A stretch of 62,012 nucleotides of DNA from Natronomonas sp. CBA1123. GTDB lineage: Archaea > Halobacteriota > Halobacteria > Halobacteriales > Haloarculaceae. The notes under the pieces were generated by a model. The model saw nothing but the letters and a program-made list of their open reading frames with translations, was not told where the DNA came from and did no database searches. Below are positions 1-62,012 of the stretch, in pieces (within the stretch, counting starts at the first letter, position 1; each line of letters starts with the position of its first letter). The DNA lies in the NCBI RefSeq assembly GCF_009741925.1, contig NZ_WPCC01000017.1, positions 1 through 62,012 on the forward strand. The letters run 5' to 3'. The translations under genes and the position numbers were made by a program.

Positions 1-1
1 G

Positions 2-448
2 GGGTGCGTGGTCGCTCGCTCGCTCACCAAACTGTTCGGCCTGCCCGGTCTTCGCGCCGGGTTCGCGGTCGCCGACGGCGACCTGCGCGATCGACTCGAA
101 ACGGCCCGGCCGGCGTGGTCGCTGGGCGGTCCCGCCGCCGCCGTCGGTGCCCACGCCATGCGCGATGAGGCGTTCGTCGCCGAAACCCGCCGCCGCGTCG
201 AGCGCGAACGCGCGTACCTCCGGGCGGAACTGACCGACCGCGGCTTCGACGTTCGGCACTCCGAGGCGCCGTTCGTCCTCGTCGACGTGGGAGCGGACCC
301 GACCGCCCTACTGGACGCCTGCCGAGAGCGCGGCGTCGTCCTGCGCGACGCGACGACGTTCCGCGGCCTCACCTCCCACGTCCGCATCGCCGTCCGGAAC
401 CGGGAAGCGAGCGACCGCCTGCTTTCGGTTCTCGACGAGGTGCGATAG
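2..448 (+). CDS. cobD: Threonine-phosphate decarboxylase / histidinol-phosphate aminotransferase family (CobD), 3' part
   Basis: This is the last ~148 residues of a fold-type I PLP enzyme whose start lies before the window. The stretch SLTKLFGLPGLRAG near the visible N-end carries the Lys that binds PLP and the Arg that binds its phosphate, as in HisC and CobD. HisC and CobD are hard to separate by sequence. The cbiZ gene starting one base after the stop codon points to CobD, which makes (R)-1-aminopropan-2-ol phosphate for the cobalamin nucleotide loop. The family assignment is firm; the CobD choice is inferred from context. Confidence 0.8.
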   Translation, partial: GCVVARSLTKLFGLPGLRAGFAVADGDLRDRLETARPAWSLGGPAAAVGAHAMRDEAFVAETRRRVERERAYLRAELTDRGFDVRHSEAPFVLVDVGADPTALLDACRERGVVLRDATTFRGLTSHVRIAVRNREASDRLLSVLDEVR

Positions 449-449
449 C

Positions 450-1149
450 GTGTTCGAGTTCGACCGCACCGACGACCGACTCACGCTCCGTCGACCGGAA
501 ACCCGCTGGCTCTCGAACGGCTTCGACGGCGGGTATCACGACGCCGACGCCGCCCACAACCTCACCGTCGAGGAGGGGTTCGATCGCACCGACCTCGCGG
601 CCTACGCCGCCGAACGCCTCGGCGGCCGACCCGACGGCCCCACGCTGTTGACCGGCGTCTCACAGGCTCATGCCCGCGGCGCCCGCCGCGGCCCCGTCGA
701 AGCCGTCGTCACTGCCGGCGTCTCCAATCCCGCCGAACTCCCGATGGGGCCGGAGGGCGTTCGACCCGAAACGGGGGGGCGATTCCGCCGGGGCGTGGCG
801 TCCCGGCACCGTCAACGTCTTCGTCGGGACGACGCGAGCGCTCGACGACGGCGCCCTCGCTGGGTTGCTCGCCACCGCCGTCGAGGCGAAGGCCGCGACG
901 CTCCTGGATGCCGTCGACGTTCCGGGGACCACGAGCGACGCCGTCGTCGTCGGGTCGGACCCGACGGGCGACCCCTCGGCGTTCGCCGGCAGCGCGACCG
1001 AAGTCGGGGCGGCCGCCCGCGCCTGCGTCCGCGAGGCCGTCCGCGCGAGTCTCGCGTCCCGATACGACGACGAGGACCCACCCACCGCCGCGGAAGCCCG
1101 CTACGGCGTCTCGACCGACGAGCGGGCGAACGTGTTCGACCTCGGTTGA
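450..1149 (+). pseudogene. cbiZ: Adenosylcobinamide amidohydrolase CbiZ, frameshifted
   Basis: CbiZ cleaves adenosylcobinamide to adenosylcobyric acid, so archaea can salvage incomplete corrinoids. The reading frame opens with GTG at 450, two bases after the cobD stop, and runs to about 770 (..AVVTAGVSNP..). The rest of the domain (GTVNVFVGTTRALDDG, then AKAATLLDAVDVPGTTSDA) continues one base out of frame to a TGA at 1149. The break coincides with seven G at 773-779. Reading six G restores one protein of 232 residues, the normal family length. As written the gene would not give full-length protein; a sequencing error in the run is as likely as a true mutation. The gene is probably translated together with cobD. 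Confidence 0.85.
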
Positions 1150-1218
1150 GTCGTCGGCGGACGCCGGGGGGTTCGGGTCATCGACGCCGTCTTGGCCGAC
1201 GAACCACAATCCCGGCCA

Positions 1219-1903
1219 ATGCGCGAAATCGTCTTCACCGTGGTCCACGAACCCGGCATGAACCCGGTCGCGGACCTGCTCGCCGAGTACCCGAGCGCTC
1301 GCATTCGCTCGCTGGCGTGTCACGTCACCGAATCGGCGCTGTGGCGGGTCGACCGCGCCACCGGCCCCGGAGCGGCACTGGACGAACTCGAAGACCTCGC
1401 CGGGGCGCGGTACTTCACCGACTGTCTCGTCCGGGACGGCTGTGACGGCGACTGGGAGACCACGGTTCTGGACCGCTCGGAGAGTTCGCTCGTGCTGTAC
1501 TCCTACTGGGAGCGGACGCCGAGCTGTGACTCCGTACCGCATCTCGCTCGCGAGCACTTCGGCGACGGCGTCGTCTTGGACGAGACGTGGCGCGGCCGCC
1601 GCCAGCGCTGGCGGGCGCTGGCACCCGACGGCCCCGTCGGCGCCTTCGTCGAGGACGTCCGAGCGGTCGCCGACGCCGACATCGAGTTCGAACGCGTCTC
1701 CGACCCAGACCCGGAGCCCGACGCCGAGTTGCCCCCCGAAGCAGGCGGACGCGCTGGCCGCCGCCGTCGAGGCCGGCTACTACGAGACGCCCCGAGAGAT
1801 TGAGACGTACGAACTCGCCGAGCAGTTGGGGATACCGGGGTCGACGCTGTCGTATCGCCTCCGGCGGGCGGAGGCGTGGCTGGCGAAACGGTACGTCGAG
1901 TAG
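1219..1903 (+). pseudogene. HTH_10 (Bat-type) transcription regulator, frameshifted
   Basis: The N-terminal ~170 residues resemble the sensor part of small haloarchaeal HTH_10 regulators (MREIVFTVVHEPGMNPVADL at the start; Cys-containing segments further on). The C-terminal helix-turn-helix (PPKQADALAAAVEAGYYETP, then YELAEQLGIPGSTLSYRLRRAE) is complete but lies one base out of frame. The switch falls at six C at 1732-1737; five C joins the two parts into a protein of about 227 residues. ATG 1219 is chosen because the conserved N-end begins there. The gene sits 61 nt before a heavy-metal ATPase on the same strand, so metal-dependent control of that pump is a reasonable guess. The ligand is not visible. 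Confidence 0.75.
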
Positions 1904-1964
1904 CCCGGAGAGTTGGTACACACCAACCGAGACGCTATCCGGGGTGGACGCGTAGAACGACGCA

Positions 1965-4187
1965 ATGAGTACGGAACGCGTCGAGCTGTCGGCCCCCGAG
2001 ATGGACTGCTCGTCCTGTGCCGGGAAGGTACACTCGGCACTGGAGGGTATCGACGGCGTCGTCAACGTAGAGACCCGACCGACCGCCGGCGTGGTCGTCG
2101 TCGAGTACGACGGCGACGCCGTCGACGTCGGGGCACTCGTCTCGAGCATGGAAGCGGCGGGCTACGAGGTGGTCGACACCGAGGGACGACTGACCGAGGG
2201 CACGGCCGTCTGGCGGAGCGACCGCGCCTACGCGACCTACGCCGGCGCCGTGGCGCTCCTCGTCGGCGCAATCGTCAGCGTCGGCCCGGTTCCGGACCCG
2301 CTCGTCGTCGACGTCCTCCGGGAGACGACGCTGTCGGACGTGCTGTACATCGCCGCCGCGGCCGTCGCCGGGGTGCCGGTCGTCCGGGCGGGCTATCGCT
2401 CCGCGAAACTCAGGGAACTCGACATCGACCTGCTGATGGGCGTCGCCATCCTCGCGGCGCTCGGCGTCGGCTACTACGTCGAGGCGGCGACGCTGGCGGT
2501 GCTTTTCAGCCTCGCGGAACTGCTGGAAGCCCACGCGATGGACCGCACCCGGGAGTCGATGCGGGAGTTGCTGGCGCTGTCGCCCGACACGGCGACGGTG
2601 AAACGCGACGACCGCGAGGAGACGATTCCCGCCGCCAACGTCGAGGCGGGCGACGTGGTCGTCGTCCGCCCCGGCGAGCGCATCCCGGTCGACGGCGAAG
2701 TCGTCGACGGGGAGTCGGCTGTCGACGAATCACCGATTACCGGCGAGTCCGTCCCGGTCGACAAGCGAGACGGCGACGAGGTGTACGCAGGGGCGGTCGT
2801 CGAGGGGGGCTACCTCGAAGTCCTCGCGGCCGCCGCCGGCGACGAGACGACCCTCGCACGCGTCATCGACCTCGTCGAGGAGGCCGAATCCAGACAGACC
2901 GACGCCGAGCAGTTCGTCGACCGCTTCTCGGGGTACTACACGCCGGTCATCGTCGCCGGCGCGCTCGCGACCGTGTTCATCCCGCCGCTGTTCTTCGCCG
3001 GCGAGTGGGGGACGTGGTTCGTCCGCGGACTGACGCTGCTGGTCGTCGCCTGCCCCTGTGCGTTCGTCATCTCGACGCCGGTGACCGTCGTCTCGGGGCT
3101 GACGAGCGCCGCGCGCAACGGCGTCCTCGTGAAGGGCGGCGACCACCTCGAACGGATGGGCGAGGTCGACACCGTCGCCTTCGACAAGACGGGAACGCTG
3201 ACGACCGGCGAACTCTCGGTGACAGACGTGGTGCCGGCGGCCGACAGGGACGCCGACGAGGTGCTCCGAATCGCCGCCGCCCTCGAACGGTACAGCGAAC
3301 ACCCCATCGGCGAAGCCATCGTCGACCGCGCCGAGGACGACGGCGTCGAGGTGCCGGACGCCACCGGCTTCGAGAACCTCACCGGCCGCGGGGTCCGCGG
3401 CGACATCGAGACCACCTACTACGTCGGCAAGCCCGCGCTGTTCGAGGAGTTGGGCCACGACCTCGGCCACGCCCACGTCCGGACCGACGGCGGCGCTTCG
3501 GTCGCCGAACGGGCCGACCCCGACTGCGACCGCCCGGGCTGTGTCGACCTCCGTGCGGACACCATCGCCGACCTCCAGTCGGCGGGCAAGACGGTCGTCA
3601 TCGTCGGAACCGACGAGGAACTGCTCGGCGTCGTCGCCGTCGCGGACACGGTTCGACCGGAAGCCGAGGGCGTCGTCGCGACCCTGGAGACCGCCGGCGT
3701 CCGGACGGTCATGCTCACCGGCGACAACGAGCGGACCGCCCGCGCCGTCGGCGAGTCGGTCGGCATCGACGAGGTCCACGCGGACCTACTGCCGGAGGAG
3801 AAACTCGACCGCATCGAGCGGTTGACCGAGACGGACACCGTCGCGATGGTCGGCGACGGCGTCAACGACGCTCCCGCGCTCGCTCGTGCCGACGTGGGCA
3901 TCGCGATGGGCGCCGCCGGCACCGACACCGCCCTCGAAACCGCCGACATCGCGCTGATGGCCGACGACCTCGACGGCGTCCCCTACTGTCTCCGATTGGC
4001 CCGGCAGGCCAACGGCGTCATCAAGCAGAACATCCTCGCCAGCCTCGCGGTGAAAGCCGTCCTCGCTGCCGGCGCACCGCTCGGCTACGTCACCGTCATC
4101 GTCGCCGTCGTCGTCGGCGACATGGGGATGAGCCTCGCGGTGACGGGCAACGCTCTCCGACTCGGCCGCGTCGAACCCGAGGAGTGA
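1965..4187 (+). CDS. zntA: Heavy-metal P1B-type ATPase, Zn/Cd type
   Basis: This is a metal-efflux ATPase of the plasma membrane, 740 residues. An N-terminal HMA domain has the metal pair DCSSC (C15, C18). The sixth membrane helix carries [10 protein letters not shown] with C363 and C365. The phosphorylated Asp is in DKTGTLT (about residue 407), followed by TGDNERTA and GDGVND (about 630). The Ser/Thr-rich context after CPC ([12 protein letters not shown]) fits Zn/Cd/Pb pumps better than Cu pumps, but the metal is an inference. A His/Cys-rich loop between the HP motif and TGDN ([12 protein letters not shown], then CDRPGC) may bind extra metal. It lies between two metal-type regulators, an HTH_10 gene upstream and nikR downstream. 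Confidence 0.9.
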
Positions 4188-4288
4188 CACCGGAACCGAG
4201 GCGACGGCGGCCGCGGCACCGGGTACTAACGACGACCGGCCACGCCGGCGTCGAGAAACGAAGCGAGTGAGCGACCACTCGACCCAGA

Positions 4289-4307
4289 TGTTACGCAATG
4301 TTTAACA
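4289..4307. promoter_or_regulatory. Inverted repeat over the nikR promoter
   Basis: TGTTA and TAACA form a perfect 5-bp dyad separated by nine bases. Its right arm overlaps a TATA-like TTTAAC (4301-4306) about 27 nt before the nikR start at 4331, where a leaderless promoter would be. NikR proteins bind palindromes and often control themselves, so this is a candidate operator. The arms are short and the assignment is tentative. Confidence 0.4.
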
Positions 4308-4330
4308 GAACACACCCACTGTTTTAATAT

Positions 4331-4756
4331 ATGACCGTCGTAAGCGTCTCGATGCCGGAGTCGTTGCTGGACCGCCTCGACGAGTTCGCCGACGAGCACG
4401 GCTACACCGGCCGCAGCGAAGTCGTTCGTGAAGCGTCGCGAAACCTGCTGGGCGAGTTCGAAGACCAGAAACTGGAGGGGCGGGACCTGATGGGCGTCGT
4501 CACCGTCGTCTTCGACCACGAGACGTCCAGCGCCGAACAGCGAATGATGGAGATTCGCCACGAACACGAACACACCGTGGTCTCGAACGTCCACAACCAC
4601 GTCGGCGACCACTACTGCATGGAACTGTTCGTCCTCGAAGGCGAACTCGAGGAGATATCGACGTTCGTCGGGAAGATTCGCGCGACCAACGACGTGCTGT
4701 CGGTCGACTACTCCGTCATCCCCGTCGACGACTTCGAGATGGCGCTGACCGAGTGA
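4331..4756 (+). CDS. nikR: NikR-family metal-responsive repressor
   Basis: The protein has a ribbon-helix-helix DNA-binding N-terminus (residues 1-45; [18 protein letters not shown]) and a C-terminal ACT-like metal domain. The ligand set of E. coli NikR is fully kept with the same spacing: H77, H88, H90 and C96, in [12 protein letters not shown] and HYC. It should therefore bind nickel or cobalt and repress DNA as a tetramer. No nickel importer gene is near. Its neighbours are a Zn/Cd-type pump and the cobalamin adenosyltransferase, so control of cobalt or metal export is possible. The ATG at 4331 is leaderless-like, with an AT-rich box just upstream. Confidence 0.9.
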
Positions 4757-4821
4757 CTCCGGAGCGTCTCCGAACCACCCGACGACGACAGGACCTTGTG
4801 CGGCCGCGACAACACTCGACC

Positions 4822-5487
4822 ATGACCGACCGGAACACGCCCGGCAAGGGACGGCCTCCGGAGGCCCGCGACATCGAACCTGCCGCACCCGAGGAGTTTG
4901 GCCTCACGCAGGTGTGGTGGGGCGACGGCAAGGGAAAGACGACCGCGACGCTGGGGATGGCGTTCCGCGCTGCCGGCCACGGCTTCCGCGTCCACGTCCT
5001 CCAGTTCATGAAGGGCGGCGCCGACAGCGTCGAGGACGTTCGCGGGGAGTACAACGCGATGGCCGCCATGCCCGGCCTCACCTACGAGAATCTGGGCCAC
5101 TACGGCTGGCACGCGATGAACGACGGCACCGAGGAACGCGACCACGCCGCCGAAGCGCAGGCGGGATTCGAGCGCGCTCAGGAACTCCTCGACGGCGCCG
5201 CGGCCGCCGACCTCACGACGCCGTTTTCGCCCGACTCGGACCCCGACGAGGGGGTCCACATGCTCGTCCTCGACGAACTGCTGTACGCCGCCGACCGCGG
5301 CCTCGTCGACCCCGAAGCCGTCGTCGAGTTCGTCGAAAACAAACCCGACCGACTGGAGTTGGTGCTGTCGGGAAGCCACGAACGGCCCGAGTACCTCCTC
5401 GATTCCGTGGACCTCGTGACGAACGTCCGCAAGGAGAAACACCCCATCGACGCCGGTCAGCGGGCCCGAAAGGGCACCGAATACTGA
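4822..5487 (+). CDS. cobA: Cob(I)yrinic acid a,c-diamide adenosyltransferase (CobA/CobO type)
   Basis: This enzyme adds the adenosyl group of ATP to reduced corrinoids, making adenosylcobalamin or its precursors in the cytoplasm. The inverted P-loop GDGKGKTT is at residues 34-41, followed by the family segments RVHVLQFMKGG, LVLDELLYAADRGL and the C-terminal DLVTNVRKEKHPIDAGQ. The length of 221 residues is normal with a short archaeal N-terminal extension. ATG 4822 is preferred over an in-frame upstream ATG (4753), which would add a basic, low-quality extension overlapping the nikR stop. Together with cobD, cbiZ and cbiP it indicates late cobalamin synthesis or salvage. Confidence 0.92.
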   Translation: MTDRNTPGKGRPPEARDIEPAAPEEFGLTQVWWGDGKGKTTATLGMAFRAAGHGFRVHVLQFMKGGADSVEDVRGEYNAMAAMPGLTYENLGHYGWHAMNDGTEERDHAAEAQAGFERAQELLDGAAAADLTTPFSPDSDPDEGVHMLVLDELLYAADRGLVDPEAVVEFVENKPDRLELVLSGSHERPEYLLDSVDLVTNVRKEKHPIDAGQRARKGTEY

Positions 5488-5663
5488 CCCCAGCGAAGCA
5501 CCAAAACCGCAAGAGGGCGCGACAGACAGCCGTCAGACAGGCGACCGACAGGAACACAAAGCCCATTAGGGGGCCACCCCCATCGACGCCTGGAGGATGG
5601 GTGGGCGCACGCTCCTTCCCCTTTGCGCTCTCCCCTTTCGTCACGCCCCCAGCGACCGCCGTG

Positions 5664-6062
5664 TCACTCCAGCAGGTCGGTGTCGTACTTGACGTAGTTG
5701 CCGAGCCAGCCGCCGACGGCGCCCAATCCGATGGTGTAGACGGCCGCGACGACGAGCGCGAAGACGAACGCGAACAGGAACAACACGATGCCGCCGGCCG
5801 CACCGGCCCCGCCGCCGCCCGGCCCGGCGGAGAAGACTCCGACGACCCCGAACAGGGCGAGGGCGAACACGAAGACGAACGCCAGCGGAATCGCCGCGAC
5901 GACCCCCGAGTACGCGCCGACCCGGAGCCCATCGTTTCGGGAGCCACCCTGCAGATAGCCCGCTATCGCCCCGCCCAACACCGGCGACAGCGGGATGAAC
6001 GAGAGGACTATCGAGGCGACGCCGCCGATTATCGCGTTGATGAGGGTGTCTCCTTCGGCCAT
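5664..6062 (-). CDS. DUF5518-like small membrane protein
   Basis: This is a hydrophobic protein of about 132 residues with three to four predicted membrane helices, a Gly-rich loop (AGPGGGGAGAAGG) and an acidic C-tail (KYDTDLLE). The pattern near the start, an early hydrophobic segment followed by GGAIAGYLQGG, is typical of haloarchaeal DUF5518 proteins, whose role is unknown. ATG at 6062 is chosen; an in-frame GTG three codons upstream is the alternative. It is a single gene with no clear partner: cobA converges on it from the other side and the Usp gene lies upstream on the same strand. Confidence 0.7.
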   Translation of the reverse strand: MAEGDTLINAIIGGVASIVLSFIPLSPVLGGAIAGYLQGGSRNDGLRVGAYSGVVAAIPLAFVFVFALALFGVVGVFSAGPGGGGAGAAGGIVLFLFAFVFALVVAAVYTIGLGAVGGWLGNYVKYDTDLLE

Positions 6063-6154
6063 ACTCGTCACTCCGTGACGCGAGCAATAAAAATGCCCCC
6101 GCGATGGGGAAAAGAGCCGACCCCGAGGTCAGTCGGTCGCGTTCGGACCGAGCG

Positions 6155-6619
6155 TCACTCCTCCTCGTCTCGCACGTCGACGACCAGCACGGGGACGTGC
6201 GTCGAGCGCAGCGTGCGCTCGGTGACGCTCCCGAGCAGCGCGCGCTTGACGCCCGAACGGCCATGCGAACCCATCACCACGAGGTCGATGTCGTGGTCTT
6301 CGGCGTACTCGGCGACCACGCCGTGGGGTTGGCCACCAGCGATGTGTTCGACCGTTTTGAGGCCGTGTGCGCGGGCGCGGTCGGCGACGTAGCCGGTCGC
6401 CTCCTCGGCTTTGGCCTTCACCTCCTCCATCTCGTCGAACTGCCCCTGCTGGAGTCGGTCGACCTGTTCGGCGCCGAGACTCAGGCTCATCGAGTCCACG
6501 TCGACGACGTACAGCGCGTGCACTTCGGCGCCGTACTTCTCGGCGAGGTCGAGGGCGTGCTCGACAGCGTTTTCGGCCGTTTCGCTACCGTCCGTCGGAA
6601 CGAGTATTTTCTCGTACAT
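6155..6619 (-). CDS. Universal stress protein (UspA family)
   Basis: This 154-residue single-domain Usp begins with the usual strand MYEKILVPTDGS and has the ATP-binding signature GSHGRSGVKRALLGSVTE near the C-end, so it is probably of the ATP-binding type. It starts only three bases after the stop of the SSS symporter gene, making it the last gene of the acs1-symporter operon. Usp domains next to or fused with transporters are common in haloarchaea and are thought to tune transport to energy state; that role here is inferred. Confidence 0.92.
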   Translation of the reverse strand: MYEKILVPTDGSETAENAVEHALDLAEKYGAEVHALYVVDVDSMSLSLGAEQVDRLQQGQFDEMEEVKAKAEEATGYVADRARAHGLKTVEHIAGGQPHGVVAEYAEDHDIDLVVMGSHGRSGVKRALLGSVTERTLRSTHVPVLVVDVRDEEE

Positions 6620-6622
6620 TGT

Positions 6623-8299
6623 TCAGTCGTCCGCGGGGGTTTCGCCCCCGTCGGTGCTGACGACGTCTTCTGCGGTCTGTTGCTGTCGCATCGGTTCGGG
6701 ACTGTGACACTGCCGGACCAACCGCTTGGTCTCCAGCGGCGGTTCCGGCGTCGCAAGCGAGACGGCGATGGTCACGATGAACACCACCGGCGTGCCGATG
6801 AGCGCCGCCCCGATTGGCGGGACGTACTGTGCGTAAATCGGCACGATGGCGCCGCCTTCACCAGCGATGGCCGCCAGCGAGTCGATGTAGCTCGGCAGCA
6901 CGCTGTTGATAATCGACGTAATCCAGATGAGCAGCCCGACGGTCATGCCGGCCAGCGCACCCTGTCGGTTGGTGTTCTCCCACCACAGACCGAGGAAGAA
7001 CATCGGGAACAGCACGATGCCCGCAAGCGAGAACGCGTAGGCGACCAACTCGCCGATGAGCGCCGGCGGGTTGAACGCCGTGACGGTGACCAACGCGCCG
7101 ATACCGACGATGGTCGCACGACCGATGAGGACCTGCTGGCGCTGGGTCGCATCGGGGTTGATGAGTTCCGTGTAGATGTCGTGGGCGACGGCCGACGACG
7201 CCGTGATGAACAGGCCGGCGGTCGTCGCGATGGCGGCCGCCATCGCTCCGGCGGCGACCAATCCGACGAACCACGCCGGCAGGTCCGCGAACTGTGCGGC
7301 GAGGACGACGATGACGTCACCTTCCGCACCGGTCATGGCGGCCTCGCCGCTGAACACCGCGTCAGGGCCGATGTCGTTGACCTGCGCGAAGAGGTCGACC
7401 CCGAAGGCCGCCATCGCGGGAGCGGCCCAGTACAGCAGACAGATGAAGAACAGCCCCCAGACGGTCGACCAGCGGGCGGTCCGCTCGCTTTCGACCGTGT
7501 AGAACCGCACCAGCACGTGCGGGAGTCCGCAGGTACCGACGATGAGCGAGAAGGCCGTCGCCACCCACAGATAGTAGGTGTTGCCGCCGATGAACGGCTC
7601 GGAGAACTGTCGGCTCAGTTCGCTGAACAGCGCGCCGTACTCGACCTGCGGCAGAATCGTCGAGTACCCCTGCGTGAAGCCGACGACGTAGACGCCCGCG
7701 AGGAACGCCACGATGAGGATGACGTACTGGACAGCCATGTTCTTCGTCGCGCCCAACATGCCGGAGAGCGCGAGGTAGCCGACGGTAATCGTCATCATCA
7801 CGACAATCATCGGGATGATGTCGAGTCCGAAGACGTACTGGCCGACCAGTCCCATCCCGCGGGCCTGTCCGACCGAGTAGACGTAAGCGATGAGCAGCGT
7901 CGTGAACGCGCCCAACGCGCGTGCCGTCGAGGAGTTGAACCGGTCACCGACGAAGTCGGGTGCGGTGTACTTCCCGAAGCGGCGCATCTGCGCCGCGAGG
8001 AAGATGAGCAGGATGAAGTATCCCGTCGTCCAGCCGACGATGAACGCCAGTCCGTAGAAGCCCGCGAGGGCGACCAGACCGGCCAGTCCGAGATACGACG
8101 CGGCCGACATCCAGTTGGCACCGATTGCCATTCCGTTTTCGATGTTACCGATACCACGGCCTGCGACCCACATGCCCTCGGTGTCGGCGACCTTGAACAC
8201 GTAGCCGATGACGAGGAACGACGCCATCATCAGGAAGACGATGATGGCGGGCAGCAGTTTGAACGAGATGTCGAGCGCCTCCGCCTGAAGTGGGAACAT
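6623..8299 (-). CDS. Sodium:solute symporter (SSS family, acetate/ActP-like)
   Basis: The 558-residue protein has about 13 hydrophobic segments and the SSS core pattern (EGMWVAGRGIGNIENGMAIG, then NWMSAASYLGLAGL and GYFILLIFLAAQMRRFGKYTAPDF). It fits the subfamily that works with a DUF4212 small subunit and transports short carboxylates such as acetate. The start overlaps the stop of that small-subunit gene (TAATG), so the two are translationally coupled. acs1 is directly upstream, so the likely job is uptake of acetate or a related acid for conversion to acyl-CoA. Substrate is inferred from context. Confidence 0.9.
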   Translation of the reverse strand: MFPLQAEALDISFKLLPAIIVFLMMASFLVIGYVFKVADTEGMWVAGRGIGNIENGMAIGANWMSAASYLGLAGLVALAGFYGLAFIVGWTTGYFILLIFLAAQMRRFGKYTAPDFVGDRFNSSTARALGAFTTLLIAYVYSVGQARGMGLVGQYVFGLDIIPMIVVMMTITVGYLALSGMLGATKNMAVQYVILIVAFLAGVYVVGFTQGYSTILPQVEYGALFSELSRQFSEPFIGGNTYYLWVATAFSLIVGTCGLPHVLVRFYTVESERTARWSTVWGLFFICLLYWAAPAMAAFGVDLFAQVNDIGPDAVFSGEAAMTGAEGDVIVVLAAQFADLPAWFVGLVAAGAMAAAIATTAGLFITASSAVAHDIYTELINPDATQRQQVLIGRATIVGIGALVTVTAFNPPALIGELVAYAFSLAGIVLFPMFFLGLWWENTNRQGALAGMTVGLLIWITSIINSVLPSYIDSLAAIAGEGGAIVPIYAQYVPPIGAALIGTPVVFIVTIAVSLATPEPPLETKRLVRQCHSPEPMRQQQTAEDVVSTDGGETPADD

Positions 8300-8730
8300 T
8301 ACTCCTCAACACCTCCGTCGGCGGCGGTCGCTTCGCCGCTGGGTTCGGTTTCAGTGGTTCCGTGTTCGATGCCGTACTTGTCGTCGAGTTGGTCCCGCGA
8401 GCGGGCGTACACCGCCGCCAACACGAGGGCGCCGGTCGGCCCGCCGAGGGCGACGAGGAAGTAGTGCAGGGGGAACCCCAACACGGTGAGGGAGGTCATC
8501 GTCTCGGGGGCGAGTCGGGTCGCCGTCACCGGCCCCCACACGATGAGCGTCCAGGCGATGAACGTCCCCCAGACGAGTTTCAGATGGTCCCGCATGAACG
8601 GCGTACTCGGCTTCAGCAGGTTCACTTCCCTGTCGAGGTAGTCCGTCTCCCGATGCTTCTGTGCGTTCGTTACCGTACCACCGTCGGTCTCTACCGCCGA
8701 GCCGTCAGTGTGCGTGTCGTTTTCTGTCAT
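8299..8730 (-). CDS. DUF4212 small subunit of SSS symporter
   Basis: This 143-residue protein has a charged N-terminal ~45 residues, then LKPSTPFMRDHLKLVWGTFIAWTLIVWGP and a second hydrophobic segment (FPLHYFLVALGGPTGALVL), two membrane helices in all, and an acidic tail. This is the DUF4212 partner found directly before SSS-family acetate-type symporters. ATG at 8730 is chosen because the reading frame upstream of it lacks conserved sequence and runs into acs1. It lies 52 nt after acs1 and overlaps the symporter start. Confidence 0.88.
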   Translation of the reverse strand: MTENDTHTDGSAVETDGGTVTNAQKHRETDYLDREVNLLKPSTPFMRDHLKLVWGTFIAWTLIVWGPVTATRLAPETMTSLTVLGFPLHYFLVALGGPTGALVLAAVYARSRDQLDDKYGIEHGTTETEPSGEATAADGGVEE

Positions 8731-8782
8731 AGTCTCCTGTCTGTTGTGTCGTGTTTCGTTCGTGCCGAAAACGGATGGTTGG

Positions 8783-10756
8783 TTAGTCGCCGCTGACTTT
8801 GCGTTCGATGTCCTCGACGATCTCGGGGTTCCGAAGCGTGCTCGTGTTCCCCAGCTCGTCACCGTTGGCGATGTCCTCTAGCAGCCGCCGCATGATTTTC
8901 CCGGACCGAGTCTTCGGCAACTCGGGTGTGAAGATGACCTTCTCGGGCCGGGCGATGGGTCCGATGGCGTCCTCGACGCCCTCGACGATGCGGTCGGACA
9001 TCTCCTCGCTCTCCTCGTAGCCGTCCTCGAGGATGACGTAGGCGTAGACGGCCTCGCCTTTCAGGTCGTGGTCACCGCCGACGACGGCGGCTTCCGCGAC
9101 GCCCTCGACGCCGACGATGGCGGATTCGACCTCCATCGTCCCCAGTCGGTGGCCGGAGACGTTGATGACGTCGTCGACGCGGCCGAGGATGGTGATATAG
9201 CCGTCCTCGTCGATTTTCGCGCCGTCCTCGGGGAAGTACACCCACTCGTCTTCGTCTTCGTCGGAGTACTCCTGCCAGTACTCGTTGAGGAACCGCTCGT
9301 CGTTTTTGTACAGCGTCCGGAGCATGCCGGGCCACGGCTTGTTGACCGTCACGTAGCCGGCCTCGCCGGGGCTGATTTCGTTGCCTTCGGTGTCGACGAC
9401 CTGTGCGTCGATGCCGGGCAGCGGCGGCCCCGCCGTCCCCGGCTTCATCGTCCCGATAGCGGGCAGGGTCGTAATCATCATCCCGCCGGTTTCGGTCTGC
9501 CACCACGTGTCGACGACCGGGCAGGATTCGTCACCGATGTGTTTGTAGTACCACTTCCAGGCCTTCGGGTTGATGGGTTCCCCGACCGTCCCCAGCAGGC
9601 GCAGGCTGGAGAGGTCGTGCTGTTCGGGGTACTGACTGCCCCACTTCATGAACGCGCGGATGGCCGTGGGCGCGGTGTACAGTTGGTTGACGCCGTAGGA
9701 TTCGACGATGTCCCACATCCGGTCTTTGTCGGGGTAATCCGGCGTCCCCTCGTACATGACGCTGGTCGTCCCCAGCGCGAGCGGCCCGTAGACGATGTAG
9801 GAGTGGCCCGTAATCCAGCCGATGTCCGCCGAACACCAGTAGGTGTCCTCCGGTTTCACGTCGAGGACCGCATGCGAGGTCCACGACACGTAGGAGAGAT
9901 ATCCACCCGTGGTGTGTTTGACGCCCTTCGGCTGGCCGGTCGTCCCCGACGTGTACATGAGGAACAGCATGTCCTCGGCGTCGCGGGTGACCGGGTCGAC
10001 TGCGGCGCCTTCGTGGTCGGCAACGAGGTCGTCGTAATCGACCTGGTCGTCGTCGAGGTCGTGTTCCTGTTCGTCGCCGAGGCGGTCGACGACGACGGTC
10101 GTCGTCTCGTGGTCGACGCCACCTAGCCCTTCGTTGGCTTTCGAGAGGTGGTCGAGTCCGTCACCGCGGCGATAGTAGCCGTCGCAGGTGACCAGATACT
10201 CCGACTCGGCGGAGTTCATCCGGGTGGCGAGGGCGTCCGCCGAGAAGCCGGCGAACACCACCGAGTGGGGCGCGCCGATGCGGGCACACGCCAACATCGC
10301 CACCGGCAGCTCCGGAATCATCGGCATGTACATCGTCACCACGTCGTCCTCCTCGACGCCGAGTTCGCGCAGTGCGGCCGCGAACTCGTTTACCTCGCGG
10401 TGGAGTTCCTCGTAGGTGTACTCGCGTGTCTCGCCCAACTCGCCCTCCCACTGGATGGCGAGTTCGTCGCCCCGGTCGTCCAGGTGGCGGTCCAGACAGT
10501 TCGCCGACGCGTTGAGTTCGCCGCCGGTGAACCACTCGTAGAACGGCTCGTTGTCGTCGACCAGTACCTCGTCGTACTCCGTCTCCCAATCCAGCAAGTC
10601 GGCGGCGCGCTCCCAACACTCCGGCCAGTTCTCCTCGAACTCCTCGTAGATGGCGGGGTCCGAGACGTTCGCCTGCTCGACGAAGGACTCCGGTGGCTCG
10701 AAGGCCTCCTGTTCGGCAAGCCGTGACTCCAGTTGTGTATCCTCGGGGTCGGACAT
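8783..10756 (-). CDS. acs: Acetyl-CoA synthetase (AMP-forming)
   Basis: Acs activates acetate with ATP and CoA through acetyl-AMP. The 657-residue protein has the full set of motifs: an N-terminal ACAS_N region, MYTSGTTGQPKGVKHTTGGY, DTWWQTETGG, the hinge region GRVDDVINVSGHRLGTMEVES, and the C-terminal LPKTRSGKIMRR whose K620 is the catalytic Lys that acetylation can silence. It is the first gene of an operon with a symporter pair and a Usp gene. A TATA-like box lies at 10781-10789 on the minus strand, 29 nt before the ATG. A second acs lies 2.9 kb away on the same strand. Confidence 0.96.
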   Translation of the reverse strand: MSDPEDTQLESRLAEQEAFEPPESFVEQANVSDPAIYEEFEENWPECWERAADLLDWETEYDEVLVDDNEPFYEWFTGGELNASANCLDRHLDDRGDELAIQWEGELGETREYTYEELHREVNEFAAALRELGVEEDDVVTMYMPMIPELPVAMLACARIGAPHSVVFAGFSADALATRMNSAESEYLVTCDGYYRRGDGLDHLSKANEGLGGVDHETTTVVVDRLGDEQEHDLDDDQVDYDDLVADHEGAAVDPVTRDAEDMLFLMYTSGTTGQPKGVKHTTGGYLSYVSWTSHAVLDVKPEDTYWCSADIGWITGHSYIVYGPLALGTTSVMYEGTPDYPDKDRMWDIVESYGVNQLYTAPTAIRAFMKWGSQYPEQHDLSSLRLLGTVGEPINPKAWKWYYKHIGDESCPVVDTWWQTETGGMMITTLPAIGTMKPGTAGPPLPGIDAQVVDTEGNEISPGEAGYVTVNKPWPGMLRTLYKNDERFLNEYWQEYSDEDEDEWVYFPEDGAKIDEDGYITILGRVDDVINVSGHRLGTMEVESAIVGVEGVAEAAVVGGDHDLKGEAVYAYVILEDGYEESEEMSDRIVEGVEDAIGPIARPEKVIFTPELPKTRSGKIMRRLLEDIANGDELGNTSTLRNPEIVEDIERKVSGD

Positions 10757-10780
10757 TCCGTTCGATGAAATATCTCCGGT

Positions 10781-10808
10781 ACTAATAAGCGGGGATTCTA
10801 AGCATGCT
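10781..10808 (-). promoter_or_regulatory. acs1 promoter with upstream 8-bp palindrome
   Basis: Read on the minus strand, CTTATTAGT (10781-10789) is a TATA-like box at the distance expected for a leaderless start at 10756. Just upstream, AGCATGCT (10801-10808) is a perfect palindrome in the place where an archaeal activator would bind. The box is reasonable; the activator-site reading is speculative. Confidence 0.45.
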
Positions 10809-10963
10809 AAACTGCGACACCGACTCGAATCGGATTCGGGCCACAGACGCGCCGAGAACCCCCGTCAGACCGACCCGAATTATCAATAATCGTAGAAAGA
10901 AGTCGTTCAGTTGTCATTCTGCGGAGGAGGAGTACCGCGGGATTCGACCCCGAGTCGAACTGT

Positions 10964-13480
10964 TTAGCCCGGGTGGGGGGCTTCGGCGCCGATGTGGTCG
11001 CGGGTGTGCTCGAAGAACGACGACAGCAGTTTGCGCTCGGCTTTCCGGAGGTGGTTGTGTAGCGTCGGCGAGGAGACGCCCATCGAGTCGGCGACTTCCT
11101 CGGCAGTCGACCCTCGCGGCCAGTCGAAATAGCCTGCGAAGTACGCCGCTCGCAAGGCCGCCCGCTGTTTGTCGGTGAGTTTCTCGGCCAGCGAGTCCTG
11201 AAACTCCGCGACGGTCTCGACCGGCTGGTCGACGGCCTGTTTTGCCCGGAGGTCGGTGGCGGGAAACTCGGCCTGTAACCCCTCGACGACGCTTCGAACG
11301 TCGGTCTCGCGGGCGATTTCGGCACTGAGCGTCGCCTCGCCCGACTCGACGACCGCCGAGCGAATCGTCGCGCCACGTTCGGTGAGCGTGAGTGCGGGAG
11401 AGTTCCCCTCGACGGTGAACTCCAGAAGCGAGCGGTCGTCGTACTCGCGGATGTAGCGGGCGTCGACGACGCCGTCGGCGGTCATCGCGGCGTCGAGGAA
11501 CGGGTCCGGCGGCGCGTCGGTCAGCGTGACGTAGAACAGAAGCGCCGTCTCGGAGACGGGGACGACGGCCTCCAGCGTACACGCACAGTCGTGTTCGCGG
11601 GTCGCCGAGACGAGGAAGGCGCCGTCGTCGGTGCAGCCGAACTCCAACTCGACGACGGTGTCGGCCAACAGCAGCGTCCGGCGCTCGATTGCCGTCACCG
11701 CGTGGCCGATGCGGGCGCCGAGGTCCGAGAGGAGCGTCCGCTCGCGGTCGCCGAAGGCGGTCGTCCGGTCGGTGAAGACGACCAACACCCCGTAAGTCGT
11801 CTCGCCGTAGGCCAGCGGAACGATACCCGCCGACCGAACGTCGGCGAGGGCGCTCCGGTCGAACGGCCCGAGTACGTCGTCGGAAAACTCCCCGCCGACG
11901 ACGCGGGGCGTCTCGCCGTCCATCGCCGCCTCGATGGCGGCGGTTTCGACGGTGACGGCTCCGCCCTCCCCCGAAAGGCCGGCCCACTCGTTTGGGCGAA
12001 TCCGCGGGTCACCGGGGTCGGTCGCGCCCACCCACGCGCCGACGTAGGCATCGCTGTCGGCCAGTGATTCACAGACCGCGGCCTCGATTTCCTCCCGCGT
12101 CGAGGCGTCGATGAGTTCCCGACCGGCGGCGTTGATGTCGGCGACGAGGGCTTCGAGGCCCTCCAGCGTCTCACACCGTCGCGCGAGCGCGCGCTCACGG
12201 CGGACGCGCTCGGTGATGTCCGTCGAGACGCCGACGACGAACGACACCTCGCCGTCGCCGTCGGTGACGGGGGCGACGGTCTGTCGGACGTGGACCCGTT
12301 CGCCGCTCTTTCGGCGGGTCGTCAACTGTCCCCGCCACGTCTCGCCGTCGAGTACGGTCTCGCGTAACTCCTCGTAGAAGGCGTCGGCGTTCTCGCCGGA
12401 GCTGAGCAGTTCGTCGGCGGTACGACCGACGGCCTCCCCCTGGGTGTATCCGGTCAGTTCCTCGAAGGCGGCGTTGGCGTACTCGATTTCACCGGCCACC
12501 GAGGCGAGACACATCGGCTGGCCGGCGGTTTCGATTGCCCGCTGGAACGCGGCGGCGGCGAGCCCGCCGTCGGCCTCGGCCGACCGGACGACGGTGGTGA
12601 ACCCCGAGAGCCCCCCGTCGTCGCGGCGCGCACAGACGAGCGCCGGCAGCCGTGTTCGTGAGCCGTCGCCGCACCGGAACCAGCAATCGCCGAGGGCCAC
12701 GTCGTCCCGGCCCGCGTCGGCGAGGAGTTCCTTCGGGCGGCCGCGCTCGCGGGCCGGGTCGGTGAACAGTGTCGCAAACGACTCGCCGAGAAGGGCGTCG
12801 GCGGGTCGGTCCAGCAGGGCGCCGACGGCGCCCGAGCATCCGACGATTCGACCGTCCGCATCGAGTTCGAAGGCGGCCGCGCCGACGGCGTTCCGGAAGG
12901 GCGACGCCTCGCTCGGTGGCGACCGCACCTCCCGTGTGAACGCGGCGGCGACCGTCGCGTCGTCGACCGATTCGACGTAGGTATCCAGCGCCGCCAGTCC
13001 GTCCCAGCCACCGACTGACTGGACGACCCGGGGGTCGACGCCTTCCTCGGCGAGCAGTCGCCGGGCGAAGTACCGCCGGAGGTCGCCGCTGGAGACATCG
13101 GCCAGGCGGCCCTCACCGGTGTGGTCGGCGGCGGCTTCGGCCACCTCGGCGACGAGCATCTGGACCCGCCGCGGCGAGAGGTCGACGAGCGGTTCGTCGG
13201 GGTCGGTGCCTGTCGTCGCGGCGTACTCGTCGATGGCGCTGGCGACGCCTTCGGGGAGATACGCTCGTCGGTCGGGCTCGCCGTCGGCGTCCCGAACCGA
13301 CAGGAAGTGATGCGTCCGACCGTCGAAGTGTCGACGGTCGATATCTGAGGGTCGGATTCGGACTACTTCGGCGGGGCGGACGCCCACCTCGGCGACCAAC
13401 CGCACCACCAGTCGCTTCCTGGGCGTCCTCGCGGCGTCCCGAAGCCGCCGGTAGTCCTCGCGGTGCAGTTGCGCCGGCAT
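10964..13480 (-). CDS. Bat-type regulator with N-terminal integrase-like domain, PAS, GAF and HTH_10
   Basis: The 838-residue protein has four parts. Residues 1-180 resemble the catalytic domain of tyrosine recombinases (LVAEVGVRPAEVVRIRPSDI; DLRRYFARRLLAEEGVDPRV; WDGLAALDTYVES). Residues ~190-440 hold two PAS domains (the second with ITERVRRERAL at its end), ~450-600 a GAF domain, ~610-770 a Bat-type regulatory domain, and the last ~60 the HTH_10 (LTDKQRAALRAAYFAGYFDWPRG). In the integrase part the catalytic His positions appear changed (G in SGDLRR, W in GGWD), so DNA recognition rather than recombination is likely. ATG 13480 matches the start of the conserved part; an in-frame ATG at 13579 would add 33 unconserved residues. 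Its place between two acs genes suggests control of acetate use. Confidence 0.88.
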   Translation of the reverse strand: MPAQLHREDYRRLRDAARTPRKRLVVRLVAEVGVRPAEVVRIRPSDIDRRHFDGRTHHFLSVRDADGEPDRRAYLPEGVASAIDEYAATTGTDPDEPLVDLSPRRVQMLVAEVAEAAADHTGEGRLADVSSGDLRRYFARRLLAEEGVDPRVVQSVGGWDGLAALDTYVESVDDATVAAAFTREVRSPPSEASPFRNAVGAAAFELDADGRIVGCSGAVGALLDRPADALLGESFATLFTDPARERGRPKELLADAGRDDVALGDCWFRCGDGSRTRLPALVCARRDDGGLSGFTTVVRSAEADGGLAAAAFQRAIETAGQPMCLASVAGEIEYANAAFEELTGYTQGEAVGRTADELLSSGENADAFYEELRETVLDGETWRGQLTTRRKSGERVHVRQTVAPVTDGDGEVSFVVGVSTDITERVRRERALARRCETLEGLEALVADINAAGRELIDASTREEIEAAVCESLADSDAYVGAWVGATDPGDPRIRPNEWAGLSGEGGAVTVETAAIEAAMDGETPRVVGGEFSDDVLGPFDRSALADVRSAGIVPLAYGETTYGVLVVFTDRTTAFGDRERTLLSDLGARIGHAVTAIERRTLLLADTVVELEFGCTDDGAFLVSATREHDCACTLEAVVPVSETALLFYVTLTDAPPDPFLDAAMTADGVVDARYIREYDDRSLLEFTVEGNSPALTLTERGATIRSAVVESGEATLSAEIARETDVRSVVEGLQAEFPATDLRAKQAVDQPVETVAEFQDSLAEKLTDKQRAALRAAYFAGYFDWPRGSTAEEVADSMGVSSPTLHNHLRKAERKLLSSFFEHTRDHIGAEAPHPG

Positions 13481-13601
13481 TTCGCGAAACCGAAGAACTC
13501 CGAAATCATAGTGTTTTCGGGGACGCGCCTCGAATGCGAAACGGAGTACGCCTCCGCGAAAGGCGCCTTCAGAAGACATTCTACGGCAAATTAACCGGAC
13601 A

Positions 13602-13624
13602 AAACGGCCTCGATGAGGCTGTTT
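13602..13624 (-). terminator. Hairpin terminator after acs2
   Basis: AAACGGCCTC and GAGGCTGTTT form a 10-bp stem (one G-T pair) with a 3-base loop. On the minus strand it follows the acs2 stop at 13650 and its descending arm ends in a run of T. It would end acs2 transcripts before the regulator gene and separates the two units. Confidence 0.55.
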
Positions 13625-13649
13625 CGATTTTGAATAGAAAGGCGAAACG

Positions 13650-15640
13650 CTACTCTTCCGGTTCGAGGTACGACCGCGTTTCGCCGGCGAGACGGGCGCG
13701 GAGTTCACCGACGATTTCGGGGTTCCGGAGGGCGCTGATGTCGCCCAACTCCGCGCCCGTGGCGATGTCCTCCAGCAGTCGGCGCATGATTTTCCCCGAC
13801 CGCGTCTTCGGGAGTTCGGGCGTGAACACGATATGGTCGGGGACAGCCACCTCGCCGATGTCGGCTTCGATGCCAGCGACGACGGCCGACCGCAGGGCGG
13901 CGTCGCCGGTGTGGCCCTGTTCGGTGCTGACGTAGGCGAGCACTTCGCCGGCCGCGCCGACGATGGCAGCCTCGGCGACGCCCTCGCACCCGACGATGGC
14001 CGACTCCAACTCCATCGTCCCGATGCGGTGGTCGCCGACACTGATGACGTCGTCGACGCGGCCCAACAGCGTAATGTAGCCGTCGTCGTCGATTTTCGCG
14101 CCGTCGCCGGCGGAGTAGGTCCACTCCTCGGCATCGGGGTCGGAGTACTCCTGCCAGTACTCCTCGACGAAGCGGTCGTCGTCGCCAGCCAGTCCGCGCA
14201 ACATCCCGGGCCAAGGCCTCTCGACGACGAGATACCCCGCCTCGCCGGAAGCGACCGCCTCGCCGTCGGGGTCGACGACTTCGGCGTCGATGCCGGGCAG
14301 CGGCGGCCCCGCCGTCCCCGGCTTCATCGTCGAGACGCCCGGCAGCGTCGTCACCATCATGCCGCCGGTTTCGGCCTGCCACCACGTGTCGACGACCGGG
14401 CAGGACTCGCCGCCGATGTGTTTGTAGTACCACTTCCAGGCCCGCGGGTTGATGGGCTCTCCGACCGTCCCGAGCAGGCGGAGCGACGAGAGGTCGTGCG
14501 ATTCGGGGTGTTCCGGACCCCACTTCATGAACGCCCGAACCGCCGTCGGCGCGGTGTAGAAGGTATCGACGTCGTAACGTTCGACCACCTCCCAGATGCG
14601 GTCCTTCTCGGGGTAGTCGGGGGTGCCCTCGTACATCATCGTCGTCGCGCCCAACGCGAGGGGGCCGTAGACGATGTAAGAGTGGCCGGTAATCCAGCCG
14701 ATGTCCGCCGAACACCAGTGGGTGTCGTCGGGTTCGAGGTCCAACACGGCGTGGGAACTCCAGGCGACGTGGGAGAGATACCCCCCTGTCGTGTGTCGGA
14801 CGGCCTTCGGTTCGCCCGTCGTCCCCGAGGTGTACATCACGAAGAGGTCGTCCTCGCTGTCGCGGACGACTGGGTCGACCTCGGCGTTCAGATACCGTTC
14901 GGTCAACTCGTCGTAGTCGTGTTGGCTCTCCCCCCAGCGAGTGCGGCAGGCCGCCCCCCGAGGCGGTCGACGATGACCGTCTCCACGTCGTGGTCCAGCC
15001 GACGGACCGCGCGGTCCGCCTTCCCCTTGTGGTTCAGGGCGTCGCCGCGGCGGTAGTAGCCGTCGCAGGTGACCAGATACTCCGATTCGGCGTTGTCCAT
15101 CCGGGTGGCAAGCGCGTCGGGCGAGAACCCGGCGAAGACGACGGAGTGTGGGGCGCCGAGACGCGCACACGCCAACATCGCTACGGGGAGTTCGGGTATC
15201 ATCGGCAGATACAGCGTCACCACGTCGTCCTCGCCGACGCCCAACTCCCGCAGCGCCGCGGCGAACGCCTCGGTTTCCCGTTTGAGGTCGCCGTAGGTGT
15301 AGGTCTCCGTCTCGCCGCGTTTGCCCACCCACCGGATGGCGGCGCGGTTCTTCCGGCCGGCTTCGACGTGGCGGTCGACGCAGTTGTAAGCGGCGTTGAG
15401 TTTCCCGTCGACGAACCAGCGGTACCGCGGCGCATCGCTCTCGTCCAACACCGCATCCCAGCGGCGGTCCCAATCGAGTAAGTCGGCGGCCCGCTCCCAA
15501 CAGGCCGGCCAGTTCTCCTCGAACGCCTCGTAAATCGCGGGGTCGGAGACGTTCGCCTGCTCGACGAACGCCTCGGGCGGCTCGAACGTCTCCCGGCTTT
15601 CGAGCCACGCTTCCAGTTCCACGTCGACCCCGTCGTCCAT
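13650..15640 (-). pseudogene. acs: Second acetyl-CoA synthetase, frameshifted
   Basis: This is a full-length Acs paralogue (about 660 residues once corrected) broken near residue 230. The N-part from ATG 15640 reads in one frame to about 14930; the C-part with MYTSGTTGEPKAVRHTTGGY, DTWWQAETGG, GRVDDVISVGDHRIGTMELES and LPKTRSGKIMRR reads in another. Two runs of six C on the plus strand (14930-14935 and 14954-14959) flank the break. Removing one base from each gives DRLGGGLPHSLGESQHDYDE, which aligns without gaps to acs1 DRLGDEQEHDLDDDQVDYDD. All catalytic motifs are intact, so the gene may be functional in the organism and only mis-sequenced. It is divergent from cbiP. Confidence 0.88.
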
Positions 15641-15754
15641 CGGTCGTGTGTCCGGGAGACGTTCTGATAAACGTTCCTCCTCTGTGGGGTTTCGATAGCC
15701 GCGCCGACCGCCGGACGCGAAAACGGTTTGCCCCCGCGACCACCAACGTGAGTC

Positions 15755-17245
15755 GTGAGTTCCGCCCGCACCGTTCTCGTCGCCGGCACCGCCAGCCACG
15801 TCGGCAAGTCGACCGTCGCCGCCGGTCTCTGTCGACTGCTCGCCGACCGCGGCGTCGATGTTGCTCCGTTCAAGGCCCAGAACATGTCGAACAACGCGCG
15901 GGCGGTGCCGAAAGCGACCGGCGAGGGGTTCGGCGAAGTCGGCGTCTCACAGTACGTCCAGGCGCGGGCCGCCCGGACGCCGGCGACGACCGACCACAAC
16001 CCCGTCCTCCTGAAACCCCGCGGCGGCGGCGAATCCCAACTCGTCGTCGACGGTGAAGCCGTCGGTCACTTCCCGGCGGGCGAGTACTACGACCGCCACT
16101 GGGAGACCGCACGGGAGGCTGCCGAATCGGCCCACGCCCGCCTCGCCGAGGACCACGAGGTCGTCGTCGCCGAAGGCGCCGGCTCTATCGCCGAAATCAA
16201 CCTCCATCACCGCGATTTGGCGAACCTCGAAACCGCGCGATTCGCCGGCGCCGACATCCTGCTCGTCGCCGACATCGAACGCGGCGGCGTCTTCGCCTCC
16301 CTCGTCGGCACGCTCGAACTCCTGCCCGACGATGTCCGCGACCGCGTCGCGGGTGCGGTCATCACGAAGTTCCGCGGCGACCGCTCGATTCTCGACCCCG
16401 GACTGGACGCCTTCGAGGAGCGCACCCAAATCCCCGTGTTGGGCGTCCTCCCATACGACGACCCCGGCCTGCCCGAGGAGGACAGTCTCGCGCTCCCAGC
16501 CGACGGCGAGACGGCCGTCGTCGGCGACGACGACGCACCCACCGACCGGACGGTCACCGTCGCCGTCCCCCGCCTGCCGCGGGCCTCGAACGTCACCGAC
16601 GTGGAGCCGCTGGCGAGGGTCCTCGGCGTCCGCGTTCGGTTCCAGCCGCTCGACGCTCCCCTCGACGCCGACAGCGTCGTCCTCACCGGGACGAAGAACA
16701 CCGCCGACGACGCACTCGCCGCCCGCGAGGCCGGCCTCTACGAGGAACTCCGGTCCTTCGATGGCCCGGTCGTCGGGTTGTGCGGCGGCTATCAACTGCT
16801 CGGCGAACGCCTCCTCGACGCCGACGTGGAGTCCACCGGTGAGACGGCGACAATCGAGTGCGCCGGTCTACTCCCGGTCGAAACTCGCTTTTCACGCGAG
16901 AAAACCGTCGAAGCCGTCGACCGACGCCTCGACGGCTGTGGCCCGCTGGCCGGCGCCGCCGGCACCGTCTCCGGCTACGAGATACACATGGGTGACAGCC
17001 GTCTCACCGCCGACGCCGACCGCCCCTTCGATGGCGACGGCGCCGCCCGCGGCGACGTACTCGGCACCTACCTCCACGGCCTCTTCGAGAACCGCCTCGC
17101 CCGCGAGGCGTTCCTCGACCGCGTGTACGCGGCGGCGGGGTGCGCTCAACCCGAAACGGAGGGCGAACGGGAGTCGCCGTACGACCGCGCCGCCGCGTTG
17201 GTCGCCGGGTTGGAGCTCGACCCGCTCGGGCTCCGAGTCGAGTGA
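15755..17245 (+). CDS. cbiP: Cobyric acid synthase CbiP (glutamine-hydrolysing)
   Basis: CbiP amidates four side chains of adenosylcobyrinic acid a,c-diamide, using glutamine and ATP. The 496-residue protein has the N-terminal nucleotide-binding domain ([15 protein letters not shown], then FKAQNMSNN), the Walker-B-like [14 protein letters not shown], and a C-terminal class I glutaminase-like domain with Cys343 in [10 protein letters not shown] and His441 in TYLHGLFEN. Start is GTG 15755; no in-frame ATG lies nearby upstream. Its promoter region is shared with the divergent acs2. The enzyme fits the cobalamin genes at the left end of the window although it lies 10 kb away. Confidence 0.95.
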
Positions 17246-17364
17246 CTCGGTATTCGCCGTCCCCCGACGACCTGACGGACTGAAAAAGCGTAGTAGTCGG
17301 CGTGTAGCGTCCGAAACAGGGCGAAGGGCGGCGCGACAGCGCCGTCGAGATGCCATTCTTCGGA

Positions 17365-17395
17365 GTGAGCAACTTTTTGCCCGCCAGTTGCTCAC
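17365..17395. promoter_or_regulatory. Perfect 10-bp inverted repeat before a small membrane gene
   Basis: GTGAGCAACT and AGTTGCTCAC are exact inverted copies separated by 11 bases. The T-rich part of the spacer (17374-17378) sits about 27 nt before the ATG at 17404, where a TATA box would be. It could be an operator that covers the promoter, or, if transcription starts further upstream, a strong RNA hairpin next to the start codon. Confidence 0.6.
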
Positions 17396-17403
17396 CGACA
17401 CGT

Positions 17404-17571
17404 ATGCCGCTCACGACATTCGTTACGCAGGTCGGCTACGGTGGCGCGGCAATACTGGTCGGCCTTGCGGTGCTAGCCGGTGCGTACGGCGAGACGATGA
17501 CTGGTATCGTCCTTGCTATCATCGCGATTATCGCGGCGCTGTTCGGCGTGTTCAGTGAACGCACATTTTAG
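17404..17571 (+). CDS. Small two-helix membrane protein
   Basis: This 55-residue protein is almost entirely hydrophobic: GYGGAAILVGLAVLAGAYG and GIVLAIIAIIAALFGVF form two helices with a short polar link (ETMT), and the tail is SERTF. Nothing in it allows a functional name. Evidence that it is a real gene is the clean ATG start after a strong inverted repeat, the compact hydrophobic pattern and a hairpin just after the stop (CGACCG/CGGTCG at 17582-17597). It stands between cbiP and the lipoate ligase gene. Confidence 0.6.
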   Translation: MPLTTFVTQVGYGGAAILVGLAVLAGAYGETMTGIVLAIIAIIAALFGVFSERTF

Positions 17572-17581
17572 GGGCCTGTAT

Positions 17582-17597
17582 CGACCGCAACCGGTCG
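17582..17597 (+). terminator. Short hairpin after small membrane gene
   Basis: CGACCG and CGGTCG form a 6-bp stem with a 4-base loop starting 11 nt after the stop at 17571. There is no T-run after it, so its role as a terminator is uncertain. A further 7-bp inverted repeat (GATTGCG/CGCAATC, 17614-17637) lies between it and the next gene. Confidence 0.3.
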
Positions 17598-17666
17598 GGA
17601 GGTAACTGCTGAGGATTGCGACAGCGACGGCGCAATCGCTTTCACCGGCGACGAACACGACCCGAT

Positions 17667-18512
17667 ATGGACTGGCGGCTCATCAAAGAGGAGATGCTCC
17701 CCGGGGCGAAGGCGATGGCCTACGACGAGGTCGCCGCCGAGACCGTCGCCTCGGGCGGCCCCGCGACCGTCCGACTGTACCGGTGGCTCCCGAGTACGCT
17801 GTCGCTCGGGTATGCGACCGACCCCGGCGCAATCGACTGGGAGTTCTGCGAGGAGTGGAACATCGACGTGACGCGCCGACCGACCGGCGGCGGCGCCATC
17901 TACCACGACACCGCCGGCGACGTGGCCTACTCGATTATCGCCCCCGCCGAGGAGTTCCCCAGCGACGTGACGGAGTGCTATCGGGAGTTGCTCGAACCCG
18001 TCGTCGACGCCTTCCAGGAGGTCGGCGTCGACGTGTCCTTCGCCGACGAGGAGCGCGAGGCGCTGTACGACCCCGCCTGCTACCTCCGGGCGCTTGACCC
18101 CGCCCACGACCTCGTCGGTCCGGACGGCCGGAAAATCGCCGGCAACGCCCAGTACCGCACCCGCGATGCGGTCGTTCAACACGGCTCGTTGACCTTCGAC
18201 GTGAACGCCGAACGCCACCTCGAATGCTTCGCCGACCCGCCGGTGACGGCCGAGGAGTTCGAAGAGCGGGTCTGCGGCATCGAGGAGTTCATCGGCTACG
18301 ACGAGACGGTCGAAACCGGCCTCGGTGCCTTCGGTGGCTACGACCTCCATCGCTCGCAGTTCGTCGCCGCCGTCGAGGAGTCCCTCGCCGAGTGGGCCGA
18401 CGCCGAGGAGGGCGGCTGGACCGACACCGAACGGGAACGAGCTGCGACGGTTGCAAACGAGAAGTACGCCGCCGACGCGTGGGTCCGCGACCGGACCGAC
18501 CCCCTGGAGTAG
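17667..18512 (+). CDS. lplA: Lipoate/biotin-protein ligase family (LplA-like)
   Basis: The 281-residue protein belongs to the BPL/LplA/LipB fold. Typical segments are [40 protein letters not shown] (the substrate-binding Arg and Gly-rich loop) and [22 protein letters not shown] with the catalytic-type Lys. The family attaches lipoate or octanoate to 2-oxoacid dehydrogenase or glycine-cleavage proteins. The gene is not next to its usual protein targets here, so the substrate is inferred from the family. ATG 17667 is used; an upstream in-frame start would add a poly-basic run unlike the rest. Confidence 0.88.
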
Positions 18513-18589
18513 CCCGACACGAGCGGACACTCGCCGACCCCGACCGCCGATTCCGAAGCCCCTATTTTCCCGCTTCTCGGAGTAGCGGT

Positions 18590-19423
18590 ATGCTCAGAGT
18601 CGGCGCACACACCTCCATCGCGGGGGGCGTCTACAACGCGGTCGAGGAACAACTCGAATACGAGGGGAACTGCGGGCAGATTTTCACCCACTCCCCGCAG
18701 GTGTGGCAAGACCCGAACATCGGCGACGAGGAGGCCGAGCGGTTCCGCGACCTCACCCAAGACAACGGCGTCGCGCCGTGGATGATTCACACATCCTATC
18801 TCGTCAACCTCTGTACGCCGAAAGACGACCTCCGCGAGAAATCGCTGGACTCGATGCAGAAGGAGTGTGACGCCGCCGCGAAACTCGACGTTCCCTACGT
18901 CAACGTCCATCTGGGCGCCCACACCGGCGCCGGGGTCGACGGGGGACTGGACAACGCCGCCTCCGTGCTCGACGAACTCGACGTGCCCAACGGCGTGACG
19001 ATTCTCATCGAATCCGACGCCGGCAGCGGGACGAAACTCGGCGGCACCTTCGAGGAACTCGCCGGCGTCTTAGACCGCAGCGAACAGGACCTCGATATCT
19101 GTCTGGACACCGCCCACATGTTCGCGGCCGGCTACGACCTCTCGACGCCCGAAGGCGTCGCCGAAACCTTCGACGAGTTCGACGCACAGGTCGGCCTCGA
19201 ACACCTCGAGTACGTCCACCTCAACGATTCGAAACACGAGTGCGGGACGAACAAGGACGAACACGCCCACATCGGCGAGGGACTCATCGGCGAGGAAGGC
19301 ATGCGCGCGTTCGTCAACCACGACGCCGTCGAAGACGTGCCGTTCGTTCTAGAGACCCCGACCGAGAACGGCAAGTCATTCGCGTGGAACATCCAGCGCG
19401 TCCGAGAGCTGTACGAGGCATAG
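18590..19423 (+). CDS. nfo: Endonuclease IV (AP endonuclease)
   Basis: This enzyme cuts the DNA backbone 5' to abasic sites in base-excision repair, with three zinc ions in a TIM barrel. The 277-residue sequence starts [20 protein letters not shown] and shows the metal-ligand motifs [58 protein letters not shown] and VLETPTENG. Length and motifs match the family. A TATA-like CTATTTT (18562-18568) lies about 25 nt before the ATG. It is a single gene. Confidence 0.95.
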
Positions 19424-19468
19424 CGCGGACCGACCACGTTTTAATCGACCATCCACTTGGAGCCACCA

Positions 19469-20247
19469 ATGCGGCAGTTCTCCGCGGAGTACCTCCGCGA
19501 GACGCGGCGAGGGATGTGGGCGGAGAGCCGGGGGGCACTCGAACCGCTGGAACTCGGTTCCTGTGAGCGAATCCTCGACGTTGGCTGTGGCGAGGGTGCG
19601 CTGACCCGCGTCCTCCGCGAGGAATCCGACGCGAGGTGGTCGGCTGTGACCGCGACGCCGACCTGCTGGCCGAACTCGACGGCCCCGCTGTTCGGGGCGA
19701 CGCCTACCGCCTGCCGTTCCCCGACGACACCTTCGACCTCGTCGTCTGTCAGGCGCTGCTCATCAACCTCCCCGACCCCGAGCGGGCGCTTCGGGAGTTC
19801 GCCCGCGTCGCTGACCAGCGGGTAGCAGCCATCGAACCCGACAACAGCGCCGTCTCGGTCGCCTCGACGGTCGACGCAGAAGGCGAGTTGGCCCGGCGGG
19901 CGCGACGGCGGTACCTCAGCGGTGTCGATACCGATGTAGCCCTGGGCGCCGACACCGCCGACCTCTTCGAGTCGGTCGGCCTTTCGGGGATTACGACGAG
20001 GCGATACGACCAGACGCTCGTGGTCGAACCGCCGTACAGCGACCGCGACGTGCGCGAAGTCGGCCGGAAGGCAAGCGGCGCCGGTCTCCGAGAGCGTCGG
20101 GAGACGATGGCCGGCACCGACGCCGAACTCGACGCGCTCAGAGCCGAGTGGCGCGAGATGGGTCGAGAGGCCGTCCGGCAAGTTCAGGCGGGGGAGTACC
20201 GACGCCGTGAAACCGTCCCCTTCTACGTCGTCGTCGGGTCGGTCTGA
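19469..20247 (+). pseudogene. SAM-dependent methyltransferase, frameshifted
   Basis: Motif I of class I methyltransferases (ERILDVGCGEGALTRVL) reads from ATG 19469. Motif II (VVGCDRDADLLAEL) and motif IV (FPDDTFDLVVCQALLINLPDPERAL) with the remaining ~200 residues lie in another frame that ends at 20247. One base is missing at about 19631-19634: an added G turns SDAR into SDAEVVGCD and joins the two parts into about 259 residues. Unlike the other frameshifts here, this one is a loss and is not in a long run. A TATA-like GTTTTAATC (19438-19446) gives a good leaderless promoter. The substrate is unknown. Confidence 0.78.
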
Positions 20248-20254
20248 TATCGGG

Positions 20255-21454
20255 TCAGCGGCCGGCGAACTCGGCGAGGAGACCGTCGAGGGCAGCGAGG
20301 TCGACGGCCGGAGCCGATACGTCTGCCGATGCTTCGGTGAGGCCGGTTCCGGTGGCGACGACGGCCACGTCGTCGTCTTCCGTGAAGACGCCGTCGGCGA
20401 CCAACTGCTTCGCGCCCGCGAGAGCAACCGCGCCCGATGTCTCGACGCTCACGCCGGCCCCGGTCGCCAGTTGCCGCTGGGCGCTCCGGATGGCGTCGTC
20501 GTCGACCGAAAGAGCGGCCCCGCCGGTGTCCCGAACCGCACGCAACGCCCGTGTCCCGCTGGGCGGGTCGGCGTTGGCGATGGAGTAGGCAATCGTCTCG
20601 CCGCCCTCGACGGCCGACACCGTCTCTTCGTCGGCGGCGAAGGCCTCGGCGATTGGCGCACAGGCCGCCGCTTGGACGAGATGCAGCGCCGGCAGGTCAT
20701 CGATTACGCCCGCGGCCCGGAGTTCTCCGAGGGCTTTCCAGACGCCGCTGGCGTGGCCGCCGCTGCTGACCGGCAGTACGATTCCGTCGGGCGTCGACGG
20801 CGCAAAGGCCTCACACAGCTCCAGCGCCGTCGTCTTCTGTCCCTCGACGCGGAGCGGCGAATCGGAGTTGACGAATCGGATTCCGTACTCCGAGCCGAGT
20901 TCCAGCGACCGCTCGTACAGTCGGCCGTAGTCGCCGCGAACCCGGAGTATCGTCGGGTCGAACTGCCCGATGACACCGAGCCGTTCGGGTGGGATATCGT
21001 CGGGCACGAGAACGACACACGGCCGGTCGAAGGCGGCAGCGAAGGCAGCGGTACTCATCGCCATGTTGCCGTGAGAAACCGTTCCGATAGCCTCGCTTTC
21101 GCCCAGTAGGCCCGCCTCCATCGCCGCCAACGCGAGGGCACTGCCCCGGTCCTTGAAACTCCCCGTCGGCTGTTGGCCCTCGAGTTTCAGGTGGACCGAC
21201 GCGCCGACGAACGAATCGAGAGCGTCGTCGCGGAGCAGCGGCGTCCCGCCCGCAGCAGCCGCGAGACTCGGTGGACTGGGAAGCGAGGCCGGCAACAACG
21301 GTTCGTAGCGCCACAACCCGGGCGCGTCGACGATGTCGTCCCAGTCGAACGCATCGGGCGATGTGTCGAGCCACAACGGTTCGCCACAACCACACCGGCC
21401 GCTGCCGTCGCTACCCCGAGAGCCACAGTCGTAACAGATGTATCGAAGCGGCAT
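20255..21454 (-). CDS. thrC: Threonine synthase (PLP-dependent)
   Basis: It converts O-phosphohomoserine to threonine. The 399-residue sequence begins with a zinc-ribbon-like segment (C7, C10, C21, C23), as in many archaeal threonine synthases, and has the PLP Lys101 in QQPTGSFKDRGS and the phosphate-binding loop VSSGGHASG. The later region (EGGETIAYSIANADPPSGTRAL, then ETSGAVALAGAKQL) is typical of the ThrC-like branch. A related cystathionine-synthase or desulfhydrase-like function cannot be fully excluded from sequence, since haloarchaea have several such paralogues. Its stop lies 7 nt from the stop of the convergent methyltransferase. Confidence 0.85.
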   Translation of the reverse strand: MPLRYICYDCGSRGSDGSGRCGCGEPLWLDTSPDAFDWDDIVDAPGLWRYEPLLPASLPSPPSLAAAAGGTPLLRDDALDSFVGASVHLKLEGQQPTGSFKDRGSALALAAMEAGLLGESEAIGTVSHGNMAMSTAAFAAAFDRPCVVLVPDDIPPERLGVIGQFDPTILRVRGDYGRLYERSLELGSEYGIRFVNSDSPLRVEGQKTTALELCEAFAPSTPDGIVLPVSSGGHASGVWKALGELRAAGVIDDLPALHLVQAAACAPIAEAFAADEETVSAVEGGETIAYSIANADPPSGTRALRAVRDTGGAALSVDDDAIRSAQRQLATGAGVSVETSGAVALAGAKQLVADGVFTEDDDVAVVATGTGLTEASADVSAPAVDLAALDGLLAEFAGR

Positions 21455-21468
21455 CGGCTCCCGACGCC

Positions 21469-22644
21469 TCAGAGGTCGTCTTCGTGGCGCAGGGAGTTGC
21501 GGTTGACTTCCGACACCGAATCACGGCCGGCCAACCCCATCGTGAGGTCGAAGTCCGCGATGAGGTTCTCTAAGACGTGGTGGACGCCCGCCTGGCCGCC
21601 GAGCGCCAGTCCGTAGATGAACGGTCGGCCGATGAGGCAGGCGTCGGCGCCGAGCGCCAGCGCCTTGTACATGTCCGACCCGCGGCGGATGCCCGAGTCG
21701 AAGGTGATGGTGGCTTCGTCGCCGACCTCGTCGACGATGTCCGGCAGCGCCTCGATGGCAGTGATGGAGCCGTCGACCTGTCGGCCGCCGTGGGTGGAGA
21801 CGCCGACGCCGTCGGCGCCGTGTTCGACCGCCAGTCGGGCGTCCTCGGGGTGGAGGACGCCCTTGATGAGCACCGGCAGGTCGGTGTTCTCGAAGACGAA
21901 CTCGAGGTCGTCCCACGTCAGCGAGGAGTCGCCGAAGATGTCGAGGAAGTGGTCGACGGCGGCCTGTGGGTCCTCCTCCGGCGGGTCGTCGAGTTGGCTG
22001 CGGAACTCGGGGTCCGAGAAGTAGTTCGCGACGCCCTCGCCGTCGAGGAAGGGGTAGTAGCCGCGCTCGATGAGGCGTTCTCGCCACCCCAGCGTCGGTG
22101 CGTCGACGGTGACGACGATGGCGTCGTAGCCCGCGTCCTCGGCGCGGTTGAGGAACGAGCGGGCGATGTCTTCGTCCGACGACCAGTAGAACTGGAACCA
22201 CTTCGGCGTGTCACCCAACTCATCGGCGACCTCCTCCATCGACGTCGAGGACAACGACGAGAGGATGAAGGGGACGTTCAGTTCGTCGCAGGCCGCCGCC
22301 GTCGCGAGTTCGGCGTCGTCGTGGACGAGCGACTGGACGCCGAGCGGCGTCACCATCGCGGGGTAGTCGATTTCCTGACCGAGAACCTCGATCGTCAAAT
22401 CTCGGTCGGCGACGCCCTGCAGCATCCGCGGGACGATGCGCCACTCCGAGAAGTCCTGTTCCTTGCGGAACGTCTCCTCGGCGCCGGCGCCGCCGTGGAT
22501 GTACGCACGCGCAGTGTCGTCCATCGCGTCGTGTGCGGCGTCCCGCAGATCCTCGTAACTGACCGGGAAATCGGGCGATTTCCCCTCATGCATTCCCTCG
22601 CGGTACACGCGGTTGACTTTCCGATTACCGAACTGCTCGGACAT
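21469..22644 (-). CDS. FMN-dependent alpha-hydroxy-acid dehydrogenase/oxidase
   Basis: The 391-residue protein has the FMN-binding TIM barrel of the lactate/glycolate oxidase family. Visible elements are AYIHGGAGAEETFR, WFQFYWSSDEDIA, VTVDAPTLGWRERL, PVLIKGVLHPEDA with the flavin Lys, the active-site STHGGRQVDGS and the phosphate loop FDSGIRRGSDMYKALALGADACLIGRPF. The active-site motif has T where most members have N (SNHGGR). It most likely oxidises L-lactate or a similar 2-hydroxy acid. ATG 22644 is chosen over an earlier start. It lies 14 nt downstream of thrC on the same strand reading order (thrC follows it). Confidence 0.9.
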   Translation of the reverse strand: MSEQFGNRKVNRVYREGMHEGKSPDFPVSYEDLRDAAHDAMDDTARAYIHGGAGAEETFRKEQDFSEWRIVPRMLQGVADRDLTIEVLGQEIDYPAMVTPLGVQSLVHDDAELATAAACDELNVPFILSSLSSTSMEEVADELGDTPKWFQFYWSSDEDIARSFLNRAEDAGYDAIVVTVDAPTLGWRERLIERGYYPFLDGEGVANYFSDPEFRSQLDDPPEEDPQAAVDHFLDIFGDSSLTWDDLEFVFENTDLPVLIKGVLHPEDARLAVEHGADGVGVSTHGGRQVDGSITAIEALPDIVDEVGDEATITFDSGIRRGSDMYKALALGADACLIGRPFIYGLALGGQAGVHHVLENLIADFDLTMGLAGRDSVSEVNRNSLRHEDDL

Positions 22645-22696
22645 AGTAGGGCGGTTATCGCCCACCAGCAAAGAGTTGTGGGAGTCGGTATTCAGA

Positions 22697-23746
22697 CTAC
22701 GGACGGAGCGTCTTCGTCGGCATCCGAACGAAAGCCGTCTCGTATCCCTCGTGGCGGGCGAGTTGTGGCGGCGTCATCGTCTCGAAGGCGATTTCCTCCC
22801 CCACGGCGTCCACGGCGGCGCCGTAGTGGTAGCCAAGTTCGGGGTCCATCGTTCGCGTGAGTATCCGTTCGTCGAAACGTGAACCTCCCCGCCGCTGTCG
22901 CATTCGGAGCCCCATCATCGGCAGCGGAATCCGGTTGTACGGCGTATGTGCGAGGACGGTGAGATAGCGGTCGGTATCGAATCTAGCGGCGGCCTCGCCC
23001 GTGAGTCGAAGCACCGTCAACACCGCGTCGCTGGTTTGGACCGTTCCGAGCGTCTCACCTGGAAGGGCCGACGCCGGTGGCACCGTCGAGGCGGGCACCT
23101 CGTCGGTCGGCGACGGCGACAGCGCTCCGTGTCGGCCAGCGTCGTCGTACGTTTTGAAGGGCAGGGTCTCCCGGTCTTCGGGTCGGTAGTCGAACTCGAA
23201 ATCGACGGTTTCACCCTCGTCGAAGCGACCCTCGAAGGCCCCGGTTTTCCGAAGCGGCATGCCGCCGACAGTAATCTCGACGGTGTAGGTATCCTCACCC
23301 GGCAACGCCACGTTGTCGCCGTAGTGGAACCCCATCCGCTGGGATATCATCGAGTAGACGACACCTTCGGTGACGATATCGCCGTCGCGACGAATCTCCG
23401 CGGTGACACCGGCCTCCGGTAGGACGGTTTTTGTCTCTGCATCCCACACCACGGCCATCAGGTGTACCGAGTCATCAGTTTCGACCGACCGGCGGTAGGT
23501 CGTCCGGCCATTGAGGTCCCAGAACCGACTCGGATAGCTGTAGAGAAGCCCGACGCCGTAGTCGCCGACTGTCGCCGTCTTGACGGTCCGCGCTCCGCTG
23601 GCGTGGGTTGGTCGATAGACAGCATCGGGACGGTCCGAGAGCGGTTCGGGTACCTGGATAGACCCACTCGAAAGCCCACCGAGGCATCCCGACCCGGAAG
23701 CGGTGACGGCCGTTGTGGCCGCCGCAAGGAACCCTCGTCGCAGCAT
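22697..23746 (-). CDS. Tat lipoprotein with two iron-transport (P19/Tp34)-like domains
   Basis: The 349-residue protein starts LRRGFLAAATTAVTASGSGCLGG: a Tat-like signal followed by a lipobox (Cys21), so it is probably anchored outside the membrane. Two regions share a pattern seen in the periplasmic metal proteins P19 and Tp34: H95 ... M138 ... H141-Tyr-Gly (SQRMGFHYGDNVALPG) and H267 ... M300 ... H307-Tyr-Gly (TRTMDPELGYHYGAAV). In P19 such Met/His residues bind copper and iron. The duplication and metal role are my inference; the protein would otherwise be called a haloarchaeal hypothetical (DUF7350-like). It is divergent from a halocyanin gene with 86 nt between. Confidence 0.65.
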   Translation of the reverse strand: MLRRGFLAAATTAVTASGSGCLGGLSSGSIQVPEPLSDRPDAVYRPTHASGARTVKTATVGDYGVGLLYSYPSRFWDLNGRTTYRRSVETDDSVHLMAVVWDAETKTVLPEAGVTAEIRRDGDIVTEGVVYSMISQRMGFHYGDNVALPGEDTYTVEITVGGMPLRKTGAFEGRFDEGETVDFEFDYRPEDRETLPFKTYDDAGRHGALSPSPTDEVPASTVPPASALPGETLGTVQTSDAVLTVLRLTGEAAARFDTDRYLTVLAHTPYNRIPLPMMGLRMRQRRGGSRFDERILTRTMDPELGYHYGAAVDAVGEEIAFETMTPPQLARHEGYETAFVRMPTKTLRP

Positions 23747-23798
23747 ACCCGAGGGTACTGACCGGTCCGCATACTTCCTTTGCCGTCATTGTAAGGCA

Positions 23799-23805
23799 TA
23801 ATATA
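23799..23805 (+). promoter_or_regulatory. TATA box of the halocyanin gene
   Basis: TAATATA lies about 30 nt before the ATG at 23833 in an AT-rich patch of the divergent region 23747-23832. The opposite gene has only a weak box near 23771-23776. Confidence 0.5.
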
Positions 23806-23832
23806 CTTCTACGGTCTGGAATAGCGATTCGT

Positions 23833-24261
23833 ATGCATCGGCGAGCGTTCCTCGGAGCGTCGATTTCGGTCGTGTTCGGTGGCTGTATCGGTAGTGGCGA
23901 CTCCGGACAAGCGACTACCTACAACGAAGGGTGGTTCGAGAACGTCGACAACTACGACGGCGAGGTCGACCGAACAGACACATCGACGGTCACAGTCGCA
24001 GTCGGCGGTAGCGACGACGGATTGGCCTTCGAACCGGCGGCGATACGCGTCACGCCGGGGACGACCGTCGTCTGGGAGTGGACGGGGCGTGGCGGCCGAC
24101 ACAACGTCGTGGCGGCCGATGAGACCTTCAAAAGCGAGTTCCACGACGAAGGTGGCACGACCTTCGAGTACGATTTTGACACTCCCGGCGTGTACCAGTA
24201 TTACTGTGAACCCCACGAGGAATTGGGCATGAAGGGCGGCGTTCGCGTGGTCGAGGAGTAA
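23833..24261 (+). CDS. Halocyanin-like blue copper lipoprotein
   Basis: This is a 142-residue small electron carrier of the cell surface. A Tat-type signal (HRRAFLGASIS) ends in a lipobox with Cys18, predicting a lipid anchor. The cupredoxin fold has all four type-1 copper ligands: H90 (GGRHNVV), C125 and H128 (YYCEPHEE) and M133 (LGMKGG). The partner redox protein is not visible. It is followed by a beta-helix protein operon after a 100-nt gap and is divergent from a second putative copper or iron protein, so this small region seems devoted to metal proteins outside the membrane. Confidence 0.93.
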   Translation: MHRRAFLGASISVVFGGCIGSGDSGQATTYNEGWFENVDNYDGEVDRTDTSTVTVAVGGSDDGLAFEPAAIRVTPGTTVVWEWTGRGGRHNVVAADETFKSEFHDEGGTTFEYDFDTPGVYQYYCEPHEELGMKGGVRVVEE

Positions 24262-24326
24262 GACATCGGTCGACAGAGCCGTCGATTCACGGTATTTTAT
24301 TCTGGTCCGTACATCGAAGGCAGTAG

Positions 24327-24333
24327 TATTATA
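24327..24333 (+). promoter_or_regulatory. TATA box of the beta-helix operon
   Basis: TATTATA centred about 31 nt before the ATG at 24362, followed by a G-rich leader-like stretch. It marks a separate promoter for the three-gene operon downstream of the halocyanin gene. Confidence 0.5.
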
Positions 24334-24361
24334 CCGGGGCACCGGGGGTTGTGGGGGTGTA

Positions 24362-25624
24362 ATGACGCTCAACCGGCGAAAACTGCTCAAAACGGTCGGA
24401 GCGGTCGGTGGCGGGGGTTTCGGACTCGCCGCGACGACCGCGACCGGCCAAGAGGGTTCATCCTCGAAGTTCCCCGCGCCGCAACCACCGCGGGATGACC
24501 CCGACCCCTACGAGGGATACACCACCCATCGTGTCCCCGAGGAGTACGAATCGATTCAGGCGGCGGTAAACGCCGCTGAACCAGAGGACCTCGTCCTCGT
24601 CGGCCCGGGTGTGTACAACGAGGCGGTGACGATACCCGACACCCCAAAGTTGACCATCCGCGGTACGGACCGGAACGAGGTCATCCTCGACGGGGAGTTC
24701 GAACGGCAGGACGGCATCCTTGCGACAGTCGACGATGTCGTCGTCGAGAACATGACCGCACGCCACTACCAGCGAAACGGGTTCTTTTGGTCGGGCGTGA
24801 CCGGGTGGCGAGGGTCCTACCTCACCGCCCACAACAACAAGGTGTACGGGATCTACAACATCGACTCCCAGCACGGCCGCTACGACCACTGTTATGCCTC
24901 CGGTCACACCGACGGCGGCTTCTACCTCGGACAGTGTAAGCCGTGTTACGCCCGGCTGGAGAACTGCCGTTCGGAGAACAACGGCCTCGGATACTCGGGG
25001 ACGAACGCCGGCGGTTACCTCACCATCGCGGATTCGGAGTTCCGCCACAACATGGGAGGCATCGTTCCGAACTCCTTGGACAGTGAACTCGACCCGCCGC
25101 AGGATTCTGCCCGCATCGAGAACAACCTCATTGAGGCCAACAACAACGACAACGCGCCGTCGTTCGGCTACACCTACGGCGCCTTCGGCACCGGCATCAA
25201 CATCGCCGGTGGAATCAACAACGAAGTCCTCAACAACACGGTTCGAGACCACGCCAACTTCGGCATCGTCGCCGGCATCTCGAAAGACGAGAATATCTAT
25301 GAACCGGCGGGCAACCGCATCGAAGACAACGTCGTCAAGAACTCCGGTCGGGCCGATCTCGCGGAAGGTGCGCCCTCCGGAGGCGGAAACGTCTTCCGGA
25401 ACAACGAGTACGACACCGCGCGTCCGGCAGGTCTCGACGGCGGGAACAGAATACTCGACGGCGGCGACCCGTGGGTGTCTATGGTGTCGCTGAAGTTGTT
25501 CATGCAGATGCAGGCCGACGAGAACCCACAGGGGGACTGGAAGACTGCTCCGGAACCGCCGTTCGACGAGCTCGAATCGATGCCCGACCCACAACGACCG
25601 CCAAGGAGGGCGGTCCCGAGGTAA
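24362..25624 (+). CDS. Exported right-handed parallel beta-helix protein (NosD/CASH-like)
   Basis: The 420-residue protein starts with a Tat signal (NRRKLLKTVGAVGGGGFGLAA). After HRVPEEYESIQAAVNAAEPED and LVGPGVYNEAV, the normal opening of CASH-type beta-helices such as NosD and pectate-lyase-like proteins, there are about ten coil repeats rich in Asn/Gly/Asp (IENNLIEANN; VLNNTVRDHANFGIVAG; IEDNVVKNSG). Four Cys cluster at about residues 178-203 (HCYASGH, QCKPC, ENC), unusual for an exported haloarchaeal protein and suggestive of metal binding or disulfides. Substrate is unknown. Its stop is 2 nt before the next start, so it heads a tight operon. Confidence 0.8.
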   Translation: MTLNRRKLLKTVGAVGGGGFGLAATTATGQEGSSSKFPAPQPPRDDPDPYEGYTTHRVPEEYESIQAAVNAAEPEDLVLVGPGVYNEAVTIPDTPKLTIRGTDRNEVILDGEFERQDGILATVDDVVVENMTARHYQRNGFFWSGVTGWRGSYLTAHNNKVYGIYNIDSQHGRYDHCYASGHTDGGFYLGQCKPCYARLENCRSENNGLGYSGTNAGGYLTIADSEFRHNMGGIVPNSLDSELDPPQDSARIENNLIEANNNDNAPSFGYTYGAFGTGINIAGGINNEVLNNTVRDHANFGIVAGISKDENIYEPAGNRIEDNVVKNSGRADLAEGAPSGGGNVFRNNEYDTARPAGLDGGNRILDGGDPWVSMVSLKLFMQMQADENPQGDWKTAPEPPFDELESMPDPQRPPRRAVPR

Positions 25625-25626
25625 CC

Positions 25627-26076
25627 ATGGCGACGAGCGATTCATCCCTGCCACTGTTCGACCACACCCACGACACCGCAACGACGGCGCTGGCAGTTGC
25701 TGCTGCCGCCGTGACGGCGTTCTACGCCGCGTGGTTGACAGCGGACCTCCTCCCCCGGACAGTCGTGTTCGGCGTCGTAGCGCTCACAGTGGGGTTCCTG
25801 TTGTACCGTCGCCCAGATAGGCGGGCGGTCGCAGCCAGCGGACTCTATGCCGTAGCGATACTGCTCGCCGCAACTCCGATAGCGCTGAACGCGACCGTCC
25901 TCGCGACTGCGGACATGACCGGCATTACGGACCCGTGGGCCCGTATCCTCACGGTGACGGACCTGAAGATACTCCTTGGGTTCCTCGTCGTCGCCGCGGT
26001 GCCCGCGGCTATCGGCTACTACCTGAACAACGCGGCCAGTGTGCGCCGCCGACTTTCCGCACTTAGAGAACGATGA
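25627..26076 (+). CDS. Four-helix membrane protein of the beta-helix operon
   Basis: This is a 149-residue protein with four predicted membrane helices (ATTALAVAAAAVTAFYAAWL; TVVFGVVALTVGFLLY; LYAVAILLAATPIALNA; ILLGFLVVAAVPAAIGYYL) and a basic C-tail RRRLSALRER inside the cell. I recognise no family. ATG 25627 is 2 nt after the beta-helix stop and its TGA overlaps the next start (ATGA), so it is certainly co-translated with both. It may anchor or export the two surface proteins. Confidence 0.72.
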   Translation: MATSDSSLPLFDHTHDTATTALAVAAAAVTAFYAAWLTADLLPRTVVFGVVALTVGFLLYRRPDRRAVAASGLYAVAILLAATPIALNATVLATADMTGITDPWARILTVTDLKILLGFLVVAAVPAAIGYYLNNAASVRRRLSALRER

Positions 26077-27164
26077 GAGACACCATACTCCCCACGATTC
26101 TTGCGCTCCTGCTCGCAACGTCCGCAATCGGTGCCGCCATCGCGTTCCCCGTCGCTGCGGATGGGACCTACGAGGACGGCTACTACGCGAACAACGACTA
26201 CTACGACTCCAACGAGTATACCGAAACGATTCAGAGCGCATTTTACGGCATTCCGAACGACAGCCACGAGCCCGGTAACACTGAGGCGACGTTCCACAGT
26301 TACACCGTACCGGGCGAGAAGATAGACGAACCGTTCAACGTCCACTACTACAGTTACCGGACCACGCTCCCGACGGCCAACTGCGGGACCGGCGACATCG
26401 TCGGTGCGGGCATCGACCGTGGCAACAATCGGACCGGAACGACCACAGACATCTCGCTGGTCAACGCTTTCCAGAACCAGCGGTTCACTACAAACAACGA
26501 GTCCGCCGACGAAGAGCCGCCAATGCAACCCCGCGGAGAACGGGTTGCACCAGACGGCTGGGACCACCGCGAGAAGTTGACTTTCGAGTTCGCACAGGAG
26601 TCGGACGGCGCCTTGGCCTCCGACCCGGTCCGCATCAACCCAGACGACGAAGTCATCCTCGGGTTGAAAGACTGCAACGACTTCCCTAACGTTGAAGGCT
26701 GGTACCGGGCCTGGATTTTCGTCAACGGGACGGGCGTCGAATCGGGCGAGGAAGTCGAATTCTTCGCGTTCACCAATTGGGTGTACATCTGCAGCGACTG
26801 TGAGAGTCGAGCCGATGCCCGAGAGAAGTTCGGCCCACCGGGCGGTGACGGCCCCGGTTCCACGGCGACGCCCGAGACGACTGCGACACCGGAATCCACC
26901 ACAACGCCACAGACCACAACAGCGACGCCGGACCCCACAACACCCCAAACGACCGCCACACCTGAACCGACTGACGCCGCGACGCCGGACCCCACCGCAA
27001 CATCCCAGACAACAGCGACGCCAGAACCGGCCGGCACGGCGACATCAAAGTCTACGGCCGGAGTCGGTCCGACTCCGACATCCGGAGGGGGCCCCGGATT
27101 CGGCGTCGGCCTCGCAGTCGTCGCACTGCTTATTGGTGCGGCGCTCCGGACCAGACGAAACTGA
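26073..27164 (+). CDS. Secreted PGF-CTERM surface protein with Thr/Pro-rich stalk
   Basis: The 363-residue protein has a Sec-type signal (ILALLLATSAIGAAIAFPVAA), a ~230-residue globular part rich in Tyr, Asn and Asp with Cys pairs (TANCGTGD, KDCNDFP, ICSDCES), then a ~70-residue linker of TATPE/TTATP-like repeats, likely heavily O-glycosylated. It ends GGGPGFGVGLAVVALLIGAALRTRRN-like, i.e. a PGF motif, one helix and an Arg cluster: the PGF-CTERM signal cleaved and lipid-linked by archaeosortase A. The globular domain is unknown to me. The ATGA overlap with the previous gene makes it the third member of the operon. Confidence 0.82.
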   Translation: MRDTILPTILALLLATSAIGAAIAFPVAADGTYEDGYYANNDYYDSNEYTETIQSAFYGIPNDSHEPGNTEATFHSYTVPGEKIDEPFNVHYYSYRTTLPTANCGTGDIVGAGIDRGNNRTGTTTDISLVNAFQNQRFTTNNESADEEPPMQPRGERVAPDGWDHREKLTFEFAQESDGALASDPVRINPDDEVILGLKDCNDFPNVEGWYRAWIFVNGTGVESGEEVEFFAFTNWVYICSDCESRADAREKFGPPGGDGPGSTATPETTATPESTTTPQTTTATPDPTTPQTTATPEPTDAATPDPTATSQTTATPEPAGTATSKSTAGVGPTPTSGGGPGFGVGLAVVALLIGAALRTRRN

Positions 27165-27172
27165 AGTAGACA

Positions 27173-27188
27173 GTCGTTTCTTTTTCGC
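27173..27188 (+). terminator. T-rich terminator between convergent genes
   Basis: A T-rich run (TCGTTTCTTTTTC) starts about 9 nt after the stop of the PGF-CTERM gene, in the gap before the convergent permease gene. Short T-runs are the usual archaeal stop signal. Confidence 0.45.
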
Positions 27189-27253
27189 CGGTTCAACGGG
27201 AAGTTGGCAGTCGGTTCGCCGAGAAGCTAGCGGTGAGTCGATACCGGGGACAG

Positions 27254-28696
27254 TTACTGGCCGCCGTCAAGTCGCGCTTCGGGGTCGGTCGCGAGCCACC
27301 GCCCAGCGCGGACGGCCGCCGGTACCAAACCCGTCGGCCGGAAGACGATGACGAGGAGTGCGATGGCGAGAAGGGGAGCAGGCATCAGCGACGCGAGGGT
27401 TTCGCCGACCAACGGGATAGCGACGACACCACCGAAACTGTCGATAAGGAAACTCATCACGACGAAGAAAACGGCGCCGACAGCGGCGCCGACGATGGTC
27501 CCCATCCCGCCAAGGATGGACATCATCACGATGTTGATAGCGAGAGCCACGTCGAGTATCTGTTGTGGGTTCAGAGGGTTCCCGATCGAAGTATGGACGA
27601 ACATCGCACCCGCGAGGCCGCCGACGGCACCGCTGAGGACGAACGCGAACAGTTTGAATTTCGCCGTGTCGATGCCGACGGCCTCAACTGCGTCTTCGTT
27701 TTCACGGATGGCCGTGAGAATTTCGCCGGTGTTGGCCCGCGTAACGAGAAACAGGACCGCGAAGACGACGAAGAACAAGACGACGGCGAGGTAGTAATCG
27801 ATGATGACCTGCCACGGGAACGACGGAACGGTAAGGACGGCGGCGGTCGTCGTCCCGACCAGCGGGTCGTTCTGTGCGACGAAGCCGTTGATACCGCCAA
27901 GACCGCTCGGGGCGATGTAAGGAAGGTTGTTGTTGAAGAGAATAACGAGTTGCAGGAGAATAATCGGCGAAATAAGAGTGACAAGCGAGAGATACGGGCC
28001 CCGAATTCTGAGGGCAGGATAGCCGATGAGCAGGCCCCCGAGAGCGGCGACCACGACGCCGGACGGAATCGAGAGTATCGGCGAGACGCCGTGTTGGAGA
28101 TTTAACACCGTGGACGTGTAGCCGCCGAGGCCGAAAAACACCGTGTGCCCGAGGCTTATCTGACCCGTGTAGCCGGAGACGATGTCCCACGACATCGCGA
28201 ACACCATCAGGTACACCGGGAGGATGAGCGCGGACAACTGAAAGGCAGTCAGGCCGACCGGAACCGCCAACAACGCCACAGCGCCGAGTGCCCCGACCAG
28301 ATACCGGGTCGGTATCTCGCCGAAACGTACGGTGGTGAAAGTCGGCGCCGGAATACGGGGAATGTGATGCGCCAGCAGGCGTTCGGTTCGGCGGGCCGCG
28401 GCGTTCGTGGCGTCGGAGCCGGAGCGAATCCCCTCTCGAAGGCGACGGTCGGCATCACCGACCGGCAGCGATTCCGACTGATTTCGAACCGGTGTGAACA
28501 AACTCCCGACAGCGCGTTGAATCGCCAACAGCGCCAACCCGATTCGTCGTTCGACCGTTTCGACCGCTGCCCCGAGGACCGAGAACCCCCCCAGAACCGC
28601 GAGATGGAGTTCGTCAAGCGACTCCCGAACGGGTGTCGGGAGCACTCCAGCAGACCCCTCGGAGTCCGTCGAAGTTCGCTCGCTCGCTTTGGACAT
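27254..28696 (-). CDS. livM: Branched-chain amino-acid type ABC permease (LivM) with long N-terminal extension
   Basis: This membrane subunit of a HAAT-family importer has 480 residues. The last ~350 match LivM: YLMVFAMSWDIVSGYTGQISLGHTVFFGLGGY, GPYLSLVTL, then the EAA-like loop TRANTGEILTAIRENEDAVEAVGIDTAKFKLFAFVLSGAVGG and SILGGMGTIVGA. The first ~125 residues are a charged extension (starting KASERTSTDSEGS) not usual in LivM. ATG 28696 is chosen from a TATA-like box at 28724-28730. It is divergent from the binding-protein gene across an AT-rich region. No LivG or LivF ATPase gene is in the window. Confidence 0.9.
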   Translation of the reverse strand: MSKASERTSTDSEGSAGVLPTPVRESLDELHLAVLGGFSVLGAAVETVERRIGLALLAIQRAVGSLFTPVRNQSESLPVGDADRRLREGIRSGSDATNAAARRTERLLAHHIPRIPAPTFTTVRFGEIPTRYLVGALGAVALLAVPVGLTAFQLSALILPVYLMVFAMSWDIVSGYTGQISLGHTVFFGLGGYTSTVLNLQHGVSPILSIPSGVVVAALGGLLIGYPALRIRGPYLSLVTLISPIILLQLVILFNNNLPYIAPSGLGGINGFVAQNDPLVGTTTAAVLTVPSFPWQVIIDYYLAVVLFFVVFAVLFLVTRANTGEILTAIRENEDAVEAVGIDTAKFKLFAFVLSGAVGGLAGAMFVHTSIGNPLNPQQILDVALAINIVMMSILGGMGTIVGAAVGAVFFVVMSFLIDSFGGVVAIPLVGETLASLMPAPLLAIALLVIVFRPTGLVPAAVRAGRWLATDPEARLDGGQ

Positions 28697-29007
28697 CGTT
28701 GAGTGGCAGTGCGACCCCCAACACATAATTCTTTTGAATATTTAAACACCTATCCGCTGTAATATCGGTTTCAGAGGCCCAGATATGTCGTTGTCAACTA
28801 AGCATATTTTTTATATAAAATATCCGAGTTCGTTTATAAAAGAGTTCAAAACAAGGGCTAGTCTTTTATAAGATAAAAACCCCCGTATATCTCCGGATAT
28901 CGATTCAGTAGCTATCTTAGAGCTTCTGCGCCGACATCGTATTAACAGACAAATATTTCCTATTGGTAATCTTTTAATATGGGTTGTTAGAAAGCACAGG
29001 CAGCCAG
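28697..29007. promoter_or_regulatory. AT-rich divergent control region with two inverted repeats
   Basis: These 311 bases have no gene and are much richer in A/T than the rest of the window. They hold a box for the leftward permease (28724-28730) and TTTTAATA (28973-28980) for the rightward binding protein. Between them are two dyads: ATATTTT/AAAATAT (28804-28823) and the perfect 10-bp TTATAAAAGA/TCTTTTATAA (28834-28843 and 28862-28871). A shared regulator site is likely. Confidence 0.55.
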
Positions 29008-30342
29008 ATGACAGCTGGAAACATGGACACCCACACCGGGCGGCGTCGGTTCCTGCAATACGCGGGCGCGGGGACGGTGTCGGCACTCGCTGGCTGCCAG
29101 AGTCTCGGTGAGAACACGGCCCCGCGTGGGTCCCAAGGGACGGTAACCGGGAATCCGGCGGCACCGTCGTTTACCGTCGGCGTAATGCGGACCGACTTCG
29201 GGGCCGACGTGGCGAAGTCCGCACGGATAGCCATCGATGAGTTGAACGGAAGCGGTGCAGTGGACGGCACTGTCGAACTGACGACGGCCGGTGGGTCGGC
29301 CAGTCCCAGTGGCGAGGAGACGGCCTATCGGCGGCTCATGAGCCAGGGGGCTGACGTGACCATCGGCGGACTCTACCCACGAGGGTTCCTGCCGGCGGTT
29401 TCGGAAAACGAGAAACTACATCTCACCTCAGTGTCGCCGTGGCCACTCCCGGCCAGACTCATCAGTCGGGAGACCAGTCCCATCGGTGGTGACCCCCAAC
29501 AAGAGTACGAGAAGTACAAGTACTTCTTCCGGGTCGGGCCTTTGAACCTCATTGACCTTCAGCGGGCGCAAGTCCAACTCATCGAGAAATACAATGACCA
29601 GTTGGGGTGGGACCGCGTCGGCATCATCGTCGAGAACCTCAACATCGGCGCCGAGGAACGCCTGCGGGCACTGGAAGACGCCATGTCGGAGTTCGTCGAA
29701 GTACCAGTCGCCGAGGTTGTCTCGGGGTCCGTCAACGATTGGACCCCGATTTACGACCGGATGGAATCTGCGGGCGTCGACCTCGCCGCCGTCTTCCTCG
29801 TCATCTCGGCCACCGTCGCCAACGAACAGTGGGCCGACCAACAGCGGAACTTCGAGATGGGTGGTATCCACCTCCCCGCGATGCAGTTGGGCTACTGGGA
29901 GGATGTCAATGGCGCCGCCGAGTCGCTGTGGACGATGAATGCCGCGACGCCACAGACTGAGAACACACCACAGACTCAACCATACCTCAAGGAGTACCGG
30001 AACCGCTTCGGAGGAAGCCCCGCCTATCCGGGGCCGCTGTCATACGACGCCGTGAAGGTGTACGCACACGCCGTCGGCGAAGTCGGTAGCACCGACCCGG
30101 AGAAATTGATACCGTTTCTCGAAGAGGATTGTGCCTTCACCGGCGGATCGTTCATGCCCGAACTCGGCTTCCGGGGCCCCGACACCGAGTTCGCACACGA
30201 CCCGGAGTGGAGCAGCATCGAGGAATCCGGCGTCCCCATCTTCCAGCAGTGGCAAAGCGGCGAAGACGGCGGCGTCATGGAAGCGTTCGCGCCGGAGCGA
30301 AACAAGACCGCGGAGTACGTCAAACCACCATGGATGCGATGA
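29008..30342 (+). CDS. ABC substrate-binding lipoprotein, LivK/Peripla_BP_6 type
   Basis: The 444-residue protein has a Tat signal with TGRRRFLQYAGAGTVSALAGCQ (lipobox Cys), then a two-lobed binding-protein domain: FTVGVMRTDFGADVAKSARIAIDELN, VTIGGLYPRGFLPAVSENE, WDRVGIIVENLNIGAEERL, AVFLVISATVANEQWADQQ and YDAVKVYAHAVGEVG. It should capture an amino acid, urea, amide or aromatic acid outside the cell; sequence does not say which. ATG 29008 fits the TATA box; an in-frame ATG at 29023 is possible. It is followed 21 nt later by the livH-type permease. Confidence 0.9.
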   Translation: MTAGNMDTHTGRRRFLQYAGAGTVSALAGCQSLGENTAPRGSQGTVTGNPAAPSFTVGVMRTDFGADVAKSARIAIDELNGSGAVDGTVELTTAGGSASPSGEETAYRRLMSQGADVTIGGLYPRGFLPAVSENEKLHLTSVSPWPLPARLISRETSPIGGDPQQEYEKYKYFFRVGPLNLIDLQRAQVQLIEKYNDQLGWDRVGIIVENLNIGAEERLRALEDAMSEFVEVPVAEVVSGSVNDWTPIYDRMESAGVDLAAVFLVISATVANEQWADQQRNFEMGGIHLPAMQLGYWEDVNGAAESLWTMNAATPQTENTPQTQPYLKEYRNRFGGSPAYPGPLSYDAVKVYAHAVGEVGSTDPEKLIPFLEEDCAFTGGSFMPELGFRGPDTEFAHDPEWSSIEESGVPIFQQWQSGEDGGVMEAFAPERNKTAEYVKPPWMR

Positions 30343-30363
30343 ACAACGGCGAGGAGGTGGGTT

Positions 30364-31230
30364 ATGCCCGTTGACCTCGTGAAGTTCGTCATCAACGCCG
30401 CAGCCATCAGTTCGCTGTACCTGCTGGTCGCCATTGGCTTTACGCTCATCTTCGGCGTCGGCGAAGTGCTGAACTTCGCACACGGCGCGTTGTTGACTGT
30501 CGGCGCCTACACCTCCTATCACGCTGTCAACGCGTGGGGGATGGGCCTGTGGGCCGCACTCGCGTTGTCGGCCGTCGTCTCCGGCGTCCTCGGTGCAGTC
30601 CTCTATCGCGGCGTCGTCCAGTACATTCGCGACCAACCGGTCGTCACGATTATCGTCACGATAATCCTCGGATTCGCAATAGAGGCGGTCCTCGGGGCTG
30701 TCTTCGGCGGGGGAACTATCACGCTCAGTTCCCCGGTCCCCGGCGGGGTCGAGGTGCTCGGACGCGAGGTGCAGACACACTTCGTGTTCGTCTTCGTCCT
30801 CTCGTGGACCGTCGTCGTGTTGTTGGTCTCCTACATCAACCACACACCAACCGGCAAAGCCGTCCAAGCGACGAACATGAGCAAGCGGGGGGCCTCGCTC
30901 GTCGGCATCGATGCCGACAACGTCAATACGTACGTTTGGGCTGTCGCCGCCGCCCTCGCCGGCGTCGCCGGCGTCTTGCTGTTGGCGTTCCAAACCGGTA
31001 GTCCTTCGATGGGACTGGACCCGATGGTGCTGTCGTTCTCCATCGTCGTGTTGGGCGGCCTGGGGTCGCTCCGCGGGAGCATCGTCGGTGCCTACATTAT
31101 CGGCTTCCTCGACACCGCGATGACGACGCTCATCGCGCCGTCGCTGACCGGACTGGCCGGATTAGTGATGCTCGTTGTCGTCCTGCTCGTTCGTCCGCAG
31201 GGGCTGTTCGGCCGCTCGACGTCGAGTTAA
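30364..31230 (+). CDS. livH: Branched-chain amino-acid type ABC permease (LivH)
   Basis: This is a 288-residue membrane subunit with about eight helices. It shows the LivH pattern: LYLLVAIGFTLIFGVGEVLNFAHGALLTVGAY, the EAA-like loop HTPTGKAVQATNMSKRGASLVGIDADNVNTYVWAVAAALAGVAGVLL, then SFSIVVLGGLGSLRGSIVGAYIIGFLD and a C-terminal RPQGLFGRS. A good ribosome-binding site (GAGGAGGTG) precedes ATG 30364. With the binding protein and LivM it makes most of an importer, but the ATPases are missing here. Its TAA overlaps the stop of the convergent nuclease gene. Confidence 0.92.
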   Translation: MPVDLVKFVINAAAISSLYLLVAIGFTLIFGVGEVLNFAHGALLTVGAYTSYHAVNAWGMGLWAALALSAVVSGVLGAVLYRGVVQYIRDQPVVTIIVTIILGFAIEAVLGAVFGGGTITLSSPVPGGVEVLGREVQTHFVFVFVLSWTVVVLLVSYINHTPTGKAVQATNMSKRGASLVGIDADNVNTYVWAVAAALAGVAGVLLLAFQTGSPSMGLDPMVLSFSIVVLGGLGSLRGSIVGAYIIGFLDTAMTTLIAPSLTGLAGLVMLVVVLLVRPQGLFGRSTSS

Positions 31231-31958
31231 GGCAAGGTCCGCCGGTCGAGCCGTTCGACGGTCCGGTCTGCGACCGTCTTGAGGTTGACCGCGTCCTCGC
31301 GGTTATACGAGACGAGCGTCTCCAGCGAGCCGTCGACACCGCGTTCGTGTTCCCGCCACAGCCGAACCGCGTCCTTTCCGGAGATGTCGGGTCGGTCCCG
31401 CTCGACGCCGACCTCGGGTTCGATGGCCTTCAGCCCGCCCGACAGTCCCACGCGCTTGCAGGGGTACATCAAGTCGAGATGCGGAATGTCGATAGAGAGG
31501 TCGAAGGACTCCTCGAGGAACGGCACGTCGAAGCGCGCGCCGTTGAACGTGACGAGCAGCGGCGAGTCGAGTAGCGCCTGAAGGTTCTCCCGAGTGAGGT
31601 CGTCGCCGGAGACGAGCGTCTCGGTGTCGCCGCCCTGATGGAAACTGACACAGGTCACCTCGTTTCGGGAGTGGTCCAGTCCCGTCGTCTCGATGTCGAA
31701 GAAACACGCTTCATCGCGGAAGTTCTCGTACAGTCGCCACCGCTCGCTGGAGGGCAACTGCTGAGCGAAAAAGTCCGAATCGCCCGAATCGAGGCGCGGA
31801 CGGGCGGTGTCGATGAACGATTCGATGCGGTCGGCGGTCGTCGACCCGCACAGCGAGGGGTCGAACTCCGACCACGTCCGGGCGCCGCGCTCCCAGAGGT
31901 TTCGCTCGGTCGTCTCTCCCACCCCGTCGACGGCGATGTAGGTGTTCTCCAGTCGCAC
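31227..31958 (-). CDS. RNase H-like (DEDD) 3'-5' exonuclease, YprB type
   Basis: The 243-residue protein begins with a short N-terminal region with a helix-hairpin-helix-like stretch (AVDGVGETTERNLWERGARTWSEF), then a DEDD exonuclease domain: FFDIETTGLDHSRNEVTCVS (Asp/Glu), TFNGARFDVPFLEE and YNREDAVNLKTV as the last acidic motif. The family (RNase_H_2) includes YprB-like nucleases with unclear roles in DNA or RNA repair. Start is GTG 31958. The stop codons of this gene and livH share TTAA. Confidence 0.85.
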   Translation of the reverse strand: MRLENTYIAVDGVGETTERNLWERGARTWSEFDPSLCGSTTADRIESFIDTARPRLDSGDSDFFAQQLPSSERWRLYENFRDEACFFDIETTGLDHSRNEVTCVSFHQGGDTETLVSGDDLTRENLQALLDSPLLVTFNGARFDVPFLEESFDLSIDIPHLDLMYPCKRVGLSGGLKAIEPEVGVERDRPDISGKDAVRLWREHERGVDGSLETLVSYNREDAVNLKTVADRTVERLDRRTLP

Positions 31959-31983
31959 GCCAGTTCCTCCGTCGTCAGGGCTC

Positions 31984-32565
31984 CTAAATCACTCGCTCGT
32001 ACTCCAGCTCGCGGGCGACCGAGTCGGCGACCGACTCCCCGCACTCTCGGGCGACGATGTGGAGGGCGAGGTCGAACCCCGAGGTGATGCCGCCGGCCGT
32101 GAGCACGTCGCCGTCGTCGACGACGCGGTCCTCGACGACATCGGCGCCCAGTTCTCGGAGGTCTTCGAGTGCGGTGTGGTGTGTCGTCGCCGGACGACCA
32201 TCCAGCAGTCCGGCCTTCGCGAGCAGCAACGCGCCGGTACACACCGACGCGACGGCCGTTCCCTCGGTGTGATACTGGGCGAGGCGGTCGGGAATCTCGC
32301 CGCGGTCGTACTCGACGCGAACGCCGGGGCCGTCGTCGTTCCACCCGCCACCAGGGACGAGAAGGAGGTCCACGTCGGTGCCGTCGAGCGTCCCGTCCGG
32401 TTCGACTCGCATGCCGCTTCGGGCGACGATTCGCTCGGTCGGCTCCAGCGTGACCAACTCCGCCGAGAGGTCCCCACCGTACCGCCCCGCGAGCTGGAAC
32501 ACCTCGTACGGACCGACCGCGTCGAGTTCATCGAACCCCTCGAAGAGAACGATAGCGACGTTCAT
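31984..32565 (-). CDS. DJ-1/PfpI family protein
   Basis: This 193-residue protein with a class I glutaminase-like fold starts MNVAIVLFEGFDELDAVGPYEVF, the usual opening of AraC-N-like DJ-1/PfpI members. It has the nucleophile elbow VASVCTGALLLAKAGLL with Cys109, followed by ATTHH and TAGGITSGFDLALHIVARECG. Relatives act as isonitrile hydratases, proteases, glyoxalases or as the sensor half of regulators; the exact role cannot be told. No DNA-binding domain is attached. ATG 32565 is preferred over an upstream GTG/ATG. Confidence 0.88.
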   Translation of the reverse strand: MNVAIVLFEGFDELDAVGPYEVFQLAGRYGGDLSAELVTLEPTERIVARSGMRVEPDGTLDGTDVDLLLVPGGGWNDDGPGVRVEYDRGEIPDRLAQYHTEGTAVASVCTGALLLAKAGLLDGRPATTHHTALEDLRELGADVVEDRVVDDGDVLTAGGITSGFDLALHIVARECGESVADSVARELEYERVI

Positions 32566-33352
32566 GCCCCACGATTCGGCCGGAACAAGCATGAGAGTAT
32601 GGGCGGCCGTCAAAACGTCGATAAAGTGTATAGTACGATATCAAATCCGATACGTTGCGACAGAAGTCGAGCACGTGAGGCCGACGAAAAGAGCCCGAGT
32701 CCTCCGGAATTGGAGGAATTCACCATCTCGGTGTTCTCGGAACGCCATCGTCGAGAATTCCACGGACTGTTCGGAAGACACTCCCGGACGCACGAGGTGG
32801 ACATGAGTTCGAACGGGTTTCGAAACCGATAATCGACGACCACGCACCGGTCGCAATTTCGTGTCTGGATAGCAACGTGGGTGCCCGCGGTCGGAGCTTC
32901 GGGAAGAGACGGGACAACTCGCAGGGGGGAACCAACAGGACGGAATCCCGAAATACGATACAGACGTTGGGATACCGATTGTCACCGCGACATCTAGTTA
33001 CCTCACGGCGACCCCTGGCCTGCGAGGGCGTGGCCATACCAACTGCCTCGGTCGGCGAAGTCGACTCCTCGAACAGCATCGCGGACCTTCCGGCGGTAGT
33101 CGGTCACTACAACCCGAGAACCCTGGAACCCGCCGAGTACTGAGAGTGCCCGTCGACCGTCGCGCGCAGTGGGTTCTGCCCGGGGCCTGACCGGCTACTG
33201 CCCGTTTCGGTCGCCCATAGACGCTGTCGCGGCCGATTTTCACGCCTCGCTTTGTGGCGACCCAACCACATTTTGTATCGTGATATGTAGTTTATTACCT
33301 CCTGAGTCGCACGCGAGGCGCTTTTGAGTGTCCGGCCGCTACAGGAAGCGAG
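32566..33352. other. Gene-free stretch upstream of rio2
   Basis: No convincing coding frame, tRNA or known RNA was found in this 787-nt gap. Short open frames here lack the acidic haloarchaeal composition and any recognisable motif. It contains one copy (32635-32652) of an 18-bp repeat found again at 34340-34357 after rio2, and near its right end an AT-rich patch (33269-33300). It could be decayed coding sequence. Confidence 0.5.
32635..32652 (+). repeat. 18-bp direct repeat, copy 1
   Basis: ACGATATCAAATCCGATA is present here and, unchanged, at 34340-34357. The two copies flank the rio2 gene in gene-free DNA; a looser similarity (GTTGCGAC, CCCGAG) follows both. Confidence 0.7.
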
Positions 33353-34258
33353 ATGGTCCAGAACGTCGCCGCGCAGATGGCCGAGTTGGAGCCCGAGGAC
33401 TTCCACCTGCTGTCGGGGCTCGAACACGGGATGCGCTTTTCGCGGTGGGTCGCAGTCGAGAAGCTCCCCGAGTTCTCACGGCTCGACGAGGAGGAAGTTA
33501 CCTATCGCGTCGACCGCTGTATGGACCGGGGGCTGGTCGAGCGAAAGACCATCCAGTACACCGGCTACAGGCTCACGTTCGAGGGGTACGACGCGCTGGC
33601 ACTGCGAACCTTCTCCGAGCGGGACACCATCGACGGCGTCGGCGCCCCCCTCGGCGTCGGCAAGGAAAGCGACGTGTACGAGGCACGGTCGTTCCAGCCG
33701 CTGGCGCTGAAGTACCACCGCGAGGGGTACACGAACTTCCGAGAAGTCCAGAAGGAACGGGAGTACACCGCCGACAACGAACACCGCTCGTGGCTCTACA
33801 CCGCACGCAAGGCCGCCGAGCGAGAGTACGAAGCGTTGGAGACGCTGTACCCCGACGTTCGCGTGCCGCGGCCGGTCGACCAGAACCGCCACGCCATCGT
33901 CATGGAGAAACTCGGCGGCGTCGAGCTTTCGCGTGCGAAACTCGATTCCGGGCAGGTCGTCGGCGTCATCGATTTGATTTGCGAGGAAATGGCGGCGGCC
34001 TACGACGCCGGCTACGTCCACGCCGACATGAGCGAGTACAACGTCTTCGTCTCCAGCGAGGGTGTGACGATTTTCGATTGGCCCCAAGCGGTGCCGACCG
34101 AACACGAAAACAGCGAGGAACTGTTGAAACGGGACGTAGAGAATCTGCTGGGCTACTTCGAGCAGAAATACCCGAACGAGACACCCGAGGTCGACCGCTC
34201 GGCGCTGGCGGCGGCGCTCGCCGAAGATAGTTTCGAGACTGTGCGCGAATTCGCCTGA
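33353..34258 (+). CDS. rio2: RIO2-type protein kinase/ATPase
   Basis: Rio2 acts in maturation of the small ribosomal subunit. The 301-residue protein has the Rio2-specific winged-helix N-terminus (residues 1-90: QMAELEPEDFHLLSGLEHGM and VTYRVDRCMDRGLVER), the nucleotide loop GVGKESDVYE, the catalytic Lys120 (LALKYHREG), the catalytic loop YVHADMSEYNV (Asp225, Asn230) and the metal Asp in IFDWPQAV. All key residues are kept and the length is normal. It stands alone between two gene-free stretches that share an 18-bp repeat. Confidence 0.95.
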   Translation: MVQNVAAQMAELEPEDFHLLSGLEHGMRFSRWVAVEKLPEFSRLDEEEVTYRVDRCMDRGLVERKTIQYTGYRLTFEGYDALALRTFSERDTIDGVGAPLGVGKESDVYEARSFQPLALKYHREGYTNFREVQKEREYTADNEHRSWLYTARKAAEREYEALETLYPDVRVPRPVDQNRHAIVMEKLGGVELSRAKLDSGQVVGVIDLICEEMAAAYDAGYVHADMSEYNVFVSSEGVTIFDWPQAVPTEHENSEELLKRDVENLLGYFEQKYPNETPEVDRSALAAALAEDSFETVREFA

Positions 34259-34339
34259 ATTCGAAGGTACGGGGCGTTTTACGCGGTGTTGTGTGTTCAG
34301 TAGCGTCCAGCCCGCCGGTGCAGTGATAAACCACTATTG

Positions 34340-34357
34340 ACGATATCAAATCCGATA
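34340..34357 (+). repeat. 18-bp direct repeat, copy 2
   Basis: Exact copy of ACGATATCAAATCCGATA from 32635-32652, about 80 nt after the rio2 stop. Confidence 0.7.
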
Positions 34358-34583
34358 TTTCACGGAGGTTGCGACCACCATCCCGAGTGCAGAGGCGGCC
34401 TGAAACAGGTGCGAACGTCCGAAGCGACATCTTCGAGCCGTCTGGGGGCTGTATCGGCCGACTGCTGTGGAAGGCGTTTCGAAGCCCTTAACCACGACGC
34501 TGTGGAAATTCGGATAACTCGCTGGACGACGGGCACCAGCGGGCACCTGTCTACGCAGGTCGGGATGTGATTCCCCTCGCGGG

Positions 34584-34605
34584 TGGCCGCGGCGGGAATT
34601 GAACC
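34584..34605 (-). other. tRNA 3'-end-like fragment
   Basis: On the minus strand the fragment reads GGTTCAATTCCCGC, then CGCGGC and CA: a T-loop with its 3' stem strand, an acceptor strand and a CCA-like end. The T-stem partner upstream does not pair well and no tRNA body exists, so it is not a gene. Such pieces can be left by integration of elements into tRNA genes, but chance similarity is possible. Confidence 0.3.
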
Positions 34606-34629
34606 ACGCAACGCCCGTGGTGAACACAT

Positions 34630-35220
34630 ATGGCACGAAGCTTCTACTCGCATATCCGAGAGGCGTGGAAAACGCCGAAGGAAGGAAAGCTCGCGGAACT
34701 ACAGTGGCAGCGCCAACAGGACTGGCGCGACCAGGGCGCAATCGAACGTGTCGAACGACCGACCCGCCTCGACCGAGCTCGCTCGCTCGGCTACAAGGCC
34801 AAACAGGGCGTCGTCGTCGCCCGGGTGTCGGTCCGGAAGGGCAGCGCCCGCAAACAGCGCTTCAAGGCCGGCCGTCGCTCGAAGCGACAGGGTGTCAACA
34901 AGATTACCCGCCGGAAGAACCTCCAACGCATCGCCGAGGAGCGCTCGAGTCGACGCTACCGGAACCTCCGTGTGCTGAACTCCTACTGGGTCGGTGAGGA
35001 CGGCTCCCAGAAGTGGTTCGAAGTCATCCTGCTGGACCCCGAACACGGTGCGATTCAGAACGACGACGACCTGAACTGGATTTGCGACGACAGCCACAAA
35101 GGTCGGGCCTACCGAGGCCGCACCTCCGCCGGCCAGCGCGGCCGCGGCCAGCAGAACCGCGGCACCGGTGCCGAGAAGGTGCGCCCGAGCATCCGCGCCA
35201 ACGACAAGCGCGGCAAGTAA
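34630..35220 (+). CDS. rpl15e: Ribosomal protein L15e
   Basis: This is a 196-residue large-subunit protein found in archaea and eukaryotes. It begins [16 protein letters not shown] and has the conserved [16 protein letters not shown] and [40 protein letters not shown] stretches, with a basic composition unlike its acidic neighbours, as expected for an rRNA-binding protein. Normal archaeal length. It stands alone, not in a ribosomal operon. Confidence 0.98.
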
Positions 35221-35385
35221 CGACACCGGTTTCGACCCGTTCTTTCGACCGTTCTCACCCGTCGAGTGACGCCTTCGAGTACACTCTCTCGGCGCCACTC
35301 TGCGATAGCCGTCACACACCTCAACCCACAGTATTCTTCCGAGGGCGAGACACGGCTGGTGAGGTTTTATCATTCCAGCCGGTCG

Positions 35386-35622
35386 ATGACAATTCATGGC
35401 ACGGAAGCAACTGACGGACAACACGGAGGTCGAAAAACAGTGAGCGGCGCGACGTTCGAGCTATACGAGGATGAAGCGGGCCAGTACCGCTGGCGGCTCG
35501 TTCACGACAACGGGAATATCATCGCCGACTCCGGCGAGGGTTACGCCAGCCCACAGAAAGCCAAACAGGGCATCGAGAGCGTCAAACGGAACGCACCGGA
35601 CGCGGACATCGAACGGAAGTGA
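35386..35622 (+). CDS. HVO_2922/YegP-type DUF1508 protein
   Basis: The conserved part is SGATFELYEDEAGQYRWRLVHDNGNIIADSGEGY, ending ASPQKAKQGIESVKRNAPDADIE, a single DUF1508 unit that is widespread in haloarchaea; its role is unknown. The start is uncertain. ATG 35386 is in frame and gives 78 residues, but a GTG at 35440 begins exactly at the conserved domain (60 residues). A short frame from ATG 35396 ends in a TGA overlapping that GTG. The TTTTAT box at 35365-35370 fits transcription starting near 35396. Confidence 0.8.
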   Translation: MTIHGTEATDGQHGGRKTVSGATFELYEDEAGQYRWRLVHDNGNIIADSGEGYASPQKAKQGIESVKRNAPDADIERK

Positions 35623-35626
35623 ACCG

Positions 35627-35677
35627 ATGAGCAAGGCACCATCCGAACTCGACGAGACTGCCGAGAAGCCACAGTAA
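35627..35677 (+). CDS. Possible 16-residue peptide
   Basis: ATG AGC begins 5 nt after the DUF1508 stop and the frame encodes an acidic 16-residue peptide ending in TAA 6 nt before the SLC13 start. Spacing is compact, as in an operon, but conservation cannot be judged. It could simply be leader sequence of the next gene. Confidence 0.2.
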   Translation: MSKAPSELDETAEKPQ

Positions 35678-35683
35678 TCCCGA

Positions 35684-37504
35684 ATGGTCAGCGTCGACGC
35701 CCTCGTCGTCTTCGGGCTGATAGCGGTCGCACTCGCCTTCTTCGTCACCGAGACGCTTCCGACCGACATCACCGCCATCGGCGTCCTCGTCTCGTTGGTC
35801 GTTCTCGAACCGTACACGGGCGTCGACACGGTCGCCGCACTGCAGGGATTCGCCAGTCCCGCGACGATAACCATCGTCGCGATGTACGTCCTCAGTGCCG
35901 GCGTCGAGAAGACGGGGCTCGTCGACCGCCTCGGTCTCGCGTTGGGACGGCTCACCGGCGGCGACGAACGACAGTTGCTCGGTGCGACCATCGGCACGAC
36001 CGGCCTCACCGCCGGGTTCATCAACAACACGCCCGTGGTCGCGGTGTTCATCCCGATGATATCGGGACTGGCCGAGCGCGCGGGCGTCTCGCCGTCGAAG
36101 TTGCTGTTGCCGCTGTCGTACGCCGCGATGTTGGGCGGGACGTTGACGCTCGTCGGGACCGCGACGAACCTGCTGGCCAGCGACGTGGCCAGACGGCGCC
36201 TCGGTGAGCCGCTTTCGATGTTCGAGTTCACGCCCGTCGGCATCATCGTCTTCCTCGTCGGCGCGGCATACCTGCTGACCGTCGGCTACCGCCTGACGCC
36301 CGCACGGATACCCGTCAGCGGCGACCTCACGGAAACGTACGACCTCGAAGACCACCTCTCGCGGCTCCGAGTGCGGGCGGCGTCGCCGCTGGTCGGCCAA
36401 CCGGTCACCGAGGCGTTCGCCGACGCCGAGGCAGACGTGACCGCCGTCCAGCTGATTCGGGACGACGAAACCGCGAGCGACAACCGGACCATCGAAGCCG
36501 ACGACGAACTCGTCGTCCGGGGGACGCTGCAGGCGACCAACGCCGTCGCCGAGCGCCTCGACCTCCGGCAACTCCACCGCGAGACAGTGACCAGCGCGGA
36601 CCTCTCGGCGTCGACGGAAGCGATTATCGCCGAACTGGTCGTCCCTGCCGAGGCCCGCGCTCGCGGGAAATCCGTCGCGGAACTCCAGTTGGGCGACCGC
36701 TACGCCGCGACGGTGCTGGCAGTCCGTCGCGGAAGCGAGACGTTCCGGTCGGGACTCGACGAGGTGACGCTGTCGGCCGGCGACACCCTCTTCGTCCGGA
36801 CGACCGAGGCGGGACTCGAACACCTCGAAGACGCCGAGGGATTGCTCGCGACCGACGTCGACGACGCCGAACCGGGGACGAAACCGCTGAAAACCCCGCC
36901 GCTGTCCCCGAAGACACCCATCGTCGTGGCGACGCTGGCCGCCGTCGTCGCCGTCGCCGCGCTCGGCTACTACCCAATCGTCATCACGGCACTGGCGGGC
37001 ATCGTCGCGTTGGTCGCGACGGGGTGTCTCCGGCCCTCGGAGGCCTACGACGCCGTCTCCTGGAACGTCGTGTTCCTGTTGGCGGGCGTCATCCCGCTGG
37101 GGGCGGCGCTGCGGAACACCGGCGGCGATGCACTCGTCGCCAGCGCCATCGTCGAGAGCGCGACGCTACTGCCGCTCTTCGCCGTCGTGGTCGTCGTCTA
37201 CCTGCTGACGGGGCTGTTGGCGAACCTCATCACGCCGGTGGCGAGCATCGTCCTGTTGTTGCCCGTCGCCGTCGACGCCGCCGCCCGCATCGGTGCGAGT
37301 CGCTACGCCTTCCTGCTCGCGACGATGTTCGCCGCCTCGACGGCCTTCATGACGCCCGTCGGCTACCAGACGAACCTGATGGTGTACGGCCCCGGCGGCT
37401 ACCGCTTCACCGACTTCCTTCGGGTGGGCGCGCCGCTGCAGTTGTTGTTGTCGGTCGTCACCGCCGCTGCCATCGCGGTCGTCTTCGGCCTCCGGCCGGC
37501 CTGA
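35684..37504 (+). CDS. SLC13/DASS-type permease with two TrkA-C domains
   Basis: The 606-residue protein has an N-terminal half of about five to six helices (TAIGVLVSLVVLEPYTGVD; GFASPATITIVAMYVLSAGVEKTG; TGLTAGFINNTPVVAVFIPM; LPLSYAAMLGGTLTLVGTATNLL), a cytoplasmic middle with two RCK_C/TrkA-C domains (~residues 220-390) and a C-terminal membrane half ending with TMFAASTAFMTPVGYQTNLMVYGPGGY. This layout is that of the CitT/ArsB superfamily anion permeases; sulfate, phosphate-like or dicarboxylate substrates are possible. The TrkA-C domains suggest ligand control. Confidence 0.9.
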   Translation: MVSVDALVVFGLIAVALAFFVTETLPTDITAIGVLVSLVVLEPYTGVDTVAALQGFASPATITIVAMYVLSAGVEKTGLVDRLGLALGRLTGGDERQLLGATIGTTGLTAGFINNTPVVAVFIPMISGLAERAGVSPSKLLLPLSYAAMLGGTLTLVGTATNLLASDVARRRLGEPLSMFEFTPVGIIVFLVGAAYLLTVGYRLTPARIPVSGDLTETYDLEDHLSRLRVRAASPLVGQPVTEAFADAEADVTAVQLIRDDETASDNRTIEADDELVVRGTLQATNAVAERLDLRQLHRETVTSADLSASTEAIIAELVVPAEARARGKSVAELQLGDRYAATVLAVRRGSETFRSGLDEVTLSAGDTLFVRTTEAGLEHLEDAEGLLATDVDDAEPGTKPLKTPPLSPKTPIVVATLAAVVAVAALGYYPIVITALAGIVALVATGCLRPSEAYDAVSWNVVFLLAGVIPLGAALRNTGGDALVASAIVESATLLPLFAVVVVVYLLTGLLANLITPVASIVLLLPVAVDAAARIGASRYAFLLATMFAASTAFMTPVGYQTNLMVYGPGGYRFTDFLRVGAPLQLLLSVVTAAAIAVVFGLRPA

Positions 37505-37552
37505 CGCGACCGGACCCGACGGTTCAAATCGGATGCCGCGGCCACGGCGCCC

Positions 37553-38086
37553 ATGGGCCACCGAACGCTCGTCGCCTACGACCGCGACGGCTACGACCTC
37601 CACGAGGCACACTGGGGTGCCGACCCCGAGCGAATCACCCCGGAGACACCCTTCGGCGGGCCGCCAGACGACGACTGGGCGCAGGCCGCCGCGACGGACC
37701 TCATCGACCCCGGCCGAATCGAAGGCGGGGAGTTGACCGAACGCCGTCGGACCGCAATCGACTCCGACCCAATCGCGACGGGCCTGTCCTTTGCGAACGT
37801 GTGTGACCGCATCGACCCGGTCGAACACGAGGCGCTGTACGTCGTATCGAGCGATTTCTCGGTTCGAACCTACCTCGTCTTCGCGCTCCGACGGCCGGAC
37901 GACGAGGGGTGTCGGACGAGCGCCGCCCTCGTCGGCTACGACGGCGAGAGCGACGCCACCTACCTCCGCGGGTGGCTCGCCGGCGCCCGCGCGCTCCGGG
38001 ATGTCGACACGGTCGTGGGCGCGCTCCGGTGGCTCGACCCCGAGCGCGGGACGGTGGTGTATCTCGACGACGAGCGCGGCGTTTAA
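37553..38086 (+). CDS. DUF6735-like haloarchaeal protein
   Basis: This is a 177-residue soluble protein starting MGHRTLVAYDRDGYDLHEAHWGA, with an Asp/Pro-rich middle and a C-terminal half FSVRTYLVFALRRPDD, then YLRGWLAGARALRDV and GTVVYLDDE. The opening is characteristic of a haloarchaea-only family (DUF6735); no function is known. A TTCAAATC box about 28 nt upstream fits a leaderless promoter. It ends 25 nt before nucS, so the two may share a transcript. Confidence 0.72.
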   Translation: MGHRTLVAYDRDGYDLHEAHWGADPERITPETPFGGPPDDDWAQAAATDLIDPGRIEGGELTERRRTAIDSDPIATGLSFANVCDRIDPVEHEALYVVSSDFSVRTYLVFALRRPDDEGCRTSAALVGYDGESDATYLRGWLAGARALRDVDTVVGALRWLDPERGTVVYLDDERGV

Positions 38087-38111
38087 GCGCGAGAGGGCGC
38101 TACCCCGTGGC

Positions 38112-38873
38112 GTGAGAGACGACGAGGCCGTCGAAGCGACCCACCCGACCGACGGCGTTCGAACCCGCGTGAACCCGACGGCTTCGGAGGCCGCCGAACT
38201 CGCCAGCGACGGCGTCGACCGCGGCGCCCTCGTCACGCTGTTCGGGCGCTGTACCGTCGACTACGAGGGCCGTGCCGCCTCGGAGTTGGGGTTGGGCGAC
38301 CGTCACGTCATGCTGAAGCCCGACGGCGCCGCCTTGGTCCACACCGACGAGGGGCAACAGCCAGTCAACTGGCAACCCCCGGGGTGTGAGCACGACTGTC
38401 GAATCGACGACCAACACCTCGTCGTCGAGAGCCACCGCAGTTCGCCCGAGGAATCCCTCGTCATCCGCTTTTCGTCGGTCGCCCACGCCGCCGCCTTCGC
38501 CGCCGACGACCCCGAATCGCTCGACGTGGTCGGTACCGAGGCCGACCTCAAAGAGCGAATTCTGTCCTCGCCGGAACTGGTCGAGTCAGGGTTCAGACCG
38601 CTGGCGACCGAACGCGAGACGCCGGCCGGCGCCGTCGACATCTACGGCGAGGACCGCGACGGTCGAACCGTCGTCTTGGAGTTGAAACGGCGGCGTGTCG
38701 GCCCCGACGCGGTGGGACAACTCTCCCGCTACGTCGAGGCGCTGCAGCGGGACCTCCACGCCGACGCCGACGTTCGGGGTATCCTCGTCGCCCCCTCCGT
38801 CACCGAACGCGCCGAGGCACTGCTCGCCGAGAAGGGGTTAGAGTTCGTCTCGCTGACGCCGCAGGGCAAGTAG
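38112..38873 (+). CDS. nucS: Endonuclease NucS/EndoMS
   Basis: NucS cuts both strands at mismatches or flaps and serves non-MutS mismatch repair in many archaea and actinobacteria. The 253-residue protein has an N-terminal beta-sandwich (VTLFGRCTVDYEGRAASELGLGDRHVMLKPDGAALVH) and a C-terminal RecB-like nuclease domain with the catalytic set GAVDIYGED (Asp ~175) and VVLELKRRRVGPDAVGQL (Glu ~190, Lys ~192). Start is GTG 38112. A separate mutS gene is only 0.8 kb away. Confidence 0.93.
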   Translation: MRDDEAVEATHPTDGVRTRVNPTASEAAELASDGVDRGALVTLFGRCTVDYEGRAASELGLGDRHVMLKPDGAALVHTDEGQQPVNWQPPGCEHDCRIDDQHLVVESHRSSPEESLVIRFSSVAHAAAFAADDPESLDVVGTEADLKERILSSPELVESGFRPLATERETPAGAVDIYGEDRDGRTVVLELKRRRVGPDAVGQLSRYVEALQRDLHADADVRGILVAPSVTERAEALLAEKGLEFVSLTPQGK

Positions 38874-38927
38874 TGCGGCGATAGCTGTCACGACTGACTG
38901 CCGGGAACGGTGAGCCAAAGCGTGGAG

Positions 38928-39401
38928 TCACGGCCGAACCGGCAACGACGGGAAGTACGTCCCGTAGAACCCCGAATCGAAGGATATCAGGGCATCCGCA
39001 TCGGCCAAGGCGTGGGCACCGATAATGAAATCCGCAGCGATGTGCTGTCGCGGGGTGAGCGGTTCTCCACAGGACGCACAGGTCACGGTTCGCTCTTCGC
39101 CACACGACGGACAGGAGAGGCCGTCCGGTCGACGGTCGAGGTACTCACGGAACGCCTCACCGGCACGGAACGTCGCCTCGTGGGACGGCGCTTCGAACCG
39201 AATACTGAAATCCGAGAGGAACTCGTCGAGTGCCGTCTCGGTGTCGAAGTGACCGTCGGCCGCGAGTTCGGCGTAGACGACCGGCGTAATGACGAGCGGT
39301 CCTTCGCGGTAGGAATCCCGGAGCGCCGCCTCGCTATCGTCGGCGTAGTCGTCGTCGTACAGCAGCGCCAACAGCGCGTTCGTATCGACCCCCGTCGTCA
39401 C
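38928..39401 (-). CDS. vapC: VapC-type PIN toxin with zinc-ribbon insert
   Basis: The 157-residue PIN-domain RNase has acidic residues Asp6 (GVDTNAL), Glu45 (VVYAELAAD), Asp124 (AADFIIGAHA) and Asp142 (SFDSGFY). Between the second and third acidic sites is a CPSC ... CASC insert (C97, C100, C108, C111) that looks like a small zinc ribbon. The GTG start overlaps the TGA of the antitoxin gene, so it is translated together with it. As in other VapBC pairs it probably cleaves a tRNA or rRNA when freed from the antitoxin. Confidence 0.9.
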   Translation of the reverse strand: MTTGVDTNALLALLYDDDYADDSEAALRDSYREGPLVITPVVYAELAADGHFDTETALDEFLSDFSIRFEAPSHEATFRAGEAFREYLDRRPDGLSCPSCGEERTVTCASCGEPLTPRQHIAADFIIGAHALADADALISFDSGFYGTYFPSLPVRP

Positions 39402-39664
39402 GGCTCGGCCGCCCCCTCGTCGTCGCTACCCCGCGGGAACTCACCACGAAGTCGACGCATTCGCTCGGGCATCGTTCCACCTTCGGCGCTCCCGCGGTGT
39501 TTCTCGAAGGGGTCATCACCCTCCGCCGTCGTCGGGGCCTCCTTTCGAATCTCGTAGCCGGACCCGGTATCGACGAACGACACCTCATCGCCCGGCTCGA
39601 TGCCGAGTTCCTCGCGTATCGGCTTCGGTATCGTCACCTGTCCCTTCGTCGTGACCCGGGGCAT
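39398..39664 (-). CDS. vapB: AbrB/MazE-type antitoxin (VapB-like)
   Basis: The 88-residue protein has an N-terminal swapped-hairpin DNA-binding domain MPRVTTKGQVTIPKPIREELGI, then GDEVSFVDTGSGYEIRK, and an acidic disordered tail that would wrap the toxin. The ATG at 39664 lies behind a perfect inverted repeat that covers its TATA box, as expected for self-repression. The toxin gene overlaps its stop. Confidence 0.92.
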   Translation of the reverse strand: MPRVTTKGQVTIPKPIREELGIEPGDEVSFVDTGSGYEIRKEAPTTAEGDDPFEKHRGSAEGGTMPERMRRLRGEFPRGSDDEGAAEP

Positions 39665-39679
39665 AGTACGATTTTTAGA

Positions 39680-39700
39680 GTAATACTAAATAAGTATTAC
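39680..39700. promoter_or_regulatory. vapBC operator/promoter palindrome
   Basis: GTAATACT and AGTATTAC form a perfect 8-bp dyad with a 5-base AT spacer, between the mutS stop (39703) and the antitoxin start (39664). On the minus strand the centre reads CTTATTTAG, a TATA-like box about 27 nt before the ATG. A repressor bound here would block TBP; AbrB-like antitoxins usually bind such sites. Confidence 0.7.
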
Positions 39701-39702
39701 CT

Positions 39703-42390
39703 TCACTCCACCCGCTTCTGCAACCGCGACAGCAGGTTGAGCGCCTCCAGCGGCGTCGTATCCGCGAGGTCGACCGCCCGGAGTTCCGCCAGGAGCTCTT
39801 CGGGGAGTTCGCCGCCGTCGGTCGAGGCGTCTGCGGTGGGGGGCGTTCGACCCGAAACGGGGGTGTCTTCCGGCTCGGCGACGGCCCCCGTTTCCTCGGC
39901 CAACAGCGCCGCGGCTCGCTCGACGACGGGGTCGGGGACGCCCGCGGTTTCGGCGACCTCGACGCCGTAGGAGGCCGTCGCCGCACCCGCACGGAGGTCG
40001 TGTTCGAAGGCGACGCCGTCGGGCGTCCGGTCGGCCGAGAAGTGGTAGTTGCGCGCCCGCGACAACTCGGCGGCAACCTCGGTCAGTTCGTGGTGATGCG
40101 TCGCAAACAGGGTGTAGGCACCCACCTCGTCGTGGAGGTACTCTGTGGCTGCCTGGGCGATAGCGTAGCCGTCGGTCGTCGAGGTGCCGCGGCCCACCTC
40201 ATCGAGGACGACCAGCGAATCCTCGCTGGCCTCCTCGAGGATGGCGGCCAACTCCGTCATCTCGACCATGAACGTCGAGCGGCCACCGGCGATGTCGTCG
40301 GAGGCCCCGACGCGGGTGAACACCCGGTCGACGATGGGCACCTCGGCGCTGCGAGCGGGGACGAAACTGCCGACCTGTGCCAACACACAGAGGAGCGCCA
40401 CCTGCCGCATGTACGTCGATTTGCCCGACATGTTCGGCCCGGTGATGACGGCCATCGGCCGCTCTCGGGGCAGTTCGGTCGGATTGGGGACGAACGCCTC
40501 CTCGGTGCGCTCGACGACGGGGTGGCGGCCGCCGTCGACGAAGACGCCGTCGGCGCCGACCGTCGGCCGCGAGTAGTCGTACTGGGCGGCGACCGTCGAC
40601 AGCGAACACAGCGCGTCGAGTTCCGCGACGGCGCTGGCGGTCTCCTGTATCCGTTCGGTCGCCTCGGCCACCTCGCTGCGAACCTCCCGAAAGAGGTCGT
40701 ACTCGCGTTCGTCGGCGCGGGCCTCGGCGTGGACGATTTCGTCCTCCCGCTGTTTCAACTCGGGCGTGACGAACCGCTCGGAGTTCTTCAGCGTCTGTCG
40801 GCGCTGGTAGTCGTCGGGCACGCTATCGAGGTTCGGGTTCGTCACCTCGATGTAGTAGCCGTGAACGGAGTTGTGCCCGACGCTGAGCGAGTCGATGCCC
40901 GTCCGCTCGCGCTCGTCGGCCTCGAGGTCGTCTATCCACGCCTTCCCCTCGCGTTCGGTCGCCCGGAGGTCGTCCAACGTCTCGTCGTACCCCTCGCGGA
41001 TGACGCCGCCCTCGGTGATTTCGATGGGCGGCGACTCCGCGATGGCGCGGTCGACGAGGTCCCGAACGTCGGGGCAGTCGTCGAGACGCGCCTCGATATC
41101 GGCGAGTTTCGCGCTGTCGGCGGTCGCCTCGGCGATACACTCCCGGAGGTCGGGCACGACCGACAGCGTCGCCTCCAGGGCCCGCAAATCTCGGGCGTCC
41201 GCCCGACCGCGAGAGACACGGGCGACCAGTCGTTCGAGGTCGTAGGTCTCGGCGAGCAACTCGCTTGCGCGCTCTCGCTCGCCGACGCGGGAGAGGAGCG
41301 CCTCGACGCCGTCGAGGCGGTCGTCGATGCGGTCTTCGTCCAACAGCGGCCGACGGAGCCAATCGCGGAGTTTCCGGCCGCCCAGCGCGCTCGCGGTCTC
41401 GTCGAGGGTCTCCACGAGCGCCGACCCCTCCAGTCCGTGGACGTGCCTCGGTTCGAACACCTCCAGCGAGCGCAGCGCCACCGCGTCCAACAGCATGTAC
41501 TCCCGTGGGTCGTAGCGCGTGAGGTGGTTGATGTAGTCGAGTTCCTCGAGGTCGCCGTCGGTACTCACGCCGCGGGCGTACTCGGCGTAGGCCAACAGCG
41601 CCCCGCAGGCCCGAACTTCCGCCTCGGAGGCCAGCGACGTCGACCCGAAGTACGACTCGACTTTCTCGCGGGCGGTGGCGGGGTCGAACGCCGAGCGCTC
41701 GTAGGGCGTCACCATACACCCCGAGTCGAAGGGGTCGGTCGGCGCCTCGGGGCCGACGACAGCTTCGGCGGGGTCGAACCGCTCGAGTTCGTCCTCGACG
41801 GCCTCAAGACGGTCGAGCTGTGTCGCGAAGAAATCGCCCGTCGACACGTCGAGTAGGGCGAGACCGTACCCCTCGGTCAGGCAGGCGACGAAGTTGTTGT
41901 CGGCGTCGGCGAGCAGTTCGGTTTCCGTCAGCGTTCCCGGCGTCACCACCCGGGTCACGGCGCGGTCGACCAGCCCCGAGGTCTCCTCGGGTTCCTGGAC
42001 CTGGTCGGCGACGGCGACGCGGTAGCCGGCCTCCAGCAGCGTCTCGATGTAGGACTCCGCCGAATCGATGGGGATGCCGGCCATCGGGTAGGTACCCGTC
42101 GAGTCCTCGCGTTGGGTGAGCGTGATTTCGAGGATGCGGGCGGTCGCCTCGGCGGCCTCACAGAACGTCTCGTAGAAGTCCCCGACCTGAAAGAGCACGA
42201 GCGCGTCGTCGTAGCGCTCACACAGCTCGAAGTACTGCGACAGCATCGGCGTCAACTCCTCGGCCTTCTCGGCCATCGCGGGCGGCGGCCCCAGCGCCTC
42301 GTCCATGTAGCGGGCAAGCGCCTCGTCGGTCAAATACTCACCGACCTCCGGGGCGACCGACGGCCCCGAGGCGGGCCGAAGGGCGGGCAA
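39703..42390 (-). CDS. mutS: DNA mismatch repair protein MutS
   Basis: MutS finds mismatches and starts repair with MutL. The 895-residue protein has all domains: mismatch-binding domain I with [25 protein letters not shown] (Phe-X-Glu type GDFYE), the connector, lever and clamp, and the ATPase with [13 protein letters not shown] (Walker A), [15 protein letters not shown] (Walker B) and [14 protein letters not shown] 42390 is taken as the start because a TATA-like TATTTAC lies about 28 nt upstream on that strand and sequence resembling the family begins soon after; a later ATG is possible. mutL is not in the window. Confidence 0.95.
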
Positions 42391-42432
42391 AAAAGCAATA
42401 CGAACGGTATGTGTAAATAGACATCACGAACC
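42391..42432. promoter_or_regulatory. Short divergent promoter region of mutS and an HTH_10 gene
   Basis: Only 42 bases separate the two divergent starts. They hold a T-run and TATTTAC on the mutS strand (about 42414-42420). The two promoters must overlap, so the genes are likely to influence each other's transcription. Confidence 0.4.
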
Positions 42433-43161
42433 ATGACAAAGAGTAGCAAAGGGCCGAAACCGACACGGGAGGACGGCAGCCCCGGACAGGCGGAGAGCGT
42501 CGTCGAGGTCGAGTTCACGCTACACGATTCGAAGTACCCGTTCGTCGGCGCCTCCGAGAGCGAGGCCTGTAGGGTCGAACTCGCCGATATGGTCCCTCGA
42601 CCCGACGGGCGGTACGCGGAGTTCTTCAACGTCGTTGGGGTCGCTCCCGACCGGATAGCCGCTCTCGGCGCCGACTACGACACCGTCGAGGTGTCCGTCC
42701 TCCGGGAGTCGGAGCGCGGCGGCCTGCTGGAGTTCCTCGTCTCCGGCGACTGTCCGGCCTTCAGCCTCGCCGAACGCGGCGCACTTCCCCGGGAGGTCGT
42801 CGGCGTCGACGGGGCGGGCCGAATCGTCGCCGAAATCCCGCCCCAGCGCGACCCGGCGGCGGTCGTCGGCGCATTTCTCGAGGAGAACCCCGACGCGGAA
42901 CTCGCCGCCAAGCGGGAGGTCGACGGCGTCACGCCGATGTTCACCCGCTCGGCGGCCCCGCAACTGCTCGAGACACACCTCACGGACAGACAGCGCGAAG
43001 TGCTTCGGGCCGCCTTCGAGGCGGGCTACTACGAGTGGCCGCGGGAGAGTACGGGCAAAGAGGTCGCCGAGGCCCTCGGAATCACGTCGGCGACGTTCTC
43101 GGAGCACATCCACGCCGCCGAGCGCCACCTCCTCACCGTCCTGCTGGATGGGGCGCGCTGA
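42433..43161 (+). CDS. HTH_10 (Bat-type) transcription regulator
   Basis: The 242-residue protein begins with a charged ~20-residue lead (KSSKGPKPTREDGSP), then a sensor-like region of the haloarchaeal Bat type (VEVEFTLHDSKYPFVGASESEACRVELADM; RESERGGLLEFLVSGDCPAFSLAERGALPR) and the C-terminal HTH_10: LTDRQREVLRAAFEAGYYEWPRESTGKEVAEALGITSATFSEHIHAAE. All parts are intact. Target genes are unknown; it is divergent from mutS with overlapping promoters. Confidence 0.9.
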   Translation: MTKSSKGPKPTREDGSPGQAESVVEVEFTLHDSKYPFVGASESEACRVELADMVPRPDGRYAEFFNVVGVAPDRIAALGADYDTVEVSVLRESERGGLLEFLVSGDCPAFSLAERGALPREVVGVDGAGRIVAEIPPQRDPAAVVGAFLEENPDAELAAKREVDGVTPMFTRSAAPQLLETHLTDRQREVLRAAFEAGYYEWPRESTGKEVAEALGITSATFSEHIHAAERHLLTVLLDGAR

Positions 43162-43211
43162 CCGCCGAAGCGGGTTTCAGAGGGGCCAGGGGTGGGGTAC
43201 CGATGGCCGTC

Positions 43212-43547
43212 TCACCGCCGGGAGACGACGGTCCGTCCGTCGGCGTAGACGGTCACGTGACACTCCTCGTACCGAAACGAGACGCTGGTCGAGGGGTATC
43301 GGCTGGCCGCTCCGGAACTCGGGTCGAAGATTCGGTCGAGCGCATCGGTGTCGATTACCTCGGCGAGCGGTCGGAGTTGTTCTACTGGCGTCTCCGTCGC
43401 TGCCGCGACGGTCACGGCGACGCTGAGAGACGGCGTCTCACCGTCCGTCCAGTTCGAGCGACTGTTGTACGTTCCCGTATCGGAGTCGTACGTCACCGCT
43501 TCGCGGAGTTCGTCGGCGTCTTCGTTGGAGTCGTTCAATTGTACCAT
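43212..43547 (-). CDS. Stand-alone HalOD1 output-domain protein
   Basis: The 111-residue protein has PSLSVAVTVAAATETPVEQLRPLAEVIDTDALDRIF, the typical HalOD1 core, and ends YEECHVTVYADGRTVVSRR. HalOD1 domains occur as output modules in haloarchaeal signalling proteins and as short single-domain proteins; what they act on is not known. The N-terminal 35 residues are acidic and probably flexible. It is convergent with the HTH_10 gene (50 nt between stops). Confidence 0.85.
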   Translation of the reverse strand: MVQLNDSNEDADELREAVTYDSDTGTYNSRSNWTDGETPSLSVAVTVAAATETPVEQLRPLAEVIDTDALDRIFDPSSGAASRYPSTSVSFRYEECHVTVYADGRTVVSRR

Positions 43548-43696
43548 GGGGTGTCACCATCGCCGCGACCGTCCAGTAGACGACGACGCCCCACGGGCTT
43601 ATTCGCTGGCCCTACACCTCAAGGGAGGTCGGAGCGGGGCGTCCACGGAGACCCGACAGCCACGAGTTATTTATCGCCGCCACGGAACGACCACGC

Positions 43697-43993
43697 ATGG
43701 CCGACGACGACGACCAGCGACCGCTCATCGACCCTAAACTGTTCGCCCCCAGCGAGTTCATCGGAGAGGACATGGACCACAACGTCGACGTGACGGGCAA
43801 CACCACCATCGACGTCGAACACGACATCGACCTCGACCTCCCGGTCCGACGCATCGAGTTGGGCGTCGTCGCCTTCGCCGTCCTGGTCGTCGGTCTCGGC
43901 ACGCAGACGGCGGTCGGTCCGACGGTGCAGGTGGCCGGCGCCCTCGGTGTCGTGTTGGTCGTCGACCTCCTCCTCCGACTGCTCGGGCGGTAA
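43697..43993 (+). CDS. Small membrane protein upstream of mgtE-like genes
   Basis: This is a 98-residue protein with a very acidic N-terminal ~50 residues (MADDDDQRPLIDPKLFAPSEF; DVEHDIDLDLPVRRI) and two C-terminal helices (LGVVAFAVLVVGLGTQTAV; TVQVAGALGVVLVVDLLLRLLG). I know no family for it. It is 54 nt before the first half-MgtE gene on the same strand and may be co-transcribed with it. Confidence 0.65.
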   Translation: MADDDDQRPLIDPKLFAPSEFIGEDMDHNVDVTGNTTIDVEHDIDLDLPVRRIELGVVAFAVLVVGLGTQTAVGPTVQVAGALGVVLVVDLLLRLLGR

Positions 43994-44047
43994 CTCGCAG
44001 GCGCCCCGAAAGTAGCTTTTATCCCCGAACCGCCACACTGCCACGGT

Positions 44048-44623
44048 ATGGACGCCCGCCGAGAGGTTTGGCGCATCTACCGAGAGTCCATCGGCATTCT
44101 CGGCGTCAGCCTCCTCGGCGGCCTCTTCGCCGGATTAGTGCTGGGTAGCGACGCGATGCGGGCCGGATTCGCCGACTTTCCGGGGTTGCTGTTGCTGTTG
44201 CCCGCGTTTCTCGCCACCCGTGGCAACGTCTACGGCGCCTTCGGCGCCCGCATCTCCTCGGGGCTCCACCAGGGGCTCATCGACCCCGAATTCGAGTTCG
44301 ACGAACGCCTGGTGAACGCCGTCGTCGCATCCTTCGTCAACGGCATCGGCGTCTCGGTGCTCATCGGCTTCCTCTCGTGGGGGATTCTCCGGGCGCTCGA
44401 ACGGGAATCCGCCCGCCTCGTGGAGTTGGTCGGCATCACCTTCATCGCCGGCGTGCTCACCTCAATCGTTCTCGTCTTCGGTCTGCTTGTTTTGGTCTTC
44501 GGGAGTTACGAATCCGGCTACGACCCCGACAACCTCATCGGCCCCATCGTGACGATGCTCGGTGACGTCTTCGGCGTCGTGTTCCTCTACGTCGCCATCG
44601 TCGTCGTTGGGGTGGTGCTGTGA
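44048..44623 (+). CDS. MgtE-type membrane domain protein, half 1
   Basis: This 191-residue membrane protein corresponds to one MgtE/SLC41 transport domain without the cytoplasmic N and CBS domains. About five helices are visible; LLLLLPAFLATRGNVYGAFGARISSGLHQGLI is the characteristic segment near the ion path, and ESGYDPDNLIGPIVTMLGDVFGVVFLY carries the Asp-rich motif and the TxxD of the family. Mg2+ or a related divalent ion is the expected substrate. Its TGA overlaps the GTG of the next gene. Confidence 0.88.
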   Translation: MDARREVWRIYRESIGILGVSLLGGLFAGLVLGSDAMRAGFADFPGLLLLLPAFLATRGNVYGAFGARISSGLHQGLIDPEFEFDERLVNAVVASFVNGIGVSVLIGFLSWGILRALERESARLVELVGITFIAGVLTSIVLVFGLLVLVFGSYESGYDPDNLIGPIVTMLGDVFGVVFLYVAIVVVGVVL

Positions 44624-45183
44624 GCGACGACCTCGGAACGTGGCGGTTCCGAACCATCGTCGCCACGATGTTTCCGATTTTAATCACGCTGTCGGTACTG
44701 GAGATGGGGTCGGGATACGTACTGGAATCGCTGGAGTCGACGTATCTCGACAACCCGACGCTGCTGATTCTCGTCCCCGTGATGATAGGGATGGGCGGCA
44801 ACCTCGGCGCGATTCTCTCCTCGCGGCTCTCGACCCGACTCCACCTCGGGACCCTGGAGTTCTCCCCGCGAGACGAGCAGTTGTGGACGAGCATCGCCGC
44901 CATCATGCTGTTGGCGGTGACGGTGTTCAGCGCCCTCGGCGTCGCGGCGTGGGGACTCGGCCGACTCGTCGCCGAGCCGATGGCGCTGGCCGACCTGCTC
45001 GTCATCTCGGTCGGGAGCGGGATGCTGTTGGCCATCTTCGCGGTCGTCCTCTCGGTCGCCGCGACGTACGTGTCCTACCAGCAGGGACTGGACCCCGACG
45101 ACACGACGATTCCGGTCGTCACGAACGTCTGTGACATCCTCGGCGTGGTCGTCCTCTCGGCGGTCGCCATCGCGGTGCTGTAA
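44620..45183 (+). CDS. MgtE-type membrane domain protein, half 2
   Basis: This 187-residue second MgtE-like half has LLILVPVMIGMGGNLGAILSSRLSTRLHLGTL and QGLDPDDTTIPVVTNVCDILGVVVLSAVAI, the same two signature segments as half 1. GTG 44620 overlaps the upstream stop (GTGA), so the two subunits are made together and probably pair as a dimer in the membrane, in place of the homodimer of full-length MgtE. No regulatory CBS domain is present in either. Confidence 0.9.
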   Translation: MSDDLGTWRFRTIVATMFPILITLSVLEMGSGYVLESLESTYLDNPTLLILVPVMIGMGGNLGAILSSRLSTRLHLGTLEFSPRDEQLWTSIAAIMLLAVTVFSALGVAAWGLGRLVAEPMALADLLVISVGSGMLLAIFAVVLSVAATYVSYQQGLDPDDTTIPVVTNVCDILGVVVLSAVAIAVL

Positions 45184-45200
45184 GGCCGTTTTTCCACCTA
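45184..45200 (+). terminator. T-run terminator after mgtE half 2
   Basis: GGCCGTTTTTCC starts directly after the TAA at 45181-45183, a typical short archaeal termination signal. Confidence 0.4.
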
Positions 45201-45318
45201 TCTAAAACTTCGTCGCGTTCGGATAAGCGAGTGAACCGAAAACGGCGTAGGTAATCGGCCCAAAGGGAAGACGAATGCTGGCTGTGGAACCAATGCCGGA
45301 CGGAGAGACAGCCGACAG

Positions 45319-46959
45319 ATGAGCGAGCCGTTCGTTCCGGTCACCCCATCGATGACGGCTTACGTCGTCGTTTTCGGACTCGCCGCGGTGGCGTGTTTCG
45401 CCAGCCTCCGCCGGGCGAGACGCATCGACGACCCCGACACCCGGCGAGGGCTGGAGGGGTTCCTCCTGTTGAGCGGTGGGTGGGCAGCCGCACACGTCGC
45501 CTACCTGCTTGCACCGTCACCGAACCTCAGTCTCGCGGCGTATCTCGTCGGCCTCGTGGTCGGCTTCGCTGCCGTCGGCGCGTGGCTGTACTTCTGTTCG
45601 GCCTACACTGGCCGGAGCCTCCATCAGGACGCGACGTACAGACGGGCCGCCATCGTCGTCTTCCTCCTCGTCGTCGGCCTGAAAGTCACCAACCCGATAC
45701 ACGGTCTCTACTTCACCGCCACGCCGACGGCGTCGCCGTTTCCCCATCTGGCCGTCGAACACTCGCTTCTGCACTGGCTAGCGATGGGGTTGGCCTACGC
45801 GCTCAGCGCGGTCGGCTTCTTCATGCTGTTCGAGCTGTTCACGCAGGTCGGCCAGGACACGCGACCGCTGACGGCGCTTGTCGGCCTCACGGGAGTGCCG
45901 TTGGTCCTCGATATCGCCGGTACGGCCAGCCCGCAGTTCATCGACATGACGTACGAACCGATTGGCGTCGCTCTGTTTGCGGTTGGGACGCTGTTTCTCT
46001 TCTTCGAGCGATTCCAGACCATCCGGTTGGCCGGCAACATCGACGACCCGGTAATCTTCCTCGATGAGGACGACGAGATACGCGACAGCAACGCCCCCGC
46101 CCGGCGGCTGTTCCCGGAACTCGAAGACGCGAAGGGGGAGTCACTCAAGTCGACGCTTCCGGCCGTCGGCGACCTGTTGGTCTCCGACGAGAGCGTCCTC
46201 GAGTTGGCAGGTGACGGCGAGTTGCGATACTTCATGGTGGCGACGAACCCGTTCACGTTCGGCAACACCCGCGTCGGTCGGGTGTTGTTGTTCACCGACG
46301 TGACCCAGACCGAGCGGTACCGTCGGGAAGTCGAACGGCAGAACGAACGCCTCGGGCGGTTTGCGAGCGTCGTCTCCCACGACCTCCGGAACCCCCTGTC
46401 GGTCGCCCGTGGCCGCATCGAGTTGGAGCGCGAAGCGCGGGCCAACAGAAGCGAGAACCTCACTGCGGCCGCCGACGCCTTAGACCGAATGGAGCGGCTC
46501 ATCGAGGACGTGTTGGCGCTGGCACGGGCCGGCGACGACATCGACGAACGCCAACCAGTGTCGCTGTCGTCGATGGCCGAGCGAGCGTGGGAAACTGTCG
46601 ACGCCGATGGCGGCGACCTCCGAATCGAGAACGACGTGACGGTCGAAGCCGACCCCGAGCGACTCCGGCAAGCACTGGAGAACATCTTTCGGAACAGTAC
46701 GGACCACGGCGGTGCGGACGTGGTAATCACGGTTGGGGGTCTCGACGACGGACAGGGCTTCTACGTCGAAGACGACGGGCCCGGAATCCCACCGGAACTC
46801 CGCGAGCAAATCTTCGAGTGGGGTGTCTCCGGGGAGGGTGGGTCCGGCCTCGGACTCGCCATCGTCGAAACCATCGTCGAGGGCCACGGCTGGGAGATAA
46901 CGGTCGAGGAGTCCGCCGAGGGCGGCGCTCGGTTCGAAGTGACGGGAGTTCGCTCCTGA
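45319..46959 (+). CDS. Sensor histidine kinase with 7TM N-terminus and PAS domain
   Basis: The 546-residue protein has seven helices in the first ~225 residues (HisKA_7TM-like; SMTAYVVVFGLAAVACFASLRRARR opens it), a PAS-like region (~235-340, VIFLDEDDEIRDSNAPARRLFP), a HisKA dimer region with phospho-acceptor His354 (FASVVSHDLRNPLSVA) and an HATPase with N box (LENIFRNSTDHGG), G1 (VEDDGPGIPPELR) and G2 (GSGLGLAIVETI). Sensing domain and response regulator partners are not known; no receiver gene is next to it. Confidence 0.93.
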   Translation: MSEPFVPVTPSMTAYVVVFGLAAVACFASLRRARRIDDPDTRRGLEGFLLLSGGWAAAHVAYLLAPSPNLSLAAYLVGLVVGFAAVGAWLYFCSAYTGRSLHQDATYRRAAIVVFLLVVGLKVTNPIHGLYFTATPTASPFPHLAVEHSLLHWLAMGLAYALSAVGFFMLFELFTQVGQDTRPLTALVGLTGVPLVLDIAGTASPQFIDMTYEPIGVALFAVGTLFLFFERFQTIRLAGNIDDPVIFLDEDDEIRDSNAPARRLFPELEDAKGESLKSTLPAVGDLLVSDESVLELAGDGELRYFMVATNPFTFGNTRVGRVLLFTDVTQTERYRREVERQNERLGRFASVVSHDLRNPLSVARGRIELEREARANRSENLTAAADALDRMERLIEDVLALARAGDDIDERQPVSLSSMAERAWETVDADGGDLRIENDVTVEADPERLRQALENIFRNSTDHGGADVVITVGGLDDGQGFYVEDDGPGIPPELREQIFEWGVSGEGGSGLGLAIVETIVEGHGWEITVEESAEGGARFEVTGVRS

Positions 46960-46965
46960 CCGCCC

Positions 46966-48165
46966 TCAGGCCGCCAGTTCCTCGAACTCACCCGACGACG
47001 TCCGGGTCCCTTTGGCGATGATGACGTCGCCGGCTCGGAGCGTCGCGTCCGCGTCGGGAGCGAGCATCCAGTCCTCCCCGCGCCGGATGGCGAGGACGTT
47101 CATCCCGAGTTCCGCCGCCGGGACACCGTCGGCGACCCGTTCGCCGTCGAGAGCGCTGTCCTCTCCGACGACGACGCGGGTGAGTATCTCGTCGGATTCC
47201 TGGACTGCGAGTTCGACGACGGGGTGGACCGACAGCCCCCGGAGGACGCCCTCGCTGATGTCGAGGGCGGCGTCGCTGATGACTTCCGTCGAGACGCCGA
47301 GGTGGATGAGGCCGCGCAAGGCGACGGGGTCGTCGGCGTCGGCCGCCGCGCGCAACAGCCACGCCTCGAACCGCGAGCGGAGGGCGTCGACCTCGACTTC
47401 GAGGTTGCGGACTTCGGTGGCGAGGTCCTCGTTGTCGAAGAGGATGCTGCCGTAGGCGAGGTCGACTGCCAACTCCGAGAGGTTCTTCATCAGGACGATG
47501 GAGTCGACGGCGCGTTCGAGGTCGTCGACCTCCGAGTCGGGCGGTTCGGGGGCGTCGTACTCCTCGCCGGTCACCGCCTCGTACACCTCGCCGACGGTTC
47601 GTTCCGGCCCGCGCAGGATGAGGCGGTCCTCGGCGGTGATGGTCGTCTCCGGGCCGGGGTTGAGTATCCAGTCGTCGCCGCGGTGGATGGCGATGACGCG
47701 GACGCCCGTCTCGCTTTCGAGGTTGATGTCCAGAAGTGTCCGGTCGGCGTACGGCGAGTCCGCGACGAGGGTGCCGCGAACGAGCGTCTCGATGGCCTCC
47801 GGCAGCGCCGCCCGCATCGCCTCCGGCAGGCCGATGTCTTCGAGGACGATTTTGGCGATATCGCCGGCGGCGTCGCTGATTCGGTCGGCGCCCGCGGCGA
47901 GGCCCAGAACCGGCGCGAGTGCCTCCACTTCGTCGGGGTTGCGGGCCGCCATCATGAGGCTCATCCGGGCACGCAACTGCAGTACGTCCATCTTCTCTTC
48001 GAGGGCCAACACCTCGCGAGCGATGTCCTCGCTGCCGTGTAACACTGCCGAGTACGCGAGGTCGATGAGGAGTTCCGAGGTGTCTTTCATCTCGACCAAC
48101 AGCTCCTTGACGCTGACCGGCTCGTACGCGACGGTCTTCGGCGACGACCCCTCGAAACCTGCCAT
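46966..48165 (-). CDS. Tandem PhoU/TrkA-C domain protein
   Basis: The 399-residue soluble protein is built as two repeats of a PhoU-like helical domain plus a TrkA-C (RCK_C) domain: VSVKELLVEMKDTSELLIDLAYSAVLHGSEDIA and VDSIVLMKNLSELAVDLAYGSILFDNEDLATEV open the repeats, and RVIAIHRGDDWILNPGPETTITAEDRLILRGP and NVLAIRRGEDWMLAPDADATLRAGDVIIAKG close them. Haloarchaea often have such genes beside half-size MgtE genes, where they may gate divalent-cation transport. Here it is convergent with the kinase gene. ATG 48165 is used. Confidence 0.88.
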   Translation of the reverse strand: MAGFEGSSPKTVAYEPVSVKELLVEMKDTSELLIDLAYSAVLHGSEDIAREVLALEEKMDVLQLRARMSLMMAARNPDEVEALAPVLGLAAGADRISDAAGDIAKIVLEDIGLPEAMRAALPEAIETLVRGTLVADSPYADRTLLDINLESETGVRVIAIHRGDDWILNPGPETTITAEDRLILRGPERTVGEVYEAVTGEEYDAPEPPDSEVDDLERAVDSIVLMKNLSELAVDLAYGSILFDNEDLATEVRNLEVEVDALRSRFEAWLLRAAADADDPVALRGLIHLGVSTEVISDAALDISEGVLRGLSVHPVVELAVQESDEILTRVVVGEDSALDGERVADGVPAAELGMNVLAIRRGEDWMLAPDADATLRAGDVIIAKGTRTSSGEFEELAA

Positions 48166-48245
48166 ACGGCGCAATACGGACGGGGCGACAAAAGGGTTGT
48201 TGCGCCGTCAGCGCGTTTTTACCCGTCGAGCACGAACGGACAGTG

Positions 48246-49004
48246 ATGAGTGGGCCAACGAACCTCGAGGTGGACCTGCACGTCCACAGCGAGGCCTCAT
48301 ACGACGGCCACGAGCCGGTGGAGCTGATACTGGAACACGCCGCCGACATCGACCTCGACGCCGTGGTCATCACCGACCACGACGTCATCGGTGCCTCGCT
48401 CGAAGCGGCCGAGCGCGCCCGCGAGTACGGCCTCGTCGGCATTCCCGGCGCCGAAATCTCGACGGCCCACGGCCACCTGCTGGGCATCGGCATCGAGGAA
48501 CTCCCCGAACGTGGCCGGCCGATGGGCGAAACCATCGAGGAGGTCCGCGAGTTGGGCGGCGTCGCCGTCGTTCCACACCCCTTCCAGCGCACCCGCCACG
48601 GCATCCGCAAGCGCCGACTGAAACGGCTCGACCCCGACGCTATCGAGACGTTCAACGCGTGGCTGTTCACCGGCTACCGGAACCGCCGTGCCCGGCGGTA
48701 CGCCCGCCGCTACGGCTACCCGTCGGTCGGCGGCAGCGACGCCCACTCGCTGCTGACCGTCGGGCGCGCCTACACCGAAATCCGCGTCGACCAGCCCATC
48801 CCCGACATCGAGAGCGACGACGTGGTCGCGGCCATCCGGTCGGGCGACACCGCCATCCAAGGGCAACGAGCGTCGCTGAAACGTTCTACCGGCCACTACG
48901 CCAAGGCGGCCGGGCGAAAAACCGCGTGGGGAGCCAAAACCGCCGCCAAGAAGAGTTCCAACGGCGCGCAGTGGGCCGTGACGACCGCGATTCCCTTCCT
49001 GTGA
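48246..49004 (+). CDS. PHP-domain phosphoesterase
   Basis: The 252-residue protein carries a PHP domain: VDLHVHSEASYDGH (first His pair), VVITDHDVIGASLEA, GAEISTAHGHLLGIGI, VVPHPFQRTRHGI and GSDAHSLLTVGRAYTE hold the His/Asp metal ligands in the usual order. The last ~50 residues are basic and Ala/Lys-rich (AAGRKTAWGAKTAAKKSS), perhaps binding nucleic acid or lipid heads. Relatives hydrolyse nucleotide or amino-acid phosphates; substrate is unknown. Confidence 0.9.
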   Translation: MSGPTNLEVDLHVHSEASYDGHEPVELILEHAADIDLDAVVITDHDVIGASLEAAERAREYGLVGIPGAEISTAHGHLLGIGIEELPERGRPMGETIEEVRELGGVAVVPHPFQRTRHGIRKRRLKRLDPDAIETFNAWLFTGYRNRRARRYARRYGYPSVGGSDAHSLLTVGRAYTEIRVDQPIPDIESDDVVAAIRSGDTAIQGQRASLKRSTGHYAKAAGRKTAWGAKTAAKKSSNGAQWAVTTAIPFL

Positions 49005-49048
49005 GAGGCTGAGGAACGCTTTTGGTCGGCCGCCGAGAGGGGCGTGAT

Positions 49049-49219
49049 ATGGATTCACTCGCGACCCTCGGACCGCTGCTCGTGGTCGTCGGGGTGGCGG
49101 GGTACGTCGTCGGTATCGCCACCCCCTATCCGGGTCGGTCGTTCGCGCTGACGGCGCTGATGGTTGGAGTTACGCTGCTGGTAGTCCGACCCCCCTCGGC
49201 AGCGGGAGGGACGCAGTGA
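49049..49219 (+). CDS. Small membrane protein coupled to corA
   Basis: This is a 56-residue protein with two hydrophobic segments (LATLGPLLVVVGVAGYVVGIA; SFALTALMVGVTLLVV). No family recognised. Its TGA overlaps the GTG start of corA, so it is made with the Mg transporter and may be an accessory peptide to it. Confidence 0.6.
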   Translation: MDSLATLGPLLVVVGVAGYVVGIATPYPGRSFALTALMVGVTLLVVRPPSAAGGTQ

Positions 49220-50196
49220 CCGTCAGCGCCGTCGTCTACAGCGAGGCGGGCATCGAGGAGTACGACGACCTCGCGGCGGCGAAAGCCGCCGAGGGGACGA
49301 CGTGGGTGCGAGTCCACGAGGCCGACGACGACGAAATTTCGGCCGTCGCCGACGCCTTCGACATCCATCGCCTCGCCATCGGCGACGTGGTCAACGAGGT
49401 GCGGCCGAAAACCGAGGAGTTCGCGGCGTACACGTTCGTCCTCGTCAAAACCGCGGAGTTGACCCGCGGGGAGACGACGTTCGAAGAGGAGATTCGCGAG
49501 GACCCCGTCGGGGTGTTCTTCGGCACCGACTGGGTACTCACGCTGGCGCCCCGTGACGACGACCCCATCGGTCGGGTGTGGAACGCCGTCGTCCGAGGCG
49601 ACGAACGCCTCCTCCAGCGCGGCCCCGACTTCACCGCCTACCGAATCATCGACGTCGTCATCGACGAGTACTTCACGCTCTTGGACCGCATCGGCGACGG
49701 CATCGAGGCCATCGAGGAGGAGGTGCTTACGACGACGGATATCGAGGTACTGGAGGCAATCAACACGGTCCGACGGGACCTGCTGTCGTTTCGGAAACTG
49801 GCGTGGCCGACCCGGGAGGCGCTGTCGGTGCTGGCCCGCGGCGACCCCGACTACGTCGACGAGGCGACTGAGAAGTACTTTCGGGACGTCTACGACCACC
49901 TCGTCCACGTCGTCGACCTCGTCGAGACCTACCGCGACCTCGTCTCCGGCGCCCGCGATATCTACCTTAACACTCTCTCACAGTCCAGCAACGAGGTGAT
50001 GAAGGTGCTGACGGTCATCGCGACGGTCTTCCTCCCGCTGACGTTCATCGCCGGTGTCTACGGGATGAACTTCAGTGGCGGCCCCTACAACATGCCGGAG
50101 TTGGGCTGGACGTTCGGCTATCCCGCGGTGATGCTCGGCATGGCGCTGGTCGGCCTCGTGATGGTGTGGGCGTTCCGCGAGCGCGGCTACGTCTGA
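49216..50196 (+). CDS. corA: CorA-family Mg2+/Co2+ transporter
   Basis: The 326-residue protein has a large cytoplasmic N-domain, a long stalk helix region (LDRIGDGIEAIEEEVLTTTDIEVLEAINTVRRDLLSFRKL) and two C-terminal helices. The first ends with the signature YGMNF (FLPLTFIAGVYGMNFSGGPYNMPELGW) that forms the ion filter. It works as a pentamer and imports Mg2+ along the gradient. Start is GTG 49216 overlapping the stop of the small membrane gene. Confidence 0.94.
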   Translation: MTVSAVVYSEAGIEEYDDLAAAKAAEGTTWVRVHEADDDEISAVADAFDIHRLAIGDVVNEVRPKTEEFAAYTFVLVKTAELTRGETTFEEEIREDPVGVFFGTDWVLTLAPRDDDPIGRVWNAVVRGDERLLQRGPDFTAYRIIDVVIDEYFTLLDRIGDGIEAIEEEVLTTTDIEVLEAINTVRRDLLSFRKLAWPTREALSVLARGDPDYVDEATEKYFRDVYDHLVHVVDLVETYRDLVSGARDIYLNTLSQSSNEVMKVLTVIATVFLPLTFIAGVYGMNFSGGPYNMPELGWTFGYPAVMLGMALVGLVMVWAFRERGYV

Positions 50197-50215
50197 GTTC
50201 GCGGCGAGCGTATTC

Positions 50216-50233
50216 CTCCTAATTTTTCAGGAG
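50216..50233 (+). terminator. Small hairpin after corA
   Basis: CTCCT and AGGAG form a 5-bp stem around AATTTTTC, about 20 nt after the corA stop. The T-run in the loop is the likely termination signal. Confidence 0.4.
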
Positions 50234-50278
50234 AGTTCGTACGTCAAACCGCAACACGGGAGTCGAATTATAACGCCG

Positions 50279-50286
50279 CTTTTTTA
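50279..50286 (+). promoter_or_regulatory. TATA box of the TSUP permease gene
   Basis: The box TTTTTTAT lies about 33 nt before the GTG start at 50317. Confidence 0.45.
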
Positions 50287-50316
50287 TACTCATGTCCCCC
50301 ACCGTCGCCAACTCCA

Positions 50317-51408
50317 GTGACCCGCTCGTTGTCCCAAGATTCAGTTGTCAAGCGATTTCTGAAGTATCAACACGTCCTCGTGTTCCTCGCGCCGGTCGTG
50401 TTCGTCGCGTTCGTCTTCACGATGGCGCCGACAGAAACCGCGAATCCGGGGGCCGACTACTGGCTCGAGTACTGGTGGCTGTTCCCGTTTTTCCTTCTGG
50501 GTGCTACCATCGTCAACACCGTCGGCATCAGCGGTGCGGCGCTGTTCGTGCCGTTTCTCATCTTCATCTTCCCGGTGTTCGCCTACCCGTTGGACGCCGA
50601 AACCATCGTCAAGGTCGGCCTCATCAGCGAGTCGTTCGGGCTCTCCAGTTCCGCCCTAGCGTTCATTTCGTACGGATTGGTCGACCGACGACTCGCCGCC
50701 TCACTCGTCGCCGGCGCGCTGCCGCTCGTCGTCGGCGGTGCCTTCCTGTCGTTTTTCATCCCCGAAGCGCTGTTCCAGTTCCTTCTGGCAGTGCTTCTGA
50801 TACTGTCGTCGTACATCCTGTTCAAGGCCGACGTCGGCCACGAGGAGCCGGGCGCTGACGCCGGCCACGAGACGGCCGCCGACGGCGGCACAACCGGCAC
50901 GCTCCCGAACGACGCGGCGAAACTCGGCCCCGCGGGCGTCACCACCAGCGACGAGGGCCACGTCACCCGCGTCGACCGCGACGGCAACGACTACCGCTAC
51001 GACCGCGGCGGCTACCTCGAACGGTTCGGGGTCTACGGCTTCGGTGGCGTCTTTCAGGGGTTGGCCGGCTTCGGTATCGGCGAAATCGGTATCGTCTCGA
51101 TGCTTCGGTCGTCGATTCCGGTCCGCGTCGCCATCGGCACCAACCACATCGTTGTCGCGACGACGGCAATCATCGCGTCGCTGACCCACGTCTTCGGCGG
51201 TGGGTTGGTCGGCGGCCACAACATGAACCTCGCGTTGACGCCGTGGAACATGGTCGTCTTCACTGTTCCGGCGACGGTGCTCGGCGGCCAAATCGCGCCC
51301 TACGTCGCCGCCGCCCTCGATACGGACACGCTGAAGCGCTTCGTCGCGTTCATCTTCGCCGTCATCGCAACCGCGCTGTTCGTTCTCGTCGGGCAGGCAG
51401 TGCTGTAG
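50317..51408 (+). CDS. TSUP-family permease (TauE/SafE)
   Basis: The 363-residue membrane protein has about eight helices in two halves separated by a long hydrophilic loop (~residues 168-235, with HEEPGADAGHETAADGG and a charged DRDGNDYRYDRGGYLERFG). Typical family parts are LLGATIVNTVGISGAALFVPFLIFIFPVF and GGVFQGLAGFGIGEIGIVSML, followed by GTNHIVVATTAIIASLTH. TSUP proteins export or import sulfite, sulfoacetate or other organosulfur anions; the substrate is unknown. GTG 50317 gives the proper N-end; an ATG at 50292 is in another frame. Confidence 0.88.
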   Translation: MTRSLSQDSVVKRFLKYQHVLVFLAPVVFVAFVFTMAPTETANPGADYWLEYWWLFPFFLLGATIVNTVGISGAALFVPFLIFIFPVFAYPLDAETIVKVGLISESFGLSSSALAFISYGLVDRRLAASLVAGALPLVVGGAFLSFFIPEALFQFLLAVLLILSSYILFKADVGHEEPGADAGHETAADGGTTGTLPNDAAKLGPAGVTTSDEGHVTRVDRDGNDYRYDRGGYLERFGVYGFGGVFQGLAGFGIGEIGIVSMLRSSIPVRVAIGTNHIVVATTAIIASLTHVFGGGLVGGHNMNLALTPWNMVVFTVPATVLGGQIAPYVAAALDTDTLKRFVAFIFAVIATALFVLVGQAVL

Positions 51409-51466
51409 CCGCGGCCGCTCCCGCCGCGAGGCCCGGGCTTTTGTCCGTGGAACGCCCAGTCCTCCC

Positions 51467-52099
51467 ATGAGCGAAACCCAGCCCACGGAAGCCGTCACAG
51501 TGTACGCCGACTACGTCTGTCCGTTCTGCTATCTCGGCTACACCTCCTTCGACCAGTACCTTGAGGAACGCGAGGAACCACTCGAAACCGACTGGCACCC
51601 CTTCGATTTGCGCGCCAGCAAGCGCCGCCCCGACGGCACCATCGACCACTCCGTCGACGACGGAAAGGACGATTCGTACTTCGAGGAGGCCAAAAAGAAC
51701 GTCCGTCGACTCGCCGACCGCTACGGCGCCGAGATGACACAGGAGCTCGTCAAGGACGTCGACTCCTACGACGCCCAGCGGGTCGCCCTCCGCGCCCGCG
51801 AGGCCCACCCCGAGGCCTTCGAGGCGTTCCACCGCGGCGTCTTCGATGCACTGTGGGAAGAGGGCCGTGACATCGGCGATGACAATGTGCTCGAAGACAT
51901 CGCCACCGAAGCGGGACTGCCGGCCGACTACGTCGAATCGGTCCTCGACGACGAGGCCAGCGCCGAAGAACTGGAATCCGCCTTCGAGGCCGCCCAACAG
52001 CGCGGCATCACGGGCGTGCCGACGTTCGTCGCAGGCGGCCACGCGGCCCGCGGTGCAGTGCCGCCGGAGCAACTGAAGCGACTCGTCGAAGGCGCCTAA
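51467..52099 (+). CDS. DsbA-family (FrnE-like) thiol oxidoreductase
   Basis: The 210-residue protein has a thioredoxin fold with an inserted helical domain. The redox motif is CPFC (C18, C21) in YADYVCPFCYLGYTSF, and the cis-Pro loop is GITGVPTFVAGG. FrnE-like proteins are cytoplasmic disulfide isomerases or 2-hydroxychromene-isomerase relatives; no signal peptide is present. Its stop overlaps that of the convergent peroxiredoxin gene, another thiol enzyme. Confidence 0.92.
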   Translation: MSETQPTEAVTVYADYVCPFCYLGYTSFDQYLEEREEPLETDWHPFDLRASKRRPDGTIDHSVDDGKDDSYFEEAKKNVRRLADRYGAEMTQELVKDVDSYDAQRVALRAREAHPEAFEAFHRGVFDALWEEGRDIGDDNVLEDIATEAGLPADYVESVLDDEASAEELESAFEAAQQRGITGVPTFVAGGHAARGAVPPEQLKRLVEGA

Positions 52100-52542
52100 C
52101 TGACGTATTTCTCGCGCGTCTCGGTCAGCACTTCGCGGGCGTGCCCGGAGGGGTCGGCCATCTCGGGGTCGTAGACGGCGACGACCTCGCCGCCGGCGAG
52201 GACGAACGTCAGTCGGTCCGTATAGCCCTCGGAAGTGTCGAGGCCGAACGCCTCGGCGACCGCGCCGTCGGTGTCGGCGAGCAACTCGAAGTCGATGCCC
52301 TCCTCGTCGGCGAAGTCGGCGTGGGTATCGACGTCGTCCATCGAGACGCCGTAGACGGCGATGCCGGAGTCGCGGAACTCCGGGAGGGCGTCCTGAAAGT
52401 CGTTGGCTTCGATGGTACAGCCGCCGGTGAAGTCCTTCGGGTAGAAGTACACCACCGTCGGCTCCTCGAAGTCGGGAGAGACCGACTCGCCGCGTTGGTT
52501 CGGTGCGCTGACTGCCGGTGCCGAATCGCCGGGGTCGAGCAT
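52096..52542 (-). CDS. Peroxiredoxin, Bcp/PrxQ-like, one-Cys type
   Basis: This 148-residue thiol peroxidase reduces hydroperoxides. The peroxidatic Cys42 is in FYPKDFTGGCTIEANDF. In classical Bcp the resolving Cys follows five residues later (EACDF); here that position is Asn47, and no other Cys is present, so an outside thiol must regenerate it. The convergent DsbA-like gene could be such a partner but that is only a guess. ATG 52542 is chosen. Confidence 0.92.
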   Translation of the reverse strand: MLDPGDSAPAVSAPNQRGESVSPDFEEPTVVYFYPKDFTGGCTIEANDFQDALPEFRDSGIAVYGVSMDDVDTHADFADEEGIDFELLADTDGAVAEAFGLDTSEGYTDRLTFVLAGGEVVAVYDPEMADPSGHAREVLTETREKYVS

Positions 52543-52700
52543 AGCGGCCGTTCGAGGGCCGTCGGTAAACGCGTTCGGGTCGCGGACGCGGCATCTCGTC
52601 CCGCCAAGAAAGAAACTATGAACCCAGTTCGACTTCTCCCATATAACTCTCCACACATAGACGGCGTAACACATTGGTCGAACAGTACGCGTGAGACGGT

Positions 52701-55196
52701 ATGGGAGACGACGAACGAACGAGCATCCACCGACGGGCGCTTCTACGGGCGGCGGCAGCGGGGGCCGGTGTGGGTCTGACTGGCGCCGGAACCGTGGTAG
52801 GGACGAGCGGGTCGACGAGCGACGCGCTACGGCGAGCGGACACACAAGCAGCACGGGGGCCGCGGTACGTCCTCGATTATCAGGACGAGTTCAGCGAGGA
52901 CCTCCGACGGAACGTCGAGACGTTCCCCGGAATCGAGCAGTGCGTCTACCCGAACGCCGACCGCGAAATCTACGGCCCGACGGACGTGAACGCCCAGACC
53001 GCAAACGGCGGATTGGCCGTCGCGTTCAACGACCGCGGGACGATGACGGTCTGTAAGTGGCCGAACCCCTCCTACTACGACCACGCGAAGTACTTCGCCA
53101 AGGACCGAAGCGCCGACCACTACGGGGTCGCACCGAACGAAGGTGCGTTTCTCGGCCTCGCGGTCGAGACCGACGACGAAACCGAGACGACGTGGCTCCG
53201 TGAGTGGGAGACCACCCAACGCCACCCCGAGAGCCTGACCGACGTCGTCGTGACCGAACACCGCTCGGACCGTCTCGGATTGACAGTCACCGTCGAGGAT
53301 GTCGTCGACGCCGACGATGACGTGTTGGTTCGGGACGTGACCGTCGAACGTGACGACGACTCACCGGTCGAGAAGGCGCGACTCGTCGCCTTCGAGAACC
53401 TCTCGTTGAACGTCTCGAAACTCCCGTTTTTCCCGGTGACCGATGCGTGTCTGGAGGAGGGCAACGCCGACTTCGCGGCCTACGACCGCGCTATCGACGC
53501 CATCGTCCACGCCAAATCGGGCGTCGACGTCTCGACGGGCGAGCAAGCAAGCGTCGCCATCGGCATGGGCTTTCGGGAACCGAGCACCGACCACCAGGTC
53601 GGCGGCGATGCCTTCGAATCCGCCTCGACGCCCGACGAGGTCGCCCTCGATGCCGGGAGCGCGGTGTTCGAGGGGCTAGAGGAGGTGCCCGAAAGCGGCC
53701 CGCTGACCGGCGCCGTCGGTAGCCTCCGGGAAGCGACGTACGGCAACGTCGTCGCGCGAGACGCCTACCTCGACGCGAACGAATCCGTCGAGTTGGCCGG
53801 CAACGACAGCTATTTCGGACAGACGACGGGCGCGCTCTCCCGCCTCCTCTCGTTCGAGGACGGGGAAGCGACGGCGACGCTGTACTTCGCCGCCGGCGAC
53901 GACGCCGCGGCCGTCGGCGAACGCCTCGGGTCGGCCAGAGAGCGCGACCCGGCGGCGATTCGAGAGCGCAAACGGGAGTGGCTCGAAACCGTGTTGGCGG
54001 AGGCGCCGTTGCCCGACACCGACGACGAGGACGTCCTCGCGCTGTGTCGGCGGGCGCTCGTGACGCTGGCGACGACGTACGACCCCGAGTCGGGCACCAT
54101 CGTCGCCTCCATCGCCACGCAATCGCCGTACGGCGAGGACTGGCCCCGCGACGGCGCGTACTTCAATCACGTCTTGGAGGCCATCGGCCGCCACGACTGG
54201 GTCGAGAAGCACAATCGCTTCTACGTGGAAAACCAGCAGTCGGCAACCGACCCCGAACTCCCCGATTTGGTGCCGCCCGGGAACTGGGCGATGAACTACT
54301 ACGCCGACGGCGTCCCCGGCGGGCCGATACCGTACGAAATCGACGAGACCGGCTACGGCATCTGGACGCTGTGGGACCACTACGACGCCACCGGCGACGA
54401 GGAATACCTCCGGGAGGTGTACCCGGCCATCAAGCGGGCCGCCGACTACCTCGTCGACTGTGCGGACCCCGAAACCGGCCTCCACTGTCCGGCCTGGGAG
54501 GACGACCGGCCGATGCCACAACAGACCGCCGTCGGCGCCCTCACCGTCTGGCTGGGCCTCGACAGCGCGCGGAAGGCCGCCGATGCGCTCGGTCGAGGCG
54601 AAGACCGGACCCGGTGGACGGTCCGCCGGAACGAACTCGCCGAGGGCATCGAGGCGGAGTGTTACGACGAGGCCACCGGCTACGGCGCGAAAGCCGGATT
54701 CACCTTCGCCGAGACGGTGTGGCCCGTCGGCTACCGTCCGGAGGTCGGGTCGGGAGACGGAACGCTCGACCATCCGCGTATCGAGAACACCCTCGACCGG
54801 GAATGGGCGGAACTGGAGACCACCTTCGCCGAGCCCGAAGCGGGCGAACGCGACGGAGGGCTCTACGAGTCGAAGGGGCTGCTCGCGTTGGCGAAGGCCC
54901 GACGGACCGAGGGACCGGGCAGTATCGACGACGTTCGGGATGGGCTCCGGTGGGTCGCGACCGAACACGCCACCGAGGGGACACACGTCCTCGGTGAGGT
55001 GTGGATGGCCGAGGAGAACGACGACGGCGAACGGGAAATCGTCTCCGCCGTCTCACAGCCCCACGTCTGGGAGCAGAGCCTGTTCTACCTGGCGGCGCTG
55101 GAGGCCTGGCCGCCGGAGGGGCTCGAGTTCGACGCGGATTCGCTGGGCGGCGTCATCGAGGCGCTTCAGGAGCGAAACGCCCCGAGTCAGTCGTAA
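52701..55196 (+). CDS. GH15 glucoamylase-type glycosidase, Tat-exported
   Basis: The 831-residue protein starts with a Tat signal (SIHRRALLRAAAAGAGVGLTGAG). An N-terminal beta-sandwich of ~300 residues (EIYGPTDVNAQTANGGLAVAFND onwards) precedes the (alpha/alpha)6 barrel: SIATQSPYGEDWPRDGAYFNHVLEA, PPGNWAMNYYADGVPGG, EIDETGYGIWTLWDHY, LHCPAWEDDRP and VSAVSQPHVWEQSLFYLAALEAWPP with the conserved acidic sites. It probably frees glucose from starch, glycogen or another alpha-glucan outside the cell. Its end overlaps the convergent SDR gene by 10 nt. Confidence 0.9.
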   Translation: MGDDERTSIHRRALLRAAAAGAGVGLTGAGTVVGTSGSTSDALRRADTQAARGPRYVLDYQDEFSEDLRRNVETFPGIEQCVYPNADREIYGPTDVNAQTANGGLAVAFNDRGTMTVCKWPNPSYYDHAKYFAKDRSADHYGVAPNEGAFLGLAVETDDETETTWLREWETTQRHPESLTDVVVTEHRSDRLGLTVTVEDVVDADDDVLVRDVTVERDDDSPVEKARLVAFENLSLNVSKLPFFPVTDACLEEGNADFAAYDRAIDAIVHAKSGVDVSTGEQASVAIGMGFREPSTDHQVGGDAFESASTPDEVALDAGSAVFEGLEEVPESGPLTGAVGSLREATYGNVVARDAYLDANESVELAGNDSYFGQTTGALSRLLSFEDGEATATLYFAAGDDAAAVGERLGSARERDPAAIRERKREWLETVLAEAPLPDTDDEDVLALCRRALVTLATTYDPESGTIVASIATQSPYGEDWPRDGAYFNHVLEAIGRHDWVEKHNRFYVENQQSATDPELPDLVPPGNWAMNYYADGVPGGPIPYEIDETGYGIWTLWDHYDATGDEEYLREVYPAIKRAADYLVDCADPETGLHCPAWEDDRPMPQQTAVGALTVWLGLDSARKAADALGRGEDRTRWTVRRNELAEGIEAECYDEATGYGAKAGFTFAETVWPVGYRPEVGSGDGTLDHPRIENTLDREWAELETTFAEPEAGERDGGLYESKGLLALAKARRTEGPGSIDDVRDGLRWVATEHATEGTHVLGEVWMAEENDDGEREIVSAVSQPHVWEQSLFYLAALEAWPPEGLEFDADSLGGVIEALQERNAPSQS

Positions 55197-56095
55197 CTGA
55201 CACCAGTCAGTTCCTCGGAGACCGACCACAGCCGTTCGGCGGTGTCCTCGTCGTAGGAACGCTTGCTGGAGCGTTGGGTCTCGGGGGCACCGCGCATGTT
55301 CATGAGGCCACCGGGACCGACGTAGTCGCCGCCCTCGACATCCTCGGCGGTCGCGGCATACAGCATGGGCAGGGCGCCCGCTTCGGCGGATTGGGCGAAG
55401 ATGCGGTTTGCGACTGCCATCGCCGCGAGCTTGAGACGGGACCCCTCCTGTTCGGGGCCGCGGCGCTGGAGGTTCGTCGCCGCGTAGCCGGGGTGACAAC
55501 CGACGCTCGTCAGTTCGTCGTAGCGGCGGTCGAGTTCGTAGGCGAAGAGCAGGTTCGCGAGTTTGCTCTGGGCGTAGGCGCCCCACTTATCGTAGTCGTC
55601 GGTGCCGTGGAGGTCCTCGAAGTCGATGCGGCCGTTGGTGTGGATGCCGCTGGACTGGGTGACGACCCGTGGGTCGGGCGCCGCCCGGAGGGAATCGAGC
55701 AACAGGCCGGTCAGCGCGAAGTGGCCGAGGTGGTTGACGCCGAACTGTGTCTCGAAACCGTCGGCCGTCTCGCTACGCGGAATCGCCATCACGCCCGCGT
55801 TGTTGCAGAGGACGTCGATGCGCCCGAGGTCGATGGCCGTCTCGGCGAATGCCCGAACCGAATCGAGGTCCGCGAGGTCGAGTGCCTCGACGGTCAGCGA
55901 CGCACCAGGGACCTCCTCGCGAATCTCCTCGCGTGCGTCCTCAGCCGATTCGACGTTCCGACAGGCCATCACGACGTGAGCACCTTTTCGGGCGAAGGCG
56001 CGGGTGGCTTCGAGGCCGAGGCCGCTGTTGGCTCCCGTTACGACGACGGTTCGACCGGACAACTCCGGCATATCCTCGCGCGTCCAGTTCGACAT
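55187..56095 (-). CDS. Short-chain dehydrogenase/reductase (retinol-dehydrogenase-like)
   Basis: This 302-residue NAD(P)-dependent oxidoreductase has the nucleotide motif TGANSGLG (residues 20-27), NNAG (98-101) and the catalytic Ser148/149, Tyr174 and Lys178 (YDKWGAYAQSKLAN). The basic Arg after the second strand (CRN) suggests NADPH. The sequence is closest in style to the WWOX/retinol dehydrogenase branch often seen in haloarchaea. The substrate is unknown. Confidence 0.92.
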   Translation of the reverse strand: MSNWTREDMPELSGRTVVVTGANSGLGLEATRAFARKGAHVVMACRNVESAEDAREEIREEVPGASLTVEALDLADLDSVRAFAETAIDLGRIDVLCNNAGVMAIPRSETADGFETQFGVNHLGHFALTGLLLDSLRAAPDPRVVTQSSGIHTNGRIDFEDLHGTDDYDKWGAYAQSKLANLLFAYELDRRYDELTSVGCHPGYAATNLQRRGPEQEGSRLKLAAMAVANRIFAQSAEAGALPMLYAATAEDVEGGDYVGPGGLMNMRGAPETQRSSKRSYDEDTAERLWSVSEELTGVSYD

Positions 56096-56220
56096 ACTGG
56101 TCGAACCGGCGGGAGCGGCATACGTGTTCGGTCATCGTTCAACGAGAACTCGGTTGAATATTTATACAACCGTACATCGGCGGCAGAACGCAAATCTGTG
56201 GGGAAAAGCCATGGCATCCC

Positions 56221-56727
56221 ATGCGACCGAACCGGACACGAGTACTGCTTTTGACCGCGGTGTTGTGTCTCGCAGCCGTCGCCTTCGTCGGCGTCGGCGC
56301 CGCCGCGGAGGACCCGACCGAGGAAACGACGATTGACGTGAACATCGGCGTTGACGCAGACGGCGAGGGCGGCGACGGGAGCGTCGTCTGTACCGGTGCG
56401 GTGACCGACCACGACTGCGATAAGGGCGGCGAGCTCGACGCCGGCCCGACGAGCGTCGAGTACGACGGCTTCAACGACGACAGCCTCGACGAGCGGTCCT
56501 CCGCCTTCGGCGACACCTTCGTCGTGACGGCCGGCAACGAGTCGGCGACAGTCGGCTTCACCTGTGAACTCGGCCTCGAACCGTCCGCGGAGAACCCCTG
56601 TCCAGTCGAGGCCTCCCAAGGTGACACCACCGAGGACGGCGACGAGCCGAGCGACGACGAATCCCACCCAAGCGAGAACGGCGAAGGTGACGGAAACACA
56701 CCCGAACACGCCAACGGCCCGCAGTAG
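56221..56727 (+). CDS. Secreted acidic protein
   Basis: The 168-residue protein has an N-terminal signal (RTRVLLLTAVLCLAAVAFVGVGAAA), a ~95-residue region with four Cys (VVCTGAVTDHDCDKGG; FTCELG; NPCPVEA) and a low-complexity acidic tail (GDEPSDDESHPSENGEGDG). No anchor or PGF-CTERM signal is present, so it may be released. I recognise no family. An AT-rich patch at 56157-56167 is the likely promoter, about 57 nt upstream. Confidence 0.7.
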   Translation: MRPNRTRVLLLTAVLCLAAVAFVGVGAAAEDPTEETTIDVNIGVDADGEGGDGSVVCTGAVTDHDCDKGGELDAGPTSVEYDGFNDDSLDERSSAFGDTFVVTAGNESATVGFTCELGLEPSAENPCPVEASQGDTTEDGDEPSDDESHPSENGEGDGNTPEHANGPQ

Positions 56728-56795
56728 CGCATCGGCCGACTCACCGAACTGAACCGCCGCAGGGTATAGGCCCCCTCGCGTCGAAGTCGCCACGA

Positions 56796-57539
56796 ATGGC
56801 TGCCATTCGGACGCGCGAGTTGTCGAAACGATACGGCGACGTGGTGGCGCTGGATTCGCTGTCGCTGACCGTCGACGACGGCGAGTGCTACGGCTTTCTC
56901 GGTCCTAACGGCGCCGGCAAATCGACGACCATCAACATTCTGACGGGCCAACTCGTCCCCGATGACGGTGAGGCCCGCGTCGCGGGTGTCGACCCCGTCG
57001 AGACGCCAGTCGAAGCGCGGCGACACGTCGGTATCCTCCCCGAAAGCGGCCGACCGCCGTCGTTTCTGACCGTCCGGGAGTACTTCGAGTTCGCCGCGGC
57101 CACTCGCGACATCGAGGAGGCGACGCTGACCGAGCGGGTCGACCGCTGGGCGGAGCGACTGGAGTTCGCCCACAAACTCGACACGCTGTGTACCGACCTC
57201 TCGCAGGGCGAACGACAGAAGGTGCTCATCACGCAGGCGTTCCTCCACGAACCCCGGGTCGTCTTCATCGACGAACCGCTGACGAACTTAGACCCTATCA
57301 TGCAGGAGCGGGTCAAGCGCTTCTTCGAGACCTACCGCGACGCCGGCAACACGCTGTTCCTGTCGACGCACTTCGTCGAGACGGCCGCCGAGGTGTGTAC
57401 GCAGGTCGGCATCCTGAACCGCGGTCGCCTGCTCGAGGAGCTCCGACCCGGCGGGATAGACGGCGACGCACTGCTCGACCAGTTCTTCGCGTCGGTCGAA
57501 GAGGACGTAGGGGAGGCGGAACTGCAACGCACGCCATGA
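56796..57539 (+). CDS. ABC transporter ATPase
   Basis: This 247-residue ATPase of the ABC-2/exporter type has Walker A GPNGAGKST (residues 36-44), Q-loop region PESGRPPSFLTVREYFEF, signature DLSQGERQK, Walker B VVFIDEPLTNLDP and H-loop STHF. It powers the membrane protein encoded directly after it; the ATG of that gene overlaps its TGA. The substrate is unknown. The signal-peptide protein before it (69 nt) could be part of the same unit. Confidence 0.94.
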   Translation: MAAIRTRELSKRYGDVVALDSLSLTVDDGECYGFLGPNGAGKSTTINILTGQLVPDDGEARVAGVDPVETPVEARRHVGILPESGRPPSFLTVREYFEFAAATRDIEEATLTERVDRWAERLEFAHKLDTLCTDLSQGERQKVLITQAFLHEPRVVFIDEPLTNLDPIMQERVKRFFETYRDAGNTLFLSTHFVETAAEVCTQVGILNRGRLLEELRPGGIDGDALLDQFFASVEEDVGEAELQRTP

Positions 57540-58963
57540 CGCTGTCGACTACCTATCTGCTCCGTGTGATGGCACTGGAGGAGTGGCGACTCCACGGCCG
57601 GATGTTCGGCGGGAAGCGCTTCGCGATGTTCCCCGTCTTCGTCGCCGCGGTCGCCGCCGGCACGGCCGCCTTCTTCGCCCTCGCCAACGCCGACACTGGC
57701 CTGCTCATCGCCGGCCTCCATCTCGTCGTCGCGACGCTCGGCCTGCAGGTCGGCACCGTCGGTTTGGTCGGTCGAGACGCCCTCGAAGACCTGCTGGGCG
57801 AGACGACGCTGTTGCTGTTCTCGGCGCGGACCCTGCCCGTCGAACCGAAGAAACTGCTCGTCGCATTCCTGGTGAAGGACGTGGCATACTACGCCGTCCT
57901 CTTCCTGTTGCCGCTGACCGTCGGTTTGGTGCCGCTGGTCGTGATGGCCGACGTACCTGCCGCCCGCCTGCCGCTGTTGTTCCTCACGAGCGTCGGCATG
58001 TTCGCGCTGAGCGTCGCCGCGAGTTTCGCACTCGTCGGCATCCACACGCGCTCGCGGACGGCCTCCATCGCTTTGGTCGTCGCCGTCGTCGCGGCGCTCC
58101 TCCTCGATGGGTCCCGCGTGCTCGCGGTGACCCCGTACGGTCTACTAGCCGACATCCGGCCGCTGACCGTCGCCGGGAGTCTGCTTTTGCCCGTCTTCCT
58201 CGGCGTCGTCGGCGTCGTCGCCTTCCGGTTCGACCGCCGGACCCCCTCCCGGACCGCTGCCAACCGATTCGGGTGGCTCCACCGGAAACTGGGGGGCGCC
58301 GACGAACAGGGTCTGCTCGCAAAGTCGCTACTCGACGTGGTGCGCTCCTCGGGCGGCCTCTGGAAGGTCGTCTTCTCGCAGGGGCTGGTCTTCGCCGTGC
58401 TGGCCGTGCTGCTCGCCTTCCTGCCCGACGTGGTGCCGGTCCGACCGGAACCGGGACTCACCATCGCCGCCGTCCTCGCGCTGGGGTCGTTCACGACCTA
58501 CAACTGGCTCTGTCAGTTCGACGACACGGCCTTTTACCTCCGGCATCCCGTCTCGCTGTCGGCGGTGTTCCGAGCGAAACTGCTCGGCTTCTGTCTGCTC
58601 GCGTTGCCCTCGGGGCTTGCCTTTCTCGGATTGGGTGCGGTCGTCTTCGGCACCGGGACGATGGCCGTCGGCATCGCGGTTTTCGCGCCGCTGTGTCTGT
58701 ACGTCTTCGGCGTGACGGCGTACGTCGCCGGTCTCGAACCGACAGAGTTGCTGTTCGACACGCCCGTCTTCGCCGGGTTCACGCTGGCGATGATGGTCGT
58801 TCTCATCCCGCTGGTGGTCGCCGCCATCGCCTTCACGCTGTATCCGACCGGTCTCGCGCTCGGAAGCGTCGGCTACGCGTCGCTGTCCGGACTCGCGGGA
58901 CTCGGCCTGTATCGGCGGGCCGGAACGAGGTGGGAAGGGCGGGCGCTGGACGGAACGGACTGA
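57536..58963 (+). CDS. ABC transporter membrane protein
   Basis: This 475-residue integral membrane protein with about twelve helices starts at ATG 57536, inside the stop of the ATPase gene (ATGA), which fixes the start. Two cytoplasmic charged loops (VEPKKLLVAFLVKD; FDRRTPSRTAANRFGWLHRKLGGADEQG) separate helix groups. It resembles no well-named exporter; ABC-2-like efflux is the best guess. The C-end LYRRAGTRWEGRA has a second, out-of-place copy of its coding bases (GCCTGTATCGGCGG) 65 nt downstream. Confidence 0.85.
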   Translation: MTLSTTYLLRVMALEEWRLHGRMFGGKRFAMFPVFVAAVAAGTAAFFALANADTGLLIAGLHLVVATLGLQVGTVGLVGRDALEDLLGETTLLLFSARTLPVEPKKLLVAFLVKDVAYYAVLFLLPLTVGLVPLVVMADVPAARLPLLFLTSVGMFALSVAASFALVGIHTRSRTASIALVVAVVAALLLDGSRVLAVTPYGLLADIRPLTVAGSLLLPVFLGVVGVVAFRFDRRTPSRTAANRFGWLHRKLGGADEQGLLAKSLLDVVRSSGGLWKVVFSQGLVFAVLAVLLAFLPDVVPVRPEPGLTIAAVLALGSFTTYNWLCQFDDTAFYLRHPVSLSAVFRAKLLGFCLLALPSGLAFLGLGAVVFGTGTMAVGIAVFAPLCLYVFGVTAYVAGLEPTELLFDTPVFAGFTLAMMVVLIPLVVAAIAFTLYPTGLALGSVGYASLSGLAGLGLYRRAGTRWEGRALDGTD

Positions 58964-59017
58964 CCTACAGCCTGTATCGGCGGCTTGGGAGCAGTGAATG
59001 AGGAAGTGGTAAAAACC

Positions 59018-59025
59018 TAATATAT
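59018..59025 (+). promoter_or_regulatory. TATA box of the RDD gene
   Basis: TAATATAT-like sequence about 24-27 nt before ATG 59045, in an AT-rich patch (58999-59044). Confidence 0.5.
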
Positions 59026-59044
59026 TGGATTAAATTACAGTTCT

Positions 59045-59455
59045 ATGGAAGAGACAAAAGAACGGCATTCGGGGATACTCTTCGAACGCATCATTGCCGC
59101 AGTAATCGACCTTCTGGTGATGATTCCTCTGGTCGCAACGATTGCAGCAATTTTGGGCGTCGGAACCCAATCCGAGGCTGTCTTCGTATCTATAATCCTT
59201 GTGGGATATTTTTCGTACTACATCGTTCCGGAGTGGCTGTACGGTCGGACGCTGGGAAAGCAACTACTCGGGATAATCGTCCTTCGTTCGGACGGTCGAG
59301 TTCCGTCTCTCGAACAGGCCGTGCTGCGTAACCTGTTGCGAATCATCGACGGAGCGGGAGGATACCTGTTTGGACTGCTCGTAATCCTGTTCACAAACAA
59401 GAATCAACGGGTCGGCGACCTCCTCTCGGGAACGGTCGTCGTTTCCAGGGAGTGA
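59045..59455 (+). CDS. RDD-family membrane protein
   Basis: The 136-residue protein has three hydrophobic segments. The family motif is in FERIIAAVIDLLVMIPLVATIAAI (Arg and Asp of RDD) and WLYGRTLGKQLLGIIVLRSDGR, followed by RVGDLLSGTVVV at the end. Some RDD proteins are Na+ or Li+/H+ antiporters, others have unknown roles. Codon use here is visibly richer in A/T than in neighbours, which may mean recent transfer. Confidence 0.88.
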   Translation: MEETKERHSGILFERIIAAVIDLLVMIPLVATIAAILGVGTQSEAVFVSIILVGYFSYYIVPEWLYGRTLGKQLLGIIVLRSDGRVPSLEQAVLRNLLRIIDGAGGYLFGLLVILFTNKNQRVGDLLSGTVVVSRE

Positions 59456-60955
59456 TTACAGTTCGTAGAGGTCGCCGAACTTCGATTCCGCGTACTCGAG
59501 GAAGTAGTCGGCGGTGAAGGATTCGCCGGTGGCCTCCTCGATGAGGTCGTCGGTGGTGTAGCGCTGACCGTGGCTGTGGACGTTGTCGGTGAGCCACTGG
59601 TGGAGCGCATCGAACTCGCCGGCGCGGACCTGCGAGTCGAGGTCGCCGATGTCGGAGGCGGCGGCGTCGTACAGTTGTGCTGCCAGGACACTCCCCAGCG
59701 AGTAGGTCGGGAAGTAACCGAAGGAGCCGTGACTCCAGTGGATGTCCTGTAGGCAGCCCTCGCCGTCGGCGTCGGGGCGGACGCCGAGGTACTCCTCCAT
59801 CTTGTCGTTCCAGACGGCGGGGACCTCCTCGACGTCGAGGTCGCCGGCCAGCAGGTCGCGTTCGATTTCGAACCGGAGGATGATGTGGAGGTGGTAGGTG
59901 AGTTCGTCGGCCTCGACGCGGATGAGATTGTCCTCGTACACCTGGTTTGCGGCCTCGTAGGCCTGCCGGGCGGTGAGGTCGGTGCCGTACTGGTCGTTGA
60001 ACTGCGGGACGAACAGCTCCCAGAACGGTTCGGTTCGGCCGACGTGGTTCTCCCAGAGCCGCGATTGGGACTCGTGGACGGTCAGTCCGCGGTGTTCGCC
60101 GAGCGGCGAGCCGTAGGCGTCCTGTCGGAGGCCCTGGGTGTAGGTGGCGTGGCCGAACTCGTGGATGGTCGAGCCAAGGGAGTCCAGCGGGTCGGACTCG
60201 TCGAATCGGGTGGTGACGCGGGCGTCGAACTGCGTTCCCGAAGAGAAGGGGTGTGGTGCGGTGTCGATGCGGCCGTGTTCGAAGTCGTAGCCGAGCGTCT
60301 CGAGGGCCTCACGAGCGAGGTCCATCTGCTCGTCTTCGGGGAAGGTGCCGTCGACGCTGTAGAGGTCGACGTTGGAGTCGCGAATCTCGTCGATGAGCGG
60401 GACGAGGCGCTCACGGAGGTTCTCGAGGACCCGTTCGGCGGTGTCGAGGTCGATGTACGGTTCGTAGTCCGCGAACAGCACCTCGTAGGGGTCCGCGTCG
60501 GGGTCGATGTGTTCGGCGTACTCGCGTTTGAGGTCGAGCAGGCGCTCGACGGTCGGCGCGAAGGTGTCCCAGTCGTCTTCGGCCTTGGCTTCCTGCCAGA
60601 CGGGGTGGGCATCGCTCGTCGCCTCGCTGATTTCGGTGACGAGGTCGGTCGGGACGCGTGCCTTCCGCTCGTGTTGTCGTCGAATCTCGCGGACGACAGC
60701 GGCTTCCTCGGCGGGGAGGTCGGCGTCTTCGAGGTCATCGAGGTTTTCAGCCACGTCGTCGTCGACGAGGATGTCGTGGGCGACCGCCGATATCGCGCCG
60801 CGCTGCTTCGAGCGGGCTGGTGTCCCGCCCTCCGGCATCATCACTTCCTGGTCCCAACTCAGCACCATGTTCGCGTCGCCGAGGTACGTCGCCCGCTGGT
60901 AGTCGGCCAGCAGGTCGTCGTAGGCCTCGGGGACGCTCGATTGGTCCGTCGCCAT
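59456..60955 (-). CDS. M32 carboxypeptidase (Taq type)
   Basis: This 499-residue zinc metallopeptidase removes C-terminal amino acids. The zinc motif HEFGHATYTQGL (about residue 264) and the downstream ESQSRLWENHVGR with the Glu ligand are both present, along with HRGLTVH and the C-terminal IHWSHGSFGYFPTYSLGSVLAAQL typical of M32. Length is normal. It acts in the cytoplasm (no signal). ATG 60955 is chosen over an in-frame TTG nine codons earlier. Confidence 0.95.
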   Translation of the reverse strand: MATDQSSVPEAYDDLLADYQRATYLGDANMVLSWDQEVMMPEGGTPARSKQRGAISAVAHDILVDDDVAENLDDLEDADLPAEEAAVVREIRRQHERKARVPTDLVTEISEATSDAHPVWQEAKAEDDWDTFAPTVERLLDLKREYAEHIDPDADPYEVLFADYEPYIDLDTAERVLENLRERLVPLIDEIRDSNVDLYSVDGTFPEDEQMDLAREALETLGYDFEHGRIDTAPHPFSSGTQFDARVTTRFDESDPLDSLGSTIHEFGHATYTQGLRQDAYGSPLGEHRGLTVHESQSRLWENHVGRTEPFWELFVPQFNDQYGTDLTARQAYEAANQVYEDNLIRVEADELTYHLHIILRFEIERDLLAGDLDVEEVPAVWNDKMEEYLGVRPDADGEGCLQDIHWSHGSFGYFPTYSLGSVLAAQLYDAAASDIGDLDSQVRAGEFDALHQWLTDNVHSHGQRYTTDDLIEEATGESFTADYFLEYAESKFGDLYEL

Positions 60956-61016
60956 GGCAAATACTGCGACCCCCGAAGCCAAGAACCCACGGATACCGGA
61001 CGAGGCGGTCAGTCGG

Positions 61017-61214
61017 TCACTCGTCGGCTTTTCGCCGACCAGACAACACGTACAGGAGGATGAGAACGCCCTCGATTCGCGCCGCGGTGTACACCCACGG
61101 CCGGAGTTCCACGTCGTCGTCCTTGGTTGCGAGGTTCATCCAGAAGTCGACGAGCGGTTTCGGAAACGCCGCTTCGAGCAATCCGAGGACGGCGAAGAGC
61201 AATCTGAGTGCCAT
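61017..61214 (-). CDS. Small membrane protein
   Basis: This is a 65-residue protein with two helices (LRLLFAVLGLLEAAFPKPLVDFWM and RIEGVLILLYVLSG) joined by a charged loop KDDDVELRPW. The pattern is like small conserved haloarchaeal membrane proteins of unknown role. It lies on the same strand between the M20 peptidase and the M32 peptidase genes, about 60 nt from each. Confidence 0.65.
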   Translation of the reverse strand: MALRLLFAVLGLLEAAFPKPLVDFWMNLATKDDDVELRPWVYTAARIEGVLILLYVLSGRRKADE

Positions 61215-61275
61215 ACGTGAGGATACGACACATGCCAAAAAGAGCCTGTCGCGAGTTCTCACGCGGCGGGAGCGA

Positions 61276-62012
61276 CTATTCGAGCGTCATCTCCGCGACG
61301 CGACGGTACACCTCGGCACACCGCTCGACGACGGCCAGCGAGACGCTCTCGTCGGCGGTGTGGGCCTCTCCGGGTTCCGCAGCCCCACAGACGACGCAGG
61401 TGGTACCCGCCCCGGCGAGCCAGCCGGCGTCGGTGGCGTGGGGTTTGACCACCTGTTGGGGCGACTCCGATTGGGCGGCGTCGGCGGCATCGAGAACCGC
61501 CTCGGCGAAGTCGGCGTCGTCGCAGGCCATCGGCGGGAGGTCCTGCTCGACGGCCCAGGAGACGCCGTCGATTGATTCCACGTCACCGAGGGAAGCGCGC
61601 TCGCCGGGAACGGTTCGCTCGTCGACGGTGACGGAACAGCGCTCGGGGACGACGTTCCACGCGCTGCCGCCGTCGATTTCGGTGACGACGACGCTGCCCT
61701 CCAGACGGTGGCCCAACACCTCGGTTTCGGGTGCGTCGAGGCGTCGAACCACGTCGACGGCGTCGGTGGCGCGGTAGATGGCGTTCTCGCCTGCCTCGGC
61801 TTCGCTGGCGTGGGCGGCGGTTCCCGACGCGGTAATCGTCGACCCGCGACGACCCTTGTGGGCGACGGCCACGTCCGTTACTCCGGTGGCGGAGTAGCCG
61901 GTCGACCCCTCGCCGACGACGGCGTAGTCGGGGGCGAACCCCTCCTCGATGGCCGCCCGACAGCCGACACCGCCCGCCTCCTCCCCGACGAAGGAGGCGA
62001 AGACGAGTTCGC
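61276..62012 (-). CDS. M20-family metallopeptidase/deacetylase (ArgE/DapE-like), 5' end outside window
   Basis: The visible ~245 residues run from the catalytic Glu pair (FVGEEAGGVGCRAAIEEGF) through the dimer domain (VAHKGRRGSTITASGTAAHASEAEAGENAIYRA; VVTEIDGGSAWNVVPERCSVTVDERTVPGE) to the C-terminal metal part (PHATDAGWLAGAGTTCVVCGAAEPGEAHTADESVSL). The first ~100 residues, with the HxD motif, lie beyond the right edge. ArgE, DapE or LysK-like activity is possible; the substrate is not determined by this part. Confidence 0.9.
   Translation of the reverse strand, partial: ELVFASFVGEEAGGVGCRAAIEEGFAPDYAVVGEGSTGYSATGVTDVAVAHKGRRGSTITASGTAAHASEAEAGENAIYRATDAVDVVRRLDAPETEVLGHRLEGSVVVTEIDGGSAWNVVPERCSVTVDERTVPGERASLGDVESIDGVSWAVEQDLPPMACDDADFAEAVLDAADAAQSESPQQVVKPHATDAGWLAGAGTTCVVCGAAEPGEAHTADESVSLAVVERCAEVYRRVAEMTLE

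Follow-up and report, generated by a model that had tools for sequence, protein, structure and literature searches.

The β-helix and membrane protein genes of Natronomonas sp. CBA1123 described here (genes 1 and 2) belong to a conserved unit that begins upstream of gene 1. Sequence comparison delimits this unit as a halocyanin gene, a β-helix protein gene and a gene for a four-segment (4-TM) membrane protein, often together with a gene for a P19-like/DUF7350 lipoprotein. It is quite plausible that the unit operates as an extracytoplasmic electron-transfer module with an exchangeable carrier. The linkage of the genes, the identity of the carrier and its ligands, the replacement of the carrier and the fusions seen in bacteria are shown by the sequences, and the β-helix fold by a predicted model; a complex of the β-helix and 4-TM proteins, the docking of the carrier on the β-helix, and the flow of electrons and its direction are what we infer. 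In such a module, the Tat-exported product of gene 1 would be kept on the outer side of the membrane by the coupled 4-TM product of gene 2. Electrons would pass between it and a small, lipid-anchored carrier of single electrons encoded alongside, which would be halocyanin here, HiPIP in one lineage and haem c proteins in bacterial relatives. The P19-like lipoprotein would contribute a metal-binding function in most members of the Haloarculaceae type.

The window, i.e. the whole stretch of 62,012 nucleotides that was analysed, carries all of these genes. The gene of the P19-like/DUF7350 Tat lipoprotein (22697..23746, minus strand) is divergent and represents an optional member of the cassette, which the initial annotation had not mentioned. 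The gene of halocyanin, a lipid-anchored blue copper electron carrier (23833..24261, plus strand), is followed on the same strand by gene 1 (24362..25624, 420 aa), which encodes the predicted Tat-exported right-handed β-helix at the core of the cassette, and by gene 2 (25627..26076, 149 aa). Gene 3 (26073..27164, plus strand, 363 aa), encoding a PGF-CTERM surface protein, is co-directional and lies outside the conserved set. The gap between genes 1 and 2 is 2 nt and genes 2 and 3 overlap by 4 nt (ATGA), exactly as the initial annotation had described them. A candidate TATA-like motif, TATTATA (24327..24333, plus strand), recognised by its letters alone, lies about 30 nt before gene 1; possibly it is the gene's own promoter, in which case the transcript would be leaderless. 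Elsewhere in the window, the protein encoded at 1965-4187 opens with a CxxC metal-binding domain and looks like a heavy-metal P-type ATPase.

The cassette was surveyed by neighbour clustering and HMM searches, extended with further genomes, and 24 distinct loci remained after duplicates, recognised by the length of their contigs, had been merged (L014 = G420, L015 = G414, L016 = G027, L017 = G292). Halocyanin adjoins gene 1 in 20 of them, being co-directional in 18 and inverted in two (G415 and G416), and a carrier gene of either kind is found beside gene 1 in 23/24 loci (20 halocyanin, 3 HiPIP). The P19-like/DUF7350 Tat lipoprotein gene adjoins halocyanin in 15/24 loci and is absent from 9/24; the neighbour in G016 is a divergent DUF7405/Dyp-peroxidase-like protein. 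The constant neighbours proposed for listing by the initial annotation are thus halocyanin (or HiPIP) and, often, the P19-like lipoprotein, all upstream of genes 1 and 2. Its suggestion of an undescribed exported set stands for a set linked to halocyanin, and the redox work at which it hinted is judged likely. The species concerned belong, by their group codes, to at least four families and the wider surroundings of the cassette vary, which indicates more than synteny of close relatives. Cassette neighbours were found in none of 13 further gene 1 homologues (0/13), which form a single sister clade (support 100/99; 42-49% identity). The gap between halocyanin and gene 1 is about 80-160 nt; together with the inversion of halocyanin in two genomes, it suggests that the two genes are possibly transcribed separately, which counts against an electron-transfer module. 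A literature search for the function of the cassette, DUF7350 or TIGR03805 found nothing relevant in open-access papers.

The product of gene 1 matches the Pfam Beta_helix model with a score of 33.7 (cut-off 25.9), and its AlphaFold model is a right-handed β-helix (pLDDT 86.7). The twin-arginine pair R5 R6 at its N-terminus is invariant in 31 homologues, and the TAT model scored 14.7, just short of the cut-off of 16.7. These features and the four cysteines (177, 192, 195 and 202) agree with the earlier description of an exported β-helix with a Cys cluster. The best fold neighbours in the PDB are mannuronan C-5 epimerases and PL6 and PL9 lyases (E ~1e-6), which would suit a carbohydrate-active β-helix, that is, a lyase, an epimerase or a glycan binder working on surface or external polysaccharide, the linkage with halocyanin being incidental or regulatory. 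Such a role seems improbable, however: the matches have TM-scores of ~0.3-0.5 and 9-15% identity, as expected of any β-helix, no pectin or alginate enzyme family matched gene 1 over its cut-off, and the gene is strongly linked to a carrier, repeatedly so and with three types of cofactor. A PDB search with the sequence of gene 1 or its profile gave nothing informative. No cofactor site was seen within gene 1 itself, which counts against the electron-transfer reading.

Gene 2 encodes four hydrophobic segments and has no family match among the profile libraries scanned, in line with the unknown membrane protein noted at first. It is located directly 3′ of gene 1 in 22/24 loci, a count that leaves aside G008, where the contig ends at the gene 2 position; the match in G016 is weak. 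Strong matches to gene 2 across 323 genomes occur in cassette loci only, and in the relatives gene 2 is translationally coupled to gene 1. Distant homologues of gene 2 (L217-L222) are small membrane proteins, some with a zinc-ribbon start and several adjoining exported lipoproteins; among the genes called there, no halocyanin was found beside them.

The halocyanin noted as an adjacent gene was verified by its TIGR03102 score of 129 bits (cut-off 93.8). Its copper ligands H90, C125, H128 and M133, as well as the lipobox C18, are invariant in 20 cassette halocyanins. The 14 genomes examined encode 6-24 halocyanins each, and the best match of the window halocyanin is the cassette copy in 9/11 comparable genomes, the exceptions being G023, where the scores are nearly tied, and G037. 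A HiPIP-domain Tat protein takes the place of halocyanin in G084 and G114; in G084 it scored 26.2 with PF01355 (cut-off 22) and has the four Cys of this domain, and in G114 it is near-identical. G099 was counted as a HiPIP locus by the clade of its β-helix and the absence of halocyanin, its own carrier gene being outside the scan. The tree of gene 1 placed the HiPIP clade (100/100) as sister to the halocyanin-bearing sequences (100/99). This topology fits an exchange of carriers in which copper gave way to iron-sulphur while genes 1 and 2 were retained; the root of the tree was not established, and the direction of replacement is read from the distribution. The β-helix and its membrane partner are constant and the cofactor of the carrier varies; since the handling of copper would be pointless with HiPIP, electron exchange is favoured over copper handling. 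There are only three independent carrier changes on the tree, which counts against the module. A 202-aa multi-TM protein with no Pfam match is conserved near the HiPIP cassettes (L084, L086), at about -1.6 kb from gene 1.

The main rival, the loading of copper, arises from the thiol patch of gene 1 (C177, C192-x2-C195 and C202; 24890..24967, plus strand, with the CxxC codons at 24935-24946) and from the P19-like protein. According to it, the CxxC patch, fed by the P19-like lipoprotein, would load or protect the halocyanin copper in the way that NosD serves NosZ. The CxxC (C192, C195) is present in 18/20 halocyanin-linked homologues vs 0/17 others; the two halocyanin-linked exceptions, like G016, have cysteines 177, 182 and 202 instead, a different trio in the same patch, and no Cys was found in the HiPIP-linked homologues within the part compared. 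The invariant His and Met of the adjacent P19/FtrA-like domain, and the distant relationship of NosD to gene 1, also speak for copper servicing. Nevertheless, the β-helix and 4-TM genes persist with HiPIP, where there is no copper protein, the P19-like gene is missing from nine loci, and most halocyanins of a genome have no such neighbour. Moreover, the contrast between CxxC and carrier comes down to three independent changes on the tree, two of them concordant, and is not significant. It is suggestive of a CxxC that tracks the blue copper partner, and copper servicing is considered rather unlikely. The metal binding hinted at in the initial annotation finds partial support: the Cys patch follows the copper partner and is absent from the homologues with a HiPIP partner.

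The lipoprotein encoded at 22697-23746 scored 29.9 bits with PF10634 (cut-off 21) and 166.7 with PF24041. Its lipobox C21 and the residues H95, M133, H141, M278, H307 and H332 are invariant in 15 orthologues, and the PDB structures that its profile matched are all of the FtrA-P19/Tp34 kind (best E 0.01). A P19-like protein adjoining a cupredoxin resembles the FtrABCD/P19 system, in which the cupredoxin FtrB oxidises Fe2+ in vitro (PMC11966278), and a P19-like domain, a blue copper protein and a membrane protein encoded side by side could be taken for an analogous ferrous-iron uptake system, with FtrA and FtrB counterparts. But the FTR1 permease was found in 0/22 cassette genomes, with 4/14 control genomes positive, and Ftr-type uptake was rejected as the core of the cassette. 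The cassette halocyanin is a type-1 copper carrier, replaced by HiPIP in one lineage, the P19-like gene is optional (missing at 9/24 loci), and Ftr has nothing that corresponds to the β-helix and 4-TM proteins. Ferrous-iron uptake is accordingly regarded as very improbable. A general pairing of DUF7350 with halocyanin was also rejected: outside the cassette, 30 DUF7350 loci gave at most one weak case, which indicates that the halocyanin linkage is specific to the cassette. A separate 3.4-kb stretch with two DUF7350 genes (L113, L115-L118) is shared at 99.97-100% identity by five genomes from two families, which points to recent transfer.

With the NCBI model TIGR03805, gene 1 scored 71.3 bits, below the cut-off of 141.5, and all 31 gene 1 homologues matched it at E<=1e-3 (best 6e-25); gene 1 is probably a relative of this family that falls short of its membership score. 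The pairing of TIGR03805 with the SO2930 diheme cytochrome c (TIGR03806) is alike in that the gene of an exported β-helix accompanies that of a soluble redox protein or is fused to it. The bacterial sample was small and comprised plasmid records only, among which this pairing was observed in Ruegeria and Novosphingobium. The Ruegeria β-helix has a C-terminal haem c stretch, with a visible CxxCH and a CBB3 model score slightly under the cut-off, and its gene shares an operon with those of cytochrome c and a CCP/MauG peroxidase. In Novosphingobium, 11 nt separate the relative from a gene annotated as an SO2930 diheme cytochrome. Of three bacterial records, two have a cytochrome with the β-helix; the archaeal loci have a redox partner with another type of cofactor. 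In Nonomuraea (L146:6536-9021), the β-helix is fused to some five TM segments. The next gene encodes a lipoprotein without a Pfam match; most of its PDB matches are CuA/cupredoxin folds (best E 0.003), and no clear type-1 Cys is seen in it. A large membrane protein, also unmatched in Pfam, follows this lipoprotein. No carrier neighbour was found in the readable part of the Hymenobacter, S. clavuligerus and S. camelliae records, which, like the small size of the bacterial sample, counts against the module.

The cassette is kin to a known but uncharacterised bacterial pairing of a β-helix with a cytochrome, and its carrier types and partners are new: in place of haem c it has a blue copper protein or HiPIP, and it also comprises a 4-TM partner encoded separately and a P19-like lipoprotein. 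It is conceivable, though we propose it with more reserve than the module itself, that an undescribed exported electron-transfer system extends across Archaea and Bacteria, with a constant β-helix and membrane partner, a carrier based on copper, iron-sulphur or haem, and a thiol patch that appears with the blue copper carrier. Exported β-helix proteins are abundant and are mostly annotated as carbohydrate-related or NosD-like, and a natural swap of cofactors beside the same β-helix points to electron transfer. This reading offers a testable function for the bacterial β-helix/cytochrome pair and for one halocyanin among the 6-24 that a genome encodes, few of which have known partners.

The resemblance to NosD of the NosDFYL system consists in an exported CASH-type β-helix near a membrane protein. 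The similarity is weak: gene 1 scored 27.7 bits with the NosD profile TIGR04247, far under the cut-off of 300, whereas the true NosD of the host genome scored 368.6 bits and is encoded beside NosZ on another contig. No Nos genes adjoin gene 1, and nosZ is present in 4/22 cassette genomes. Maturation of NosZ was rejected on these grounds, as the initial annotation had anticipated. The true nosD lies near nosZ and a halocyanin gene (L216, G000:C48:354-4394).

Gene 3 was correctly named a PGF-CTERM protein. Its sorting tail (27078..27161, plus strand; residues 336-363) scored 33.1 bits with TIGR04126 (cut-off 24.5), the protein also has a stalk rich in Thr and Pro, and it shares four invariant Cys with the rest of its family. 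The sorting tail and the stalk liken it to archaeosortase substrates, which bears on the anchoring of gene 3 alone and not on the conserved cassette. Of the genes proposed to stay together in relatives, genes 1 and 2 do so and gene 3 does not: among the gene 1 loci fetched, it adjoins gene 1 only here and in G012, of the same genus. A search with its globular part against 392 genomes of the order gave matches in 12 genomes, and genomes of the same genus and family contain up to nine such matches each, several in tandem. Gene 3 is therefore one member of a family of surface proteins that has expanded, and it entered the operon in a single lineage; its restricted distribution and the many copies of its family suggest a later arrival in one genus rather than a part of the cassette. 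A three-gene system, as initially proposed, was rejected. That genes 1-3 act jointly at the cell surface, with gene 3 as an anchored effector, is hardly to be expected: the tight spacing of all three genes, retained in G012, is in its favour, but all other cassette loci lack gene 3, and its family forms multi-copy tandem arrays elsewhere. Structure prediction for the globular part, suggested earlier as a check, did not help, since the model was weak (pLDDT 61) and had no match under E 0.001; its best fold matches, uninterpretable with such a model, were adhesin and pilin-type folds and the copper-binding YcnI. No Pfam or NCBIfam domain was found for the globular part of gene 3-type proteins. 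These proteins of ~350 aa, with four invariant Cys, a GWY-NGT motif and a PGF-CTERM tail as hallmarks, form tandem arrays in this genome (L098, G000:C40) and in congeners (L101, G001:C1:1508000-1527900; L102, L107 and L110).
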